The notes under the pieces are model-generated. The model was not told the origin of the DNA. It made no database searches and saw only the letters and a list, made by a program, of their open reading frames with translations. Of a stretch of DNA of 64,000 nt, positions 1 to 64,000 are shown in pieces (the stretch's first letter is position 1; each line of letters begins with the position of its first letter). The DNA comes from Phreatobacter aquaticus (lineage in GTDB: Bacteria > Pseudomonadota > Alphaproteobacteria > Rhizobiales > Phreatobacteraceae), in assembly GCF_005160265.1 (NCBI RefSeq), contig NZ_CP039865.1:3186828-3250827 (forward strand). Reading direction: 5' to 3'. A program made the translations under genes and the position numbers.

Positions 1-457
1 GACCTATCAGAAGGGCGCCGTCGACAAGGGCGTTGCCCGCTCCTTCCCGATCATCCTCACCTCCGGCCGTCTGGTCGAATATGAGGGCGGCGGCGAGGAA
101 ACCCGCTCGAACAAGTGGCTGGCCGAACTCCAGCAGGACATGTTCGTCGAGATCAATCCCCGCGATGCCTCGGCTCGCGGTGTCTCGGATGGCGGCTGGG
201 TCTGGGTGTCTGGTCCGGAAGGCGGCCGCGCACGCGTCAAGGCGCTGGTCACCGAGCGTGTCGGCCCGGGCGTCGCCTGGATGCCGTTCCACTTCGGCGG
301 CTGGTACCAAGGCCAGGACCAGCGCAAGGCCTATCCGGCCGGCACCGATCCGATCGTTCTCGGCGAGAGCGTCAACACCGTCACCACCTATGGCTACGAC
401 CCCGTGACCGGCATGCACGAGGGCAAGGCCACGCTCTGCCAGATCGCAACGGCGTAA
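1..457 (+). CDS. fdhA: Formate dehydrogenase alpha subunit, C-terminal part (truncated by window edge)
   Basis: The last 151 residues of a molybdopterin-dependent formate dehydrogenase catalytic subunit; the frame enters at base 2 and stops at 455-457. Visible signatures of the C-terminal molybdopterin-dinucleotide-binding domain are TSGRLVEYEGGGEETRS and WMPFHFGGW. The enzyme oxidises formate to CO2 and passes electrons to the Fe-S subunit encoded 15 bases downstream. The N-terminus, Sec/Cys ligand and any Tat signal lie outside the window, so its cellular side cannot be judged directly. Assignment as formate dehydrogenase rather than another DMSO-reductase family member rests on these motifs, the fdhB/fdhC neighbours and the nearby fdhD. 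Confidence 0.92.
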   Translation, partial: TYQKGAVDKGVARSFPIILTSGRLVEYEGGGEETRSNKWLAELQQDMFVEINPRDASARGVSDGGWVWVSGPEGGRARVKALVTERVGPGVAWMPFHFGGWYQGQDQRKAYPAGTDPIVLGESVNTVTTYGYDPVTGMHEGKATLCQIATA

Positions 458-472
458 GAGAGGACCTGAACC

Positions 473-1069
473 ATGGCCCGGATGAAATTCCTCTGCGACG
501 CCGACCGCTGCATCGAATGCAACGCCTGCGTCACCGCCTGCAAGAACGAGCATGACGTGCCCTGGGGCATCAATCGTCGGCGCGTCGTCACCATCAATGA
601 CGGCAAGCCCGGCGAGCGCTCCATCTCCATGGCGTGCATGCACTGCACCGACGCGCCCTGCGCGGCGGTCTGCCCGGTCAACTGCTTCTACACCACGGCC
701 GACGCCGTCGTTCTCCACTCCAAGGAGACCTGCATCGGCTGCGGTTACTGCTTCTACGCCTGCCCGTTCGGCGCGCCGCAATATCCGCGCGTCGGCAATT
801 TCGGCTCGCGCGGCAAGATGGACAAGTGCACCTACTGCGCCGGTGGTCCCGAGGCCGACAACAGCGTGGCCGAATATGCCCAGTACGGAGCGAACCGCCT
901 CGCCCAGGGCAAGCTGCCGCTCTGCGCCGAGATGTGCTCGACCAAGGCGCTGCTGGCCGGCGACAGCGACATGATCGTGACCATCTACAAGGAGCGCGTG
1001 CTGAAGCGCGGTTACGGCTCCGGCGCCTGGGGCTGGCAGACGGCCTACAAGGAAACGATCGCGATCTGA
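473..1069 (+). CDS. fdhB: Formate dehydrogenase beta subunit, four-cluster ferredoxin-like protein
   Basis: A 198-residue electron-transfer subunit that takes electrons from the molybdenum subunit to the cytochrome b subunit. Cysteine groups are seen at C13/C16/C19/C23, C55/C58/C63/C67 and C87/C90/C93/C97, with further pairs CTYC and CAEMC after residue 115. This is the layout expected for four [4Fe-4S] clusters, as in FdhB/FDH3 beta subunits. The start is the ATG preceded by AGAGAGGACC. It follows fdhA by 15 bases and precedes the cytochrome b gene by about 100 bases, so the three form one operon. No membrane anchor is visible. Confidence 0.93.
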   Translation: MARMKFLCDADRCIECNACVTACKNEHDVPWGINRRRVVTINDGKPGERSISMACMHCTDAPCAAVCPVNCFYTTADAVVLHSKETCIGCGYCFYACPFGAPQYPRVGNFGSRGKMDKCTYCAGGPEADNSVAEYAQYGANRLAQGKLPLCAEMCSTKALLAGDSDMIVTIYKERVLKRGYGSGAWGWQTAYKETIAI

Positions 1070-1170
1070 CCGCTTTTGTCCCTCCCGGTGGCAGAACCTC
1101 TGCCGCCGGTCCGCTCACACGACATCAATTCGGGCGCGCCATGAAAGCGCCCAAGAGGGAGGACCACCCG

Positions 1171-2193
1171 ATGCGCGTCTCGCTTCGGTCTCTCGCCGCC
1201 GCAGTCCTGCTGGCCTTTGCCGTTGCGGTCTCCGCACCGGTCCTGGCGCAGCAGCCTTCCTCGGTGAACCCGACCGCTTCGTCGGTCAAGGAACAGCAGC
1301 TTCTCGAGGCGCTGCGCGCCGGCACGCCCGGCACCGGCACCACCCTGTCGGGTCGGATCACCATTCCCGATCAGCGCGCCGCAAACCTCATCCAGCCCCA
1401 GGGGCAGGCCTGGCGGGTGTTCCACCAGGGCACGATGCACTGGGTCGGCGGCATCGCCATTCTCGGCATGCTGGCCGTGCTCGTCGCATTCTACCTGTTC
1501 CGCGGCCGGATCATGATCCACAAGGGCCCCGCGGGCATCCGGATCCTGCGCTTCACCACGTTCGAGCGCCTGGTTCACTGGATGACGGCGGGCTGCTTCC
1601 TGGTGCTGGCGCTGACCGGCCTCAACATCACCTTCGGCAAATATCTGCTGCTGCCGCTCTTCGGTGAAGGCGGCTTCCATGCGGTCGCGAGCCTTGGCAA
1701 ATATGCCCACAACTATCTCGCCTGGCCGTTCATGCTGGGCCTGGTCTTCATGTTCCTGGTCTGGGTTGTCCATAACATCCCGAACAGCATCGACATGGAA
1801 TGGCTGAAGCAGGGCGGTGGATTGCTCAAGCCGGGCGTCCATCCTCCGGCGAAGAAGTTCAATGCCGGCCAGAAGGGCATCTTCTGGGCGGTGATCATCG
1901 GCGGCGGCCTGCTGTCGGTCTCGGGCTTCTTCCTGATCTTCCCGGCAACCGCCGATGGCGTGCTGGCGCTTCAGTTCTGGAACATCGTCCATGGTCTCGT
2001 GGCGGTGCTGCTCATCGCCATCATGATCGCGCACATCTATATCGGCTCGGTCGGCATGGAAGGCGCGGCCGATGCCATGACCTCCGGCGAGGTCGATCTC
2101 AACTGGGCCAAGGAGCACCATTCGCTCTGGGTCCAGGAGGAGGCCTCCAAGGGCCGCATCAATCCGGGCGCGCTCGGCCAGCCTGCCGAGTGA
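1171..2193 (+). CDS. fdhC: Formate dehydrogenase gamma subunit, cytochrome b556
   Basis: A 340-residue membrane subunit that should hand electrons from FdhB to quinone through b-type haem. Residues 1-27 are a cleavable signal peptide ending at AQQ. A periplasmic stretch follows, then one extra membrane segment and the four-helix cytochrome b core starting near FERLVHWMTAG, with candidate haem histidines in LVHW, YAHNY, IVHG and IAHIY. An in-frame ATG exists at 1141, but AGGGAGG sits 9 bases before the ATG at 1171, so the later start is chosen. It ends the operon; a strong terminator hairpin follows. Confident in the family, less so in which quinone or periplasmic arrangement is used. Confidence 0.92.
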   Translation: MRVSLRSLAAAVLLAFAVAVSAPVLAQQPSSVNPTASSVKEQQLLEALRAGTPGTGTTLSGRITIPDQRAANLIQPQGQAWRVFHQGTMHWVGGIAILGMLAVLVAFYLFRGRIMIHKGPAGIRILRFTTFERLVHWMTAGCFLVLALTGLNITFGKYLLLPLFGEGGFHAVASLGKYAHNYLAWPFMLGLVFMFLVWVVHNIPNSIDMEWLKQGGGLLKPGVHPPAKKFNAGQKGIFWAVIIGGGLLSVSGFFLIFPATADGVLALQFWNIVHGLVAVLLIAIMIAHIYIGSVGMEGAADAMTSGEVDLNWAKEHHSLWVQEEASKGRINPGALGQPAE

Positions 2194-2216
2194 GCTGATT
2201 TATCGATCGTCGTGAC

Positions 2217-2247
2217 AACGCCCGGCTCAGGCCGGGCGTTTTCTTTT
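2217..2247 (+). terminator. Rho-independent terminator of the fdhABC operon
   Basis: A perfect 10-bp stem (2217-2226 with 2231-2240) with a TCAG loop is followed by TTTTCTTTT. It lies 23 bases after the fdhC stop and separates the formate dehydrogenase operon from mobB. Confidence 0.9.
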
Positions 2248-2313
2248 GCGCGGCATTGCCGCTACAGGACATGCAGGGCGCTGGCATGGCGCCGCTGCGG
2301 GGAACGATCTGAA

Positions 2314-2844
2314 ATGAAGGTCATCGGTCTTGCCGGGTGGAGCGGAGCGGGCAAGACGACCCTGCTGGTCAAGCTCATCCCTGCATTGATCGGCCGGGGC
2401 CTGACCGTCTCGACGCTGAAACACGCGCACCATGCTTTCGATATCGATCATCCCGGCAAGGATTCGTTCGAGCACCGGACAGCCGGCGCGTCCGAGGTTC
2501 TGGTGGCCTCGGGGCGCCGCTACGCGCTGATCCACGAACTCCGCCAGGAACCCGAACCGCCGCTCGCCGACCTGCTGGGCAAGCTTTCGCCTGTCGATCT
2601 GGTGCTGGTTGAAGGGTTCAAGCGGGCGCCCCATCCGAAGATCGAGATCTATCGCGCCGCCAACGGCAAGCCGTTCCTGTTCCCCGACCTGCCGAATGTC
2701 CGCGCCCTCATCTCCGATGTTTTGCCGCCGCAATGGACAGGGCCTCACACCGGCCTGAACGAGATCGAGCGGGTCGCGGATCTCGCCCTCGATCATGCGA
2801 GGCCGCTGGCCGACGTGGTCGCCACCCTCCGCATCGGCGCCTGA
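2314..2844 (+). CDS. mobB: Molybdopterin-guanine dinucleotide biosynthesis adaptor MobB
   Basis: A 176-residue GTP-binding protein that assists MobA in attaching GMP to molybdopterin. The P-loop is GWSGAGKTTLL at residues 7-17; TLKHAHHAFDIDHPGKDS and LVLVEGFK are typical MobB blocks. The frame is open further upstream, but homology begins at the ATG at 2314, preceded by a purine-rich GGGGAACGATCTGAA. It sits between the formate dehydrogenase operon and moeA (47 bases downstream), consistent with supplying the bis-MGD cofactor. The upstream fdh terminator implies its own promoter or readthrough. Confidence 0.93.
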   Translation: MKVIGLAGWSGAGKTTLLVKLIPALIGRGLTVSTLKHAHHAFDIDHPGKDSFEHRTAGASEVLVASGRRYALIHELRQEPEPPLADLLGKLSPVDLVLVEGFKRAPHPKIEIYRAANGKPFLFPDLPNVRALISDVLPPQWTGPHTGLNEIERVADLALDHARPLADVVATLRIGA

Positions 2845-2891
2845 GCCCACCAGCATTCCCGTCCCGCCCGTCCGCGTGCTAAGCCCCAACC

Positions 2892-4145
2892 ATGGCGCAG
2901 CTTTCCTCCGATCATTTCGCCTTCGGCCCCGGCCTCCTGTCGATCGAGGAGGCGCTGGCGCGCGCTTCCGCCAATCTCAAGCCTATTGCCGAGGTCGAGA
3001 GCGTCTCGCTGGTCGAGGCCGATGGCCGCATCCTCGCCCATGATCTGATCGCCGGCGTCGATCTGCCACCCTTCTTCAACTCCGCCGTCGACGGCTATGC
3101 GGTGCGCCATGCCGATCTTCAGCCTGGTGGCGAGACGATCATGCCGATCACCGGGCGCATCGCGGCGGGCGGCGAGGGGGCTTTCTCGGTGCCGGCTGGA
3201 GCCGCCGTGCGCATCTTCACCGGGGCGCCGATGCCGGATGGCGCCGATACGGTCTTCATGCAGGAGGATGTGCGGCTGGATGGCAACCGCGTGACCTTGC
3301 CGACCGGCCTGAAGCCTGGCGCGAATTGCCGCCCAGCCGGCGAGGATCTCCCCAGGGGCCAGGTGGCATTGACCGCCGGCCGCCGGATGACGCCCGAGAC
3401 AATCGCGCTGGCGGCCGCTCTCGGCATCGATCGTCTGACGGTGCGCCGACCCATCAGGGTCGCCATCTTCTCGACCGGCGACGAGTTGGTTTCGCCGGGA
3501 CAGGCGCTACCGCCCTCAAGCCTCTATGATTCCAACCGCTTCACGCTCGCAGCCCTGGTGCGCAGGCTGGGCGCCGATGTCACAGATCTCGGTATCCTGA
3601 AGGACAATCGCGAGGCCGTTGCCGCTGCCCTTGCCGGCGCCGCCGCCGATCATGATCTGATCCTCACCTCCGGCGGCGTGTCGACCGGCGAGGAGGATCA
3701 CGTCAAGGCGGCTGTAGAGCAGGAGGGAAGCCTGGCGTTCTGGCGGCTGGCGATCAAGCCCGGCCGTCCCGTGGCGATGGGCGTGGTTGGGGGCACGGCC
3801 TTCATCGGATTGCCGGGCAATCCGGTGGCGGTCTTCATCACATTCGCGCACGTGGTCAGGCCGTTCCTGACGGCGCTCGCCGGCGGCAAGCCCGAGCGGC
3901 CGCTGGCGCTGCCGGTGCGCTCAGGTTTTGCCTATCGCAAGAAAGAAGGCCGCCGGGAATATGTCCGTGTGTCGCTGAACCGTGGCGCAGATGGCGTGGT
4001 CGAGGCACACAAGCACCCGCGCGAAGGCGCGGGCGTCATCACGTCGCTGACCGAGACTGATGGTCTGGTGGAGTTGACCGAAGACATCACCCGGATCGAG
4101 CCGGGCGCGATCGTCGGCTTCCTCAGCTATGCGCTGCTGCGCTGA
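2892..4145 (+). CDS. moeA: Molybdopterin molybdenumtransferase MoeA
   Basis: A 417-residue enzyme that inserts molybdate into adenylylated molybdopterin to make the molybdenum cofactor. The MoeA order of blocks is present: an N-terminal region with PFFNSAVDGYAVR, GAPMPDGADTVFMQED, the MoCF-like domain with FSTGDELV, DSN and TSGGVSTGEEDHV, and a C-terminal domain with FIGLPGNPVAV. Length is normal for MoeA. It lies directly behind mobB in the same direction and converges on a small exported-protein gene 6 bases away. No fusion with other cofactor domains is visible. Confidence 0.95.
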   Translation: MAQLSSDHFAFGPGLLSIEEALARASANLKPIAEVESVSLVEADGRILAHDLIAGVDLPPFFNSAVDGYAVRHADLQPGGETIMPITGRIAAGGEGAFSVPAGAAVRIFTGAPMPDGADTVFMQEDVRLDGNRVTLPTGLKPGANCRPAGEDLPRGQVALTAGRRMTPETIALAAALGIDRLTVRRPIRVAIFSTGDELVSPGQALPPSSLYDSNRFTLAALVRRLGADVTDLGILKDNREAVAAALAGAAADHDLILTSGGVSTGEEDHVKAAVEQEGSLAFWRLAIKPGRPVAMGVVGGTAFIGLPGNPVAVFITFAHVVRPFLTALAGGKPERPLALPVRSGFAYRKKEGRREYVRVSLNRGADGVVEAHKHPREGAGVITSLTETDGLVELTEDITRIEPGAIVGFLSYALLR

Positions 4146-4151
4146 CCGCGC

Positions 4152-4349
4152 TCAGTGGCTGGCGCCGCCGCGATTGGTGCCGCTCCAGTCCTTGCCGACC
4201 AGATTGCTGCCGGCTTCGCCATGGCGCAGCACGGCGCCTGACCCGACATAGCGCGCGTCGGCAGTGGTCTGCAGCTCGGTGTTGAGGACAAAGCCAGCGC
4301 CGGCCGCCAGCAGGATCGCGATGCCGAATGACGCAAGAATGGCTTTCAT
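4152..4349 (-). CDS. Small exported or membrane-anchored protein of unknown function
   Basis: A 65-residue protein starting MKAILASFGIAILLAAGAG, a hydrophobic N-terminal segment that could be an uncleaved anchor or a signal peptide. The rest is a polar, glycine-containing tail ending GTNRGGASH. The ATG at 4349 is chosen because GGGGGAACAG precedes it; an in-frame GTG four codons earlier (4361) is the alternative. It lies between convergent moeA and mobA. I do not recognise a family. Hydrophobic profile and ribosome site support a real gene, but the small size keeps confidence moderate. Confidence 0.55.
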   Translation of the reverse strand: MKAILASFGIAILLAAGAGFVLNTELQTTADARYVGSGAVLRHGEAGSNLVGKDWSGTNRGGASH

Positions 4350-4415
4350 CTGTTCCCCCACGCTTCCTCAGAAGCTGTTGTTTCTTCTTTCAATTTACCA
4401 CTTTGCTGGAACCGT

Positions 4416-5057
4416 TCAAGCGTCGTGGTGACGCATCAGCACGGCGTCTGCCTCGGCAAGATCCTCCGGGCTGTTGGCATTGAAGAACGGATCGAACGGC
4501 TCGGCCGGCCAGACGGCCTCGGCGCAGCCATGGCGGGCGGTCCAGCGGTCGATCTTGCGGATATCCTCGACCACCAGCGCATGGCGCAGGTTCTCGCGCA
4601 GCGCCACCGGCCAGAGACCGATCACCGGGTGAACCTGATCCCCCGATTTCGCGCAGGCGAGCGCCTTGCCTTCCGCCAGCCGCGCGGCATGCAGGCGTGC
4701 GACGAGGTCGCGCGGCAGAAACGGCGCATCGGTGGCAACCGACAGCACCCATTGGATGTCGGGACGGTGTGTGGCGGTCCAGTCGAGTGCTGCCAGAATG
4801 CCGGCAAGCGGTCCCGCAAAGCCCGGCACATCATCGGCGACTACCGGGCGACCCAGAAAGCCGAAGCGCAGCGGATCGCCATTGGCATTGACGATTAGCG
4901 CCTCGCATTGCGGCGAGACCCGTTCGACGACCCGGTCGAGGATCGTCCGGCCGCCGACGGTCTTCATCGGCTTGTCGCCGCCACCCATGCGGCGCGCGAG
5001 GCCGCCGGCCAGCAGCACGCCCAGGGTCGGCGGCGGCTCAATCATCGGAACCACCAT
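4416..5057 (-). CDS. mobA: Molybdenum cofactor guanylyltransferase MobA
   Basis: Transfers GMP from GTP to molybdenum cofactor, making MGD for formate dehydrogenase. The nucleotidyltransferase signature [15 protein letters not shown] lies near residues 14-28, with [17 protein letters not shown] and ATDAPFLP further on. The start is ambiguous: the ATG at 5057 has AAGGTGG five bases upstream, and the ATG four codons later (5045) overlaps the fdhD stop region. Either way the gene overlaps the end of fdhD, which suggests translational coupling. The extra N-terminal residues in the longest open frame lack support. Confidence 0.93.
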
Positions 5058-5928
5058 CGAAGCCACCTTTGCGCCGGCTCTTCGAACTTTCCTCGGCGAC
5101 ATAGGCGAGGTCCTGGTCGAAGATGATCCGGTCCTCGCCGGCCAGCGCCACGAACCGCTTGCCCTTTGCCCGCCCGATCAGGGTCAGGCCGCATTGGCGC
5201 GCAAGCTGCACACCCCAGGCTGTGAAGCCGGAGCGCGAGACCAGCACGGGAATGCCCATCCGCACCGTCTTGATGACCATTTCCGAGGTCAGCCGCCCGG
5301 TCGTGTAGAAGATCTTGTCGGCGCCGGTCTCGCCGTGCCGGTACATCCAGCCGGCAACCTTGTCGACGGCGTTGTGGCGGCCGACATCCTCCATATAGAC
5401 CAGTGGCTCGTCCTCGCGGCAGAGCACCGATCCATGGATCGCGCCGGCCGTGAGGTACAGCGACGGCATGGTGTTGATGGCGCTGGTCAGCCGGTAGAGC
5501 CAGGACGTCCGGAGTGGCGTCTTGGGCAGTTCGATATCGCCCAGCGCCTCCATCAGGTCGCCGAAAGCCGTGCCCTGGGCGCACCCCGACGTCTGGGTCC
5601 TCTTCTTCAGCTTTTCCTCGAAATTGGTGTTGGTGTCGGTGCGCACCACCACCACTTCGAGGTCCTCGTCATAGTCGACCCCGGTGACCACATCGGTCGG
5701 CTTCAGCATGTTCTGGTTTAAGAGATAGCCGATCGCCAAATATTCAGGGTAATCGCCGATCGTCATCATCGTGACAATCTCCTGGGCGTTCAGGTAGAGC
5801 GTCAGCGGCCGCTCGACCGTGACTGCCGTTTCGATCGTCTCGCCACGCTCATCAACGCCAGTCACGCGCTCGGTGAGCCGTGGATCGTGCGGATTGGGAA
5901 CGATGCGGGGGCCGGTCACGCTGCTCAC
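5038..5928 (-). CDS. fdhD: Formate dehydrogenase accessory sulfurtransferase FdhD
   Basis: A 296-residue protein that passes sulfur from a cysteine desulfurase to the molybdenum cofactor before its insertion into formate dehydrogenase. Family blocks include [38 protein letters not shown] and [13 protein letters not shown]. The redox loop reads SGCAQGTAF: one cysteine is kept where the E. coli protein has CxxC. It starts with GTG whose bases overlap the mrp TGA, and its 3' end overlaps mobA, so mrp-fdhD-mobA is one coupled operon. Its position opposite the fdhABC operon fits the function. Confidence 0.94.
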
Positions 5929-7067
5929 TCGATCACGATGGCCGGCGGCGGCTTGATCGTCACGTCACCGACACCGGTCAGGCTCGCCCAGACCTGGGCC
6001 GCGATGTCGCGATAGACAAGCGCATTGGGGCTGCCGGGATCGGTCGCGACAATCGGCTGGCCACTGTCGGAACGCTCGCGCAGCTTCATGTCGAGCGGGA
6101 TTTCGCCGAGGAACGGCACGCCGAGGCGTTCGGCTTCGCGTCTCGCGCCGCCATGGCCGAAGATGTCGTAGCGATTGCCGGTATCGGGAGCGATGAAATA
6201 GCTCATGTTCTCGACAATGCCGAGGATCGGCACTTCGGTCTTGCGGAACATGGCGACGCCGCGCCGAGCGTCAATGAGGGCGAGATCCTGCGGCGTCGAG
6301 ACGATGACGGCGCCGGCGAGCGGGGTCGCCTGCGCCATGGTCAGCTGCGCGTCGCCAGTGCCGGGCGGCATGTCCACCACCAGCACGTCGAGATCGCCCC
6401 AGGCAACCTCGCGCAGCATCTGGGTGATGGCGCTCATCACCATCGGTCCGCGCCAGATCATCGGCGTCTCTTCCTCGACAAGGAAGCCGATCGACATGAC
6501 CTTGACGCCGAAATTCTCAAGCGGCGCCAGCGTCCGGCCCGAGATCACGCGCGGCTTGCCATGCAGGCCGAACAGCTTCGGCAGCGACGGCCCATAGATA
6601 TCCGCGTCCAGGATGCCGACACGCTTGCCGAGACCGGCGAGCGCTAGAGCGAGGTTGCAGGCCGTCGTCGACTTGCCGACACCGCCCTTGCCGGAGGCGA
6701 CCGCGATGACATGGGCAACGCCGGGAATGGTGGTGGCCTTGGGCGAGGGGGGCTGGCTCGGCCGACCCGGTATCACATGCGGCTGGGTCGAAGGCGGCAC
6801 CCGCTGGGGGGCCTTGGCATCCGGACGGTCGGCGGTCAGCGACACCAGCGCCTGGGTCACGCCGGGCAGGCCGCCAATCGCCGATTGCGCGGCAAGACGC
6901 ACCGGCTCCATGGCGGCGGCTTCGGTCGGATCGATGGCGATCGCCACCATCACCTTGCCGTCATTGACGATGATGTCGGAGAGCCGCCCGGATGCCGTGA
7001 GCGACTGGCCGCTGGCCGGCAGCTTCACGAGTTCGAGCGCGCGGGCGACCTGTTGCTGACTGACCAT
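5925..7067 (-). CDS. mrp: Mrp/NBP35-family P-loop ATPase (Fe-S cluster carrier type)
   Basis: A 380-residue ATPase of the Mrp/ApbC family. An N-terminal MIP18-like (DUF59) domain covers about residues 1-90, a Pro-rich linker follows, then a deviant Walker A in VASGKGGVGKSTTACNLA and DADIYGPSLPKLFG. Family members carry Fe-S clusters to apoproteins using a C-terminal CxxC. Here the matching stretch reads MSYFIAPDTGNRYDIFGHGG and has no cysteine; the whole protein has a single Cys, next to the P-loop. The gene is coupled to fdhD through overlapping stop and start codons, which hints at a role in formate dehydrogenase maturation. Confidence 0.9.
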   Translation of the reverse strand: MVSQQQVARALELVKLPASGQSLTASGRLSDIIVNDGKVMVAIAIDPTEAAAMEPVRLAAQSAIGGLPGVTQALVSLTADRPDAKAPQRVPPSTQPHVIPGRPSQPPSPKATTIPGVAHVIAVASGKGGVGKSTTACNLALALAGLGKRVGILDADIYGPSLPKLFGLHGKPRVISGRTLAPLENFGVKVMSIGFLVEEETPMIWRGPMVMSAITQMLREVAWGDLDVLVVDMPPGTGDAQLTMAQATPLAGAVIVSTPQDLALIDARRGVAMFRKTEVPILGIVENMSYFIAPDTGNRYDIFGHGGARREAERLGVPFLGEIPLDMKLRERSDSGQPIVATDPGSPNALVYRDIAAQVWASLTGVGDVTIKPPPAIVIE

Positions 7068-7092
7068 GGAACCCCTCGGGTGAGGGATGTGA

Positions 7093-9357
<2,265 letters not shown>

Positions 9358-9387
9358 TTGCACTCGGACACTGACGTCACCCACAAA

Positions 9388-9413
9388 AATGGCCCGGAGC
9401 GATCCGGGCCATT
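9388..9413. terminator. Bidirectional terminator between guaB and a Gly-rich protein gene
   Basis: A perfect 11-bp stem (9388-9398 with 9403-9413) with a GCGA loop is flanked by AAAA on the left and TGTCGTTT on the right. It sits 30 bases after the guaB stop and 22 bases beyond the end of the opposing gene, so it can serve both. Confidence 0.8.
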
Positions 9414-9435
9414 GTCGTTTGTACCGAGATTCAGC

Positions 9436-10065
9436 TCAGTAATTGTTGCAAATGCGGACGCGGCGCACTTCCGGTCCCCAGGGACCGTCGACCCAGCGGC
9501 GCTCGACCCAGCAATCGCCGTAGCCAACCGCTGCTGCTCCAACGGCCGCGCCGCCCAGCAGGGCCCAGCCATAGCCCGGATAGAAATTGTAGCCGGGATA
9601 CCAATAGCCGTAGCCGGGATAGAAGATGAAGCCCGGGCGCGGATAGCGCACGAAGCCGGGACGAACCCAGCCGCCGGGCGGCCGGAAGCCCGGTGCGATG
9701 GGGCCCCGGCGAATGAAGCCCGTGCCGGCGAGCGCGGGGCCGGCAAAGCCCGGCCTTGCTATGCCCGGCCTGAACCCGCCAGGCGCTGCCCGGAACGCCG
9801 GGCCGCCTCCAAATCCGCCAGCACGGAAGCCACCGCCGCCGCCCGCGAAGGCGCCCCCACGGAATCCGCCGCCTCCGCCAGCGCGGAATCCGCCGCCGCC
9901 ACCTCGGCGCTGCATCTCCACAGGCTCACTGGACGCGGCCGGTATCGTTGCGGCCGGATGAGCCTCACTGGCGCGGGCCGCATTCATCGGCCCCACCGAA
10001 CCAAGGCCGAGTGCCAGGATGCCTGCGGCGATCGCGAGGCCGTTCCGCTTGTTGGCGAGTGTCAT
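9436..10065 (-). CDS. Exported Gly/Arg/Pro-rich protein, paralog A1
   Basis: A 209-residue protein of unknown function. Residues 1-32 form a signal peptide. After EMQRRGG comes a long low-complexity region of GGGGFRAGG-type repeats, then Pro/Tyr/Trp-rich YPGYGYWYPGY, a hydrophobic glycine/alanine stretch and a C-terminal block CWVERRWVDGPWGP ending RICNNY. The start at 10065 is chosen because AAGGGAGA precedes it; an in-frame ATG six codons upstream lacks a site. It shares its EMQRRGG motif and C-terminal block with the gene at 10260 and parts with three more paralogs nearby. Probably a cell-envelope protein; no enzyme motif is visible. Confidence 0.8.
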   Translation of the reverse strand: MTLANKRNGLAIAAGILALGLGSVGPMNAARASEAHPAATIPAASSEPVEMQRRGGGGGFRAGGGGGFRGGAFAGGGGGFRAGGFGGGPAFRAAPGGFRPGIARPGFAGPALAGTGFIRRGPIAPGFRPPGGWVRPGFVRYPRPGFIFYPGYGYWYPGYNFYPGYGWALLGGAAVGAAAVGYGDCWVERRWVDGPWGPEVRRVRICNNY

Positions 10066-10197
10066 TGTCGTCTCTCCCTTCATGCCGCTGGTGCTTATAG
10101 CGGCAGGCGCGACCGGGTCGAAGGTCGCAGCGATACGGATCAGTGAGAGCCTGGAATCCGGTATTTCCTTGACCGCTCTGCGACACCTGGAATCAAA

Positions 10198-10225
10198 TCG
10201 GCCCCAATCCGGGGATCGGGGCCGA
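10198..10225 (-). terminator. Probable terminator hairpin after paralog A2
   Basis: TCGGCCCC at 10198-10205 pairs with GGGGCCGA at 10218-10225 across a 12-base loop. On the minus strand it is followed by TTTGATT. It lies 34 bases beyond the stop of the Gly-rich protein gene at 10260. Confidence 0.6.
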
Positions 10226-10259
10226 CAAGAGCAAGGACCTTCGGTCCTATGGCGTCAGA

Positions 10260-10673
10260 TCAGTTGCAGACGCGGATGTTGCGGCGCTCCGGACCATACG
10301 GGCCGTCGACCCAGCGGCGCTCGACCCAGCACTCGCGGTATTCTTCGCGACGCTGCTGCGAAGCGGCGGCAGCTGCGCCGCCGATGATCAGGGCTGCGGC
10401 ACCGATGCCGATGGCAGCACCGAGATTGCCGTTGCCGCGACGCGGGCCACCACGATACGGACCGGGCCGGAAACCACCGCCCGGACGGCCGGCGATGCGC
10501 GGGCCGGCGCGGAAGCCGCCACGGCGCTGCATTTCGAGCGGGGTCGCATCGGAGACGATCGCCGAGCGATCAACGATCTCCGCAGCGCGGGCCGTCGGCG
10601 CGGCAGCGGTCAATCCGATCATCAGAGCGCCCGCCGCAAGCGCGGCGATCCTGGTCTTGATGGCAATACGCAT
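10260..10673 (-). CDS. Exported Gly/Arg-rich protein, paralog A2
   Basis: A 137-residue relative of the 9436 protein. A signal peptide ends near APTARAAE. EMQRRGGFRAGP opens a short Gly/Arg/Pro-rich region, followed by a hydrophobic stretch (LGAAIGIGAAALIIGGAAAA) long enough to span a membrane and by ECWVERRWVDGPYGPERR ending RVCN. GGGGAGA sits seven bases before the ATG. The C-terminal block has two cysteines about 20 residues apart that could form a disulfide. The function is unknown. The conserved ends with a variable low-complexity middle suggest a structural or envelope role. Confidence 0.8.
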   Translation of the reverse strand: MRIAIKTRIAALAAGALMIGLTAAAPTARAAEIVDRSAIVSDATPLEMQRRGGFRAGPRIAGRPGGGFRPGPYRGGPRRGNGNLGAAIGIGAAALIIGGAAAAASQQRREEYRECWVERRWVDGPYGPERRNIRVCN

Positions 10674-10841
10674 GACATTTCTCCCCAGTTCATCCGCAGC
10701 AGAGAGGGAGACCGCTACGGAAGGTTCCGCAGAATTGCGTCCTTCTCCTTACCATACATGGAATTAGGCAGAATCTATTGATCCATTTAAAAAAGGTTAA
10801 GGCTGTGCCGCCAAGGCACACTGCCGCAGGAGGATGACCCG

Positions 10842-11270
10842 ATGGGAACCATGAATGCGGGCGGCTTGTCGCTCATCTGGCCGCTGCTGGTGCAGATCGC
10901 GCTCACGCTGGCGGTGCTCGGCGTGATGGGGAGGCTGCGGCTCAAGGCCTTGAGCGCGCGCGAGGTCCGGCTGGGAGATGTCGCCGTGTCGTCGACCGCC
11001 TGGCCCGAGCGTGCCAAGCAGGCCGCGAACAATTTCTCCAACCAGTTCGAAACACCGGTTCTGTTCTATGTCCTGATCATGGTGGCGATCCATGTCGGCG
11101 CCACTGGTCCGGTTATGACGGTGCTGGCCTGGGGCTATGTGGCAAGCCGGATCGCCCATGCCATCGAGCATATCGGGACCAACAATGTGCGCCGCCGGTT
11201 TGCGATCTTCTCCGGTGGCGTTGTGGTTCTGGCAGCCATGCTCGTCGGAATCCTGATCGCCGCCCTGTGA
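10842..11270 (+). CDS. MAPEG family membrane protein
   Basis: A 142-residue integral membrane protein with about four hydrophobic segments. The blocks NNFSNQFETPVLFYVL and SRIAHAIEHIGTNNVRRRF are characteristic of the MAPEG family (membrane-associated proteins in eicosanoid and glutathione metabolism). AGGAGG lies seven bases before the ATG at 10842. Bacterial members are mostly uncharacterised; a glutathione-linked activity is possible but not shown. It is the only plus-strand gene inside the cluster of Gly-rich protein genes and has its own terminator. Confidence 0.85.
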   Translation: MGTMNAGGLSLIWPLLVQIALTLAVLGVMGRLRLKALSAREVRLGDVAVSSTAWPERAKQAANNFSNQFETPVLFYVLIMVAIHVGATGPVMTVLAWGYVASRIAHAIEHIGTNNVRRRFAIFSGGVVVLAAMLVGILIAAL

Positions 11271-11277
11271 CGACAAA

Positions 11278-11301
11278 GGCTCCGGTCTTGCGACCGGAGC
11301 C
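11278..11301. terminator. Terminator hairpin between the MAPEG gene and paralog B1
   Basis: A perfect 10-bp stem (11278-11287 with 11292-11301) with loop TTGC starts eight bases after the MAPEG stop and lies 38 bases beyond the end of the convergent Gly-rich gene. No long T-run is seen on either side. Confidence 0.7.
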
Positions 11302-11338
11302 AAGTCGGGAAGGGGAGGTCATGCACGGCGGGCGGTGA

Positions 11339-11683
11339 TCAGTCGCAGATGTTCACGCGCTGGCGAACGAGGCCGTAGGGAGTGTCGACCCAGCGGCTGC
11401 GGTAGCAGCTGTCGGCGATGACGGCCGCGGTGCCGATCACGCCCACGCCGACCGCGTAGGGCAGCCAGCGGCCACCGCGCCAGTAGCCACCGTGACGATG
11501 GCCCGCGAAATGATGGCCGCCGAAGTGGCGGGCGCCGCCATGGAAGCCACCGGCGCGGAAACCGCCACCGTGGAACCCGCCGCCGCGTCCGCCGAAGCCA
11601 CGGGCTTCCGCATCGGTGGTGGCGAACAGGCCGAGGCCGGCGACGGCGGCGGCAGCGAGAGCAAGCGTCTTGATGGAGGTCAT
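11339..11683 (-). CDS. Exported Gly/His/Arg-rich protein, paralog B1
   Basis: A 114-residue protein with a signal peptide (MTSIKTLALAAAAVAGLGLF to about DAEA). A low-complexity part follows, built from GGFHGGGFRAGG and many histidines (HFGGHHFAGHRHGG), then a hydrophobic stretch (PYAVGVGVIGTAAVIADS) and the C-terminal block CYRSRWVDTPYGLVRQRVN ending ICD. The start is set at 11683 because AAGGAT precedes it. It is nearly a copy of the 12667 protein, which points to a local duplication. The histidines could bind metal, but that is a guess. No known function. Confidence 0.78.
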   Translation of the reverse strand: MTSIKTLALAAAAVAGLGLFATTDAEARGFGGRGGGFHGGGFRAGGFHGGARHFGGHHFAGHRHGGYWRGGRWLPYAVGVGVIGTAAVIADSCYRSRWVDTPYGLVRQRVNICD

Positions 11684-11808
11684 GGCAGTGATCCTTGGGC
11701 TCGGGTTGGGCTGCCGGCTCGGCCGCCCTGTCCTCCATGGGTCTCCCGGCCAGGACAAAAGGTTCAGCGGGGATCGCGGATTTTTTTGAAGCCGCCATCA
11801 GAACGCGA

Positions 11809-11832
11809 AACGGCAGCCCGAGGGCTGCCGTT
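11809..11832 (-). terminator. Terminator hairpin after the Tat-type Gly-rich gene
   Basis: A perfect 11-bp stem (11809-11819 with 11822-11832) is separated by only GA, so the real loop will be larger. On the minus strand TTTCG follows. It lies 53 bases beyond the stop of the gene at 11886. Confidence 0.7.
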
Positions 11833-11885
11833 CCTGATTGACCGAGGGCGGTTGATCCAGCCCTCCCGTCCTGAATTGTCCGAAA

Positions 11886-12263
11886 TTACCAGACGCGCCG
11901 GCAGACAGTCTCACCCCAGCGATTGATCCAGCAACGCCGCGGAGGGCCGAAACCGAAGCGCGGTCCGCCACCCCAGCGCGGTCCACCACCCCAACGCGGT
12001 CCACCGCCGAACCGTCGGAAGCCGCCTCCGCCACCACGGAACCCGCCACCGCGGAAGCCGCGTCCGCCACCGCGGAAGCCGCCGCGCCGCTGCATCTCCG
12101 TCGGCGCTTCACCCGCCGCACCAGGGCTCATGGCCTTGAGGGCGTCCAGCATCGAACCGGTCGGTGCCGTGGTCTCGATGACCGAAGCCTCCGCCACTTG
12201 CGACCCGGCAAGCGCCACCGCGCCACCAACTATCGCCGTCAGGAAAGATCGACGTCCAAGCAT
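11886..12263 (-). CDS. Exported Gly/Arg-rich protein with Tat-like signal, paralog C
   Basis: A 125-residue protein. The N-terminus MLGRRSFLTAIVGGAVALAG resembles a twin-arginine signal (GRRSFL followed by a hydrophobic core and AEA). TEMQRRGGFRGG follows, as in paralogs A1 and A2. After it come RGFRGGGFRGGGGGF repeats, then PRWGGG repeats, and a short end CWINRWGETVCRRVW with two cysteines. GGGAGA eight bases before the ATG at 12263 fixes the start; the longer open frame upstream has no such site. The hydrophobic segment found in paralogs A and B is missing. The function is unknown. Confidence 0.77.
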   Translation of the reverse strand: MLGRRSFLTAIVGGAVALAGSQVAEASVIETTAPTGSMLDALKAMSPGAAGEAPTEMQRRGGFRGGGRGFRGGGFRGGGGGFRRFGGGPRWGGGPRWGGGPRFGFGPPRRCWINRWGETVCRRVW

Positions 12264-12600
12264 GGCGTTTTCTCCCATTTGCCTCGAAAGGACTCTCATT
12301 ATGATGCCGCCCGAGAAGATTAGATACCTCGGGTGCCGTACTGGCAAGCTTGAAAAAGCGGAGCCTCCGCACGTACGGAAAGCCATGATGTGTGCAGTGC
12401 AACAGCATAGTTTGTAAAATAACAGGCAAGAAAATCGAGGAATACTCAAAAATCAGTGTGATTTGGACTGGTGGATTTGGAAGAAGGCTGCGGCCGGAGC
12501 AGGCGAGATCGATAGAAATTGGCAGATATCAGTGTCCATGGAGACCTGCTGATTGTCCGAGGCGGCCGATCCTCCTCCTCCAACACAGCCCTCCGACCGC
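12264..12600. other. Intergenic region upstream of the Tat-type Gly-rich gene
   Basis: A non-coding stretch of lower GC than its surroundings, especially 12410-12480. It carries a small hairpin (12310-12315 with 12328-12333) that would fall in the 5' leader of the gene at 11886. No convincing ORF or clear sigma-70 promoter was found. Confidence 0.4.
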
Positions 12601-12647
12601 CGGAACAGCAACGGCCCCGGTCAATGACCAGGGCCGCCTCTGTTCCG
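12601..12647 (-). terminator. Long interrupted hairpin after paralog B2
   Basis: Three stacked complementary blocks: CGGAACAG with CTGTTCCG (outer), CGGCCC with GGGCCG, and GGTCA with TGACC (inner), about 19 base pairs with small internal loops. It starts 20 bases beyond the stop of the gene at 12667. There is no T-run, so it may protect mRNA ends as much as end transcription. Confidence 0.55.
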
Positions 12648-12666
12648 ATGGCTCGGATCAGACCGA

Positions 12667-13029
12667 TCAGTCGCAAATGTTGACCCGCTGGCGGACAAGG
12701 CCATAGGGCGTGTCCACCCACCGGACGCGGTAGCAGCTCGCGGCGATCACAGCGCCGGTGCCGATCACGCCCACGCCGACCGCATAGGGCCACCAGCGGC
12801 CACCCCGCCAGTATCCACCGTGACGGTGGCCGATGTGACGATGGCCGCCGAGCCTGAGGCCGCCAATATGGCGGTGTCCGCCGCCATGGAAGCCGCCGGC
12901 GCGGAACCCGCCGCCGTGGAACCCGCCGCCGCGCCCGCCGAAGCCGCGGGCCTCTGCGTCGGTGGAGGCGAACATGCCGAGGCCGGCAACAGCGGCTGCG
13001 GCGAGAGCGAGTGTCTTGATGGAAGTCAT
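12667..13029 (-). CDS. Exported Gly/His/Arg-rich protein, paralog B2
   Basis: A 120-residue near-copy of the protein at 11339: the same signal peptide (MTSIKTLALAAAAVAGLG), GGFHGGGFRAGGFHGGG, a longer His-rich part (HRHIGGLRLGGHRHIGHRH), the same WPYAVGVGVIGT segment and the same C-terminal CYRVRWVDTPYGLVRQRVN ending ICD. The start at 13029 is preceded by AAGGACC; the 17 extra codons upstream are not conserved with B1. Duplication of B1/B2 with drift confined to the His-rich middle implies that the two ends carry the function. That function is unknown. Confidence 0.78.
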   Translation of the reverse strand: MTSIKTLALAAAAVAGLGMFASTDAEARGFGGRGGGFHGGGFRAGGFHGGGHRHIGGLRLGGHRHIGHRHGGYWRGGRWWPYAVGVGVIGTGAVIAASCYRVRWVDTPYGLVRQRVNICD

Positions 13030-13312
13030 GGGTCTGGTCCTTGGGTTTGAGACAGTGGCTGGTGTCACCCCATCGGCCATGTGTGGCGGCGGCGCCTGAA
13101 AAGGTTCGAACGCGCAACGAGAATGTTTGCGGGCACCTCGCGAGTCCGCAATCCGGGTGACCTTTGGTCAACCATTCTGGATTCAATGCGCGCCAATTTA
13201 CCGGCTTTCCGCGGCCGGATTATTCATCCGTTCAGGGCTTCCTCCGCATCGTTCCGCTTGGTCAATCTGGAACTCCCGGCAAGCCGGCCAGCAACCTGGA
13301 ATATCCTTACGG

Positions 13313-14569
13313 ATGATGATCGAGGCGAGCCTATCAGCGGACGATGTCACGCGCGCCCAGCGCTCGCGGCGTTGGGACCTGATGTTCCCCGTTGAGGTGG
13401 AGGCGCGTTTCGAGGCCGATACCGGCAACCGCCACTTGCATGCACTGCGCATCGTCATGCTGCGCACCGTGGTGATCTACAATCTGTTCCTGGTCGGCGA
13501 CTACCTGCTCGCCGGCGATGCGTTCAGCCTGGCGCTTGTCCTGCATGTCGCCTTGGTCACACCCTGGATCTTGATCGCCATGGCGCTGATCCGAAGGCCG
13601 GTCGGGCCGACGGCGCGCAACCTGCTGATCTCCAGCATTCCCCTGACGATGACCGCCGGCGTTCTCGCGGTCTTCTCAGTGTCGCGCGATCCGCTCGTGG
13701 CGCACTACCAGTATTTCGCCGTCATTTGTGTGATGCTGGGCAACGTCGTGCTGCGTCCCGCCTTCAGCTATGCCGTCGTGCAATCGGTCGTGGCGGTCGC
13801 GGCGCACGTCGCCATATGCCTGTGGCACCCTCTGATGCCCTCGGCCGTGGGCGTCATGGCGGCCTTTGGATTCGTCGTCTGCGCCGGCATGACATTATTG
13901 GCCGGCTACAGCATCGAGCGCGACATGCGCCGGGCCTATCTGATGCGGCTCAAGGATCAGCTCGCCCAGCGCCATCTGCAGAAGATGGCCACCGAACTTG
14001 AGCTCATGTCGCATGTCGATCCGCTGACGGGCCTCGCCAATCGGCGCGGAGTCGATTCCCGGGTCGCTGCCCTGCTCGAGCATGGCGGTGCGGGCCGCGG
14101 CTTCGTGGTGCTGATGATCGATGTCGACCATTTCAAGCTCTTCAACGACCAGTACGGCCATCTCCAGGGCGACCGCTGCCTGACCCTGGTGGCGAAGGCC
14201 GTGGCGAGCGCGGTGCGCGAGGGCACCGACATCATTGGCCGCTTCGGCGGCGAGGAATTCATTGCCATCCTGCCGGAAGCGTCGATCGAGGCCGGCCTGC
14301 GCGTTGCCGAGCGCATGCGGCGCGCGCTGGAGCGCATGGCCGTGCCCCATGCCGGTTCGCCCTTCGGTCTCGTGACCATGAGCATCGGCATTGGCGCAGG
14401 TGAAACCGGTGATCCTGCCCACCTCGGCGCGGCGATCGATTCCGCCGATGCTGCCCTCTATGCGGCGAAGGCCGCCGGTCGCAATCGGGTTCAGGGCTCG
14501 CCGGCGGCCCCGACCGACGGCCGGCCGGCAAAGCCTGCCGATGGCGGCGACTTCCACCGCGCGGCGTGA
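13313..14569 (+). CDS. Membrane-anchored diguanylate cyclase (GGDEF domain)
   Basis: A protein of about 418 residues predicted to make c-di-GMP. The N-terminal half (roughly residues 40-200) has about six hydrophobic segments. A short charged linker leads to a GGDEF domain beginning at SHVDPLTGLANRRG, with DVDHFKLFNDQYGH and the active-site GRFGGEEF. The motif is intact, so activity is expected. The product-inhibition site is weak: the position where RxxD is expected reads EGTD. No sensor domain is recognised beyond the membrane part. The start is uncertain; tandem ATGs at 13313 and 13316 lack a strong ribosome site, and 13382 is another option. Confidence 0.82.
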   Translation: MMIEASLSADDVTRAQRSRRWDLMFPVEVEARFEADTGNRHLHALRIVMLRTVVIYNLFLVGDYLLAGDAFSLALVLHVALVTPWILIAMALIRRPVGPTARNLLISSIPLTMTAGVLAVFSVSRDPLVAHYQYFAVICVMLGNVVLRPAFSYAVVQSVVAVAAHVAICLWHPLMPSAVGVMAAFGFVVCAGMTLLAGYSIERDMRRAYLMRLKDQLAQRHLQKMATELELMSHVDPLTGLANRRGVDSRVAALLEHGGAGRGFVVLMIDVDHFKLFNDQYGHLQGDRCLTLVAKAVASAVREGTDIIGRFGGEEFIAILPEASIEAGLRVAERMRRALERMAVPHAGSPFGLVTMSIGIGAGETGDPAHLGAAIDSADAALYAAKAAGRNRVQGSPAAPTDGRPAKPADGGDFHRAA

Positions 14570-14641
14570 GCGCCGGACCCAAGATTCCCTTGCCCAATGG
14601 CGCCCTGAGCGCGTACCAGAACGGCCTTCCAAGGAGCCGCC

Positions 14642-15946
14642 GTGACGCCGTCCGCCCGCCTGTCTGCCGCCATCGAGGTGCTCTCCGACATCGAGACCCG
14701 CCGCCGCCCCGCGCCCGACGCGCTGAAGGACTGGGGCCTGGCGCATCGCTTCGCCGGATCCAAGGATCGCGCGGCCATTGCGAGCCTCGTCTATGATTGC
14801 CTGCGCAGGCGGGCCTCCAGCGCCCATGTGATGGGCGAGGCGACCCCGCGCGCCATCCTGCTGGGTGCGCTGGCGCTGGCCCGCGGCCAGTCGCGCGCCG
14901 AGATCGCGGCGCTCTGCACCGGCGAACGTTTCGCGCCCGAGGCGCTGACGGCGGCCGAGGCCAAGGCGCTCGACAAGCTCGATCTCTCGAAGGCTCCCGC
15001 GGCGGTTGCCGGCGACTTCCCCGACTGGCTGAGCGACGATCTCGCCGCAGCCTTCGGTGACGAGGTCGTTGCCGAGATGACGGCGCTTTCGGCCCGCGCG
15101 CCGATCGACATCCGCGTCAACACGCTGAAGACCGAGCGCATGCGGCTTGTGCCGGAGCTTGCCCATCTCCATCCCGAACTCACCCCCCATGCCCCCACCG
15201 GCCTGCGCTTCGGCCATGGCGACGACGGCCGTGGGCCCACGCTCCAGGTCACGCCGGAATTCCTCAAAGGCCTGTTCGAGATCCAGGACGAGGGCTCGCA
15301 GCTGGTCGCCTCCATGACCGGCGTCGGCCCCGACATGCAGGTGGTCGATCTCTGCGCTGGCGGTGGCGGCAAGACGCTGGAACTCGCGGCCCTCATGGAC
15401 AATTCCGGCCAGATCTACGCGACCGATTCCGACGCGCGCCGGCTTGCCCCGATCCACGACCGGCTGGCCCGCGCCGGCGCCCGCAATGTTCAGGTGCGCA
15501 CCCCGAAAACGCGCGGTGACGAGCCGCTCGCCGATCTCGCCGACAAGATCGATCTTGTTCTGGTTGATGCGCCCTGCACCGGCGTCGGCACCTGGCGGCG
15601 CAATCCCGACACCAAGTGGCGGGTCCGGCCCGGTGCGCTCGACGAGCGCATGAAGGAGCAGGATTTCGTGCTGGCCCGTGCGGCGAAGCTGGTGAAGCGG
15701 GGAGGGCGCATTGCCTATGTCACCTGCTCGGTCCTGCCGCGCGAGAACGACGAGCGGGTGAAGGCGTTTCTGGCCTCAAATCCCGCCTTCGCCTCGGTCG
15801 ATCCGCAGGAAATCCTGGCACTGGCGCCGGATACCCTTTCCGAGCGTGACGATCTCGTCTCGCCTGGGGGCTACGGCATCCAGCTGACGCCGCGGCGCAC
15901 GGGCACGGACGGCTTCTTCCTGGCCATCGTCGAACGGGTGAAGTGA
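14642..15946 (+). CDS. RsmB/NOP family RNA (cytosine-5) methyltransferase
   Basis: A 434-residue SAM-dependent methyltransferase starting with GTG behind AAGGAGCC. The N-terminal 130 residues resemble the NusB-like region of RsmB. The catalytic domain has VVDLCAGGGGKTLELA (SAM site), DAPCTGVGTWRRNPDTKWR (one catalytic Cys) and YVTCSVLPRENDE (the second Cys), and ends with GTDGFFLAIVERV. The likely target is 16S rRNA C967 or an equivalent position, but other rRNA or tRNA cytosines cannot be ruled out from sequence. It lies 72 bases after the diguanylate cyclase and 87 bases before guaA. Confidence 0.9.
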   Translation: MTPSARLSAAIEVLSDIETRRRPAPDALKDWGLAHRFAGSKDRAAIASLVYDCLRRRASSAHVMGEATPRAILLGALALARGQSRAEIAALCTGERFAPEALTAAEAKALDKLDLSKAPAAVAGDFPDWLSDDLAAAFGDEVVAEMTALSARAPIDIRVNTLKTERMRLVPELAHLHPELTPHAPTGLRFGHGDDGRGPTLQVTPEFLKGLFEIQDEGSQLVASMTGVGPDMQVVDLCAGGGGKTLELAALMDNSGQIYATDSDARRLAPIHDRLARAGARNVQVRTPKTRGDEPLADLADKIDLVLVDAPCTGVGTWRRNPDTKWRVRPGALDERMKEQDFVLARAAKLVKRGGRIAYVTCSVLPRENDERVKAFLASNPAFASVDPQEILALAPDTLSERDDLVSPGGYGIQLTPRRTGTDGFFLAIVERVK

Positions 15947-16033
15947 GGCGCGCCCGAGCGCAATCGCGCATCCGCATGGGGACGTCGTGACGGACGGGGT
16001 TGCACCTTGCTTTGCAAGGCCTTAACCGAAGGC

Positions 16034-17584
16034 ATGACCCACGACACGATCCTCATCATCGATTTCGGTTCGCAGGTAACCCAGCTGATCGCGCGGCGCG
16101 TGCGCGAAGCCGGTGTCTATTGCGAGATCCACCCCTTCCAGTCGGCGGAGGCTGCCTACAAGCGCCTGAAGCCCAAGGGTGTCATCCTCTCCGGCAGCCC
16201 GGCCTCGGTGACGGAAGATTTCTCGCCCCGTGCGCCCCAGCTGATCTTCGATGACAAGCTGCCGGTCTTCGGCATCTGCTATGGCGAGCAGACCATGGCC
16301 GAGCAGCTCGGCGGCAAGGTGGAAGCCGGCCACCACCGCGAGTTCGGCCGCGCCTTCCTTGACGTGCAGAAGCCGACCAAGCTGTTCGACGGCGTCTGGG
16401 AGCCGGGCACCCGCCATCAGGTCTGGATGAGCCACGGCGACCGGGTGACGAGGTTGCCTGAGGGCTTCGAGGTCGTCGCGACCTCCGACAATGCGCCCTA
16501 TGCCGCGATTGCCGACGAGAAGCGCAATTACTACGCCGTTCAGTTCCACCCGGAAGTGGTGCACACGCCGGATGGCGCCAAGCTGATCCAGAATTTCGTT
16601 GGCAAGATCGCCGGCGCCAGGGCCGACTGGACCATGGCGGCCTACCGCCAGGAGATGATCGCCAAGATCCGCGCCCAGGTCGGCAAGGGCAAGGTGATCT
16701 GCGGCCTCTCCGGCGGTGTCGATTCCTCAGTGGCCGCCGTGCTGATCCATGAGGCGATCGGCGACCAGCTCACCTGCGTCTTCGTCGACCATGGCCTGAT
16801 GCGCCAGGACGAGGCGCGCGAGGTGGTTGACCTGTTCCGCGGCCACTACAACATCCCGCTGGTCCATGTGGACGCGGCGAAACTGTTCCTCGGCGAGCTC
16901 GCCGGGATCAGCGACCCCGAGACCAAGCGCAAGACCATCGGCCGCCTGTTCATCGAGGTGTTCGAGAAGGAGGCCAAGGCTGTCGGCGGCGCCGAGTTCC
17001 TGGCCCAGGGCACGCTCTATCCCGACGTGATCGAGAGCATCTCGTTCACCGGCGGCCCCTCGGTCACGATCAAGAGCCACCACAATGTCGGCGGCCTGCC
17101 CGAGCGCATGAACATGAAGCTCGTCGAGCCCTTGCGCGAATTGTTCAAGGACGAGGTCCGCGCGCTCGGCCGCGAGCTGGGGCTTCCCGAGAGCTTCGTT
17201 GGCCGCCACCCATTCCCGGGGCCAGGCCTCGCCATCCGCTGCCCCGGCGAGATCACGGAGGAAAAGCTCGACATCCTGCGCAAGGCCGATGCGATCTATC
17301 TCGACGAGATCCGCAAGGCTGGCCTCTACGACATCATCTGGCAGGCCTTCGCCGTGCTGTTGCCCGTGCGCACCGTCGGCGTGATGGGCGACGGCCGCAC
17401 CTACGATCACGTCTGCGCGCTGCGCGCCGTGACCTCGGTCGACGGCATGACCGCCGATTTCTACCCGTTCGACATGAACTTCCTCGGCCGTGCCGCGACT
17501 CGCATCATCAACGAAGTCCGCGGCATCAACCGAGTCGTCTATGACGTGACGTCGAAGCCGCCGGGCACGATCGAGTGGGAGTGA
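16034..17584 (+). CDS. guaA: GMP synthase (glutamine-hydrolysing)
   Basis: A 516-residue enzyme that aminates XMP to GMP. The class I glutamine amidotransferase domain is at residues 1-200, with nucleophile Cys in [16 protein letters not shown] and the His/Glu pair in QFHPEV. It is followed by the ATP pyrophosphatase P-loop SGGVDSSV and the GMP synthase C-terminal domain ending PPGTIEWE. The ATG at 16034 matches the family start ([13 protein letters not shown]); the upstream in-frame TTG is rejected. The gene runs convergently toward a CPBP protease gene, 15 bases between stops. Confidence 0.97.
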
Positions 17585-17599
17585 GGGAGCGCCGCTCCC

Positions 17600-18469
17600 T
17601 CAAGCCTGGCGCTCCCAGAAGGGCGGCACCACATGGCCGCGCCGCACGGCCATGACCAGCAGCACCACGCCGGTGGTGGTGCAGAGCAGGAACGCGATCA
17701 CCGAGGATTCCAGGCCGAAATTGCCGCCGGTCAGCAGGACAGGCCCCTGGATCGTGTTCCGGATCAGGCCGGGCTCGCTGACGCCACCGGACACGATGCC
17801 GGAGAAGATAGCGGATTGCGTGTAGTTCCAGGCCATGTGGAACCCGAAGCTCATCCACAGGCGGCGCGTCACCATGTAGGCGGCGGCGAGCAGCAGGCCG
17901 GCCTCGACGCTGATGAACAGGGCGCCGAGCAGCGTGGCCTGCGGATTGATCAGATGGGTGATGCCGAAGACGAGCGACGACACGACGAGCGAGATCCAGC
18001 TGCCGAGCCATTCCTCGACGATGCGAAACAGCGCCCCCCGGAACACCAGTTCCTCGAAAATGCCTGAGCTGAGCGCCATGACCACGGCCGGCAGCATGAA
18101 GGACCAGGGGTTCAGTCCCTCGATCCGGTAGATGCCGAGCAGCATCAGGATCAAGACGCAGGCCGTGTAGAGGCCGGCGCCGATCAGGAGGCCTATCCCC
18201 AGTTCGCGCGGCATGGCCGCAAGGGACAGTTCGCCGACCGCGCGGCGTTCCACCAGCAGGACGAAACCGGCATAGATCGCCAGCGCCGCAGCTACCATGG
18301 CGACCGTCACGGCCAGACGCAGCCACGGCATGCCGGCAAGCTTGATCATGAAGCCACCGTGGACGGCCATCAGGAAGAACAGGCCTCCGCCGAGCACGAG
18401 CAGCCGAACCAGCGGAAACTGCGCTATGCGCAGGACAAGGGGAGGCTTGGGTGATGCGAGGCTATCCAT
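17600..18469 (-). CDS. CPBP family intramembrane metalloprotease
   Basis: A 289-residue polytopic protein with about eight hydrophobic segments. The CPBP (CAAX protease and bacteriocin-processing) motifs are visible: EELVFRG, FGITHL and HMAWN, which together supply the Glu and His metal ligands. The start at 18469 (MDSLASPK) is chosen over an upstream in-frame ATG because the extra residues look non-coding. Bacterial CPBP proteins cleave or modify membrane proteins and peptides; the substrate here is unknown. It is a single gene facing guaA. Confidence 0.85.
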   Translation of the reverse strand: MDSLASPKPPLVLRIAQFPLVRLLVLGGGLFFLMAVHGGFMIKLAGMPWLRLAVTVAMVAAALAIYAGFVLLVERRAVGELSLAAMPRELGIGLLIGAGLYTACVLILMLLGIYRIEGLNPWSFMLPAVVMALSSGIFEELVFRGALFRIVEEWLGSWISLVVSSLVFGITHLINPQATLLGALFISVEAGLLLAAAYMVTRRLWMSFGFHMAWNYTQSAIFSGIVSGGVSEPGLIRNTIQGPVLLTGGNFGLESSVIAFLLCTTTGVVLLVMAVRRGHVVPPFWERQA

Positions 18470-18690
18470 GTCGGATCTCGTGCCAGGTAGGGTGTGGCAC
18501 CACGAACGATGGTGCTGGCGCATCATGGACGAGGGTCAAACCGTCCGACAAGGGCGATTGCCGTTACGTCAGGCCAATCGATAGCCGGGCCGCCACGGCG
18601 TCTCCGTCGACATGAATGTCCTCGGCTGCGCTCCCGTCTGCACCGCTAGCGAACTTGGCCTCACCAACAGCATCGGCCAGTCCCGCAAGA

Positions 18691-19665
18691 TCACTCGGTC
18701 AGGACCTTCAGGGCCGCAGCGCCCTGGTAGCCATAGACGTCGTGAAGCAGGGTGAGAATCTCACGTGCCAGCGCGACGTCGTCGAAGACCTCGATCGAAT
18801 AGCTGCGGGAATGGTTGGGGCCTCGGCCAGGCGGCGCATAGCCCGCGCGCCTGAGGCGCCCCAGCCGATCAGGCGTCAGGATGGCCGCCAGAGCGGGCCA
18901 GCTCTCTGCCGACTGAGCCTCGCAATAGATCGCGGCAGCCTGCCGCTCCGGCATGCATTGGATATAGCCGATGCCGGCGTCGAAGACGGTGTGAACCCGG
19001 CGCGCCGCGTTGATCCGAAGCCGCTGAATCTCGGCTGCGACGCTCACGCTGTAGAGATCGACCAGTTCGGCGGCCGACGTCACGGTCTGGGGCGGCGCCG
19101 CCGCCGCATAAGAACAGGCGAAAATGGCGGTCGGGCGCATCGACGGCGCGTCGTTCACCAGGCCTGCGAGGTTCTGGCTGGGGCCATTCCGGGGCGGGCA
19201 GGGCATGTCGAGAACCCAGGCCGTCTGGACCTGGAGCGCTGCAGGATCCGCGCCGTAAATGTCCTGCAGCACGGCGAGGATGGCCTGCGCGGCTCGGTCC
19301 GTCGGCTCACTCGGCACAAAGACCCGCACGTGATGGCCAAAACTTGCATCCAGCACCCAGCTGGCCTGGGCGAGCGCGGCCAGCCGATCGCCGGTCAGCA
19401 CATGGCGAAGCGAGGGCTGCAGCAATGTGCCGGCTGCCTCGCAGCGGAGGCTTCGGTCGGGAAGTCGGCGGCACTGAACATAGATGTTGCCGTCCCAGAT
19501 CGTTGCGTAGCCGACCCGGCCGCTGCGCAGCAATGTCGTGATGTTGTCGAGCGCTTCGGCGATCCGCCCTCGGGCGGGCTGGGCCTGACTGTTGCCGGAA
19601 AGGCCTATCGTCATGAGCGCGATGGCGAGCACCCGCGTCACCAGAGTCCGCCGAGATTTTCCCAT
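18691..19665 (-). CDS. Exported protein with two copies of an uncharacterised domain
   Basis: A 324-residue protein. AGGAG before the ATG at 19665 fixes the start, and residues 1-29 form a signal peptide (ends SQAQ). Two regions, about residues 50-150 and 230-324, look homologous: each has IY[VI]QC, a CEA block, an LT-x-DRL-x-x-L block and L-x-D-[IV]YG, ending with LxVxT or LKVLT. The second copy has PALAAILTPDRLGRLRRAGY, a pattern I associate with conserved uncharacterised alphaproteobacterial proteins. Cysteines occur in pairs and could form disulfides. No catalytic motif is seen. It is preceded by an AT-rich divergent promoter region. Confidence 0.75.
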   Translation of the reverse strand: MGKSRRTLVTRVLAIALMTIGLSGNSQAQPARGRIAEALDNITTLLRSGRVGYATIWDGNIYVQCRRLPDRSLRCEAAGTLLQPSLRHVLTGDRLAALAQASWVLDASFGHHVRVFVPSEPTDRAAQAILAVLQDIYGADPAALQVQTAWVLDMPCPPRNGPSQNLAGLVNDAPSMRPTAIFACSYAAAAPPQTVTSAAELVDLYSVSVAAEIQRLRINAARRVHTVFDAGIGYIQCMPERQAAAIYCEAQSAESWPALAAILTPDRLGRLRRAGYAPPGRGPNHSRSYSIEVFDDVALAREILTLLHDVYGYQGAAALKVLTE

Positions 19666-19936
19666 GCTAATCTCCTGCAACATTGCCCGCAGCGGACGAA
19701 GGCCCGTCCGTAACTGGCGGCTGGAGTAAAATAATCGGAACAAAAAAAGAACATACCAAAAATTTGAGTCAAGATGCAATATTAATACGGTAAATGCCGG
19801 AGTGAGGTCGCATCGATGTCGGTGCGAAGGCAGGGCTCTTCCGCCTCTTCGGCGCCTTGAGGCCGCCACGCTGGTCCTTGTCGCGGAGCGCGTCCGGCTT
19901 CAAGGTCGCGGCACCACACAGCTAGAGTGCAGCCCC

Positions 19937-20284
19937 ATGACCACCACTATCTACGGCATCAAGACCTGCGATACCGTGCGCAAGGCGCGCACCTGGCTCG
20001 ACAGCCATCACATCGCCCACCGCTTTCACGACTTTCGCGCCGAAGGCCTGGATCGCCCGACACTGGAGGCCTGGGTGGCTGCACTTGGCTGGGAAACCGT
20101 GCTCAACCGCCAGAGCACGACCTTCAAGGAGCTTCCCGAGGCTGAGCGTGCCGGCATCGACCGCGACGCGGCGATCCGGCTGATGCTCGCACACCCGACA
20201 TTGGTCAAGCGCCCCGTGCTCGACCGCGACGGGCGCTATTCCGTGGGCTTCAAGCCGGACGTCTATGCGGGCCTGTTCGCCTGA
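19937..20284 (+). CDS. ArsC/Spx-like (YffB-type) thioredoxin-fold protein
   Basis: A 115-residue protein of the ArsC/Spx superfamily. IYGIKTCDTVRKARTWLD near the N-terminus has the single Cys placed as in YffB proteins, and the later LVKRPVLDRDGRY block holds the conserved Arg. True arsenate reductases of this group have partner genes and a longer sequence; here there is no ars operon, so glutathione-dependent thiol chemistry as proposed for YffB is more likely. The start at 19937 follows AGTGCAGCCCC; upstream codons in the open frame are not conserved in the family. It ends six bases from the convergent SCO1 gene. Confidence 0.85.
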   Translation: MTTTIYGIKTCDTVRKARTWLDSHHIAHRFHDFRAEGLDRPTLEAWVAALGWETVLNRQSTTFKELPEAERAGIDRDAAIRLMLAHPTLVKRPVLDRDGRYSVGFKPDVYAGLFA

Positions 20285-20290
20285 CGCCGC

Positions 20291-20902
20291 TCAGTTCGCG
20301 GCCAGCAGCCGCTTGAGCTTGTCGGCCGCTGAATCATGTGGCTCGCCATAGGCGATGGTGGACGTGAGCTGGCCCTGCCGGTTCATCAGATAGACGATGG
20401 CCGTGTGGTCCATCGTGTAGCCGCCCTCGGTCGGCACTTTCCGGTAGACAGCGCGGTAGGCGCGCGTCACGGCAGCGATCTCCTCGGCCGTGCCGGTGAG
20501 GCCGATGATCCGGGCATCGAAGGAATCGGTATAGGCCTTGAGCATGTCAGGCTTGTCGCGCTCGGGGTCGATGGTGACGAACAGCACCTTGAAGTCGCGC
20601 GCCGGCTCGCCGATCTCCCGCATCACATTGGCCATTTCCAGCATGGTCGTCGGGCAGACGTCCGGGCATTGGGTGAAGCCGAAGAAGATGGCGAAGGGCT
20701 TGCCGGCAAGCGTTGCCGACGAGAAGCGGTTGCCGTCCTCGTCGGTCAGTTCGAACGGCCCGCCTATGCTGGACGTGTTGCCGGTCGGCGCCCGGTCGGT
20801 ATCCGGGCCCCGGCTTGCCTCCCAGTAGAGCCAACCGGCGCCGGCCAGCGCCACGACGACAAGGGCCCAGAGAACAAGGCGAAGCGTGCGCAGGCGCTGC
20901 AT
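20291..20902 (-). CDS. SCO1/SenC family copper chaperone
   Basis: A 203-residue membrane-anchored thioredoxin-fold protein. One hydrophobic segment lies at residues 9-27. The copper-binding CPDVCP lies near residue 79, and the distal His is in TMDHTA. FFGFTQC and VTIDPERD are family blocks. SCO proteins deliver copper to the CuA site of cytochrome oxidase or act as thiol reductants. No oxidase genes are in view, so the partner is unknown. It sits 50 bases downstream of nrdB in the same direction. Confidence 0.92.
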   Translation of the reverse strand: MQRLRTLRLVLWALVVVALAGAGWLYWEASRGPDTDRAPTGNTSSIGGPFELTDEDGNRFSSATLAGKPFAIFFGFTQCPDVCPTTMLEMANVMREIGEPARDFKVLFVTIDPERDKPDMLKAYTDSFDARIIGLTGTAEEIAAVTRAYRAVYRKVPTEGGYTMDHTAIVYLMNRQGQLTSTIAYGEPHDSAADKLKRLLAAN

Positions 20903-20952
20903 GGGTCGGTTCCGGTTGGACGATGCTGGCGCTCATATGGGCCTGTTGGCGC

Positions 20953-22068
20953 TCAATCCCAAGTGAGCGCACCGCCGTTCTGATATTCGATAACGCGGGT
21001 CTCGAAGAAGTTCTTCTCCTTCTTCAGGTCCATCGCTTCCGACATCCAGGGGAACGGGTTCTCTGTCTCGGCAAAGACGGGAGCGAGGCCCAGCTGCGCG
21101 CAGCGCCGGTTGGCGATGAAGTGCATATATTGCTCGCAGAGCGCCGCGTTGAGACCGAGGAACCCGCGTGGCATCGTGTCCCGGCCATAGGCTGCCTCGA
21201 GCTCGGCTGCATCCTTGAGCATGGTCCTGACTTCTTCCTGGAAGGCATGGCTCCACAGGTGCGGGTTCTCGGCCTTGATCTGGTTGATCACGTCGATGCC
21301 GAAGTTCAGGTGGATGCTCTCGTCGCGCAGGATGTACTGATATTGCTCGGCAATGCCGACCATCTTGTTGCGCCGGCCGAGCGACAGGATCTGCGCAAAG
21401 CCCGTGTAGAACCACATGCCTTCGAACACGACATAGAAGGCGACAAGGTCGCGCAGGAAGGCCTGATCGGCTGCCGGTGTGCCGGTCTGGAACGCGGGAT
21501 CGTCGAGGTTCTGCGTGTGTTTCAGCGCCCAGGCCGCCTTGTCGGTGATCGAGGGCACCTCGCGATACATGTTGAACAGTTCGCCCTCGTCGAGGCCAAG
21601 GCTCTCCACGATGTACTGGAACGTGTGGGTGTGGACCGCCTCCTCGAAGGCTTGGCGCAGCAGATATTGCCGGCATTCCGGATTGGTCAGGTGGCGGTAG
21701 ATCGCCAGCACGATGTTGTTGGCGACCAGGCTCTCGGACGCGGCGAAGAAGCCGAGATTGCGCTTCAGCATGCGCTGCTCATCCTCGGTGAGCCCATCCT
21801 TCGACTTCCACAGCGCGATATCGGCCTGCATCGAGACCTCCGTCGGCATCCAGTGGTTGTTGCAGCCGGCGAGATATTTCTCCCAGGCCCAGCGATATTT
21901 CATCGGCAGCAGCTGGTTCACATCGGCGCGGGCATTGATCATCCGCTTCTCGTCGACCGAGACCCGGCCGCCGGAGCGGTCGATGGTGCCGAGGCCGGTG
22001 ATATCGGCGGGGGCGGCAGGCGGCAGGGGGAGGGCAGGGGCGGACACGGGTTCGGACCAGTCGAGCAT
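20953..22068 (-). CDS. nrdB: Ribonucleotide reductase small subunit, class Ic type
   Basis: A 371-residue R2 subunit that stores the oxidant needed by NrdA to make deoxynucleotides. Predicted metal ligands are E112, E143, H146, E216, E250 and H253. The radical-tyrosine position reads EAVHTHTF, with F150 instead of Tyr. The spacing 31-3-4-66-34-3 is the same as that known for the Mn/Fe enzyme of Chlamydia trachomatis (E89, E120, H123, F127, E193, E227, H230). The first ligand is Glu, not Asp. The ATG at 22068 has GGAGA upstream. It follows nrdA by 233 bases that hold a palindromic repeat, and should be co-transcribed from the riboswitch-controlled nrdA promoter. Confidence 0.95.
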
Positions 22069-22101
22069 GGCGATGTTCTCCAGAGATTGTTCGGGTCTGT
22101 G

Positions 22102-22275
22102 GCCCCTCATCCGCCCCGTTGGGGCACCTTCTCCCCGCAGGCGGGGAGAAGGAAACAGCGGCACCATCTCTCTTGGCGGGGAGACAGAGCGTCTCAGCTG
22201 CAGAGCGGGTGTCCGCAAGAGAGGGCGGAGACGTCCCCTCTCCCCGCATGCGGGGAGAGGGTTAGGGTGAGGGGC
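22102..22275. repeat. Composite palindromic intergenic repeat between nrdA and nrdB
   Basis: Outer arms GCCCCTCAT (22102-22110) and GTGAGGGGC (22267-22275) are inverted repeats with one mismatch. Inside are a perfect 12-bp hairpin (22127-22138 with 22141-22152), a small GCCCC/GGGGC hairpin (22113-22125) and a perfect 26-base palindrome (22236-22261) of the form CCCTCTCCCCGCA plus its complement. This resembles the mosaic intergenic palindromes of rhizobia and relatives. Only one copy is in the window. In the transcript it would fold into strong hairpins between nrdA and nrdB. Confidence 0.75.
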
Positions 22276-22301
22276 TCAGGGCAGGAATTCGGAAACGGGC
22301 G

Positions 22302-25184
22302 CTACTGGCACGCCTCGCAGGTCGGATCGTCGACCGCGCAGGCCTGGCCCCAGGCCTCGCCGAGCACGATCGGGGCGGCCGCAACCGGAATGCTGGCCGA
22401 AACCGCGTTCAGCTTGCCGTCGGTGCCCTTCAGCGTCGATTTCTCCACATGGGTCGCCGAGCGCGAGCGCAGGTAATAGGTGGTCTTCAGCCCCCGCTCC
22501 CAGGCGAGCCGATAGAGCTGGTCGAGCTTCTTGCCCGAGGGGTTGGCGATATAGAGGTTGAGCGACTGCGCCTGGTCGATCCACTTCTGGCGGCGCGCGG
22601 CCGCCTCGATCAGCCAGGATGAATCGATCTCGAAGGCGGTGGCATAGAGCGCCTTGAGATCGTCCGGGATGCGGTCGATCTGGCCGACCGACCCGTCGAA
22701 ATATTTGAGATCCGAGACCATCACCTCGTCCCACAGGCCACGCGCCTTGAGATCGTGGACCAGCGCCGCATTCACGACCGTGAAGTCGCCGGACATGTTC
22801 GATTTGACGAACAGGTTCTGGTAGGCGGGCTCGATCGACTGGGCGACGCCGCAGATGTTCGAAATGGTCGCCGTCGGCGCAATCGCCATGCAGTTGGAAT
22901 TGCGCATGCCGATGGTCATCACGCGTTGGCGCAAGCCCGCCCAGTCGAGGGTTTGTGAACGGTCGCAATCGAGCCCGCCACGGGCCTCCGCGACCAGCTC
23001 GATGGAATCGACCGGCAGGATGCCGCGCGACCAGAGCGAGCCCGCAAAGCTCGGATAGCGCCCGCGCTCGGCGGCGAGATCCACCGAAGCCGAGATCGCC
23101 TCATAGGCGATCGCCTCCATGCTCTCGTCGGCGAAGCGCACCGCCGCGTCCGAGGCATAGGGCAGCCGCAGCGCCTGCAGCGCATCCTGGAAGCCCATGA
23201 TCCCGAGGCCCACCGGCCGGTGCTTCAGGTTGGAGCGGCGCGCCTCGGGGATCGTGTAGAAATTGATGTCGACCACATTGTCGAGCATGCGCATCGCGGT
23301 TTTCACCGTCGCCGCCAGCCGGGCCCGGTCGAGCCCGCGGGGCGTCACATGCTGGGCGAGGTTGACGGACCCCAGATTGCACACCGCCACCTCGTCGTTC
23401 GACGTGTTGAGGGTGATCTCGGTGCAGAGGTTCGACGAATGGACCACGCCGACATGGCCCTGCGGCGAGCGGATGTTGCAGGGATCCTTGAAGGTGATCC
23501 AGGGATGACCGGTCTCGAACACCATGGTCAGCATGCGCCGCCAAAGATCGGCCGCGCGCACCTCGCGGGTGACCTTCATCTCGCCGCGCGCGGCCTTGGC
23601 CTCATAGGCCTCGTACGCCGTCTTGAAGGCCTTGCCGTAGAGATCGTGGAGATCGGGCGTCTCGTCGGGTGAGAACAGGGTCCACGGGCCGTTTTCCGCC
23701 ACCCGCTGCATGAACAGGTCCGGCACCCAGTTCGCCGTGTTCATGTCATGGGTCCGGCGGCGGTCGTCGCCGGTGTTCTTCCTGAGATCGAGGAATTCCT
23801 CGATGTCGATGTGCCAGGTCTCGAGATAGGCGCAGACCGCGCCCTTGCGCTTGCCCCCCTGGTTGACCGCGATCGCCGTGTCGTTGGCGACCTTCAGGAA
23901 CGGCACCACACCCTGGCTCTCGCCATTGGTGCCCTTGATGTGGGCGCCAAGCCCGCGCACCCGGCTCCAGTCATTGCCGAGTCCGCCGGAATATTTGGCG
24001 AGCAGGGCATTGTCCCGGATCGACTTGAAGATGCCGTCGAGATCGTCCGGCACGGTCGTCAGGAAGCAGGAGGAGAGCTGCGGGCGCAGCGTGCCCGCAT
24101 TGAACAGGGTCGGCGTCGAGGCCATGAAATCAAAGGAGGAGAGCAGGTCGTAGAATTCGATGGCGCGGGCGTCGCGGTCGATCTCGCGCAGCGCCAGCCC
24201 CATCGCCACCCGCATGAAAAAGGCCTGCGGCAGCTCGAAGCGGCGTCCCTCGACATGCAGGAAATAGCGATCATAGAGCGTCTGCAGGCCGAGATAGTCG
24301 AATTGCAGGTCACGCTCCGGCTTGAGGGCTGCGGCGATCCGCCCGAGGTCGAAGCGCTGCAGCTCCGGGTCGATCAGCTCGGCGGCAATGCCCTTGGCGA
24401 GATAGGCGTGGAAATAGGCGCCGTAGCGCCCGGCCATCTCGGCCTGCGTCGCCTGCTCGGGGCAGCCATCGATGAAGGTCAGGACCTCGCTGCGCAGCTT
24501 GTCGAGCAGCAGACGCGCGCTCGCCTTGGCATAGTTCGGCTCGGTCTCGATGAAGGTGCGGGCCGCCAGGATCGGCGCCTGGGCCAGTTCGTCGGCCGAG
24601 ATCCCGTCATAGAGATTGCGCCCCGTCTCGGTCAGGATCGCGGTTGCTGACACGCCGTCGAGGCCGGCAGAGGCTTCCTCGACCACGGCGGCGAGCCGCG
24701 CGCGCTTGATCGGCACAAGCGACCCATCGGCCGCCGTCATGCGCAACACCGGCGCGGGCTCGGCGAGAACGGCCGCCGGAGGCGCACTCCGCGCCCGCTC
24801 GCGGGCCCGGTCTTCGCGATAGAGCACATAGGCGCGCGCCACCTTGTGGTGTTCGCCGCGCATCAGCGCCAGTTCCACCTGGTCCTGGATATCCTCGATA
24901 TGAAAGGTGCGGCCTGCATCGGCCCGGCGGGCGAGGCTGGCTGCGATCTGCGCCGAGAGCTCCGCCACGATGTCGTGGACGCGGCGGGAGGCGGCGGCGC
25001 TGTTGCCTTCCACCGCCAGGAAGGCCTTGGTTAGCGCGACCGAGATCTTGGCAAGGTCGAACGGTGTGACGAGGCCGTTGCGCCGGATCACCTGATAGCC
25101 GGGCGTCGCGGCGGCCGTTGCGCCGCCGGCCGTTACGGGATGAGGCCGCGCGGCCTGCGATTCGGATTGGACTTCGAGAGACAT
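22302..25184 (-). CDS. nrdA: Ribonucleotide reductase large subunit with two ATP-cones
   Basis: A 960-residue catalytic subunit that reduces ribonucleoside diphosphates. Two N-terminal ATP-cone regulatory domains lie at about residues 30-125 (YQVIRRNGLVTPF) and 145-245 (AADGSLVPIKRARLAAVVEE). The core has QLSSCFLTTV, SNLCTEITL (the N-x-C-x-E active site) and VAVCNLGSVNL (partner Cys). The C-terminal redox pair is C956-E-A-C959. Length and two cones fit the NrdAz group that includes class Ic enzymes. The start at 25184 is chosen because the upstream codons fall in the riboswitch leader. Expression is expected to fall when cobalamin is abundant. Confidence 0.95.
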   Translation of the reverse strand: MSLEVQSESQAARPHPVTAGGATAAATPGYQVIRRNGLVTPFDLAKISVALTKAFLAVEGNSAAASRRVHDIVAELSAQIAASLARRADAGRTFHIEDIQDQVELALMRGEHHKVARAYVLYREDRARERARSAPPAAVLAEPAPVLRMTAADGSLVPIKRARLAAVVEEASAGLDGVSATAILTETGRNLYDGISADELAQAPILAARTFIETEPNYAKASARLLLDKLRSEVLTFIDGCPEQATQAEMAGRYGAYFHAYLAKGIAAELIDPELQRFDLGRIAAALKPERDLQFDYLGLQTLYDRYFLHVEGRRFELPQAFFMRVAMGLALREIDRDARAIEFYDLLSSFDFMASTPTLFNAGTLRPQLSSCFLTTVPDDLDGIFKSIRDNALLAKYSGGLGNDWSRVRGLGAHIKGTNGESQGVVPFLKVANDTAIAVNQGGKRKGAVCAYLETWHIDIEEFLDLRKNTGDDRRRTHDMNTANWVPDLFMQRVAENGPWTLFSPDETPDLHDLYGKAFKTAYEAYEAKAARGEMKVTREVRAADLWRRMLTMVFETGHPWITFKDPCNIRSPQGHVGVVHSSNLCTEITLNTSNDEVAVCNLGSVNLAQHVTPRGLDRARLAATVKTAMRMLDNVVDINFYTIPEARRSNLKHRPVGLGIMGFQDALQALRLPYASDAAVRFADESMEAIAYEAISASVDLAAERGRYPSFAGSLWSRGILPVDSIELVAEARGGLDCDRSQTLDWAGLRQRVMTIGMRNSNCMAIAPTATISNICGVAQSIEPAYQNLFVKSNMSGDFTVVNAALVHDLKARGLWDEVMVSDLKYFDGSVGQIDRIPDDLKALYATAFEIDSSWLIEAAARRQKWIDQAQSLNLYIANPSGKKLDQLYRLAWERGLKTTYYLRSRSATHVEKSTLKGTDGKLNAVSASIPVAAAPIVLGEAWGQACAVDDPTCEACQ

Positions 25185-25233
25185 GGCTGGGCCCCGGCGC
25201 TGGTTGCAGGCGGGGGGAACAGGAAACGCCCGT

Positions 25234-25260
25234 GCGGGCGGACGGCACACCGTCCCCCGC
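25234..25260 (-). promoter_or_regulatory. Leader hairpin between the B12 riboswitch and nrdA
   Basis: Two abutting blocks, CGTCC-type and GCGGG-type, give an 11-bp stem with one bulged base and a four-base loop, 50 bases before the nrdA ATG. Position suits an expression-platform element, either ending transcription or exposing a ribosome site, but only TTT follows it on the transcript. Confidence 0.45.
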
Positions 25261-25310
25261 AAGTCCAAGCGCACCTCTGGGACACCCCGCCCATGGTTGA
25301 TCGTCGCGTC

Positions 25311-25486
25311 GGGGCAGGTCTCCTGGCTCGCGGGTCGCGGCTCTCGTCCGGTCTTCCCAGGGCCTGGCCCCAGTGACACGAAGTGGACGAAAGCTCGCCG
25401 CTTACAGTTGCGGGGACAGCTTCGGCTTTGGCCCGCTGCGAGCGGACCACACCGAATTCCCTCTTAGCTTCCGACGGGAATCGGAA
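25311..25486 (-). ncRNA. Cobalamin (AdoCbl) riboswitch upstream of nrdA
   Basis: Read on the minus strand, the aptamer landmarks occur in order. A first hairpin (TTCCGA ... TCGGAA) leads to GCTAAGAGGGAA, then CGGTG, GCTGTCCCCGCAACTGTAAG, TCACTGG, GGGAAGACC, and finally the B12 box GAGCCAGGAGACCTGCC. It starts just below a TTGACA promoter and ends about 127 bases before the nrdA start. In known systems this aptamer lowers expression of B12-independent enzymes when cobalamin binds, so it should repress nrdA and the downstream nrdB. Confidence 0.93.
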
Positions 25487-25502
25487 GACCTCGACGCCCA
25501 TA

Positions 25503-25531
25503 TGTAGTGGGTGGGGTGCCTGAACTGTCAA
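25503..25531 (-). promoter_or_regulatory. Putative sigma-70 promoter for nrdA
   Basis: A minus-strand TTGACA (25526-25531) is followed after exactly 17 bases by ACTACA (25503-25508), a modest -10. Transcription would start near 25496, about ten bases before the first riboswitch hairpin, which supports the call. Confidence 0.5.
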
Positions 25532-25573
25532 TCCGTCGTGGCTGTGGACAGCGTGGACGATATAGCAATTAAG

Positions 25574-25595
25574 GACATAAACATGTCTTTATATC
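25574..25595. promoter_or_regulatory. Imperfect 22-base palindrome between the nrdA and metE promoters
   Basis: GACATAAACATGTC and the bases after it form a dyad with 8 of 11 positions symmetric, pattern GA-ATAAA-A over its complement. It lies in an AT-rich gap between the two -35 boxes and ends five bases before the metE-side TTGACA. It could bind a dimeric regulator. ArsR-type methionine regulators are one possibility; I cannot confirm any. Confidence 0.35.
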
Positions 25596-25599
25596 ATTC

Positions 25600-25627
25600 T
25601 TGACATCGCCGCCGTTTCCCCCATGCT
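25600..25627 (+). promoter_or_regulatory. Putative sigma-70 promoter for metE
   Basis: A consensus TTGACA at 25600-25605 is followed after 16 bases by CATGCT (25622-25627). Transcription would begin near 25634, about ten bases before the riboswitch, the same arrangement as on the nrdA side. Confidence 0.5.
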
Positions 25628-25643
25628 GAGCGCGTCGTGGTTC

Positions 25644-25814
25644 TTCGGGCCTGCTTGCCCGAAGCTAAGAGGGAATCCGGTGCGCCCCAGGGCAAGGCCG
25701 GAGCTGCCCCCGCAACTGTCAGCGGCGAGCCGTCGTCCATTCAGCGTCACTGGAACCGTCAGGTTTTGGGAAGACCCGGACGAGGGCCGTGACCCGTGAG
25801 CCAGGAGACCTGCC
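25644..25814 (+). ncRNA. Cobalamin (AdoCbl) riboswitch upstream of metE
   Basis: The plus strand carries the same aptamer landmarks as the nrdA element: hairpin TTCGGGC/GCCCGAA, GCTAAGAGGGAA, CCGGTG, GCTGCCCCCGCAACTGTCAG, TCACTGG, GGGAAGACCCGGACGAG, and the B12 box GAGCCAGGAGACCTGCC. It lies about 126 bases before the metE ATG. Cobalamin binding should repress metE, leaving methionine synthesis to a B12-dependent MetH encoded elsewhere. Confidence 0.94.
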
Positions 25815-25861
25815 TCGACATCAACGTCCACGGGCGGGGTGTCCCAGTGTGTCGCTTGCCA

Positions 25862-25886
25862 ACGGCTGGTCCGCGCGACCGGCCGT
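25862..25886 (+). promoter_or_regulatory. Leader hairpin between the B12 riboswitch and metE
   Basis: ACGGCTGGTC (25862-25871) pairs with GACCGGCCGT (25877-25886) with one G-U pair and a CGCGC loop. It lies between aptamer and start codon, like the hairpin on the nrdA side, so it may belong to the expression platform. No T-run follows. Confidence 0.4.
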
Positions 25887-25940
25887 CGTCCCGCATGCGT
25901 GCGCTGATCGAGGCCTCGCCCCATCAATCGGGGTAAAGCC

Positions 25941-28292
25941 ATGTCGACCATCCGTCACTCCACTCTTTCCACCGCCACGCTCGGCGTGCCGCGCATCGGC
26001 CCACGACGCGAACTGAAACTCGCGCTCGAACGCTATTGGTCCGGCGAATCCAGCCAATCGGCCCTCATGGAGGCGGCGAGTGCGCTGCGCATCGCCAACT
26101 GGGCCCGCCAGAAGGCCCTCGGGATCCGTGTCATCCCGTCCAACGACTTCTCGCTCTACGACCACATGCTGGATCTCGCCTGCATGGTCGGCGCGATCCC
26201 TGACCGGTTCGGCTGGGACGGCGGCCCGGTCACCCTCGACACCTATTTCGCCATGGCGCGCGGGCGGCTTGGCGGGAAGACAGACGATTGCGGCTGCGCC
26301 ACCAGCCACGCTGATCAAGCGGGCGTGCCGGCGCTGGAGATGACCAAGTGGTTCGACACCAATTACCACTACATGGTCCCCGAATTCGAACGGGGCCAGG
26401 AGTTCCGGCTCGCCACCCTCAAGCCGCTGGACCAGTTCCTGGAGGCCAGGGAACTGGGTTACCAGACGAGGCCCGTCCTTGTCGGTCCCGTCACCTTCCT
26501 CAAGCTCGGCAAGGCCAGGGACGGCTCCTTCGAGCCGCTGGCACTGATCGGCGATCTGCTGCCGGCCTATATCGACATGCTCCGGCGTCTCCATGCCAAT
26601 GGCGCCGAATGGGTGCAGATCGACGAGCCCTGCCTCGCGCTCGACCTGACCGAGGCTGAAGCCACCGTGCTCCGGCAGACCTACCAGGCGATCGCCCGGG
26701 CGCTTCCCGGCCTCAAGATCATGCTGACGACCTATTTCGGCGGGCTCGGCGCCAATATCGATACGGCCTTCGGCCTGCCGGTCGCGGGCCTGCACATCGA
26801 TCTTGCCCGCGCGCCCGACCAGCTCGACCGGGTTCTGGCCAAGGCGCCGCGCGGCCTCGTCCTGTCGCTCGGAATCATCGACGGCCGCAACATCTGGCGC
26901 GCTGATCTCGGCGCCATTCTCGACCGGCTGGAACCGGTGGTGGCGCGGCGCGGCACCGACCATATCCAGATCGCCCCGTCCTGCTCGCTGCTGCACGTGC
27001 CGGTCGATCTGGTGCAGGAACGCGACCTCGATCCGGACCTCGTCAATTGGCTCGCCTTCTCGGTGCAGAAGATGGAGGAACTGGCGATCCTTGGCCGGGC
27101 CCTCTGCGAGGGGCGGGCGGCCGTCGGCGAAGCCATTGCGGCATCGGCCGCGGCTCTGGCCGCGCGGCGCATCTCGCCGAAGGTCCACGATGCCGCGGTC
27201 GCCGCGCGGCTGGCCACCGTCACGCCCGCCATGGCGAGCCGCGCCAGCGCCTTCGCCATCCGCGCCGGCAAGCAACGCCGCCGCTTCGGCCTGCCGGCCT
27301 TCCCGACCACCACGATCGGCTCGTTCCCGCAGACGGCGGAAGTCCGCAAGGCCCGCTCCGCCCATGCCAAGGGCACCATCGACCAGGCCGCCTATGACGG
27401 CTTCCTGCGCGAGGAGACCGAACGCGCCGTGCGCTGGCAGGAGGAGATCGGCCTCGACGTGCTGGTCCATGGCGAGTTCGAGCGCAACGACATGGTGCAG
27501 TACTTCGGCGAACAGCTCGCAGGCTTTGCCTTCACCCGCCACGGCTGGGTGCAGAGCTATGGTTCCCGTTGTGTGCGGCCGCCAATCCTGTTCGGCGACG
27601 TCGCGCGGCCGACCCCGATAACAGTCGGCTGGTGGCGCTATGCCCAGTCGCTCACCACGCGGCCGATGAAGGGCATGCTCACCGGCCCGGTCACCATCCT
27701 CAACTGGTCCTTCGTGCGCGACGACGTGCCGCGCAGTCAGGCCTGCCGGCAGATCGCACTTGCCATCCGCGACGAGGTGTCCGACCTCGAACAGGCGGGC
27801 GCCGCCATGATCCAGATCGACGAGGCGGCGCTCCGCGAAGGTCTGCCGCTGCGCCGTGCGGAATGGCCGGCCTATCTCGACTGGGCGGTGGAGTGCTTCC
27901 GGCTCTGCGCCTCGGGCGTCGGCGACGAAACGCAGATCCACACCCACATGTGCTATTCCGAGTTCAACGACATCATCGATGCGATCGCGGCCATGGATGC
28001 CGACGTCATCTCGATCGAGACCTCGCGCTCTCGGATGGAGCTGCTCGATGCGTTCCGCACCTTCCAGTACCCGAACGAGATCGGCCCCGGCGTCTATGAC
28101 ATTCATTCGCCGCGCGTGCCGGCGGTGGCCGAGATGGTCGATCTCCTGAAGCTTGCGCGCCGGCGGCTCGCCGATGAGCAGATCTGGATCAATCCCGACT
28201 GCGGTCTGAAGACCCGCGGCTGGGCCGAGGTGCGGCCGGCGCTGGTCAACATGGTCGAGGCCGCGCGCCAGATGCGGCTTGCCGCACGCTAG
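25941..28292 (+). CDS. metE: Cobalamin-independent methionine synthase MetE
   Basis: A 783-residue enzyme that moves the methyl group of methyltetrahydropteroyl-polyglutamate to homocysteine without B12. Two related barrels are present. The N-terminal half begins with [20 protein letters not shown]. The C-terminal catalytic half begins near [12 protein letters not shown] and has the zinc ligands in [10 protein letters not shown] (His and Cys) and [12 protein letters not shown] (Cys). It is about 30 residues longer than the E. coli enzyme. It is read divergently from nrdAB behind its own riboswitch. Its TAG stop shares CTAG with the stop of the convergent gene at 28289. Confidence 0.96.
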
Positions 28293-28780
28293 GCGACAGA
28301 GGTCGGCGGGCGGGTGCGCCCGCCGATCCATCCGCCGAGCGCCGCGCTAACGAGGGCCACCAGCACGGGGATCCACGAGGCGACGAGGGCTGCGGCATAG
28401 GTCGTGTAGAAGTGCGAGCCGCGGATGAGGTCGAAAGCCTGGATCAGTGCGAGGCCCGCAGCATAGCCGACAATGAGGCCGGTCGCGATTCCAACGGCAA
28501 TCCGGGTTTTGAGCGGCCAGGCGCCGCGAGGAGGCAACTCACCCAGCTGGCGGAGCCGGGCGCGGCGCGAGGTCGCGACACCGGCCCACACCGCGCCGAT
28601 CAGCGCTGAGACAAGCGCCACCATCGGCGCGATGACGAAGACGACCATCATTCCCGCTCCGCCCTCGACATCCGGCGCATGGGACAGCTCGACGGCAAGC
28701 AATCCGATGCCGATTCCCAGCGCGAAGCCGCCGATCAATCCGGCAAGCCCGCCGGCGATGGTGAAGCTAAAGGTTCTCAT
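28289..28780 (-). CDS. Integral membrane protein of unknown function
   Basis: A 163-residue protein with about four hydrophobic segments: glycine-rich GGLAGLIGGFALGIGIGLL, then VVFVIAPMVALVSALIGAVW, IAVGIATGLIVGYAAGLAL, and a final one near AALVASWIPVLVALVSAAL. A basic loop (TSRRARLRQLGELPPRG) would face the cytoplasm. I do not recognise the family. It overlaps the metE stop by three bases tail to tail, so the two transcripts run into each other with no terminator between. Confidence 0.6.
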   Translation of the reverse strand: MRTFSFTIAGGLAGLIGGFALGIGIGLLAVELSHAPDVEGGAGMMVVFVIAPMVALVSALIGAVWAGVATSRRARLRQLGELPPRGAWPLKTRIAVGIATGLIVGYAAGLALIQAFDLIRGSHFYTTYAAALVASWIPVLVALVSAALGGWIGGRTRPPTSVA

Positions 28781-28893
28781 GATGAACAGGGTCCCGAGCG
28801 CATGGGCTCAGGTGCTAGAGGCCGCTGGTTTCCGCGCGATGGCCCGGCAGGGGCGGGCCTGTTTCGGCAGCTGCCGACCTCCGCCGGCAGCGA

Positions 28894-29547
28894 TCACGGC
28901 GCTCTGTTCGGCCGACGCGGCGGCAGTGGGGCCGTTGCTGCCATGGGCTGGGTGGGTTCGACTGCGGCGACGGCAGGCGAGGCGGGCTGTTCGCCCTGTG
29001 CCGGCACTAGCGCGCGCCCGCCGGCGGCCAGCGGGATGCGCCGGATACCCTCCGGCGTCGTGCCGTTGCTGTCAGTTGGGGGCGAAAAGGCGCGGGCGGC
29101 TCCAAGGGGCTCAGGCGTGGCGGGCGTCGCCGTTGCGATCCGCTCCTGCAGCTTGTTCGGATCGCTGGCTGGCGGGGTCACCAGCCGGGCCGGTGTCGAG
29201 CTCGCGGACGAGAGCACGGGCGGCGTATCAGGGGAGGCGGCGGGCTGCGGGCCGACCTGAAGGATCGGGGCCGTGACGGGGGCGGGGGTTGTTGTCGCGA
29301 CCGTTTCCGTGCGTACCGAGCCCTGGACGGCATCGCGGCTGGCAAGCGTCAGGCCGGTGGCTCCTGCGGCGGCAAGGGCGAGAGCGCCCCCGGTCACCAT
29401 CAGGCGCCGCCATCGGACACCGCGCAGGCGACGAGCGACAGCTCTCTCCTGTTCCGGATCGTATAGGCGATCCTCGAAGCCTTGAACGGGGAAATCCGTT
29501 CGGCCATCGAGAGCCGCAGCGGTGGCCGCTTCGGCAGAATGGCTCAT
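28894..29547 (-). CDS. Single-pass membrane protein with Pro/Thr/Ala-rich periplasmic part
   Basis: A 217-residue protein. About 47 cytoplasmic residues, including a basic RRLRGVRWRRL patch, precede one hydrophobic segment (VTGGALALAAAGATGLTL). A long low-complexity region rich in Pro, Thr, Ala and Ser follows and ends PLPPRRPNRAP. The ATG at 29547 is preferred to an upstream in-frame TTG. No known domain is recognised. The topology resembles envelope linker or anti-sigma-like proteins, but no zinc motif or sigma factor is nearby, so no function is given. Confidence 0.6.
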   Translation of the reverse strand: MSHSAEAATAAALDGRTDFPVQGFEDRLYDPEQERAVARRLRGVRWRRLMVTGGALALAAAGATGLTLASRDAVQGSVRTETVATTTPAPVTAPILQVGPQPAASPDTPPVLSSASSTPARLVTPPASDPNKLQERIATATPATPEPLGAARAFSPPTDSNGTTPEGIRRIPLAAGGRALVPAQGEQPASPAVAAVEPTQPMAATAPLPPRRPNRAP

Positions 29548-29684
29548 GCGATCGAGGGTGGATGACGGGGACAAACCGATACCGCTTCCGTTGCAAACTG
29601 GCCCAGTGGTACGGTCATCGAGTCGCCAGTTCGTATGAGGGATATAACCTCTGCCGCTGAATTGTGGCGCAGATGGGGAGCATC

Positions 29685-30263
29685 ATGACGTTTTTGATTG
29701 TCGGCCTGGGGATATTCCTCGGCGTGCATGGTCTCACCATGATGCGCGCGCCACGCGCCGCCTTGATCGGAAAGGTGGGGCCCGGACCCTATAAGGGGCT
29801 CTATACGCTCGCAGCCTTCGCCGGACTGGCCCTGATCATCTACGGCTTCGGCGCCGCGCGGGCCGCCGGCTATGTGCAGATATGGAACCCGCCGCGGTTC
29901 CTTGGGCATGTGACGGCGCTGCTCGTCACAATCGCCTTCATCAGCCTGGCAGCGGCCTATGCGCCGAATGGCAAGATCAAGTCGACGCTGAAACACCCCA
30001 TGCTGGTTGGCGTCAAGGCCTGGGCCTTGGGGCATCTCCTGGCGAATGGCGATCTGGCGTCGATCCTGCTGTTCGGCGGTTTCCTTGCCTGGGCAGTCGC
30101 GAGCCGCATTTCGCTGAAGTCGCGGCCCGACAAGGTCGAGCCTGCGTCCGCGCCCTGGGGCATCGGCGATGCCATCGCCATCGGCGGCGGCCTTGTCGCG
30201 ACCGTGGTCATGGCCATTTGGCTGCATCCGTTGCTCATCGGGGTGCCCGCCATCCTGCGGTAA
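29685..30263 (+). CDS. NnrU family membrane protein
   Basis: A 192-residue protein with about five or six membrane segments. HGLTMMRAPRAALIGKVG near the start and KHPMLVGVKAWALGHLLANGD in the middle are NnrU-family blocks. NnrU was named from denitrification gene clusters, but no denitrification genes are in this window and many members are found in non-denitrifiers, so the role is open. The ATG at 29685 has GGGGAG five bases upstream; the earlier in-frame GTG is not used. It is divergent from the 28894 gene. Confidence 0.85.
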   Translation: MTFLIVGLGIFLGVHGLTMMRAPRAALIGKVGPGPYKGLYTLAAFAGLALIIYGFGAARAAGYVQIWNPPRFLGHVTALLVTIAFISLAAAYAPNGKIKSTLKHPMLVGVKAWALGHLLANGDLASILLFGGFLAWAVASRISLKSRPDKVEPASAPWGIGDAIAIGGGLVATVVMAIWLHPLLIGVPAILR

Positions 30264-30410
30264 GCCCGTCGCGGCGGGTGCGGTTTTTCTTCCCGTTGTG
30301 CCCCGCTGCCGCCGCGTTTGCGTCGGATAGGGGGAGTTGATAGGTTCCGCGCCTCTTATCGCGGCCCCGTTCCCCCAAGGGACGGGGTGCGCCGCCTTTT
30401 GGATCCAGTG

Positions 30411-31058
30411 ATGTCCGACATTTTTGATGAAGTTGAAGAGGACCTGCGGCGCGCCAGGTTCGAGGCGCTCTGGTCGAAATACTGGCCGTCGATGCTGACA
30501 GTCGCCGTGCTGGTTGTCGCCGTTGTCGGCGGCTGGCGCTTCTATGACTGGCAACAGGAACAGAAATCGGCGGCCGCCGGCGCCCGGTTCGAAGCAGCCA
30601 TGCGGGTCTCGCGCACTGATGGCCCGGAAGCCGAAAAGCAGTTCGCCGCCATCGCCGCCGATGCCCCTTCGGGCTATCGCATCCTCTCCCGCTTCCGCCA
30701 GGCGACAGAACTGGCGGTCCGCGACAAGGATGGCGCCGTCAAGGCTCTGGACGCACTCGCCGCCGATCCGGCGATCGGGCCGTTGCTGCAGGACGTCGCC
30801 CGCGTCCGTGCCGCCTACCTGCTGGTCGATACCGCCCCCCAGGCCGACATCATCAAGCGCATGGAGCCGCTCGCCGGTCCCGGTCAGGCCTATCGCCATT
30901 CGGCCCGTGAAGTGCTGGCGCTCGCTGCGATGCGGGCCAACGACAAGGCCGGCGCCGAGCGCTGGCTGCAGGCGATCCAGCTGGATACCGAGACGCCGCA
31001 GGGTGTCCGAGGCCGCGCCGAATTGATTGCGACCATCGTTGCCGGTCTCGGCAATTGA
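30411..31058 (+). CDS. YfgM-like membrane-anchored tetratricopeptide protein
   Basis: A 215-residue protein with a cytoplasmic start (MSDIFDEVEEDLRRARFEALWSKY with W and Y before the membrane), one membrane segment near residues 27-44, and a periplasmic helical region with degenerate TPR character. Family members work beside the Sec translocon and with outer-membrane assembly factors. The gene lies 41 bases before a lipoprotein gene and upstream of der, the arrangement in which yfgM, bamB and der are often found together. The ATG at 30411 is the family start; upstream in-frame codons are discarded. Confidence 0.82.
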   Translation: MSDIFDEVEEDLRRARFEALWSKYWPSMLTVAVLVVAVVGGWRFYDWQQEQKSAAAGARFEAAMRVSRTDGPEAEKQFAAIAADAPSGYRILSRFRQATELAVRDKDGAVKALDALAADPAIGPLLQDVARVRAAYLLVDTAPQADIIKRMEPLAGPGQAYRHSAREVLALAAMRANDKAGAERWLQAIQLDTETPQGVRGRAELIATIVAGLGN

Positions 31059-31099
31059 TGGCAATGACGCCCGTTGAACCAACCGAACGGACCACAGCC

Positions 31100-31411
31100 A
31101 TGACCCATTTCCGTCTCGATCGCCGGTTCCTGCTGCGTGGCGGCCTCGTCGCCCTTGCCGGCGTGGCGCTTGGCGGCTGCGAGTCGCTGCAGGACATCCC
31201 GTCCATGTTCGAGCGCCGCAATCCGCCGATTCCCGGCAATCGCGAGGACGTGTTCCCCGGCGGCGTGCCGGGCATCGACCAGGGCATCAACCAGCCGGCC
31301 AATTCTTCGCCGCCGCCGGCCCAGGCTCCCGAGGCCCAGCAGGCACCGGCCGAACAGCCCACATCGCGCCGCCGGCGCAGCAGCGCCGCTGCCGCGACCG
31401 CAACCAACTGA
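31100..31411 (+). CDS. Small lipoprotein at the bamB position
   Basis: A 103-residue predicted lipoprotein. DRRFLLRGG resembles a twin-arginine motif and is followed by a hydrophobic core and lipobox ALGGC with C27 as the lipidated residue. A short region [18 protein letters not shown] follows, then a Pro/Ala/Gln tail ending in Arg and Ala runs. It lies between the yfgM-like gene and der, where many proteobacteria carry bamB, a lipoprotein with a beta-propeller of about 380 residues. No propeller is present. It could be a shortened BamB-like relic or an unrelated lipoprotein. Confidence 0.7.
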
Positions 31412-31431
31412 CAGGCAGCCAGGCCGCCATC

Positions 31432-32814
31432 ATGCCCTTCACGCTCGCTATCGTCGGCCGGCCCAATGTCGGCAAGTCGACGCTTTTCAACCGGCTCGTC
31501 GGCAAGCGCATCGCGCTGGTCGATGACCGGCCCGGCGTGACCCGCGACCGTCGCGAAGGCGATGCACGGCTCGGCGACCTCGAATTCTCGATCATCGACA
31601 CGGCCGGCCTCGAGGAGGTCAAGGACGCCTCGCTGGAAGCGCGCATGCGCGCCCAGACCGAAGAGGCGATCCGGCTCTGCGACGCCGTCCTGTTCATGGT
31701 CGATGCGCGCGTCGGCCTGACGCCGGCCGATCATGTCTTCGCCGATCTCGTCCGGCGCTCCGGCAAGCCGGTGATCCTTGCTGCCAACAAGAGCGAGGGC
31801 AAGGTCGGCATGGCCGGTGCCTACGAGTCGTTCGGGCTCGGTCTCGGCGATCCCGTGCCGCTCTCGGCCGAGCACGGCGAGGGCATCAATGAACTTTATG
31901 AGGCTCTGGCGGCGCTGATGCCGGTGCCCGTCTATGACGACGAGGAAGAGATCGAGGATACCGGCGAGGACATCGTCGATGATCCGAACAAGCCGATCTC
32001 GGTCGCCATTGTCGGCCGGCCGAATGCCGGCAAGTCCACGCTGGTCAATGCACTGATCGGGGAAGAGCGCATGCTCACCGGCCCCGAGGCCGGCATCACC
32101 CGTGATGCCATCTCCGTCGATTGGGACTGGGGTGGGCGCAAGTTCCGCCTGGTCGATACGGCCGGCCTGCGCAAGCGCGCGCGCATCGACGACAAGGTCG
32201 AGAAGCTGTCGGTGGCCGATGCGCTCAGGGCGATCCGCTTCGCCCAGGTCGTCGTTGTCTGCATGGACGCCGAGAAGCCCTTCGAGGACCAGGATCTTCG
32301 CATTGCTGATCTCGCCGCCAAGGAGGGCAGGGCGGTCGTGCTCGCCTTCACCAAATGGGACCTCGTGCCCCACAAGGGCGGCAAGGCGGCGAAGCTGCGC
32401 GAGGAGGCCGACCATTGGCTCCCGCAGATCAAGGGCTGCCCCGTCGTGGCCCTGTCAGCGCAGACCGATCAGGGGCTTGATCGCCTGATGACCGAGATCA
32501 TCGCGGCGCGCGTGCCGTGGCAGAAGCGCATTCCGACCAATACGCTGGTGCGCTGGCTGCAGGAGACGACGGATCACCATCCGCCGCCGGCCGTCTCGGG
32601 TCGTCGCATCAAGATGCGCTACATGACCCAGGCAAAAACTCGCCCGCCGACCTTCGTCGCCTTCTGCTCGCGTCCCGAGGCGCTGCCGGAGAGCTATCTG
32701 CGCTACATGGTCAACACGCTGCGCGAGAGCTTTGACCTGCAGGGAACGCCGATCCGCTTCCATCTGAAGAAGACGGACAATCCTTATGCCGAGACCGGCC
32801 GCAAGATTCAGTGA
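31432..32814 (+). CDS. der: Ribosome biogenesis GTPase Der (EngA)
   Basis: A 460-residue GTPase with the two tandem G domains unique to Der, needed for 50S subunit assembly. The first has [12 protein letters not shown] and DTAGLEE, the second [12 protein letters not shown] and [11 protein letters not shown], with switch region RPGVTRDRR and G4 motifs NKSE and TKWD. A KH-like C-terminal domain ends the protein ([14 protein letters not shown]). An acidic linker [16 protein letters not shown] joins the G domains. It starts 20 bases after the lipoprotein gene. Confidence 0.97.
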
Positions 32815-32986
32815 CGTGGCGCGTCAATCGTTCCCGCAGTTTCAACGGTAGACAATACGCCATTTCGTGAAATTTGCAGGCTGGCCGATGTGTGGCGTTG
32901 CTGCAACGGTATTTGACGCCGATTCTGATATTCTTCAGTCGCTCCAGGAACGCTTGGCCTGGATAAAGCTGCATTGAGGATATGGA

Positions 32987-33754
32987 ATGAAGAAGCACCT
33001 TCTCCTGGCGTCCGCCCTTGTCTCGGCAAGCGTCCTCTGCGCGACGTCTGAATCGTTTGCCCAGCAGATCAATCGCTCTCCGGCTCCGGTCGCCGTGATG
33101 AGCTGGACCGGTTTCTATGCCGGCGTTCAACTCGGCTATGGCTGGCAGGGGCAGGTCTCCAATCAGGTCTATGCCGACCCCACTCTGGTGGCTGGCGGTT
33201 CGAGCATCGGTGCTGTCTACGGAGCGGGCGGCGTTGTGGGCGGCGCGCATGTTGGCTGGAACTATCAGCTCAACAGCCTGGTTCTCGGCATTGAGACCGA
33301 TCTCGATCTGGCAGGCATCCGGCGCAGCCAATCGCCGCTGCTGTCATATTCGGTCGGCACAACACTCGACCCTTCGGGCACGAATGCTGGCGTCGCACGT
33401 GTCCAGGCCGACTGGCTCGGCTCTTTGCGGGCCCGGTTCGGTGTTCTGGTGTCGCCGAACCTCCTGCTCTACGCAACAGGCGGTCTTGCCTATGGCGGCT
33501 TGAAGAGCTCGGTCGTTGCCGATGGTTTGGTCAGTCTCGCTCTCAACCGGACAGCGGTCGGCTGGACGGCCGGCCTGGGTGCCGAATGGGCCTTCTCGCG
33601 CAACTGGACGGCCCGGCTTGAATATCGCCATATCGAGTTGGGTACCCAGCAGCTGAACATTCCGGCTGGCGTCATCAGCAACAATGCCGCCGTCTACCGC
33701 TCCAACCTTGGGCGCTTCGAGGTGGTGCGCGCGGGTGTCAGCTACCGTTTCTGA
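32987..33754 (+). CDS. Outer-membrane beta-barrel protein (Omp25/porin family type)
   Basis: A 255-residue exported barrel. A signal peptide ends near SFAQQ, SWTGFYAGVQLGYGWQGQ marks the first strand, alternating hydrophobic strands follow, and the terminal VRAGVSYRF ends in Phe as required for outer-membrane assembly. It resembles the Omp25/Omp31-like small barrels common in Hyphomicrobiales. GAGGATATGGA before the ATG supports the start. It is a single gene with a terminator behind it. The barrel class is confident, the function unknown. Confidence 0.87.
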   Translation: MKKHLLLASALVSASVLCATSESFAQQINRSPAPVAVMSWTGFYAGVQLGYGWQGQVSNQVYADPTLVAGGSSIGAVYGAGGVVGGAHVGWNYQLNSLVLGIETDLDLAGIRRSQSPLLSYSVGTTLDPSGTNAGVARVQADWLGSLRARFGVLVSPNLLLYATGGLAYGGLKSSVVADGLVSLALNRTAVGWTAGLGAEWAFSRNWTARLEYRHIELGTQQLNIPAGVISNNAAVYRSNLGRFEVVRAGVSYRF

Positions 33755-33777
33755 GCTGCAGTCTGTCGCGCGTTCGA

Positions 33778-33802
33778 TGCCGCCGGATCATGTCCGGCGG
33801 CA
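33778..33802 (+). terminator. Terminator hairpin after the outer-membrane protein gene
   Basis: A perfect 10-bp stem (33778-33787 with 33793-33802) with loop TCATG lies 23 bases after the stop. Only a short T pair follows directly. Confidence 0.7.
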
Positions 33803-33817
33803 TTGCCCGTTTGGGCG

Positions 33818-34618
33818 CTAGCTGCCCTTCTTCAGGGCTTCACGCCGTGTCTTGAGGGTTGCGGCAAGGCTGCCGGAGAACGTGTGGTTGCCGACATGGT
33901 CGAGTGACGCCGCGAGATCGCACCAGACGGTGTGCCCAAGCCCGCGCCAGCGACGGAAGAAGGCATGGTCTTCGGCAACGAAGGTCCTGGTCTCCGGGTC
34001 GACGAAGGGGTCGAACAATCCGTAGAAGTGGCCGGCGGTCTGCGGCGTCACATAATGCGGGATGTCGGGCCGGTATTTCAGGTCCGGCAAGGACGCGCTG
34101 AGGGCCTGCAAGGCGTCCCGGCGGATCAGGAGAAGCCCGGCTCCCAGCGCCTGAACGGGTGCGAAGTCTCCCCGGAGACCTTGTGGCAGCGCTTCGCCGC
34201 TCATCACTTTCGGATCGTCGAACACAACGGAATAGTCCTGGACCGCGCGATGAAAGTCGTCGAGATCGCGGGGGGCGAAACGCTGCGTCCGTTCGTTCGG
34301 ATAGGACTTCTTCGGGTAGGCGGCGCCCACGACCGGTTCGCCGAACTTGATCAATCTCAGGATGGTTGCCGGCTGGAATCGCACATCGGCATCGATGAAG
34401 AGCAGGTGGGTCGCATCGCGGTCGCCGAGCACGTCAGCGACAGCAAGATTGCGCACCCGCTGCACCACGGGGTCGCCCGGCAGGAACAGGAAGCGCGCCT
34501 CGATCTTGGCCGCGCGCAGTGCGCGGTCGAGCGCGATCAGCGAAGCCGCGCAGTCGGTATAGAGCTTGCGGTCATAGGCCGGTATCGCGATGACAATCTG
34601 GGTCTTTTCGGAAGCCAT
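33818..34618 (-). CDS. Glycosyltransferase-like GT-A fold protein
   Basis: A 266-residue protein without signal or membrane segments. It starts MASEKTQIVIAIPAYDRKLY and has LLFIDADVRF, a D-x-D type nucleotide-sugar site, then VVGAAYPKK and GAGLLLIRRDAL, with an acidic VAEDHAFFRRW block typical of inverting family-2-like transferases. The start at 34618 follows AAGGG; a longer frame upstream is not supported. It stands alone, away from any visible polysaccharide locus, so its acceptor is unknown. Confidence 0.75.
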   Translation of the reverse strand: MASEKTQIVIAIPAYDRKLYTDCAASLIALDRALRAAKIEARFLFLPGDPVVQRVRNLAVADVLGDRDATHLLFIDADVRFQPATILRLIKFGEPVVGAAYPKKSYPNERTQRFAPRDLDDFHRAVQDYSVVFDDPKVMSGEALPQGLRGDFAPVQALGAGLLLIRRDALQALSASLPDLKYRPDIPHYVTPQTAGHFYGLFDPFVDPETRTFVAEDHAFFRRWRGLGHTVWCDLAASLDHVGNHTFSGSLAATLKTRREALKKGS

Positions 34619-34731
34619 TGAGGGACCCTTCATGACAGCGCCCGCTCCAATGTGAGCGGGCGCGATGGTGCGTCTAAGGGGGACTTTAGCAGCTTCGCTG
34701 AAGCGACGGCTATGACCCAACCGCCAAGGGC

Positions 34732-35343
34732 TCAGTAACCGACGGTGAACCGCTTGCGGCTGTGCTTGGGTGTCTCCAACTCGTCCACCAGAGCGATCGC
34801 GAAATCCTCGGCCGAAATGGCGCTGTTGCCGGCGCCGTCGACGAGCAGATTGTCCAGGCCGAGCCGGAACTTGCCGGTCCGCTCACCGGGGCTGATCACA
34901 GCCGAGGGCGACAGGAAGGTCCAGTTGAGGCTTGCCTCCGTCTTCAGGAGGTCGAGGAAGACACCGCCGGCCTTCGCTTCGGCGAGATAGATTTCGGGGA
35001 ATTGCGGTGTGCTGAAGAGCTGCACGCCGGGCGCAACCTCCAGGCTGCCGGCACCGCCGACGACCAGATAGCGCGGCACGCCACTGTCCTTTGCAGCCCC
35101 GATCAGGGTGTCGGCGTCGGAGGCGAGATAGTGAACCGAGGACATCACCGCATCATGGCCGGCATAGGCGGTCGCAAGGGCCTTGCGGTCGAAGGCGTCC
35201 ACGGCCTTCGGGGTCACGCCCGGCAGCACGGCGATCTTGTCGATGTTGCGGGCGAGCGCCGTGACCTGATGGCCGCGGGACGAGAGTTCGGCGAGGATGC
35301 GCGATCCGATCATGCCGGAGGCGCCGAGCAGGGCAACTTTCAT
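34732..35343 (-). CDS. NAD(P)-binding atypical SDR (NmrA/YwnB-like)
   Basis: A 203-residue single-domain Rossmann protein: VALLGASGMIGSRILAEL is the dinucleotide-binding loop, and SVHYLASDADTLIGAAK and RYLVVGGAGSLEV follow the NmrA-like pattern. No classical YxxxK pair is obvious, as usual for this group. It is divergent from an HxlR regulator gene 106 bases away; HxlR proteins often control a neighbouring reductase, so a stress-linked quinone or aldehyde reductase role is plausible but inferred. Confidence 0.82.
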   Translation of the reverse strand: MKVALLGASGMIGSRILAELSSRGHQVTALARNIDKIAVLPGVTPKAVDAFDRKALATAYAGHDAVMSSVHYLASDADTLIGAAKDSGVPRYLVVGGAGSLEVAPGVQLFSTPQFPEIYLAEAKAGGVFLDLLKTEASLNWTFLSPSAVISPGERTGKFRLGLDNLLVDGAGNSAISAEDFAIALVDELETPKHSRKRFTVGY

Positions 35344-35419
35344 TGAGTGTCTCCATGTGGTAGTAACCGATGGCGACTAGGTGCAATAAGGTGAGCGACC
35401 TGTAAAGAAGGCACTTTTT

Positions 35420-35433
35420 GGTCACGAGGTCAC
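35420..35433. promoter_or_regulatory. Direct repeat in front of the HxlR regulator gene
   Basis: GGTCAC occurs twice two bases apart (35420-35425 and 35428-35433), just upstream of the HxlR ribosome site in the shared divergent region. It is a candidate operator for autoregulation; position is the only evidence. Confidence 0.3.
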
Positions 35434-35449
35434 CTTGGAGGAACCGCCC

Positions 35450-35827
35450 ATGCTCAAGCCGAATGTCTTCAACGCCCAATGCTCGACACGAGTCGTCCTC
35501 GACCGTGTTGGCGACAAATGGGCCGTTCTGATCCTGATCCTGCTGCACGACGAGCCCCAGCGCTTCAATCAGTTGCGCCGCCGGATCGACGGGATCTCGC
35601 AGAAGATGCTGTCACAGACGCTGAAAAGCCTGGAGCGCGATGGCCTGATCAGGCGCACGGCCTTCGCGACTGTTCCGGTCACGGTCGAATATGCGATCAC
35701 GCCGCTTGGCCGGACCTTGCATGCCGCAGTCGATGCCCTGCGCATTTGGGCGGAGGCCCATCTCGGCGAGGTGCAGAAGGCGCAGGCGCGCTACGACTCG
35801 GGTGACGCTGTCAGCGAGGCTGCATGA
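35450..35827 (+). CDS. HxlR family winged-helix transcriptional regulator
   Basis: A 125-residue repressor-type protein. Family blocks are CSTRVVLDRVGDKWAVLIL near residues 10-28, QKMLSQTLKSLERDGLI (recognition helix) and VEYAITPLGRTL (wing and end). The single N-terminal Cys is in the place where HxlR/YodB-type regulators sense electrophiles or oxidants. GGAGG lies eight bases before the ATG at 35450; an upstream in-frame TTG is not needed. The likely target is the divergent NmrA-like gene and itself. Confidence 0.88.
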   Translation: MLKPNVFNAQCSTRVVLDRVGDKWAVLILILLHDEPQRFNQLRRRIDGISQKMLSQTLKSLERDGLIRRTAFATVPVTVEYAITPLGRTLHAAVDALRIWAEAHLGEVQKAQARYDSGDAVSEAA

Positions 35828-35848
35828 CCCGTGTCTGGCCGGCCAGTC

Positions 35849-36595
35849 TCAGGCCGGTTCCTGGAAGCTTTTCAGTGTCTTGGTGGGATAGTCGAACAGC
35901 TTGCCGGTGAAGCTGACTTCGGGAAGGCAGAGCGACAGGATGGCGCGGGCCGGCTCTTCCGGCTTGTCGAGCGTCTCCGGATCCTCGCCCGGCATGGCCT
36001 GCGCGCGCATGGCGGTGCGGATCGGGCCGGGATTGAACAGGTTGACCCGGATGGCCGTCGTCTCGGTCTCGGCGGCGTAGGTGCGGGCAAGCGCGTCGAG
36101 CGCCGCCTTTGTCGCCGCATAGGGCCCCCAATAGGCACGGCAGCGCCAGGCCGCGCCTGAGGTGACGAACACCGCGCGCGCCGCATCGGCAGCCTGCAGC
36201 AGCGGATCGAACGAGCGGATCAGCCGCCACTGCGCCGTCAGGTTGATGCCGACGATCTGGTCCCATTCCTTCGGCGCGACGTGCCCGAGCGGCGAGATCG
36301 GTCCGAGGATCGCCCCATTGGCCACCAGGACGTCCAGCTTGCCCCAGCGCTCGTGAATGGCGAGGCCGAGACGGTCGAGACCGTCACCGTCGCGCAGGTC
36401 GAGCGGCACCAGCGTCGCTGGCTGCCCCCCCTGTTTCTGGATCTCGTCGTCGAGGGATTCCAGCCCGCCCTGGGTGCGCGCCAGCGCCACGACATGAGCG
36501 CCTGCGGCGGCGAGCGCCAGCGCGGTCGCCCGTCCGATGCCGCGGGACGCGCCCGTCACGCAGGCGATGCGCCCGGCAAGTGGCCTGTTGGTCAT
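35849..36595 (-). CDS. SDR family NAD(P)-dependent oxidoreductase
   Basis: A 248-residue classical short-chain dehydrogenase. TGASRGIGRATALAL binds the cofactor, the NxxG-type block reads ANGAILG, the active-site Ser is in VFVTSGAAW, and YAATK holds Tyr and Lys. The Pro-Gly block is NPGPIRTAM. The substrate is unknown. It lies 17 bases behind purF in the same direction, a neighbour pair that is common in rhizobial genomes, and is probably part of the cvpA-purF transcription unit. Confidence 0.9.
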   Translation of the reverse strand: MTNRPLAGRIACVTGASRGIGRATALALAAAGAHVVALARTQGGLESLDDEIQKQGGQPATLVPLDLRDGDGLDRLGLAIHERWGKLDVLVANGAILGPISPLGHVAPKEWDQIVGINLTAQWRLIRSFDPLLQAADAARAVFVTSGAAWRCRAYWGPYAATKAALDALARTYAAETETTAIRVNLFNPGPIRTAMRAQAMPGEDPETLDKPEEPARAILSLCLPEVSFTGKLFDYPTKTLKSFQEPA

Positions 36596-36612
36596 GGCAG
36601 GTGAATTCCGGC

Positions 36613-38127
36613 TCAGCTCGCTTCGGCGAGCAGCGACAATTGCTTGGCGCCTTCGCCGATCAGATCGGTGATCGTGGTCGGATAGTCGCCGGTGAAATAA
36701 TGGTCGGTATATTGCGGGAGAGCCGCGTTGCGGCCGGTCTCGCCAAGTGCCCTGTAGAGCCCGTCGACCGAGATGAAGGCCAGGCTGTCGACGCCGAGAT
36801 AGTCCTTCATCTCCTCGATCGACATCTTGGCAGCCAGGAGCTTGTCCTGGTCGGGCATGTCGATGCCGTAATAGTCCGGGAACTTGATCGGCGGCGAGGC
36901 GATGCGGAAATGCACTTCCCTCGCGCCGGCATCGCGCATCATCTTCACGATCTTGCGCGAGGTCGTGCCGCGCACGATCGAATCGTCGACCAGGATCAGC
37001 CGCTTGCCCTCGATCACCGCCTTGTTGGCGGAATGCTTCATGCGCACGCCAAGCTCGCGCACCGACTGGGTCGGCTGGATGAAGGTCCGGCCGACATAGT
37101 GATTGCGGATGATGCCGAGCTCATAGGGAATGCCGGAGGCCTGGGCATAGCCGATGGCCGCCGGCACGCCGGAATCGGGCACAGGCACCACCACATCGGC
37201 TTCCACGCCGGCCTCGGCCGCCAGGTTGGAGCCGATCTGCTTGCGCAGGCCATAGACATTCTTGCCGTCGACGATCGAATCCGGACGGGCGAAATAGACA
37301 TATTCGAAGATGCACGGCCGCTTCTGGCGGGGCGGGAAGGGCTTGATCGATTCAATGCCCTTCTCGTCGATGATCACCACTTCGCCATTGGCGACCTCGC
37401 GCACGAAGCGCGCGCCGATGATGTCGAGGGCGACCGTCTCCGAGGTCAGGATATATTTGCCGTCGAGCTCACCGATCACCAGCGGGCGGATGCCGAGGGG
37501 ATCGCGGGCGCCGATCAGCTTCTTGTTGGTCATGCCGACAAAGGCATAGCCGCCTTCGATTTGGCTGAGCGCGTCGATGAACCGGTCGGAGAAGCGGTTG
37601 CGGCGCGAGCGGGCGACCAGATGCAGGATTACCTCGGTATCCGAGGTCGCCTGGTAGATCGCACCATCGGCGATCAGCCGGCGGCGCAGCGTCAGGCCGT
37701 TGGTCAGGTTGCCGTTGTGGCACGCAGCGAAACCGCCGGTCTCAAGCTCAGCGAACAGCGGCTGCACATTGCGCAGGATATTGCCGCCAGTGGTGGAGTA
37801 GCGGGTGTGGCCGATGGCGTTGTCGCCGGGCAGGCGCTCGATCACCTCGCGGCGGGAGAAATTGTCGCCGACCAGACCGATGCGGCGCTCCGAGTGGAAG
37901 CGCTGGCCGTCGAACGACACGATGCCGGCTGCTTCCTGACCGCGATGCTGAAGGGCATGGAGCCCCAGCGCCGTCAGGGCCGCGGCATCCGGATGCGCGA
38001 ACACGCCGAACACGCCGCATTCCTCGTGAAGCCGATCGGCCTCCGCGTCGAAGGCCTCACGATCGACCTCCTGGTACGCATGCTCCAGGTCCGCCTCGTG
38101 ATGGCGGATGTCCATGGGTCGCGTCAT
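36613..38127 (-). CDS. purF: Amidophosphoribosyltransferase PurF
   Basis: A 504-residue enzyme for the first step of purine synthesis, PRPP plus glutamine to phosphoribosylamine. A 36-residue propeptide precedes the nucleophile C37 in EECGVFGVF, as in Bacillus-type enzymes. The PRPP-binding motif is ILVDDSIVRGTTS. The cysteines that hold the [4Fe-4S] cluster in B. subtilis are mostly gone: the region corresponding to HPCFYGID reads FPDYYGID, and the end reads QYTDHYFTGDYPT. The start at 38127 is the first good ATG; upstream frame is discarded. It follows cvpA by about 130 bases. Confidence 0.95.
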   Translation of the reverse strand: MTRPMDIRHHEADLEHAYQEVDREAFDAEADRLHEECGVFGVFAHPDAAALTALGLHALQHRGQEAAGIVSFDGQRFHSERRIGLVGDNFSRREVIERLPGDNAIGHTRYSTTGGNILRNVQPLFAELETGGFAACHNGNLTNGLTLRRRLIADGAIYQATSDTEVILHLVARSRRNRFSDRFIDALSQIEGGYAFVGMTNKKLIGARDPLGIRPLVIGELDGKYILTSETVALDIIGARFVREVANGEVVIIDEKGIESIKPFPPRQKRPCIFEYVYFARPDSIVDGKNVYGLRKQIGSNLAAEAGVEADVVVPVPDSGVPAAIGYAQASGIPYELGIIRNHYVGRTFIQPTQSVRELGVRMKHSANKAVIEGKRLILVDDSIVRGTTSRKIVKMMRDAGAREVHFRIASPPIKFPDYYGIDMPDQDKLLAAKMSIEEMKDYLGVDSLAFISVDGLYRALGETGRNAALPQYTDHYFTGDYPTTITDLIGEGAKQLSLLAEAS

Positions 38128-38256
38128 GACGTCCTCGTCTGGGTCAAGGGTCCGATCGTCGGCCCATCGCGATATATGCGGGCCGATACGTCGGTTGGAA
38201 AGGTCGGTCCACCCCATGCACGGCGGCCATGCGCGCCAGGCGCGCATGGAGAGTGA

Positions 38257-38853
38257 TCAGGGCCGGCGTGCCGGCGGCTGGGCCGCTGGCGGCGCGGCCG
38301 GCGGCGTGGTGCCATCGGCGGGCGGTGTCGCGGGCTGCGCGCGATTGAGGCGCTTGAGGATGTCAGACCCTTCAATGTCCTGCGGCAACTGGGAGATCAG
38401 CCAATCCTTGGCGCTGTCGAGCACCACGAAGGACTTGGCCTTGGTCATCCAGTCCGGGCGATTGGTGTTCGGCACCAGCCAGGTGAAGAAGGCGAAGGCG
38501 ACGACCACGATGACCATGCCGCGGGCAAGGCCGAACAGGAAGCCGAGCGAGCGGTCGAGCACGCCGATCTTGGAATCGAGGATGGCGTCCGAAATGCGGA
38601 TCGTGATCAGCGAGACCACCACCAGGACCGTCAGGAACACGCCCGCAATGACCACAGCCTTGGCGGCGAGCTCGTTGGGGATCTGGGTCTGGGCCAGCGG
38701 CAGGAGCCTCGGAAAGGCCCACCATGTCGTGAGAGCCGCCAGACCCCAGCTTGCAATCGACAGGACCTCGCGAACAAAGCCGCGCACCATGGCGAGAAGC
38801 GCCGAGATCAACATGATCACGGCGAGGCCTATGTCGAGATAGGTGACCGGCAT
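38257..38853 (-). CDS. cvpA: CvpA family membrane protein
   Basis: A 198-residue protein with four hydrophobic segments. TYLDIGLAVIMLISALLAMV, REVLSIASWGLA and GFLFGLARGMVIVVVAF are CvpA blocks. The last 35 residues are Pro/Ala-rich and predicted disordered. In E. coli cvpA is co-transcribed with purF and is needed for colicin V release and envelope stress resistance. The same linkage is seen here. The start at 38853 is the family start. Confidence 0.9.
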   Translation of the reverse strand: MPVTYLDIGLAVIMLISALLAMVRGFVREVLSIASWGLAALTTWWAFPRLLPLAQTQIPNELAAKAVVIAGVFLTVLVVVSLITIRISDAILDSKIGVLDRSLGFLFGLARGMVIVVVAFAFFTWLVPNTNRPDWMTKAKSFVVLDSAKDWLISQLPQDIEGSDILKRLNRAQPATPPADGTTPPAAPPAAQPPARRP

Positions 38854-39034
38854 CGGCGGTGGCTCCGGGGCAGCTTTGACTACGAGTCGTGTGCGCGCGA
38901 CAGTCGCGCTTATAGCGGGGCGATGGTCGTCCGTCACCCCGTCAGAATCCCGCAAGATGTGCATAAAGTTTGGGCTCGCCACCAAAGCAGGCGGCGGCGA
39001 TCATCGGCGTTGTTGCATTGCACACGGAGCCGCC

Positions 39035-40054
39035 ATGATCACGCGCCGAAGCCTCGCCCTCGCGCCTCTCGCGGCCATGGCCCTTGCCGCCCCGGCCTTG
39101 GCCCAGACCCGCACGAAAGTTCGGTTCTCGCTGAATCTGCCGCGCAACGGCTCAAACCTGGCCTTCCTGTTCGGTCGCGACCGCGGCTATTTTGCTGACG
39201 AAGGCATCGAGATCACCGACATGGACCCGGCAAGCGGCTCCGATGCGCTGACCCGTGTGGCATCCGGTGCCTATGACGCGAGCTTCGCGGACACGACCGG
39301 CCTTCCGGATCTCGTCAGCCGGGCGCCCGATGCGGCGCCTCTGTCGGTCTTCAATATCTTCCGCGTGACACCAGCGTCAGTTGTCACCTGGTCGAAGGAC
39401 AAGCTGACCAAGCCGGCCGACCTCGTCGGCAAGACGCTGGGTGGACCGATCACCGACAATGGCTATCGCCTGTTCCCGGTCTTCTTCAAGGTCAATGGCC
39501 TCGACCCCGCGAGCGTCAAGTTCAACAACATGGACCTGCGCATGCGCGAGCCCGCGTTCATCCGCCGCGAGGTCGATGGCGTCACCGGCTTCGATTCCAC
39601 GATCTGGCTCAATCTCAAGCTGCTTGGCGTGAAGCGCGAGGACATTTCCATCATGTCCTATGCCGCCCATGGCCTCGACATCTATGGCAACGGCATTCTC
39701 GTGAGCCGCAAGTTCCTGCGCGACAACGAAGCGGCGATCCCGCCACTTCTGCGCGCCGTGGCGAAATCCTGGCGCGAGGCCGCGAAGGACCCGAAGGCTG
39801 CGGCAGCCGTGCTGACCAAGATCGACCCGATCATCCGCGCCGATATCGAGGAAGAGCGGTTTCGCTGGGTTCTGGAGCATCAGGTGATGACGCCGGAGAC
39901 GGCAGCCACCGGCATCGGCCCGGTCGATGTCGGGCGCCTGCAGAAGGGGCTCGACCTGCAGGTCGAGGGCTTCGGCTTGCCGGCGAAGATCCCGGTCTCG
40001 CGCATCTGGTCGGACAAGTACCTGCCGGCACTCGATCAGCGGAAGATGGCGTGA
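39035..40054 (+). CDS. ABC transporter substrate-binding protein (NMT1/TauA-like)
   Basis: A 339-residue exported binding protein. A signal peptide (RRSLALAPLAAMALAAPALA) ends at AQ. The mature part begins VRFSLNLPRNGSNLAFLFG and has GYFADEGIEITDMD and DLVGKTLGG, the pattern of the NMT1/THI5-like family that binds nitrate, sulfonates or pyrimidine precursors. No permease or ATPase gene is nearby, so it must pair with components encoded elsewhere. It is a plus-strand gene placed between minus-strand housekeeping genes. The ligand is unknown. Confidence 0.87.
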   Translation: MITRRSLALAPLAAMALAAPALAQTRTKVRFSLNLPRNGSNLAFLFGRDRGYFADEGIEITDMDPASGSDALTRVASGAYDASFADTTGLPDLVSRAPDAAPLSVFNIFRVTPASVVTWSKDKLTKPADLVGKTLGGPITDNGYRLFPVFFKVNGLDPASVKFNNMDLRMREPAFIRREVDGVTGFDSTIWLNLKLLGVKREDISIMSYAAHGLDIYGNGILVSRKFLRDNEAAIPPLLRAVAKSWREAAKDPKAAAAVLTKIDPIIRADIEEERFRWVLEHQVMTPETAATGIGPVDVGRLQKGLDLQVEGFGLPAKIPVSRIWSDKYLPALDQRKMA

Positions 40055-40060
40055 CAGCGC

Positions 40061-40690
40061 TCAGGCCGGCGGCCCGAGCCGGATCGATTTCGGCGATGAC
40101 ACACCCATCGTGACATAGATGCTCATCAGCTGGTCCATGCCGACATCCGCCTGGACCACCCAGCTCGCCGGCACATAGATCAGGCCGCCACCGATCGGCA
40201 CCGGTGCCGATGGGACGAGGATCGCGTGATAGCTTTCCTCGCCGACCATGATCGGCTCCGGCGTCGGCAGCAGGGCCAGCACGGCCGCGCCCTTGTCGCC
40301 GCCGAAGAACACCCAGACCGGGCTCATCGACTTCAGTCCGTCGGCATCCTTGCGGTCGACCATGGAGACGAAGCGCCGCGACAGGTCATAGACAGTGCCG
40401 ATCAGTGGGATGCGCCGCATGATCTGGTCGAGTGCGGTCTCCAGGCGCTCCTGCAGCACGGTGGCCACAAGGCCCAGCAGATAGATCACCGCCACCATCA
40501 CGCCGATGCCGATGAGATAGGCGATGGCCGCGGAGCTGGAAAAACCGAAACCGATTGATGTCAGGAAACGGCCGACGAAGGTGCCGGGCCCGACGAAGCC
40601 ATAGACCAGCGTCACCGTCCAGACGACCAGTGCCACCGTGACCGCCAATGGCAGAAGCAGGAGGACGCCTGCCAGAAACACCCGTTTCAT
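40061..40690 (-). CDS. DUF502 family membrane protein
   Basis: A 209-residue protein with two membrane segments: FLAGVLLLLPLAVTVALVVWTV and IAYLIGIGVMVAVIYLLGLVA. Family blocks are RIPLIGTVYDLSRRFV, PVWVFFGGDKG and a C-terminal IYVPASWVV ... MSIYVTMGV. DUF502 proteins are widespread but uncharacterised. GGAGAG lies nine bases before the ATG at 40690; an ATG three codons upstream directly abuts that site. It may be transcribed with radA. Confidence 0.87.
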   Translation of the reverse strand: MKRVFLAGVLLLLPLAVTVALVVWTVTLVYGFVGPGTFVGRFLTSIGFGFSSSAAIAYLIGIGVMVAVIYLLGLVATVLQERLETALDQIMRRIPLIGTVYDLSRRFVSMVDRKDADGLKSMSPVWVFFGGDKGAAVLALLPTPEPIMVGEESYHAILVPSAPVPIGGGLIYVPASWVVQADVGMDQLMSIYVTMGVSSPKSIRLGPPA

Positions 40691-40776
40691 ATTGCCCATC
40701 TCTCCGACCGAACCCCCGGAAGCTCTCGACGCCACACACAATGTGTCGGCGATCCGCATGGCGTCCAGATGGCGGG

Positions 40777-42195
40777 CTAGTCGTCCGATGATTTCGTGCG
40801 TGGCCGGCCGACACCGGAAGCCGCAATATCGGCGACCAGGGTGGAGAGGCCGGTAACCGCCTGGGTCGCCAGACCCGGCTCGGACGGTTCGCCCCGCGCG
40901 ACGTCCGGCACGACGGCCTTGGTGAAGCCGAGCTTCTTGGCTTCCTTCAGTCGCGCGGCGGCCTGCGCCACCGGCCGAACGGCGCCCGAGAGGCTGACCT
41001 CGCCGAAATAGACCGAGTCCGCCGGCAGGACCGCGCCGGTCAGCGAAGAAACCAGTGCCGCGGCAACGGCGAGATCGGCGGCGGGCTCGGCAATCCTGAG
41101 GCCCCCCGCGACATTCAGATAGACGTCGTGGCTGCCGAGGCGGACGCCGCAATGGGCATCCAGCACGGCGAGCACCATGGAGAGCCGCGCCGGATCCCAT
41201 CCGACCACGGCGCGGCGCGGCGTGCCAAGTGTCGAGGGTGCCACCAGCGCCTGGATTTCCACCAGAACAGGCCTTGTGCCTTCCATGCCGGCGAACACCG
41301 CCGTGCCGGGCGCGCCGAGATCGCGCCCCGCGAGGAACAGTTCGGAGGGGTTGGGCACCTCGCGCAGGCCCTTGCCGGTCATTTCGAACACGCCGATCTC
41401 GTCGGTCGGGCCGAAGCGGTTCTTCACGGCGCGCAGGATGCGGAAATGGTGGCCGCCTTCGCCCTCGAAGCTCATGACCGCATCGACCATATGCTCGACC
41501 ACGCGCGGGCCAGCGATCTGGCCATCCTTGGTGACATGGCCGACCAGGATGACGGCCGCGCCCGACTTCTTGGCGAAACGGATCAGCACCTGGGCTGCGG
41601 ACCGCACCTGGCTCACCGTGCCCGGCGCGCTCTCCACCTTGTCGGTCCACATGGTCTGGATTGAATCGATCACCACGAGGCGCGGCACAGGCCCTTCCGA
41701 CAGGGTGGCGACGATGTCCTCGACATTGGTCTCGGCTGCGAGTTCCACGGGGGAGGCGGTCAGGCCGAGCCGATCGGCGCGCAGCCGCACCTGGCCGACC
41801 GCCTCTTCGCCCGAAATATAGACGACCCGATGGCCCATCCGGGCGAGACGGGCGGAGGCCTGGATCAGCAGGGTCGACTTGCCGATGCCGGGATCGCCGC
41901 CGATCAGGATCACCGAACCCTTGACGAGGCCGCCGCCGAACACGCGGTCAAGCTCACCGACCTGCGTTTCGGTGCGGGGGGCCTGGTCATTGACGCCATC
42001 AAGGCCGGCCAGCGCGAAGGTGCGGCCCTTCGAGCGCGAGGAACTCTTGACCGGTGCGCCGCCGACCCCCGTCGCCGCCACGCTCTCCTCGGCAATCGTG
42101 TTCCAGCCGCCGCAGCTCTCGCACTTGCCCTGCCAGCGGCCATAGGTGGCCCCGCAGGACTGGCAGACGAAGGTGGATTGAGCCGCGCGCGCCAT
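40777..42195 (-). CDS. radA: DNA repair protein RadA
   Basis: A 472-residue RecA-like ATPase that promotes branch migration in recombination. The N-terminal zinc finger has C11, C14, C25 and C28. Walker A is GGDPGIGKSTLL near residue 98, the RadA-specific KNRFG lies mid-protein, and a Lon-like C-terminal domain follows (DVYLNVAGGLRI, YFGEVSLSGAVRPV). A variable charged tail ends the protein. It is part of the conserved minus-strand block dnaB-alr-radA. Confidence 0.96.
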   Translation of the reverse strand: MARAAQSTFVCQSCGATYGRWQGKCESCGGWNTIAEESVAATGVGGAPVKSSSRSKGRTFALAGLDGVNDQAPRTETQVGELDRVFGGGLVKGSVILIGGDPGIGKSTLLIQASARLARMGHRVVYISGEEAVGQVRLRADRLGLTASPVELAAETNVEDIVATLSEGPVPRLVVIDSIQTMWTDKVESAPGTVSQVRSAAQVLIRFAKKSGAAVILVGHVTKDGQIAGPRVVEHMVDAVMSFEGEGGHHFRILRAVKNRFGPTDEIGVFEMTGKGLREVPNPSELFLAGRDLGAPGTAVFAGMEGTRPVLVEIQALVAPSTLGTPRRAVVGWDPARLSMVLAVLDAHCGVRLGSHDVYLNVAGGLRIAEPAADLAVAAALVSSLTGAVLPADSVYFGEVSLSGAVRPVAQAAARLKEAKKLGFTKAVVPDVARGEPSEPGLATQAVTGLSTLVADIAASGVGRPRTKSSDD

Positions 42196-42268
42196 GGGGT
42201 CCCGTTGATTCCGCCGTGCTTATGGCACGGATTGGCGTGAGATCAAAACGAGAACATGTTGGTTGTTT

Positions 42269-42628
42269 CTAGCGCCCCCAGCGCTCCAGCTCACCGATGC
42301 GCTCGTTCATCGCGTCGCGCACGCAATTGGCGATATCGGCTGACCGGCGGCTGGTCACCATGGTGCAGGAATTGCGGGTCTCGATCCATGCCCGCTGGCT
42401 GTCCCGCAGCGATTGCCCTGCGACTGCCTGCGCCCGGCCACCGGCCGCCCGATAGGCCGCCGCAACCGAGCGGTCCAGCCCATGCAGCGAGGGATTGGCG
42501 CAGATGACATATTCCGCGCCGACCAGGTCGGGCGTGCAGCGGAAGCTGGGGCCTGTCTGGGCGAGGGCGGGTAAGGCGACAAGTCCCGACAGGCAGGTCA
42601 TGGCGGCGAGAAGGAAGCGCTTCAACAC
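42269..42628 (-). CDS. Exported LprI-like small Cys-rich protein
   Basis: A 119-residue protein that starts with GTG behind GGAGA; the longer frame upstream is not conserved-looking. Signal peptide residues 1-23 end near ALAQ. Mature features are FRCTPDLVGAEYVICANPSLHGLD, AAYRAAG, SQRAWIETRNSC and IANCVRDAMNERI, the cysteine pattern of the lysozyme-inhibitor LprI family. A role in periplasmic lysozyme inhibition is inferred from the family. It is inserted between alr and radA. Confidence 0.78.
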   Translation of the reverse strand: MLKRFLLAAMTCLSGLVALPALAQTGPSFRCTPDLVGAEYVICANPSLHGLDRSVAAAYRAAGGRAQAVAGQSLRDSQRAWIETRNSCTMVTSRRSADIANCVRDAMNERIGELERWGR

Positions 42629-42662
42629 GTCAGTCTCCGGCGAAGGTGAAGTCGGAAGGGAC

Positions 42663-43769
42663 TCAGTGCGCGACAACCCGATGGTAGCGCCGTCCGAGTC
42701 CGGTCAGGATCTCGTAGCCGATCGTGCCGGCGGCCTCCGCGATATCGTCGACGGTGATTCCGTCGCCGATCAGGGTCGCCAGATCGCCGCGCCGGATCAG
42801 CCCGGCTTCGGTCACATCGATCGCCAGAAGGTCCATGGATACCCGGCCGGCCAGCGGGCAGACGACGCCGTTGACCCTGGCGGAAGCGCCGGATTTCCGA
42901 TCGGTGGAGCCCGCGCCGCGCAGATAGCCGTCGGCATAGCCAACCGAGACAATGGCTATGCGCGACAGATGCGGGGCGCTCCATGTCGCGCCATAGCCGA
43001 TCGTCTCGCCAGCCCGCACTTCGCGCACCTGGATGACCGGGGCCGCCAGCGTCACCACGCCCTCCAACGGCTCGCGGTCGGCGCGAAAGCGGCCGCCATA
43101 GAGCGCGATGCCCGGGCGCACGAGATCGTGGCGGGCGGCGGCGCCGAGCGTGCAGCCAGCCGAATTGGCGAGCGAACCCGGAACACCGGGGTAAAGACCG
43201 CGAACCTGTGAAAACCGGTCGATCTGCTTCGGGGTCAGGATATGGCCGGGCTCGTCGGCGCAGGCGAGATGGGTCATCACCAGCGCCGGCTCGAAATCGA
43301 GGTTCTGCGGACCTGGCTCGGCGAGCAATGCCGCCTCGGCGAGGTCGAGGCCCAGCCGGCTCATGCCGGTGTCGACGTGGATGGCTGCAGGCAGCCGCCT
43401 GCGGACCGTACGGCAGAAGGCCGAGAAGGCCTCGATCTCGTCCCGGCTGCCCAGCACCGGACGGATGTTCAGGCTGGCATAGAGGTCGAGCGCACCCTCG
43501 AACAGACCGTTCAGGATGTAGATCACCGCCTCAGGGCAGACCTGGCGCAGGCGCCTGGCCTCGCTCGGATGAGCAACGAAGAAGGTCCGTGCGCCGGCAG
43601 CAGCGAGCGCCGGGCCGGTGGTCTCGATGCCGGTGCCATAGGCATCGGCCTTCACCACCGCTGCGCATTCGGCGCCGGTCGTCATCCCCGCGATCCGCCG
43701 GTAATTGCGGGCGATGGCGGCGAGGTCGATCGTCAGCCGGGCTCCGGCTTCGCTGGCGGCAATGGTCAT
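42663..43769 (-). CDS. alr: Alanine racemase
   Basis: A 368-residue PLP enzyme that makes D-alanine for peptidoglycan. The PLP lysine is in AAVVKADAYGTG near residue 42, and the second catalytic base, Tyr, is in ETIGYGATW. HVDTGMSRLGL and SVGYADGYLR are family blocks. The start at 43769 lies four bases after the dnaB stop, so the two genes are probably coupled. The longer frame upstream would run into dnaB and is rejected. Confidence 0.95.
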   Translation of the reverse strand: MTIAASEAGARLTIDLAAIARNYRRIAGMTTGAECAAVVKADAYGTGIETTGPALAAAGARTFFVAHPSEARRLRQVCPEAVIYILNGLFEGALDLYASLNIRPVLGSRDEIEAFSAFCRTVRRRLPAAIHVDTGMSRLGLDLAEAALLAEPGPQNLDFEPALVMTHLACADEPGHILTPKQIDRFSQVRGLYPGVPGSLANSAGCTLGAAARHDLVRPGIALYGGRFRADREPLEGVVTLAAPVIQVREVRAGETIGYGATWSAPHLSRIAIVSVGYADGYLRGAGSTDRKSGASARVNGVVCPLAGRVSMDLLAIDVTEAGLIRRGDLATLIGDGITVDDIAEAAGTIGYEILTGLGRRYHRVVAH

Positions 43770-43773
43770 GATG

Positions 43774-45264
43774 CTATTCAAACCGTTCCGGCAGGCGTTC
43801 GTCCTCGGCGAGGTCCGAGAACCGGGTGACATTGGCCTCGAATTGCAGCGTGACTGTGCCGGTCGGGCCGTGGCGCTGCTTGCCGATGATCACTTCGGCC
43901 TTGCCATGCACACGGGCCATCTCATCGCGCCACTTGATGTGCTCTTCCGTGCCGGGCTTCGGCTCGCGGCTCTGCAGGTAATATTCCTCGCGAAACACGA
44001 ACATCACGGCGTCGGCGTCCTGCTCGATCGAACCGGATTCACGAAGATCGGACAGCTGTGGGCGCTTGTCGTCGCGGCTTTCCACCTGACGGGAGAGCTG
44101 GGAGAGCGCCAGGATCGGCACGTTCAGCTCTTTCGCCAACGCCTTGAGGCCCGTAGTGATCTCGGTCAGCTCCTGCACGCGGTTCTGGTTGTTCTTCGAC
44201 GAGCCCGACAGCAGCTGGAGATAGTCGACCACCATGAAGTCGAGCCCGCGTTGGCGCTTCAGCCGCCGTGCACGCGCGGTGAGCTGGGCAATCGAGATGC
44301 CGCCGGTATCGTCGATATAGAACGGGATCTGCTGGATCTCGCGGGCGGCTTCCGTCAGCCGGTAGAATTCCTCCTCCTGGATGTCGCCGCGGCGGATCTT
44401 GTAGGACGAAATCTGCGCCTGCTCGGCCACGATACGGGTCGCGAGCTGGTCGGAGCTCATTTCGAGCGAGAAGAAGCCGACAATGCCGCCATTGACGGTC
44501 TTGTTGGTGCCGTCAGGCTCAAGATCGAACTTGTAGGCCTTGGCGATATTGAAGGCGATGTTGGTGGCGAGCGCGGTCTTGCCCATGGCCGGGCGGCCCG
44601 CGAGGATCACGAGATCGGAGGGCTGCATGCCGCCGAGCGTCTTGTCGAGATCGCGCAGCCCAGTCGAGATGCCGGAGAGCTTGCCGTCGCGCTGATAGGC
44701 TTGGCCCGCCATGTCGATGGCGCGGGTGACGGCATCGGTGAAGCGCTGGAAGCCGCCGTCATATCGCCCGGTCTCGGCGATGGCGAAGAGATTGCGCTCG
44801 GCCTCCTCGATCTGCACCCGGGGTGGCATGTCCACCGGCGCGTCATAGGCGACATTGACCATGCCCTCGCCGATCTGGATCAGGTTGCGCCGGATCGCCA
44901 GGTCATAGATCGAGCGGCCGTAATCCTCGGCATTGATGACAGTGGTCGCCTCCGCCGCCAGCCGCGCCAGATACTGGGCGACCGTCATGCCGCCGATGTC
45001 GAGCGTCGGGTCGAGGAAGGTCTTGAGCGTCACCGGCGTGGCGAGCTTGCCCGAGCGGATCAGCTGCGAGCCGATATCGTAGATCTTTTGGTGCAGGGGG
45101 TCGAAGAAGTGCGGCGGCTCGAGAAAGTCCGAAACCCGGTAGAACGCCTCGTTATTGACCAGGACAGCGCCCAGCAAGGCCTGCTCGGCCTCGATATTGT
45201 GCGGAGCCTGGCGGAACGGCAGGTCGGCGGAGCCGATGGGGCGCAGGGCGGGCAGGGCGGACAT
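43774..45264 (-). CDS. dnaB: Replicative DNA helicase DnaB
   Basis: A 496-residue hexameric helicase that unwinds DNA at the replication fork. The N-terminal domain begins PHNIEAEQALLGAVLVN; the RecA-like C-terminal domain has Walker A GRPAMGKTALA near residue 222, FFSLEMSSDQLATR, and VVDYLQLL (Walker B). No intein is present. Length is normal. It starts the dnaB-alr-radA block; on its other side an outer-membrane protein gene separates it from rplI. Confidence 0.97.
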   Translation of the reverse strand: MSALPALRPIGSADLPFRQAPHNIEAEQALLGAVLVNNEAFYRVSDFLEPPHFFDPLHQKIYDIGSQLIRSGKLATPVTLKTFLDPTLDIGGMTVAQYLARLAAEATTVINAEDYGRSIYDLAIRRNLIQIGEGMVNVAYDAPVDMPPRVQIEEAERNLFAIAETGRYDGGFQRFTDAVTRAIDMAGQAYQRDGKLSGISTGLRDLDKTLGGMQPSDLVILAGRPAMGKTALATNIAFNIAKAYKFDLEPDGTNKTVNGGIVGFFSLEMSSDQLATRIVAEQAQISSYKIRRGDIQEEEFYRLTEAAREIQQIPFYIDDTGGISIAQLTARARRLKRQRGLDFMVVDYLQLLSGSSKNNQNRVQELTEITTGLKALAKELNVPILALSQLSRQVESRDDKRPQLSDLRESGSIEQDADAVMFVFREEYYLQSREPKPGTEEHIKWRDEMARVHGKAEVIIGKQRHGPTGTVTLQFEANVTRFSDLAEDERLPERFE

Positions 45265-45683
45265 GACAGGCTTTCGACCGGACGAATGGGTTCGGGGCGA
45301 TTGGTCTAGCAGGCCGGGGCGGCAATCGGCAGTCGGGGCGCTTCAAAAACAGTCGCCTCCACCCTTGATCATACTCTTGTGCTCGATTCTCACAGCCCAC
45401 GAAAAGACCTGGCGCTGGAGCCCATTGGCCATTGACTCCCGGTCACACCCGTAGTCGCCCCCCAATCCCCAGGAGCCGGGCGATGCCGGATGTCAGGCCG
45501 GGAACACCTGACCAAGCAACGCTGTCCCGGATTGAAGCGTTGCCGATGTAAACGCCGCCAATTCACAGCTGGAAAATGGCGCATTTGGGCATTTCCTTGG
45601 CAACCGAACGTTAACACTAACGTGCGATCCCTTATGTGATCCCGCAAGTGCGGTGAACCATTCGTAAAAGGGGCGCCCCTCCA
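45265..45683. other. Intergenic region between divergent dnaB and an outer-membrane protein gene
   Basis: A stretch of 419 bases with no convincing ORF. Near the right end are a small dyad CGTTA-ACAC-TAACG (45609-45622), a short CCGCAA/TGCGG hairpin and the AAAGGGG ribosome site of the gene at 45684. It must hold promoters for both directions, but I see no strong consensus. Confidence 0.5.
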
Positions 45684-46523
45684 ATGTTCAAGCGTATCGC
45701 ACTTCCCGTGGCCGCCCTGGCGGCCTTCGCATCGTTCAGTAGCGTTCAGGCCGCCGATCTCGGCGGCGCCGTGCTGCGTGGTTCGGAAGTTGTGGCGCCT
45801 GCCTACGCGCCGGACATGTGGTCAGGTGCCTATGTCGGTGGCCAGATCGGCCTGCAGACCATCCACAATTCCGGCTCTCACAGCAACGCCACCAACGGCC
45901 CGCTGGCCGATGGCAATGGCACGCTGCGCTATGACTTCAACTACGATTACGCCAAGACCGGCTTCAGCTACGGCCTGCACGCTGGCTATCAGCGGCTGTT
46001 CAACTCGGTGCTGCTCGGCATCGAAGCCGACATCGAAGGTCCGATGAACGCCTTGTCGTCATCCTGGTACGCGGGCAATCCGGACTTCGGCGCCGGCAAC
46101 TTCTACCAGCAGCGCATCCAGTCGAACTGGCAGACGTCGATCCGCGCGCGCTTCGGCTTCGTGCACCACGCCACGCTGTTCTACATGACCGGCGGCGTCG
46201 CCATCGCCAACTTCAAGTACTGCACCGTCATCGACTCCTGCCAGGGCAACGGAGCCCAGCACGTGGTCAAGTTCAACTCGACCCGCATCGGCTGGACGGT
46301 CGGCGCCGGCTTCGAGCACAAGCTGAGCTACAATTGGTCGGTGCGGATGGAATATCGCTATTCCAACTACGGCTCGCGCAACTGCTTCTCGGCTGACGCC
46401 TGCTCGATCAACGCCAACTCCTCCGACATCGCCAACAAGGTCGAGAGCCACGCTGTGCGCGTCGGCGTCAGCTACCTGTTCGGTGCGCCGCCGGTGGCAG
46501 CTCCGATCATGGCTCGCTACTGA
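45684..46523 (+). CDS. Outer-membrane beta-barrel protein (Omp25/31-like)
   Basis: A 279-residue exported barrel. A signal peptide ends SVQAAD. WSGAYVGGQIGLQ opens the barrel, FSYGLHAGYQRLFN, WQTSIRARFGFV and WSVRMEYRYSNYGS are typical strands, and a variable loop has one Cys pair each in KYCTVIDSCQG and NCFSADACS, likely disulfides. After the last strand (VRVGVSYLFGAPP) it continues to APIMARY and ends in Tyr. It is unlike the barrel at 32987 in length and loops. The gene is inserted between dnaB and rplI, which are usually neighbours. Confidence 0.88.
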   Translation: MFKRIALPVAALAAFASFSSVQAADLGGAVLRGSEVVAPAYAPDMWSGAYVGGQIGLQTIHNSGSHSNATNGPLADGNGTLRYDFNYDYAKTGFSYGLHAGYQRLFNSVLLGIEADIEGPMNALSSSWYAGNPDFGAGNFYQQRIQSNWQTSIRARFGFVHHATLFYMTGGVAIANFKYCTVIDSCQGNGAQHVVKFNSTRIGWTVGAGFEHKLSYNWSVRMEYRYSNYGSRNCFSADACSINANSSDIANKVESHAVRVGVSYLFGAPPVAAPIMARY

Positions 46524-46572
46524 AGCCTCGAAGAGGGGCGCTCGCCGCCCCTCATTCGCTTCGTCCCACATG

Positions 46573-46603
46573 AAAACGCCCGGCCGATTGGCCGGGCGTT
46601 TTT
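46573..46603. terminator. Bidirectional terminator between the outer-membrane protein gene and rplI
   Basis: A 13-bp perfect stem (46573-46585 with 46590-46602) with loop GATT carries A-rich and T-rich ends, so it works in both directions. It lies 49 bases after one stop and 27 beyond the other. Confidence 0.92.
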
Positions 46604-46629
46604 GTTGATCTCTCCAAGGTGACGAGGGC

Positions 46630-47184
46630 TCAGCCCTCGTCGCTCTCGCCGCCGAACTCTTCCGGATTGAACGTCTCGAAGGTCGGTTCCTCGGCGCGCT
46701 GGGTCAGGTCCTCGCCCTGCACCTGGCGCTCGGCCTCGCCGGTCGAGCGGGCGACGTTGACGGTCACCTTGGCTTCGACTTCCGGATGCAGCACGACGGT
46801 CACATGGTGAAGGCCGATGGCCTTGATCGGCGTGGTCAGGTCGACCTGCGAGCGGGCGACCGAGATGCCGGCGGCGGTGATCGCGTCGGCGAGATCGCGG
46901 GCCGAAACCGAACCATAGAGGTGGCCGGTTTCGCCAGCCTGGCGGATCAGCACATAGGACGTGCCGTCGAGGCGCGCGGCAACGGCCTCGGCTTCCGACT
47001 TCAGCTCGAGATTGCGGGCCTCGAGCTGGGCCTTCATCGTCTCGAACTTCTTGCGGTTGGCTTCGGTGGCGCGCAGCGCCTTGCCGCGGGTCAGCAGGAA
47101 GTTACGGGCATAGCCCGCCTTGACGTTGACGACTTCGCCCATGTGGCCAAGCTTGGCGACGCGTTCGAGCAGGATCACTTCCAT
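46630..47184 (-). CDS. rplI: 50S ribosomal protein bL9
   Basis: A 184-residue ribosomal protein that binds 23S rRNA at the base of the L1 stalk. [31 protein letters not shown] is the family N-terminus (quoted in parts: [19 protein letters not shown], then GYARNFLL), and a middle helix leads to the C-terminal domain. The last 35 residues are an acidic extension ending GGESDEG, common in alphaproteobacteria and absent from E. coli. It is the last gene of rpsF-rpsR-DUF2232-rplI. Confidence 0.96.
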
Positions 47185-47217
47185 TGGTCTTCTCCTAGAG
47201 TGTGTCTGAAGGTGGTT

Positions 47218-48156
47218 CTAAAGGCTTGGCGGCGGCGCGCTGCGCCGCGACCGAAGGTCGAAAAGGGTGTCGGCAAGGCCGGCCATGGCGACGAAGATCA
47301 TCGGCCAGCCGATCACGAAGGTCAGCGCATAAAGGAGGCCGAGCGCGAAGCCGCGCATGCCCCAGCCGCGCGTCATGTCGTGGGCGAGCGCAAATCCAGC
47401 CAGTGCGAAGATGGCGAGCCCGACCGACAGCACGATCACCCCGACATGTCCGGGCATTCCCGACAGGAACGAGAGGAGCGAGCCGAACAGCATCGCGCCG
47501 GCGGCGGCCTTCGGAAGGCGAAGGCTCGCCAGATCCGGCCAGGGGCGGGGCAGGCGGCCTGAGGCACGCACGATCTTGGCGGCGACATAGAGATTGAGGG
47601 TCGTGACAAAGGTCCAGATGATCGCCGCCGCGATCGGCAGGGCGACGGCCATGAAGGCGCCGAGCATCCTCTGCCCGTCGCTGGCCGGCAGCGCCATTGC
47701 CGCGAGCGCGCGATCGACCGACTGGCGCAGCGACGCCTGGTAGGCGTCGAAATCGAACCCGAACAGAACGACGATACCGAAAAGCGTCAGCAGCACCGCG
47801 CCGAGCCCGATGACGCTGAGGATCGTGCCGGGCTCGGACCAGCGGTATGGCTGGTCATCGTCGGACCGGGCCGGCAGCGTCGCCACCGTCAGGTAGGACA
47901 GGATCCAGGCGGGCAAGCCGACCGACAGGAAGAAGAAGACGCCAAGCTGCGAGCGCATCGCGATCGACAGCGCCAATGCGCCGATCGTGCCGGCGAAGGC
48001 GCCCGCATAATGGCCCCAGCCGAGGCCGGCGATCAGGACGGGGAGGGCGGCGAAATAGAACAGGACGAGCGCGATCGCACTCCCCGACGCAAGCGTCGCG
48101 AAGAGGAGGGCGGACGCCAGTCCGGCGCCGAAGGCGATGGCGAGGGTCGGTCCCAT
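47218..48156 (-). CDS. DUF2232 family membrane protein
   Basis: A 312-residue polytopic protein with about eight membrane segments and a cytoplasmic end RSRRSAPPPSL. It lies between rpsR and rplI, the standard place for DUF2232/YybS-like proteins in alphaproteobacteria. The function is unknown. The constant link to ribosomal genes across species is established for the family, but no mechanism is known. Spacing is 150 bases to rpsR and 33 to rplI. Confidence 0.85.
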   Translation of the reverse strand: MGPTLAIAFGAGLASALLFATLASGSAIALVLFYFAALPVLIAGLGWGHYAGAFAGTIGALALSIAMRSQLGVFFFLSVGLPAWILSYLTVATLPARSDDDQPYRWSEPGTILSVIGLGAVLLTLFGIVVLFGFDFDAYQASLRQSVDRALAAMALPASDGQRMLGAFMAVALPIAAAIIWTFVTTLNLYVAAKIVRASGRLPRPWPDLASLRLPKAAAGAMLFGSLLSFLSGMPGHVGVIVLSVGLAIFALAGFALAHDMTRGWGMRGFALGLLYALTFVIGWPMIFVAMAGLADTLFDLRSRRSAPPPSL

Positions 48157-48306
48157 CGTCAGCTGTCCCGCTCGTGTCAGAGGGTTAGGGGCTCATTCCC
48201 CAGCTTCAGCCGCGGCGGGTCATCCCGGCACGGCCGACGATCAAAAGGCACTGCACGTCGAAGATGCGATGGGCGGAACCGGCTGGCGGCTCCGCCCGTC
48301 GTCAGA

Positions 48307-48558
48307 TCACTTGATCACGTAGGGCAGCAGGCCGAGGAAGCGGGCGCGCTTGATCGCCTGGGCGAGCTCGCGCTGCTTCTTGGCGGAGACCGCCGTGATG
48401 CGCGACGGCACGATCTTGCCGCGCTCGGAAATGTAACGCTGCAGCAGGCGCACGTCCTTGTAGTCGATCTTCGGCGCATTCGGGCCGGAGAACGGGCAGG
48501 TCTTGCGACGGCGGAAGAAGGGGCGACGGGCGCCACCGGAAGCGGATGCGGCAGTCAT
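48307..48558 (-). CDS. rpsR: 30S ribosomal protein bS18
   Basis: An 83-residue protein that binds 16S rRNA beside bS6. [15 protein letters not shown] and [28 protein letters not shown] are diagnostic (the second given here as [12 protein letters not shown] and [12 protein letters not shown]). GGAGGA six bases before the ATG at 48558 fixes the start; an in-frame GTG two codons earlier is not used. It begins two bases after the rpsF stop. Confidence 0.96.
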
Positions 48559-48560
48559 GG

Positions 48561-49061
48561 TCACTCCTCCGTCGCGATAGCGTCGACAACCGGCTCGACA
48601 TCGGCGCCGTCACGGTCACGGAACCGGCGCGGAGCGCCGCCACCACCACCGCCACCACCGAAGCCGCGGTCACGGCCACCGCCGCCACCGAAGCCGCGGT
48701 CACGATCGCCGAAGCCGCGCTCGCCGCGATCATCACGGTCGCGCTTCTGCAGCATGGCCGACGGGGCTTCCTCGAGCTCTTCGACGCGAACGGTCATGAA
48801 GCGCAGGATGTCTTCGTTGATCGACATCTGGCGTTCCATCTCCAGCACGGCGGCCGAGGGAGCGTCGATGTTCATCAGCGTGTAATGAGCCTTGCGGTTC
48901 TTGCGGACGCGGAAGGCAATGGACTTCAGACCCCAGGGCTCGACCTTGGGAACCGAGCCGCCATTGGCCTCGATCACTTCCTTGTACTGCGTGGCAAGCG
49001 CTTCCGCCTGCTGGGCAGTGACGTCCTGGCGCGCCAGGAACACATGTTCATAGAGAGGCAT
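48561..49061 (-). CDS. rpsF: 30S ribosomal protein bS6 with Gly/Arg/Asp-rich tail
   Basis: A 166-residue protein. The first 100 residues are the bS6 fold ([20 protein letters not shown], then [14 protein letters not shown]). The last 60 residues are low complexity: [18 protein letters not shown], then GGGGG runs and PRRFRDRDG, ending in an acidic AIATEE. E. coli bS6 instead has a short tail modified by RimK with glutamates. A terminal Glu pair is present here too. It heads the operon with rpsR. Confidence 0.95.
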
Positions 49062-49258
49062 TCGGCCTGTCTCCGGTTCGAGTACCGCTTCTCGTCGGCG
49101 CGAAGCCCCTCAAGCCCTGGACAGGCCCGACAGTATTCTCGAAGGCGGAGACACCGGACGACGGCACCATAACAATGCCTGCAAGGCGGACCTTGCCGTC
49201 CGTTCAGCCACCAGCCGACCGAAGCGAAGCGCGGCTTATACGCGAAAATGCCGGGGTT

Positions 49259-50221
49259 TCAAGGGGTGACGCTGCCTTTGCCGGCAGCCGCGGCCTTGAA
49301 GGCCCGGGCGGTTGCGGCGGCTCCCACCTCGAACGGCGTGACATCCGACCAGAACCGCGCTTTGAACTTGGCCGCATCGACATGATAGGGCCGGTCCCAC
49401 TGGAAGCGCATCTCGACCATTCCGCGCAGAAGCGGCACGAAAAGGCCGATCGCGGGCAGCAGCCACAAGGGCAGGGCGCTGATCTTCGGGGTCATGCCGA
49501 TGGCGCGTGCCCCGATCTCCAGGATCTGGCGCGGTGTCAGCGTCGGCGCCGACGGCATGTGCCACACCTGTCCGAAGGCATCGTCGGTGGCGTCCAGCAG
49601 GCTGACGATGGCGCGGCCGACATCCGGCACATAGGCAAAATCGTGCGGCATGTCCGGCGGCGCGATGAGAAAGGCACGCTTGCCCCGCGCGATCGCACCG
49701 AAGCCGACATCGCCGATATGGGACAGGCCGACGCCCGGCCCATAGAAGTCGGGCGCCCGCAATGCGGCCACGCGCACCCGACCCGCGGTGGCAGCCGCCA
49801 TCCATTGCCGCGTGATCTCTGCCCGCACCGCCGGCTTGGCGCCGAAGCTGGTGAGCGGCGTGTCCTCGCGCAGCGGCGTATCCTGCGGCCCGTACATGTA
49901 GAGATTGTCGAGGAAGACCATGCGGGCTCCCGCCACCTCGCAGGCTGCCAGCAGGTTTGACATGGCCAGCGGCCATGACTGGCGCCAGACCTCTCCATCA
50001 TAGGCGAAGCCGATCGTCACCACGACCTGATCGGCGCCGGCCACGATGCGCATCACCTGTCCGGCCTGCAGCACGTCGCAGGCCACGAAATCGACGCCGT
50101 CAGGCAGTTCGGCCGGTCGGCTGCGCTGGGCGACGCGGACCTGCCGTCCCTGTGCGTGCAACCGCTCGACGGCGGCCTTACCAACCGGCCCATAACCAAA
50201 CACCACGATCTGTTCGCTCAT
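49259..50221 (-). CDS. NAD-dependent epimerase/dehydratase family protein
   Basis: A 320-residue extended-SDR protein. IVVFGYGPVGKAAVERL is the Rossmann loop, FLDNLYMYGPQ holds the Tyr region and FAYVPDVGRAI is a family block. Substrate unknown; similar proteins act on nucleotide sugars or serve as general reductases. GGAGGACGAC before the ATG at 50221 fixes the start. It is divergent from a LysR regulator 78 bases away, which probably controls it. Confidence 0.85.
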   Translation of the reverse strand: MSEQIVVFGYGPVGKAAVERLHAQGRQVRVAQRSRPAELPDGVDFVACDVLQAGQVMRIVAGADQVVVTIGFAYDGEVWRQSWPLAMSNLLAACEVAGARMVFLDNLYMYGPQDTPLREDTPLTSFGAKPAVRAEITRQWMAAATAGRVRVAALRAPDFYGPGVGLSHIGDVGFGAIARGKRAFLIAPPDMPHDFAYVPDVGRAIVSLLDATDDAFGQVWHMPSAPTLTPRQILEIGARAIGMTPKISALPLWLLPAIGLFVPLLRGMVEMRFQWDRPYHVDAAKFKARFWSDVTPFEVGAAATARAFKAAAAGKGSVTP

Positions 50222-50299
50222 GTCGTCCTCCAAACTTGCGATGGATGACCTGTAAGGCGAGGCTGGTCATGACGAAAATGCATTGTTATCATCGTCACC

Positions 50300-51235
50300 A
50301 TGCGTGAAGTGAATTTAGCCGGTGTCGACCTCAATCTCCTGCCGCCGCTGGAGGCCTTGCTGCGGCTGCGCAATGTCACCCATGCCGCAGCCGAGGTTGG
50401 CCTGAGCCAGCCGGCCATGAGCCGCGCGCTGGCGCGGCTTCGCCATCTGCTCGACGATCCGTTGCTGGTGCGCACCGGCGCCGGCTTCGTTCTGACGCCA
50501 CGATCCCAGCAATTGCGGCCGGCCCTGGCAGCGGCTCTTGGCGACGTGCGGGGCCTGTTCCGGCAGCCCGACTTCGATCCGGCCGGTGAGCGGCGGATGT
50601 TTCGCATCGCCTGTTCCGATTCCCAGGCGATCCTGATCCTGCCGGCGCTTATGGCGCGGCTCGCCCGTGAGGCGCCCGGCATCGACCTGCGGCAGGTGTC
50701 CTATTCGACCGATATGGTCCAGCGTATGGAAGCTGGCACCCTCGACCTCGCCTTCGCTCTGTCGACGACACCCTTGCCGCCCGGCGCTCGCAGCGAGGTG
50801 GTTGCTCATGACCGGCTGGCGCTGATCATGCGGCGCGGCCACCCGTTGGCCGAAAGGCCTCTGACAATTGCTGATTATGCGGCGGCGGACCATGCCAGCA
50901 TTGCGATTCTCGGCGATGGCCAGTCGGAGCTCGATGCGACCCTGGCCGCGTCGGGTGTCAGCCGGCGGATCGCGATGGTGACGCCGCACTTCGCGGCCGC
51001 GCTGGCGACAGTGGCGGCGACCGATCTGGTGACGACGCTGTCCCACGCCTTCGCGTCCCGCATGGCCGATGCCTTCGGCCTCGTCCTGCGCGAGCCGCCG
51101 CTGCCGGAAACGGCCATGACGGTAACGATCGTCTGGTCGCATCTGCGCTCGGGCGATCGCCTGTTGACCTGGCTACGCAGCCTGATCCGGGATGTGTCGG
51201 CGGAGGTGCATTCTGAGGGCGGAGCGGGCGCGTGA
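50300..51235 (+). CDS. LysR family transcriptional regulator
   Basis: A 311-residue regulator with a winged helix at residues 8-66 (LNLLPPLEALLRLRNVTHAA, AAEVGLSQPAMSRALARLR) and an effector-binding domain from about residue 95. The HTH variant LLVRTGAGFVLTPRSQ is typical of the NodD-like subgroup. It is divergent from the epimerase-like gene at 49259, the classic layout for a LysR target. The effector is unknown. Confidence 0.92.
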   Translation: MREVNLAGVDLNLLPPLEALLRLRNVTHAAAEVGLSQPAMSRALARLRHLLDDPLLVRTGAGFVLTPRSQQLRPALAAALGDVRGLFRQPDFDPAGERRMFRIACSDSQAILILPALMARLAREAPGIDLRQVSYSTDMVQRMEAGTLDLAFALSTTPLPPGARSEVVAHDRLALIMRRGHPLAERPLTIADYAAADHASIAILGDGQSELDATLAASGVSRRIAMVTPHFAAALATVAATDLVTTLSHAFASRMADAFGLVLREPPLPETAMTVTIVWSHLRSGDRLLTWLRSLIRDVSAEVHSEGGAGA

Positions 51236-51340
51236 GCTAACATCGAGTTTGCGGCTCAGCGCCGTCTTGCGCTTGACTCTTGGGGCGCATCCCTCCAATC
51301 CCCCGCAACTCTTGAGATCGAGACGTTTGCGGGGAACGCC

Positions 51341-52288
51341 ATGTCAATCGCACTCACCTTTCCCGGCCAGGGGTCCCAGGCTGTCGGCATGGGCAAGGCC
51401 TTGGCCGAAGCCTTCCCGCAGGCCCGCGCCGTATTCGACGAGGTCGATGCGGCGCTCTCGGAAAAGCTGTCCGCGATCATGTGGGACGGACCGATCGAGA
51501 CACTGACGCTCACCGAGAACGCCCAGCCGGCCCTGATGGCGGTCTCCCTCGCGGTAGTGCGCGTGCTGGAAGCCGAGGCGGGCTTCGATATCGGCCGTGA
51601 CGCGGCTTTCGTCGCGGGCCACTCGCTCGGCGAATATTCGGCTCTCGCAGCCGCCGGCACTTTCTCCATTTCAGATGCTGCCCGGCTTCTGCGCATTCGC
51701 GGCAAGGCCATGCAGGCGGCAACGCCGGTCGGCACCGGCGCCATGGCGGCGCTTCTTGGCCTCGACTACGAGGCGGCAGTGGCGGTCGCGGCCGAGGCGG
51801 CCCAGGGCGAGGTCTGCCAGGCCGCCAATGACAATGGTGGCGGCCAGGTGGTGGTCTCCGGCCACAAGGCTGCGGTCGAGCGCGCCTGCGAGATCGCCAA
51901 GGCAAAGGGCGCCAAGCGCGCGATCCTGCTGCCGGTCTCCGCGCCGTTCCATTGTGCCCTGATGCAGCCGGCCGCTGACGCCATGGCCGAGGCGCTCGCC
52001 AAGGTCACGGTCAGGGCACCCGTCGTGCCCGTGGTCGCCAATGTCCTGGCGGCCCCGATCTCCGCGCCGGACGACATCGTCAAGAGCCTGGTCGCCCAGG
52101 TGACGGGCACCGTGCGCTGGCGCGAATGCGTCGCTGCCATGGCCGGCCTCGGCGTCACGACATTCTATGAAGTCGGCGCCGGCAAGGTATTGTCCGGCCT
52201 CGTCAAGCGCATCGCCGATGGCGCCGCCGGCATCGCCATCGGAACGCCCGAGGATGTCGCCGCGTTCAAGACCGCGCGCCAGGGCTGA
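51341..52288 (+). CDS. fabD: Malonyl-CoA-acyl carrier protein transacylase
   Basis: A 315-residue enzyme that loads malonyl groups onto ACP for fatty acid synthesis. Nucleophile S95 lies in VAGHSLGEYSA, GQGSQ near the N-terminus forms the oxyanion region, and the catalytic His is in PVSAPFHCALM. It opens the fabD-fabG-acpP-fabF set. The start follows GGGGAAC and is the family start. Confidence 0.96.
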   Translation: MSIALTFPGQGSQAVGMGKALAEAFPQARAVFDEVDAALSEKLSAIMWDGPIETLTLTENAQPALMAVSLAVVRVLEAEAGFDIGRDAAFVAGHSLGEYSALAAAGTFSISDAARLLRIRGKAMQAATPVGTGAMAALLGLDYEAAVAVAAEAAQGEVCQAANDNGGGQVVVSGHKAAVERACEIAKAKGAKRAILLPVSAPFHCALMQPAADAMAEALAKVTVRAPVVPVVANVLAAPISAPDDIVKSLVAQVTGTVRWRECVAAMAGLGVTTFYEVGAGKVLSGLVKRIADGAAGIAIGTPEDVAAFKTARQG

Positions 52289-52303
52289 GAAAAGGACGTC
52301 GTC

Positions 52304-53041
52304 ATGTTCGATCTGACTGGGAAGACCGCGCTTGTCACCGGAGCCACCGGCGGCATTGGTGGCGCCATCGCCAAGGCGCTGCATGGTCAGGGCGCGACCG
52401 TCGCGCTCTCCGGCACGCGCCGCGAGAAGCTCGAGGAACTGGCAGCCGAACTTGGCTCGCGCGCCCATGTCCTGCCGACCAACCTGACCTCCCTTGAGGA
52501 GGTCGAGGCGCTGGTTCCCGCAGCCGAAAAGGCCATGGGCGGGCTCGATATCCTGGTCAACAATGCCGGCATCACCCGCGACAACCTGTTCATCCGCATG
52601 AAGGATGAGGAATGGGACCAGGTGATCGCGGTCAATCTGACCGCCAATTTTCGCCTGACCCGCGCCGCGTCCAAGCTGATGATGCGCAAGCGCTGGGGCC
52701 GTATCGTCCAGATCACGTCGATCGTTGGCGTCACCGGCAATCCCGGCCAGGGCAATTACGCCGCCGCCAAGGCAGGCCTCATCGGCATGTCGAAATCGCT
52801 CGCCGCCGAGATCGCCTCGCGCAACGTGACGGTCAACTGCCTGGCCCCCGGCTTCATCGAAACGCCGATGACCGATGTGCTGAACGACAAGCAGAAGGAA
52901 ACGATCCTGACGCGCGTTCCGGCCGGCCGGCTCGGCAAGGCAGATGAAATTGCGGCTGCAACCATCTATCTTGTGTCGGAGGAAGCAGCCTATGTTACGG
53001 GTCAAACCCTCCATGTAAATGGTGGCATGGCCATGATTTAA
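52304..53041 (+). CDS. fabG: 3-oxoacyl-ACP reductase
   Basis: A 245-residue NADPH-dependent SDR that reduces 3-oxoacyl-ACP. TGATGGIGGAIAKALH binds cofactor, NNAGITRDNLFIRMK is the FabG-type block, the active site is Ser in ITSIVGVTG with YAAAK, and LAPGFIETPMT follows. It starts 15 bases after fabD and ends with HVNGGMAMI, all standard for FabG. Confidence 0.96.
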   Translation: MFDLTGKTALVTGATGGIGGAIAKALHGQGATVALSGTRREKLEELAAELGSRAHVLPTNLTSLEEVEALVPAAEKAMGGLDILVNNAGITRDNLFIRMKDEEWDQVIAVNLTANFRLTRAASKLMMRKRWGRIVQITSIVGVTGNPGQGNYAAAKAGLIGMSKSLAAEIASRNVTVNCLAPGFIETPMTDVLNDKQKETILTRVPAGRLGKADEIAAATIYLVSEEAAYVTGQTLHVNGGMAMI

Positions 53042-53240
53042 CAGGCTTTTTTGCACAATCCCAGGCGCGCTAGTCAAAGCTTGGGGCCTGTGCTAGAGAG
53101 CCTTTCGGTTCGGGCGAGGGGCTTCCCGGAGCGATCCAGATTTCACGGCGAAGCGGTTCGCCACCCCCTAGACTTTGAAATGCCGACACCGCGTCCGTCG
53201 AGGGCGGTGCCCAATCGTCGGATGGAACGAGGATAAACTA

Positions 53241-53480
53241 ATGAGCGATATCGCTGACCGCGTGAAGAAGATCGTCGTTGAGCAGCTTGGCGTCGACGCC
53301 GAGAAGGTGGTTACGGCCGCGAGCTTCATCGATGATCTCGGGGCCGACAGCCTCGACACGGTGGAACTTGTCATGGCCTTCGAGGAAGAGTTCGGCGTGG
53401 AAATCCCGGACGATGCCGCCGAGACCATCCTGACGGTGGGCGACGCCGTGAAGTTCCTCGAGAAGGCCGCCAGCGCCTGA
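53241..53480 (+). CDS. acpP: Acyl carrier protein
   Basis: A 79-residue acidic carrier. S37 in [13 protein letters not shown] is the 4'-phosphopantetheine site. The ATG at 53241 follows ACGAGGATAAACTA; 22 codons of open frame upstream are not part of ACP. A 199-base gap before it, longer than other gaps in the operon, probably contains an extra promoter for this highly expressed gene, although I cannot assign its boxes with confidence. Confidence 0.97.
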
Positions 53481-53580
53481 TCTTCGCATTCGCGACATCG
53501 ACAGTCGACGTTAGAAGGGCCGGGGCGCATCACGCAGCTCCGGCTTTTCGCACGCAAGATTTGAATGGGATGAGGCGGTG

Positions 53581-54840
53581 ATGCGGCGGGTGGTGGTGAC
53601 GGGGCTTGGGATGGTGACGCCGCTTGGCTGCGGCGTGGAAACCACCTGGTCGCGGCTGATCGAAGGCCGTAGCGGCGCGAGCAAGGTCGACAATTTCGAC
53701 GTTTCCGACATTGCCGCCAAGATCGCCTGCCAGATTCCCCGTGGCGACGGCACCGGCGGCACCTTCAATCCCGACGACTGGATGGAGCCGAAGGAGCAGC
53801 GCAAGGTCGACCAGTTCATCGTCTTCGCGATGGCGGCGGCCAAGCAGGCGCTCGACGATGCCAACTGGCATCCCACCTCCCGCGAGGACCAGGTCAATAC
53901 CGGCGTTCTCATCGGTTCCGGCATTGGCGGCCTCGATGGCATTGCCGAAGCGGCCCTCATTTTGCGCGAGAAGGGCCCGCGCCGCATCTCGCCCTTCTTC
54001 ATTCCCGGCCGGCTGATCAATCTCGCCGGCGGCTATGTCTCCATCGAGCATGGCCTGAAGGGCCCGAACCACGCGGTTGTCACCGCCTGTTCCACCGGCG
54101 CCCACGCCATTGGCGATGCCGCCCGTCTGGTCGCCTTTGGCGATGCCGACGTGATGGTGGCCGGCGGCACAGAATCGCCGGTCAGCCGCCTCTCGCTCGC
54201 GGGCTTTGCCGCCTGCCGCGCGCTCTCCACCGATTTCAACGAGGAGCCGACCCGCGCCTCCAGGCCCTATGATCGCGACCGCGACGGTTTCGTCATGGGC
54301 GAGGGTGCCGGTGTCGTGGTGCTCGAGGCCTACGAGCATGCCAAGGCTCGTGGCGCCAAGATCTATGCCGAAGTGATCGGCTATGGCCTGTCTGGCGACG
54401 CCCACCACATCACGGCACCCGCCGAGGATGGCGACGGCGCCTATCGCTGCATGCTGGCGGCTCTCAAGCGCGCGGGCATCTCGGCGTCCGACCTCGATTA
54501 CATCAACGCCCACGGCACCTCGACCATGGCCGACACGATCGAACTCGGCGCGGTCGAGCGCGCCATCGGCAATGCCGCCTCCAAGGTGTCGATGTCGTCG
54601 ACCAAGTCATCCATCGGCCACCTGCTCGGCGCAGCCGGTGCGGTCGAGGCAATCTTCTCGGTCCTGGCGATCCGCGATCAGATCGTGCCGCCGACCCTCA
54701 ATCTCGACAATCCAAGCGTCGAGACGGCCATCGATCTGGTACCTCATGCCGCGCGCAAGCGGTCGGTGGAGACGGTTCTGTCCAACTCGTTCGGCTTTGG
54801 CGGCACCAATGCATCCCTCATCTTCCGCGCCGCTGCTTGA
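53581..54840 (+). CDS. fabF: 3-oxoacyl-ACP synthase II
   Basis: A 419-residue condensing enzyme that elongates acyl-ACP. The catalytic triad is Cys in VVTACSTGAHAIG, His in INAHGTSTMA and His in SSIGHLLGAAG. The ATG at 53581 is chosen over the adjoining GTG at 53578 because GAGGCGGTG provides spacing for it. It lies 100 bases after acpP. FGFGGTNASLIF near the end is diagnostic. Confidence 0.96.
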   Translation: MRRVVVTGLGMVTPLGCGVETTWSRLIEGRSGASKVDNFDVSDIAAKIACQIPRGDGTGGTFNPDDWMEPKEQRKVDQFIVFAMAAAKQALDDANWHPTSREDQVNTGVLIGSGIGGLDGIAEAALILREKGPRRISPFFIPGRLINLAGGYVSIEHGLKGPNHAVVTACSTGAHAIGDAARLVAFGDADVMVAGGTESPVSRLSLAGFAACRALSTDFNEEPTRASRPYDRDRDGFVMGEGAGVVVLEAYEHAKARGAKIYAEVIGYGLSGDAHHITAPAEDGDGAYRCMLAALKRAGISASDLDYINAHGTSTMADTIELGAVERAIGNAASKVSMSSTKSSIGHLLGAAGAVEAIFSVLAIRDQIVPPTLNLDNPSVETAIDLVPHAARKRSVETVLSNSFGFGGTNASLIFRAAA

Positions 54841-54916
54841 GGGCTGACCGCCTTTCGCCACAATCGCTTCGCATCAGTGACCTGATGCGAACAGCAACGA
54901 GTCAGAGCCCCGACGC

Positions 54917-56089
54917 ATGAGCGATTATCCCGGTCAGAACCAGCCGCCGAACGGTTCGCGCCCGGCCATCAAGTCGCCGCGCGCAGCCCTTGAGCCGGAA
55001 GCAGCCCCGCCGGCGCCGCCTGCCTCCCGTCATGCCCGCAACCAGTGGGTTGTCATCGGCAACCTGATCCTGACGATTGCGCTTGTCGGCCTCGTCGGCT
55101 CGATGACGAGCTTCTTCTATGCCCGCCGCGCCTTCGTGTCGCCCGGACCGCTGCAGCAGGAACGCGCCGTGTTCATTCCGCGCGGCTCCAATGCCGAGCA
55201 GGTCGCCGAGATTCTCGAGCGCAACGGCGTCATTTCGTCGTCGCTGGTCTTCGTCGGTGCCGTCCAGCTCTACGGCGTGCGCGGTGACCTCAAATGGGGT
55301 GAATATCTGTTCCCGCGCCGGACCTCGACCGCCGAGGCCATGGCGATCGTGCTGGAAGGCAAGGCGATCGAATACCGGGTGACCATCCCCGAAGGCCTGA
55401 CCTCCGAGCAGATCCTCGGCCGCCTGCGTGACAATGATGTGCTGACCGGCGACGTCGCGCGCATCCCGCGCGAGGGCTCGCTGATGCCGGACACCTACAA
55501 GTTCACCCGTGGCACGACCCGCCAGCAGATCGTTGACCAAATGGCGGCGTTCCAGACCCGCGCGGTCCAGCAGATCTGGGACCGCCGCGCGAGCGACCTG
55601 CCGATCCGCTCGCCGGAGGAAATGGTCATCCTGGCCTCCATCGTCGAGAAGGAGACCGGCAAGGCCGACGAGCGGCCGCGCGTCGCCGGCGTCTTCGTCA
55701 ACCGCCTGAACCGTCGCATCCGTCTGCAGTCCGATCCGACCATCGTCTATGGCATTGTCGGCGGACGGGGCTCGCTCGGCCGCGCCATCAGCCAGGCCGA
55801 TATCCAGCGCCTGACCCCTTACAACACCTACCAGATCGACGGACTGCCGCCGACGCCGATCGCCAATCCGGGCCGTGCGGCCATGGAGGCGGTGGTCAAT
55901 CCGCTGCGCCACCGCGATGTCTATTTCGTCGCCGACGGCACCGGCGGCCACGCCTTCGCCGAGACGCTGGAACAGCACAACCGCAACGTCGCCAACTGGC
56001 GCCGCATCGAACGCGAGCGCGCCAATCCCGAGACGGTCCCGCCGGCGACCCCGCCGGCACCGGTCGCGCCCGGAGCGCCCCAGCGCTGA
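54917..56089 (+). CDS. mltG: Endolytic murein transglycosylase MltG
   Basis: A 390-residue inner-membrane enzyme that cleaves nascent peptidoglycan strands. A 40-residue Pro-rich cytoplasmic start precedes one membrane segment (WVVIGNLILTIALVGLVGSM), a LysM-like region follows and then the YceG domain with catalytic Glu in ASIVEKETG, and QSDPTIVYG, TPYNTYQIDGLPPTPI and VADGTGGHAF. The C-terminus is Pro/Ala-rich. It follows fabF by 76 bases, the usual order in Hyphomicrobiales. Confidence 0.94.
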   Translation: MSDYPGQNQPPNGSRPAIKSPRAALEPEAAPPAPPASRHARNQWVVIGNLILTIALVGLVGSMTSFFYARRAFVSPGPLQQERAVFIPRGSNAEQVAEILERNGVISSSLVFVGAVQLYGVRGDLKWGEYLFPRRTSTAEAMAIVLEGKAIEYRVTIPEGLTSEQILGRLRDNDVLTGDVARIPREGSLMPDTYKFTRGTTRQQIVDQMAAFQTRAVQQIWDRRASDLPIRSPEEMVILASIVEKETGKADERPRVAGVFVNRLNRRIRLQSDPTIVYGIVGGRGSLGRAISQADIQRLTPYNTYQIDGLPPTPIANPGRAAMEAVVNPLRHRDVYFVADGTGGHAFAETLEQHNRNVANWRRIERERANPETVPPATPPAPVAPGAPQR

Positions 56090-56098
56090 GGGCGACCG

Positions 56099-57427
56099 CT
56101 ACCGGTCGTCCAGGATCGCCAGCGCAACCAGCATCAGCATGGCGGCCGGAACGGTCTTGACCATGCTGCCGACCGGATCGAGCCAGAGCTGCGGCGCAAT
56201 CATCACCGAGCCGGCGAGATAGCCGACCGTCAGGCCGATGCCGGCGATCAGTCCGGCCCGGCTCCAGCGCCGCCAGGCGATCGCGCCGCCAATCGCAATA
56301 TCGGCAAGACTGGTCGCCACAGTCAGCATGTCGGCCGCCGGCTTCGGCATGCCCTGGGCCATGAGGATGGCGCTTGCCGCATCGAAGCTGACGGTCAGGG
56401 CCACCAGCCCTGAGACCAGCCAGAACAGCGCGAGCGATCCGAAGATCAGCGCCTTGGCGAGATAGAGCCGGCCGAACCATCCCTCCTGCACGGTGGCAGG
56501 CACGCGCCTGAGAGCCTCGTCGAGCGACAGCGGCTCAATGCCGGTCTCGGCACTCCAGACGGAGGGATCGCCGGCTACGCCGCGGCGAAGCTCTGCCAGC
56601 GCCGTGCTGCGCACGGGCGGTGCCCAGCCGAGACGGGCTGCGGCATCGCCGAATCTTGCGCCAATCCCGAGCAGGAAAGCCGGCAGTGTGAGCCGGGGAG
56701 CAGGCCCGCCAAACCTTGCCCGGAACGCCGCGACAACGCCGCCGACATTCGTGGGATTGCGCTCCATCACGTCGTAGCTGGCCCGCCAATGACGTTCACC
56801 CGTCTGCCAGCGGCGCGCTACGATGCTCACCGTGCGGCCGATATCGCTGATGGCGGTCGCCGCGAAGGTCCGGCTCGCCTCGGAGGCGGGCAGGTCCAGC
56901 GGCAGGGCCGCAAGCGCCCGGATCAAGGCGCTGCCGCCATAGGCCGCCGGAGCGATCACGAAGCCCGGGCGCAGCACGACGAAGGGCAGGCCGCTTTCGG
57001 CGATCACGCGCTCGGCCTCCCGCTTGGTCCGGCTGAAGGCCGTTGCGTCGTCGTCGGGATCGCCGGGCACGGAGAGGTGCAGGAGCAAGGGCGCCCGGCC
57101 GGACAGGGCCATCGCTTCGGTCAGCCGCCGGACGAAGTCCACATGGACAGCTTCGGTCTTGCCGCGGGGGCCGTCCTGCAGCACGCCGATGCAGTTCACG
57201 ACCATGTCGATGTGCCGCTCCCGGATGATGCGGGCGAGGCCGGAGGCATCGAGCGCCATGATCGGCGCCTCGATGGCCGTCGCACCAAACCGATGGGTCT
57301 GAGCCTGCGTCAGCCGGCGCGCCATCGCCACGACGGGATATCCTTCCAGCATCAGATGCTCGGCCAGCGCCTGGCCGATCAGGCCGGACGCGCCAAGGAT
57401 GGCGATCGTGGGCAGAGCGTCAGGCAT
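56099..57427 (-). CDS. NAD(P)-binding SDR fused to a DoxX-like membrane domain
   Basis: A 442-residue two-part protein. Residues 5-290 are an atypical SDR: IAILGASGLIGQALAEHL binds the dinucleotide, and VVNCIGVLQDGPRG and VLRPGFVIAP follow the NDUFA9-like pattern. Residues 310-440 hold four membrane segments of DoxX-like type (GRLYLAKALIFGSLALFWL, GMPKPAADMLTVATSLADIA). Such fusions are known in proteobacteria but not characterised; membrane redox chemistry is a guess. It forms a pair with the DUF2269 gene, 21 bases apart. Confidence 0.82.
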   Translation of the reverse strand: MPDALPTIAILGASGLIGQALAEHLMLEGYPVVAMARRLTQAQTHRFGATAIEAPIMALDASGLARIIRERHIDMVVNCIGVLQDGPRGKTEAVHVDFVRRLTEAMALSGRAPLLLHLSVPGDPDDDATAFSRTKREAERVIAESGLPFVVLRPGFVIAPAAYGGSALIRALAALPLDLPASEASRTFAATAISDIGRTVSIVARRWQTGERHWRASYDVMERNPTNVGGVVAAFRARFGGPAPRLTLPAFLLGIGARFGDAAARLGWAPPVRSTALAELRRGVAGDPSVWSAETGIEPLSLDEALRRVPATVQEGWFGRLYLAKALIFGSLALFWLVSGLVALTVSFDAASAILMAQGMPKPAADMLTVATSLADIAIGGAIAWRRWSRAGLIAGIGLTVGYLAGSVMIAPQLWLDPVGSMVKTVPAAMLMLVALAILDDR

Positions 57428-57448
57428 GGCGGGTCACCTCCTTGGCCG

Positions 57449-57916
57449 TCACCAGGTCGGCTTGGCGATCATCAGCCAGATGATCAGCATCACCGAACCG
57501 AAGCCGGGCAGCCCGAGCACCAGCCACCAGCGGAAGAGGCGGTGATAATCGGCCGGCAGATCCGCGCCCGAAGCGGCGGAAGCCCGGGCCAGATCGCGCA
57601 GACGCATCTGGATCCAGACCACCGGCAGCCAGGCGAGGCCGGCAACGCCATAGAGCAACAGCGACCCCGCAATCCAGGCCTCGCTGAGCGGCAGACCCAG
57701 TTCCCGCACGAGCAGATAGCCGGTCACCGGCTGCGCGATCACGGCGCTTGCGGTGAACACCATGTCGGCCAGAACGACGACGGAGGCGGTGCGCGCGACG
57801 AAGGCGGCATCGCGGCTCCGATGGGCCATCAGCATGAAGAAGGCGATCCCGGTGCCGGTGCCAAGCAGGACCATCGCACCGACGACGTGCAGGTATTTGA
57901 GAACGAAATAGGTCAT
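57449..57916 (-). CDS. DUF2269 family membrane protein
   Basis: A 155-residue protein with four membrane segments beginning YFVLKYLHVVGAMVLLGTGTG, whose conserved His in LKYLHV is typical of DUF2269, and a conserved QPVTGYLL block. The family is uncharacterised. It lies 21 bases upstream of the SDR-DoxX fusion gene and should be co-transcribed with it. The pair sits on the minus strand between mltG and the yicC-gmk pair. Confidence 0.83.
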   Translation of the reverse strand: MTYFVLKYLHVVGAMVLLGTGTGIAFFMLMAHRSRDAAFVARTASVVVLADMVFTASAVIAQPVTGYLLVRELGLPLSEAWIAGSLLLYGVAGLAWLPVVWIQMRLRDLARASAASGADLPADYHRLFRWWLVLGLPGFGSVMLIIWLMIAKPTW

Positions 57917-58062
57917 CGGCCGGGATCAGCGGGAGAATGGCCGCCCTTCGTCTCATCTTGGCCTCGCGCCGTAAAGCCCGCTCGGCCGATGTGCCTGGCC
58001 GCTTGACCTTCTGCGCTGGCCGCCCTAACGCCGTCGCTCAAGATCGAACTTCAGGGGAATCC

Positions 58063-58950
58063 ATGGCTCTCTCCAGCATGACGGGCTTTGCGCGGTCCGA
58101 GGGCGTCGTCGGGTCGACGGTCTGGGCCTGGGAGCTCAAGTCGGTCAATTCCAAGGGGCTGGACATCAAGCTGCGTCTTGGGCCGGGCATGGACGCGGCA
58201 GAGGCCGCCATCCGCCAGAAGATTGGCCAGGCGGTCGCCCGCGGTTCGATCTTTGCCAGCGCCAGTGTCAAGCGCGAGGGCGCGACCTCCGAGGTCCGGA
58301 TCAACGATGCCGTGCTCGCCCAGGTCATCGAGGCCGCCCGCATCATTGCCGAGCGGGTCGATGCCCGCGCGCCGGGTGTCGACGGCTTGCTCAATATCCG
58401 GGGCGTCATCGACATCGTCGAGCCGGAAGAAACCGAAGAAGAGCGCGCGGCCTTCCATACGGCCATTCTCGATGGTCTCGACCTCGCGCTGGAAGGTCTG
58501 GTCGCCATGCGGCAGGCCGAGGGCAGCGCGCTCGCCCGCATTCTGATCGAACGGCTCGACGAGATCGCAGCCCTGAAGCACCAGGCTGAGACCAATCCCG
58601 GCCGCAAGCCCGAGGCGATCAAGGCCAAGCTCCTCGAAAGCCTCTCCGCCCTCATGGAGACCGGCAAGGGCTTCGACCCCGATCGCCTGCATCAGGAGGC
58701 GCTGCTGATGGCCTCCAAGGCCGATATCCGCGAGGAACTCGACCGTCTCGACGCCCATGTGGCGGCGGCCCGCAAGCTGATCGCCCAGGGCGGTCCGGTT
58801 GGCCGCAAGCTCGATTTCCTGGCACAGGAATTCAACCGCGAGACCAACACGCTCTGTTCCAAGGCGAACGACGTGTCGCTGACCGCGGTTGGTCTGGAGC
58901 TCAAGGCGGTGGTCGAGCAGTTCCGCGAACAGGTCCAGAATCTGGAGTAG
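58063..58950 (+). CDS. yicC: YicC/YloC family endoribonuclease
   Basis: A 295-residue protein of the YicC family, reported in other bacteria to cleave small RNAs. MALSSMTGFARSEG and LKSVNSKGLDIKLRL form the N-terminal signature; VGRKLDFLAQEFNRETNT and LCSKANDVSLTAVGLELK (given in parts) form the C-terminal one. AGGGGAA precedes the ATG at 58063; the longer frame is rejected. It ends four bases before gmk, a conserved pair. Confidence 0.93.
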   Translation: MALSSMTGFARSEGVVGSTVWAWELKSVNSKGLDIKLRLGPGMDAAEAAIRQKIGQAVARGSIFASASVKREGATSEVRINDAVLAQVIEAARIIAERVDARAPGVDGLLNIRGVIDIVEPEETEEERAAFHTAILDGLDLALEGLVAMRQAEGSALARILIERLDEIAALKHQAETNPGRKPEAIKAKLLESLSALMETGKGFDPDRLHQEALLMASKADIREELDRLDAHVAAARKLIAQGGPVGRKLDFLAQEFNRETNTLCSKANDVSLTAVGLELKAVVEQFREQVQNLE

Positions 58951-58954
58951 GGCC

Positions 58955-59638
58955 ATGGCCGATCCCGTCACGGCCCGTCGCGGCCTCATGCTGGTGCTCA
59001 CCTCGCCCTCGGGCGCCGGCAAGTCGACGCTGACGCGCCAGCTCCTGCAGACCGAGACCGAGATCGCCCTGTCGGTCTCCGTCACCACCCGTCCGAAGCG
59101 GGCGGACGAGATCGACAAGGTCCATTATTTCTTCATCTCGCCCGAGCGCTTCATCCAGATGCGCGATGCCGGCGAATTGCTGGAATGGGCCGAGGTTCAT
59201 GGCAATTTCTACGGGACGCCGAAGGCCGCCGTGGAACAGGCCCTGTCGGCCGGCAACGACGTGCTGTTTGACATCGATGTCGCCGGCGTCCGCCAGCTCT
59301 CCGCCATGGTGCGCGAGGACATGGCGACGATCTTCCTTCTGCCGCCGAGCGTTGCCGAGCAGATCTCCCGGCTGAAGCGCCGCGCCAGCGACGAGGACCA
59401 GCAGATCCTCAAACGGCTGAAAACGGCGCGCACCGAGATCGAGGCCTGGAGCGACTTCGACTATATCCTGGTCAATGACGACCTCGACCGCGCCTTCATG
59501 GAGCTGCGCGCCATCCTTCATGCCGAGCGGCTGAAGCAGCGCCGCCGCCCCAAGCTCGATGCCTTGATCACAGAACTCGGCCGCGACCTCGACCGGGTGC
59601 TGGAGAACGGGGATCTGGGGCTGCTGGCGCGCAAGTGA
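58955..59638 (+). CDS. gmk: Guanylate kinase
   Basis: A 227-residue enzyme that phosphorylates GMP to GDP. The P-loop is TSPSGAGKSTLTRQL, the GMP-binding blocks are SVTTRPKRADEIDKVHY and FLEWAEV-like LLEWAEVHGNFYGTP, and the lid region includes RRASDEDQQILKRL. It starts four bases after yicC with GGAG in the yicC end as its ribosome site, so the two are coupled. Together with guaB and guaA it completes IMP to GDP in this window. Confidence 0.96.
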   Translation: MADPVTARRGLMLVLTSPSGAGKSTLTRQLLQTETEIALSVSVTTRPKRADEIDKVHYFFISPERFIQMRDAGELLEWAEVHGNFYGTPKAAVEQALSAGNDVLFDIDVAGVRQLSAMVREDMATIFLLPPSVAEQISRLKRRASDEDQQILKRLKTARTEIEAWSDFDYILVNDDLDRAFMELRAILHAERLKQRRRPKLDALITELGRDLDRVLENGDLGLLARK

Positions 59639-59643
59639 GGGGG

Positions 59644-60849
59644 CTACATCGCCTCGTCATTGCGGAGACGCCGCCGCCTGTCGAGCACCGCCAGGAAGGC
59701 CAGCGCGACCAGGCTGAAGGCCAGGGCGCAGATCAGAACGGCGGAGGATCCGCCATGGGTCAGCAAGGCCGACAGCAGCGGTGGCGCCGCCGCGTAGATC
59801 AGGTTCAGCGGCAGGGCGATCCGCGCCATGGCCAGCGCATAGGATGACGTGTCGAAAAACACGAGGGGCATCGTGGCGCGGGCAACCGCAAAGGCCCCGC
59901 TGCCGAGGCCGAACAGCAGCGCGAACAGGCCGATGGACCAATATGCGCCCCCACCGGCAAGCAGGAGCACGATCCCGAGCGGCATGACGATCGCGGCGAT
60001 CACGCCGGTTGTCAGCCCGTCCCAGCGGCCACCGCCTGCGATGTCCAGCAATCGGCCGCCCACTTTCAGCATGCCGATGACAGACCCAAAGGCGACCGCC
60101 TCCGCAGCGCCAATCCCCATTGCACGCAGGGTCTCGATGATCACCGCTTCGAATCCGACGGTGACGAAACCATTGCAGATGATCGCGGCGACGATGAAGC
60201 CGAAGGCCCCGCCTGGCGCCCTTGCCTGATGATCTGCCTGCGCGCGCGCGCTGGCGTCGGTGCCAGCCGCAGCTTGTGGCAGACCGAATTGCAGCAAGGG
60301 CACCGCGACAATCACCAGGCTCATTGCATAGATCGCAACCGTCGCGCGCCAACCGATCTGGGCCGACAGAAAGGCGGTCAGCGGCCAGAAGATGCTGGAG
60401 GCCAGGCCCGTGACCAGCATGAGCGAGCCGATCATGCTCTTGGCGCGCTTGCCGGCCACCGCGTTGAGATAGACATAGGCCGAGGTTGTCAGCGATGCCG
60501 CGCTGAACAGGCCAAGGAACAGCCAGCCAGCAAAGAAGCCGAAAGGCCCTGTGGCCAGGGCGAGGACCGTCAGCCCGCCGGCGCCTGTCGCGAAGCCGGC
60601 CATCATCACACTGCGGGCGCCGGCACGGATCAGCGCCTGGCCGAGCATCGGTGCCGCGAGCGCGGTGACGACATACATGACGGAGGTTCCCAGGAATATG
60701 CTGGGCAAGGCCATGGAGAGATCGCCGGCAAGGTCGCGACCGATCACCGGCAGCAGGCTCAACACGCCCCAACCCAGCGTCTGGGTCACGGCGAGCACGA
60801 AGAGGATCCTTGGAAGGCTAGGAGCGGGTGTGTCGGTGGGGGCGAACAT
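59644..60849 (-). CDS. MFS family transporter
   Basis: A 401-residue transporter with about twelve membrane segments and a central cytoplasmic loop (ASARAQADHQARAPGGA). The N-terminal GWGVLSLLPVIGRDL and a GAGARS-type loop (LIRAGARSVMMAGFATG) fit the major facilitator superfamily. The substrate is unknown; there is no adjacent regulator. It converges on gmk with five bases between stops and lies between gmk and rsmA, where it looks inserted relative to the usual order. Confidence 0.85.
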   Translation of the reverse strand: MFAPTDTPAPSLPRILFVLAVTQTLGWGVLSLLPVIGRDLAGDLSMALPSIFLGTSVMYVVTALAAPMLGQALIRAGARSVMMAGFATGAGGLTVLALATGPFGFFAGWLFLGLFSAASLTTSAYVYLNAVAGKRAKSMIGSLMLVTGLASSIFWPLTAFLSAQIGWRATVAIYAMSLVIVAVPLLQFGLPQAAAGTDASARAQADHQARAPGGAFGFIVAAIICNGFVTVGFEAVIIETLRAMGIGAAEAVAFGSVIGMLKVGGRLLDIAGGGRWDGLTTGVIAAIVMPLGIVLLLAGGGAYWSIGLFALLFGLGSGAFAVARATMPLVFFDTSSYALAMARIALPLNLIYAAAPPLLSALLTHGGSSAVLICALAFSLVALAFLAVLDRRRRLRNDEAM

Positions 60850-60944
60850 GACCGCAATCTAGCGAGGTCCGTCTCGCCGCATGTGACAGTGCCGTGACTT
60901 TGAACCCATGCCTCTGCAAGGCTGCGGCTGTCCGGGCGGGTAGC

Positions 60945-61799
60945 TTATTCTTGGCCGGTTGTCCGGTCGGCAAGCCGCGCCAGCATCGCGAACTCGGCGA
61001 TCGTCAGGTTCTCGGCCCGCTCCGTCGGATCGAGCCCCGCCGCCTCGATCAGCGGCAGGGGATCGCGCACGAAGCCCTTCAGGCTCTGGCGGATCATCTT
61101 GCGGCGCTGCCCGAACGCGGCAGCGGTCAGCCGCTCCATGGTCTTCACCTTGGCGGGCAGGGGATCGGCACGCGGCACGAGGTGAACCACCGACGATGTG
61201 ACCTTCGGCGGCGGCACGAAGGCCGAGGGGCCGACATCGAAGGCGATCTTCGCCTCCGTCCGCCAGCCGCAGAGCACGCCGAGCCTGCCATAGGGATCGG
61301 AGCCGGGGGGCGCCACGATCCGCTGCGCCACCTCCTTCTGGAACATCAGCGTCAGCGACTGGAACCAGGGCGGCCATGCCTCTGTTGTCAGCCAGCCGGT
61401 GAGCAGGGGTGTCGCGACATTGTAGGGCAGGTTGGCGACGATCCGGGCCGGCCCCTGGCCAAGCATGGCGGCGGCATCGACCTCCAGTGCATCGCCTTCG
61501 ATCACTTCGAGACGGCCGGGATAATGCGCCGCGATTTCGGCCAGTGCCGGCAGGCAGCGCGGGTCGCGCTCGATGGCGACGACGCGGGCCGCACCATTGG
61601 CCAGCAGCGCCCGCGTCAATCCGCCGGGGCCAGGACCCACCTCCAGAACGGTGACGCCCTCCAGCGGCCCGGAGGCCCGCGCGATGCGGCTTGTCAGGTT
61701 GAGGTCGAGCAGGAAGTTCTGACCGAGCTGCTTCTTCGCCATCAGCCCATGGCGGGCGATCACCTCGCGCAGCGGCGGCAGGTCGTCGATCGCGCTCAT
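60945..61799 (-). CDS. rsmA: 16S rRNA dimethyladenosine transferase RsmA (KsgA)
   Basis: A 284-residue SAM-dependent enzyme that dimethylates A1518 and A1519 of 16S r[14 protein letters not shown] begins the fold, [15 protein letters not shown] binds SAM, and [11 protein letters not shown] is the catalytic motif. [15 protein letters not shown] is family specific. Its ATG overlaps the pdxA stop as ATGA, so translation is coupled. Confidence 0.96.
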
Positions 61800-62797
61800 G
61801 GCCCCGGCGCCGTCAGCCGCCCGGCCAGCGCGATCGCCTCGATCAGGCTCGACGGTCGCGCGCGACCGGTCCCGGCCAGCGAGAAGGCCGTGCCGTGGTC
61901 CGGCGAGGTGCGCACGAAGGGCAGGCCAAGCGTGACATTGACGCCGGTGTCGAAGGCGAGCGTCTTCACCGGCACCAGCACCTGGTCGTGATACATGCCG
62001 AGCGCCACGTCATAGGTTGCGCGGGCTGCCGGATGGAACAGCGTGTCGGCAGGATACGGGCCGGTGGCGTCGATGCCCAGCGCCTTCAGCTCGGCGATGG
62101 CCGGGCGGATGACATCGTCCTCCTCGTGACCGAGCAGCCCGTCCTCGCCGGCATGCGGATTGAGCCCGCAAATCGCCAGCCGCGGCCGGGCCATGCCGAA
62201 CCGCGTCCGCATGTCGTGATCGACGATGGCCGCGGTGTCGACGATCAGCGCTTTTGTCAGGCGCTGCGGCACCTCCGCGAGCGGCATGTGGATGGTCACC
62301 GGCACCACGGCGAGATCACGGCTCCAGATCAGCATGACCGGCCGCGACGGGCCCTGGCGGAAGGTGCGGGCGAGTTCGCCGAGATATTCCGTATGGCCGG
62401 GATGGGCAAAGCCCGCGGCGGCCAGCACCGACTTGGCGATGGGGTTGGTGACGATCGCCCGCGCGCGGCCCATGCGCACGTCCTCGACGCCCGAACGGAT
62501 GGATTCGATGACGAGGCCGCCGGTCGCCGGATCAGGCACGCCGGGCCTGTCGGCGGCGCTGCCCGACACTGCGACGACGGGAAGGCCATAGGGGAAGGTC
62601 TCGAAGGCCTCGTGAACCTCCACCGGCACCACGGGCACACCGATGCCGAGCCGCGCGGCGCGGGCCTCCATCAGGTCTGGATCGCCGATCAGATAGAAGG
62701 GCGGCAGATTGTTGGCGGCGCGGTCGCGCCAGGCCATCAGCGCGATATCCGGCCCAATTCCGGCCGGTTCGCCCATCGTCACGGCAAGTGGCAGCAT
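61796..62797 (-). CDS. pdxA: 4-hydroxythreonine-4-phosphate dehydrogenase PdxA
   Basis: A 333-residue enzyme of vitamin B6 synthesis. The N-terminus [16 protein letters not shown] is diagnostic. Metal ligand histidines are seen in [28 protein letters not shown] and [22 protein letters not shown] completes the family set. It starts one base after the surA stop and overlaps rsmA, giving the operon lptD-surA-pdxA-rsmA. Confidence 0.96.
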
Positions 62798-62798
62798 G

Positions 62799-63746
62799 TC
62801 AGTTGAGCGGCCGGTGGCCGTTCTTGTACTCGATCACCGCGGTTCGGCGGATGCGGGCGAGATAATCGTTCGAGATGCGCCGCATCTCGGCCGTGGTGAT
62901 CTCTTCGCGTACCTGGTTGCGGGTGGCGGTGTCGTCGGAGCTTGCTGGCTGCTTGGAGCACACCGCCACCATCTCGATGCCCTGCGGCGTGCGGGAGGGC
63001 GGCGTCAGTTTGCCGATCGCGGTCTGATCCAGAATGGTGCGGAAGGCCGGGCTGAGATCGGTCGAGGTGCGGCGGATCGGGTCGCGCACGGCCGCGTCCG
63101 ACATGGTGCGGACCTGGTCGATATCGGCGACGCAATTGCTGAACCGCCCGCGCAGCGCATTGGCTTCACCCATGCGGCGGGCGACGACGGCGGGCGCCGC
63201 GGTCTGCGGCACCAGCAGGATCACCTGGCGCAGGTTATATTCCATCAGCTGGGCATTGCCGGTTGAACGGCGCGAGATGGCATTGGCGAGCTGGGTGTCG
63301 GTCACGAAGATGGTGCGGCCGAAACGGGCGCCCACAATGTTCGACCAGGAGAGATCGGCGCGGATCTTGCCGCGATAGACGCGCGGCTCGATGCCCTGCG
63401 AGCGCAGAACCTGGTCGAAGGCGCGCACATCGATGCCCGAGCGGCTGGCGACCTGGGCATAGGCGGCATTGACCTGGGCCTCATTGGCCTCGACGCGGAA
63501 GCGCCGGGCCTCGGCGAACTTGACGCGGTCGTTGATCAGGTCGTCGAGCGCCTGGGCCGCGGTGAAGGGCCGGCCTTCGCGCAATTGCAGCAGCCGCTGG
63601 CGCTGCGGGATATCGAAGGACGTGATCGGCACGCCATTGACGACGACGGCGACACTGCCCTCCTGCGCCCGGACGGGGGCGGCGGCAGTCATCACCATCA
63701 ACCCCAGCGCGGCAGCGACGGTCATGAGGGGACGCGAAAGGTCCAT
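62799..63746 (-). CDS. surA: SurA-type periplasmic chaperone
   Basis: A 315-residue exported protein. A signal peptide ends APVRAQ, and the SurA N-domain follows with VVVNGVPITSFDIPQR and LDDLINDRVKFAEARRF. The parvulin-like part is short and lacks a clear full isomerase domain. It should escort outer-membrane proteins. The start at 63746 follows AGGAAC; the open frame upstream is discarded. It lies between lptD and pdxA, the conserved order. Confidence 0.88.
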   Translation of the reverse strand: MDLSRPLMTVAAALGLMVMTAAAPVRAQEGSVAVVVNGVPITSFDIPQRQRLLQLREGRPFTAAQALDDLINDRVKFAEARRFRVEANEAQVNAAYAQVASRSGIDVRAFDQVLRSQGIEPRVYRGKIRADLSWSNIVGARFGRTIFVTDTQLANAISRRSTGNAQLMEYNLRQVILLVPQTAAPAVVARRMGEANALRGRFSNCVADIDQVRTMSDAAVRDPIRRTSTDLSPAFRTILDQTAIGKLTPPSRTPQGIEMVAVCSKQPASSDDTATRNQVREEITTAEMRRISNDYLARIRRTAVIEYKNGHRPLN

Positions 63747-63827
63747 GGGCGACGTTCCTAGCAGGCGGGTGAGGATGATCCTGCCTCGTCCCTTGCGCAA
63801 GACGGTGGCGCAATCAGGGCAGGGCGG

Positions 63828-64000
63828 TCAGTTCACGGGCGGATTGAACCAGTTCGACACGTTCTGCGAGACGCCGATCTCGCCGACGGTACGGACATTG
63901 AAGCGGAACATGAAGCGGTGGACATCGCGCGTCTCCGAAGCGCCGCTCGAGGTCACGACGGTGGATGCGAAGTCACGCGAATAGAAGAAGCCGAACTGGA
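63828..64000 (-). CDS. lptD: LPS-assembly protein LptD, C-terminal fragment (truncated by window edge)
   Basis: The last 57 or so residues of an outer-membrane barrel, running off the right edge. FGFFYSRDFASTVVTSSG and RFMFRFNVRTVGEIGVS are barrel strands. Identification as LptD, which places lipopolysaccharide in the outer leaflet, rests mostly on position: lptD precedes surA-pdxA-rsmA in most proteobacteria. The gap to surA is 81 bases. Confidence 0.75.
   Translation of the reverse strand, partial: QFGFFYSRDFASTVVTSSGASETRDVHRFMFRFNVRTVGEIGVSQNVSNWFNPPVN

Follow-up and report, generated by a model that had tools for sequence, protein, structure and literature searches.

Back-to-back cobalamin riboswitches and a putative SahR operator in the intergenic region between nrdAB and metE of Phreatobacter aquaticus

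In a stretch of 64,000 nucleotides from the genome of Phreatobacter aquaticus (the window), the genes of a B12-independent ribonucleotide reductase (RNR) and of a B12-independent methionine synthase diverge from a gap of 756 bases, and each strand of this gap carries a full-length cobalamin aptamer in the 5' leader of the B12-related gene that follows. We read the locus as a compact module for B12 shortage, in which both backup enzymes would be repressed by B12 through the paired riboswitches, and we give this reading a probability of roughly 0.85. It would place the backup enzymes of DNA synthesis and of methionine supply under B12 control as one physical unit, in a strain that is probably unable to make B12.

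The gap extends exactly over 25185-25940, from the ATG of nrdA (25184, minus strand) to the ATG of metE (25941, plus strand). The gene models on both sides score above the NCBIfam cut-offs, in agreement with an earlier note on this DNA, which had described a 756-base divergent region leading to nrdA-nrdB on one side and to metE on the other. The start of nrdB is our choice; its open frame extends to 22218. The genes and aptamers are:

20953-22068, minus strand: nrdB, class Ia RNR small subunit, start at ATG 22068 (PRK07209, 672.7 bits, cut-off 309)
22302-25184, minus strand: nrdA, class Ia RNR large subunit, 960 amino acids (PRK07207, 1695.4 bits, cut-off 965)
25508-25296, minus strand: cobalamin riboswitch aptamer of nrdAB (RF00174, 131.1 bits, E = 1e-32, model positions 1-189)
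25621-25831, plus strand: cobalamin riboswitch aptamer of metE (RF00174, 118.7 bits, E = 3.7e-29, model positions 1-189)
25941-28292, plus strand: metE, B12-independent methionine synthase, 783 amino acids (TIGR01371, 1092.2 bits, cut-off 929.95)

The two aptamers, with 112 bases between them, were the only Rfam matches at or above the gathering threshold (31.5 for RF00174) when cmscan was run on the whole 64-kb window; the covariance search thus bears out the claim of a full aptamer on each strand. An exact B12 box, GAGCCAGGAGACCTGCC, lies at 25798-25814 on the plus strand and its reverse complement at 25313-25329, close to the positions given earlier. The identity of the two aptamers is 0.73, and that between nrdA and metE aptamers elsewhere 0.58-0.76. 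We considered whether one aptamer had recently arisen from the other by inverted duplication, or whether gene conversion had acted on the two, and found no support for this: in the Bradyrhizobium-type pairs an nrdA aptamer always has its closest relative among the other nrdA aptamers. The window is a mild exception, its nrdA aptamer having its own metE aptamer, at 0.73, at rank 2 overall.

Cobalamin riboswitches stand upstream of the Streptomyces nrdABS genes and of many metE genes, where B12 represses the B12-independent isozyme. The pair in the window shares with these the aptamer family, the target genes and the proposed logic; it differs in that its targets share one divergent intergenic region, both strands of which carry an aptamer, and in that a putative operator lies between the promoters in the genus of the window. 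The head-to-head layout is also found in the cobW/cbtA pairs of Rhizobiaceae, the TonB receptor pairs of Acetobacter and the cobN/binding-protein pairs of Paenibacillus, but these govern genes for the supply of cobalt or B12 and not B12-independent enzymes.

Both B12-dependent partner enzymes had been predicted to be encoded elsewhere in the genome, and both are present. The gene of the class II RNR, nrdJ, lies outside the window at 3038707-3042423 (NF005736, 2316.9 bits, cut-off 1737). For metH we find a split gene pair (1220.6 and 511.5 bits): one gene encodes the homocysteine-methyltransferase part, the other the folate/B12/activation part, a small methyltransferase gene separates the two, and the pair stands downstream of metF and a gene for an ArsR-family regulator. 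At locus L044, metH in this split form, the small methyltransferase gene included, occupies 2393-6907. The genome, a single contig of 4.97 Mb, has three RF00174 matches, that is, the pair in the window and a third at 3310752-3310978, upstream of a btuB-type TonB-dependent receptor. In the complete genome we were not able to find any match to CbiC/CobH (PF02570); 7 of 14 control genomes had one. Because of this result, in which one family, CbiC/CobH, represents the corrin-synthesis side, and because of the riboswitch before the receptor, B12 is probably imported and the strain is probably a B12 scavenger. Elsewhere in the window, 18694-19869 on the minus strand encodes a protein of 392 amino acids with a TY-Chap3 chaperone-like domain.

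We propose that a divergent pair of promoters, separated by about 70 bp, would drive the two leaders, each of which opens with a cobalamin aptamer of its own. With ample adenosylcobalamin or a related corrinoid, both leaders would be in the bound form, which would favour a hairpin over the Shine-Dalgarno (SD) sequence GGGG; nrdAB and metE would then be kept low, and the work would be done by NrdJ and MetH. When B12 is short, both backups would be released together. In the genus of the window, the SahR-type operator by the -35 box of metE would make the transcription of this gene also track S-adenosylhomocysteine. The elements on which this proposal is built are:

25192-25217, minus strand: putative SD hairpin of nrdA (CCCC...GGGG next to the ATG), weaker than the metE-side hairpin
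25277-25295, minus strand: P13-like element of the nrdA leader, GGGCGGGGTGTCCC (GGGCGGGGTG conserved in nrdA leaders)
25526-25531, minus strand: putative -35 box of nrdA, TTGACA (TGTCAA kept in 18 aligned intergenic regions)
25574-25595, both strands: palindrome GACATAAACATGTCTTTATATC, putative SahR operator (three sites genome-wide, at most 3 mismatches)
25600-25605, plus strand: putative -35 box of metE, TTGACA (TTGAC kept in 18 aligned intergenic regions)
25622-25627, plus strand: candidate -10 box of metE, CATGCT
25828-25847, plus strand: P13-like element of the metE leader, CCACGGGCGGGGTGTCCCAG (GGGCGGGGTG conserved in metE leaders)
25919-25933, plus strand: putative SD hairpin of metE, CCCCATCAATCGGGG (pattern C3-5...GGGG-ATG)

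Across the 18 aligned intergenic regions, conservation extends to both -35 boxes, to the P13-like element and to the sequence upstream of each start. A consensus promoter scan gave no full promoter for nrdA or metE. In the larger set of distinct leaders, GGGCGGGGTG is found 3' of the B12 box in all 55 nrdA leaders, in 34 of 37 metE leaders and in 18 of 58 other cobalamin riboswitches; for the SD hairpin pattern the respective numbers are 42/55, 34/37 and 4/58 (the 37 metE leaders count the G040 locus twice, and with repeats the sets hold 58 nrdA, 37 metE and 59 other leaders). In the available text of PMC9600662, an L13 hairpin downstream of the cobalamin aptamer is described to dock on L5 as a kissing loop. 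A P13-like element is present in both leaders of the window, and L13-L5 docking is its predicted role.

Folding of the leaders gave a z-score of -2.02 for metE and of -0.77, which is not unusual, for nrdA. When the metE leader is folded freely, its P13-like element pairs with the CCCC strand. Holding the P13-like loop raises the predicted pairing of CCCC with the SD from 0.03 to 0.75 in the metE leader of the window and from 0.02 to 0.48 in its nrdA leader. For both leaders of the window and for the metE leaders of two congeners (L038 and L039), another fold is predicted in which the SD would become free. As a general mechanism, such an antisequestor found no support across 45 nrdA and 33 metE leaders: its mean probability is low (0.14 and 0.12, respectively), and the pairing of SD and CCCC went up with the loop held in only 25 of the 45 and 20 of the 33.

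Between the two promoters lies an element that the earlier note had overlooked, a SahR-type operator, which would be a second input for metE and possibly an input for nrdAB. The 20-bp palindrome is 4 bases away from the -35 box of metE and 42 from that of nrdA. Allowing three mismatches, we find it in the whole genome only in the nrdA/metE gap, before ahcY and before the sahR-like gene that is followed by metF and metH; the reversed control gave no site. This sahR-like gene encodes an ArsR-family regulator (HTH_5, 1.1e-13; NF033788, 73.3 versus 55 bits) fused to a methyltransferase domain. All 12 genomes of the genus have the palindrome, with three sites in the three genomes that contain the pair, two in eight and one in G009, and the reversed control is 0 in all 12. 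Among these sites, the 18 with loci L103-L121 and a matching gene bear out ahcY or sahR-metF as the neighbour outside the pair.

PMC4239095 describes SahR as an ArsR-family regulator with core sites at ahcY and sahR-metF-metH. Since the other sites in our genome stand only before ahcY and sahR-like-metF-metH, we take the palindrome, which is new here, as a putative SahR operator; it fits what is expected of one. That it should be the operator of another regulator is improbable, as these only other sites precede the core SahR regulon, and the SahR palindrome of PMC4239095 is 20 bp long as well.

With up to four mismatches, the palindrome stands by the promoter of 12 of 16 separate and all 4 back-to-back riboswitched metE genes, together 16 of 20 such leaders outside the Bradyrhizobium-type pairs; 3 of the 4 metE genes without it belong to one family (f35). 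At the same threshold it was found in none of 16 Bradyrhizobium-type pairs, in none of 7450 shuffles, in none of 35 nrdA leaders that have no intergenic region in common with metE, and near the promoter of 4 of 58 other cobalamin riboswitches. Because the palindrome tracks metE leaders and is absent from separate nrdA leaders, its distribution marks it as a metE operator, and from its place beside the -35 box the transcription of metE should follow S-adenosylhomocysteine. An action on nrdAB is a guess. The site offers a testable second input within the same 756 bases.

As far as the available text of PMC4239095 goes, metE is a SahR target in 29% of the SahR genomes of the groups concerned. Compared with the Proteobacterial SahR regulon outlined there, the window genome has the same regulator family, palindrome length and sites at ahcY and sahR-metF-metH; beyond what is outlined there, its metE has a cobalamin riboswitch, and nrdAB lies opposite the site. 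For Priestia megaterium metE, the accessible part of PMC9600662 reports a tandem SAM-Cbl riboswitch. Both metE genes would thus have two inputs, the methyl cycle and B12, but in Priestia megaterium both inputs are RNA and on one strand, whereas one of those in the window is a DNA operator. In two Sphingomonas loci (L065 and L068), a SahR-like palindrome likewise lies between two cobalamin riboswitches arranged back to back, and the pair of L068 faces MesX and a TonB receptor.

The pair had been called unusual; it turned out to be recurrent, in two congeners, 14 Bradyrhizobium contigs and one further family. We surveyed 61 genomes (the window's own, 11 of its genus and 49 others of the order). 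NrdA of the window type is found in 5 of them and MetE in 6; the three genomes with both always have the genes back to back, and an RF00174 match lies just upstream of 5/5 nrdA and 6/6 metE genes. We also scanned 84,980 genomes for a pair of exact B12 boxes 441-501 bases apart; this pattern scan gives lower bounds and returned at least 39 stretches. Sixteen are nrdA/metE pairs (14 from Bradyrhizobium, one from a Hyphomicrobiales MAG and one from another MAG) and 23 are not; for 10 proteins of the latter, Pfam gave cobW/cbtA, TonB receptors, MesX, HupE-like, cobN and a binding protein, with one unmatched.

In the whole order, with 397 genomes searched at the set E-value, 50 have NrdA of the window type, and in 45 of these the score is above the cut-off. 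From 42 of these 45 we collected 43 nrdAB loci (40 stretches plus the window, L038 and L039), a set that leaves out G380, G085, G074 and the five genomes below the cut-off and in which some stretches end at contig ends. By a motif test that agreed with Rfam at 31/31 loci compared, a riboswitch lies upstream of nrdA at 39 of the 43; Rfam matches also support the switch in seven more stretches, among them the back-to-back pairs L174 and L201. At 20 of the 43 loci metE is found within about 8.5 kb of nrdAB, in four layouts: five back to back (the window, L038, L039, L174 and L201), six divergent but farther apart, three tandem and six convergent. In summary, the parts are known and the arrangement is recurrent, and paired switches across several bacterial lineages look like a compact emergency kit for B12 shortage. 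In searches of open PMC papers, with subscription papers on B12 regulons outside this scope, and in passages of PMC4239095, PMC5343134, PMC8123684 and PMC9600662, we found no description of nrdAB and metE with a common riboswitched intergenic region, nor of a metE gene that SahR and a cobalamin riboswitch control together.

One could argue that these are two ordinary riboswitches which are neighbours by chance, and that the divergent layout has no meaning. The 23 pairs that join other B12-related genes, mostly cobW/cbtA and TonB receptors, would fit this, as would the finding that the aptamers of the window are not recent copies of one another. On the other hand, metE keeps recurring near nrdAB in several layouts, we estimate the chance expectation in a 5-Mb genome at well under 1 in 100, and the block shared within the genus is just nrdB-nrdA-metE in differing surroundings (DNA homology to the congeners spans only about 20950-28271, the contig of L038 being short). 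We therefore hold chance to be very unlikely.

Somewhat less remote, though still unlikely, is that the two leaders sense different corrinoids or different levels, so that the genes are switched separately. NrdJ and MetH use different upper ligands of cobalamin, adenosyl and methyl, respectively, and the aptamers belong to diverged lineages; yet the B12 boxes are identical and the P13-like element is the same in nrdA and metE leaders. We would give slightly more weight, while still finding it doubtful, to a transcriptional control by intrinsic or Rho-dependent termination in the leader. There is one terminator-like site, in the nrdA leader, but this is within chance (0.4 expected, sd 0.8) and not convincing, and the hairpin over the SD is kept in most leaders, which points to the translational control of our main reading.

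With groups defined by gene layout after a FastTree tree had been seen, a single origin of the back-to-back layout, with the window genus and Bradyrhizobium as one clade, was rejected both for NrdA (p-AU 6.8e-45 with L175 and L177, 0.00115 without) and for MetE (p-AU 1.3e-4, with L062 kept outside the group although the FastTree tree places it beside L177). A clade of the window genus and L201 was rejected for MetE (p-AU 6e-47) and not for NrdA (p-AU 0.216). The NrdA proteins of the three congeners themselves form no supported clade (FastTree support 0.36; two changes). Since the one-clade hypothesis is rejected for both proteins, these trees suggest that the back-to-back layout either arose more than once or is old with many losses. 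In an empty-site comparison, the SCO1 neighbour was not syntenic in the congeners. A speculative idea is that nrdAB and metE form a kit for B12 independence that is mobile or has been assembled repeatedly; in its back-to-back form, the single intergenic region would integrate two riboswitches and a SahR operator, which, from its place between the promoters, would link the making of DNA precursors with the methyl cycle and its state.

NrdJ is present in 42 of the 50 genomes with nrdA. Within the set of 42 genomes checked for the switch, nrdJ is missing from four and only four, G285, G311, G338 and G350, and these are the genomes of the four loci that have no nrdA riboswitch. They offer a natural control for the idea that such switches occur only together with a B12-dependent partner; as all four belong to one genus, the joint absence may be a single evolutionary event.

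Further cobalamin riboswitches were seen beside nrdAB at L185 (3006-3210, minus strand), L188 (6497-6701, minus strand) and L192 (12645-12858, plus strand). The next gene at L185 and L192 encodes a Rieske-type ring-hydroxylating oxygenase, perhaps a B12-independent stand-in for a demethylase. At L192, another cobalamin riboswitch (4884-5091, plus strand) lies upstream of the class III RNR gene nrdD, adjoining the riboswitched nrdAB.
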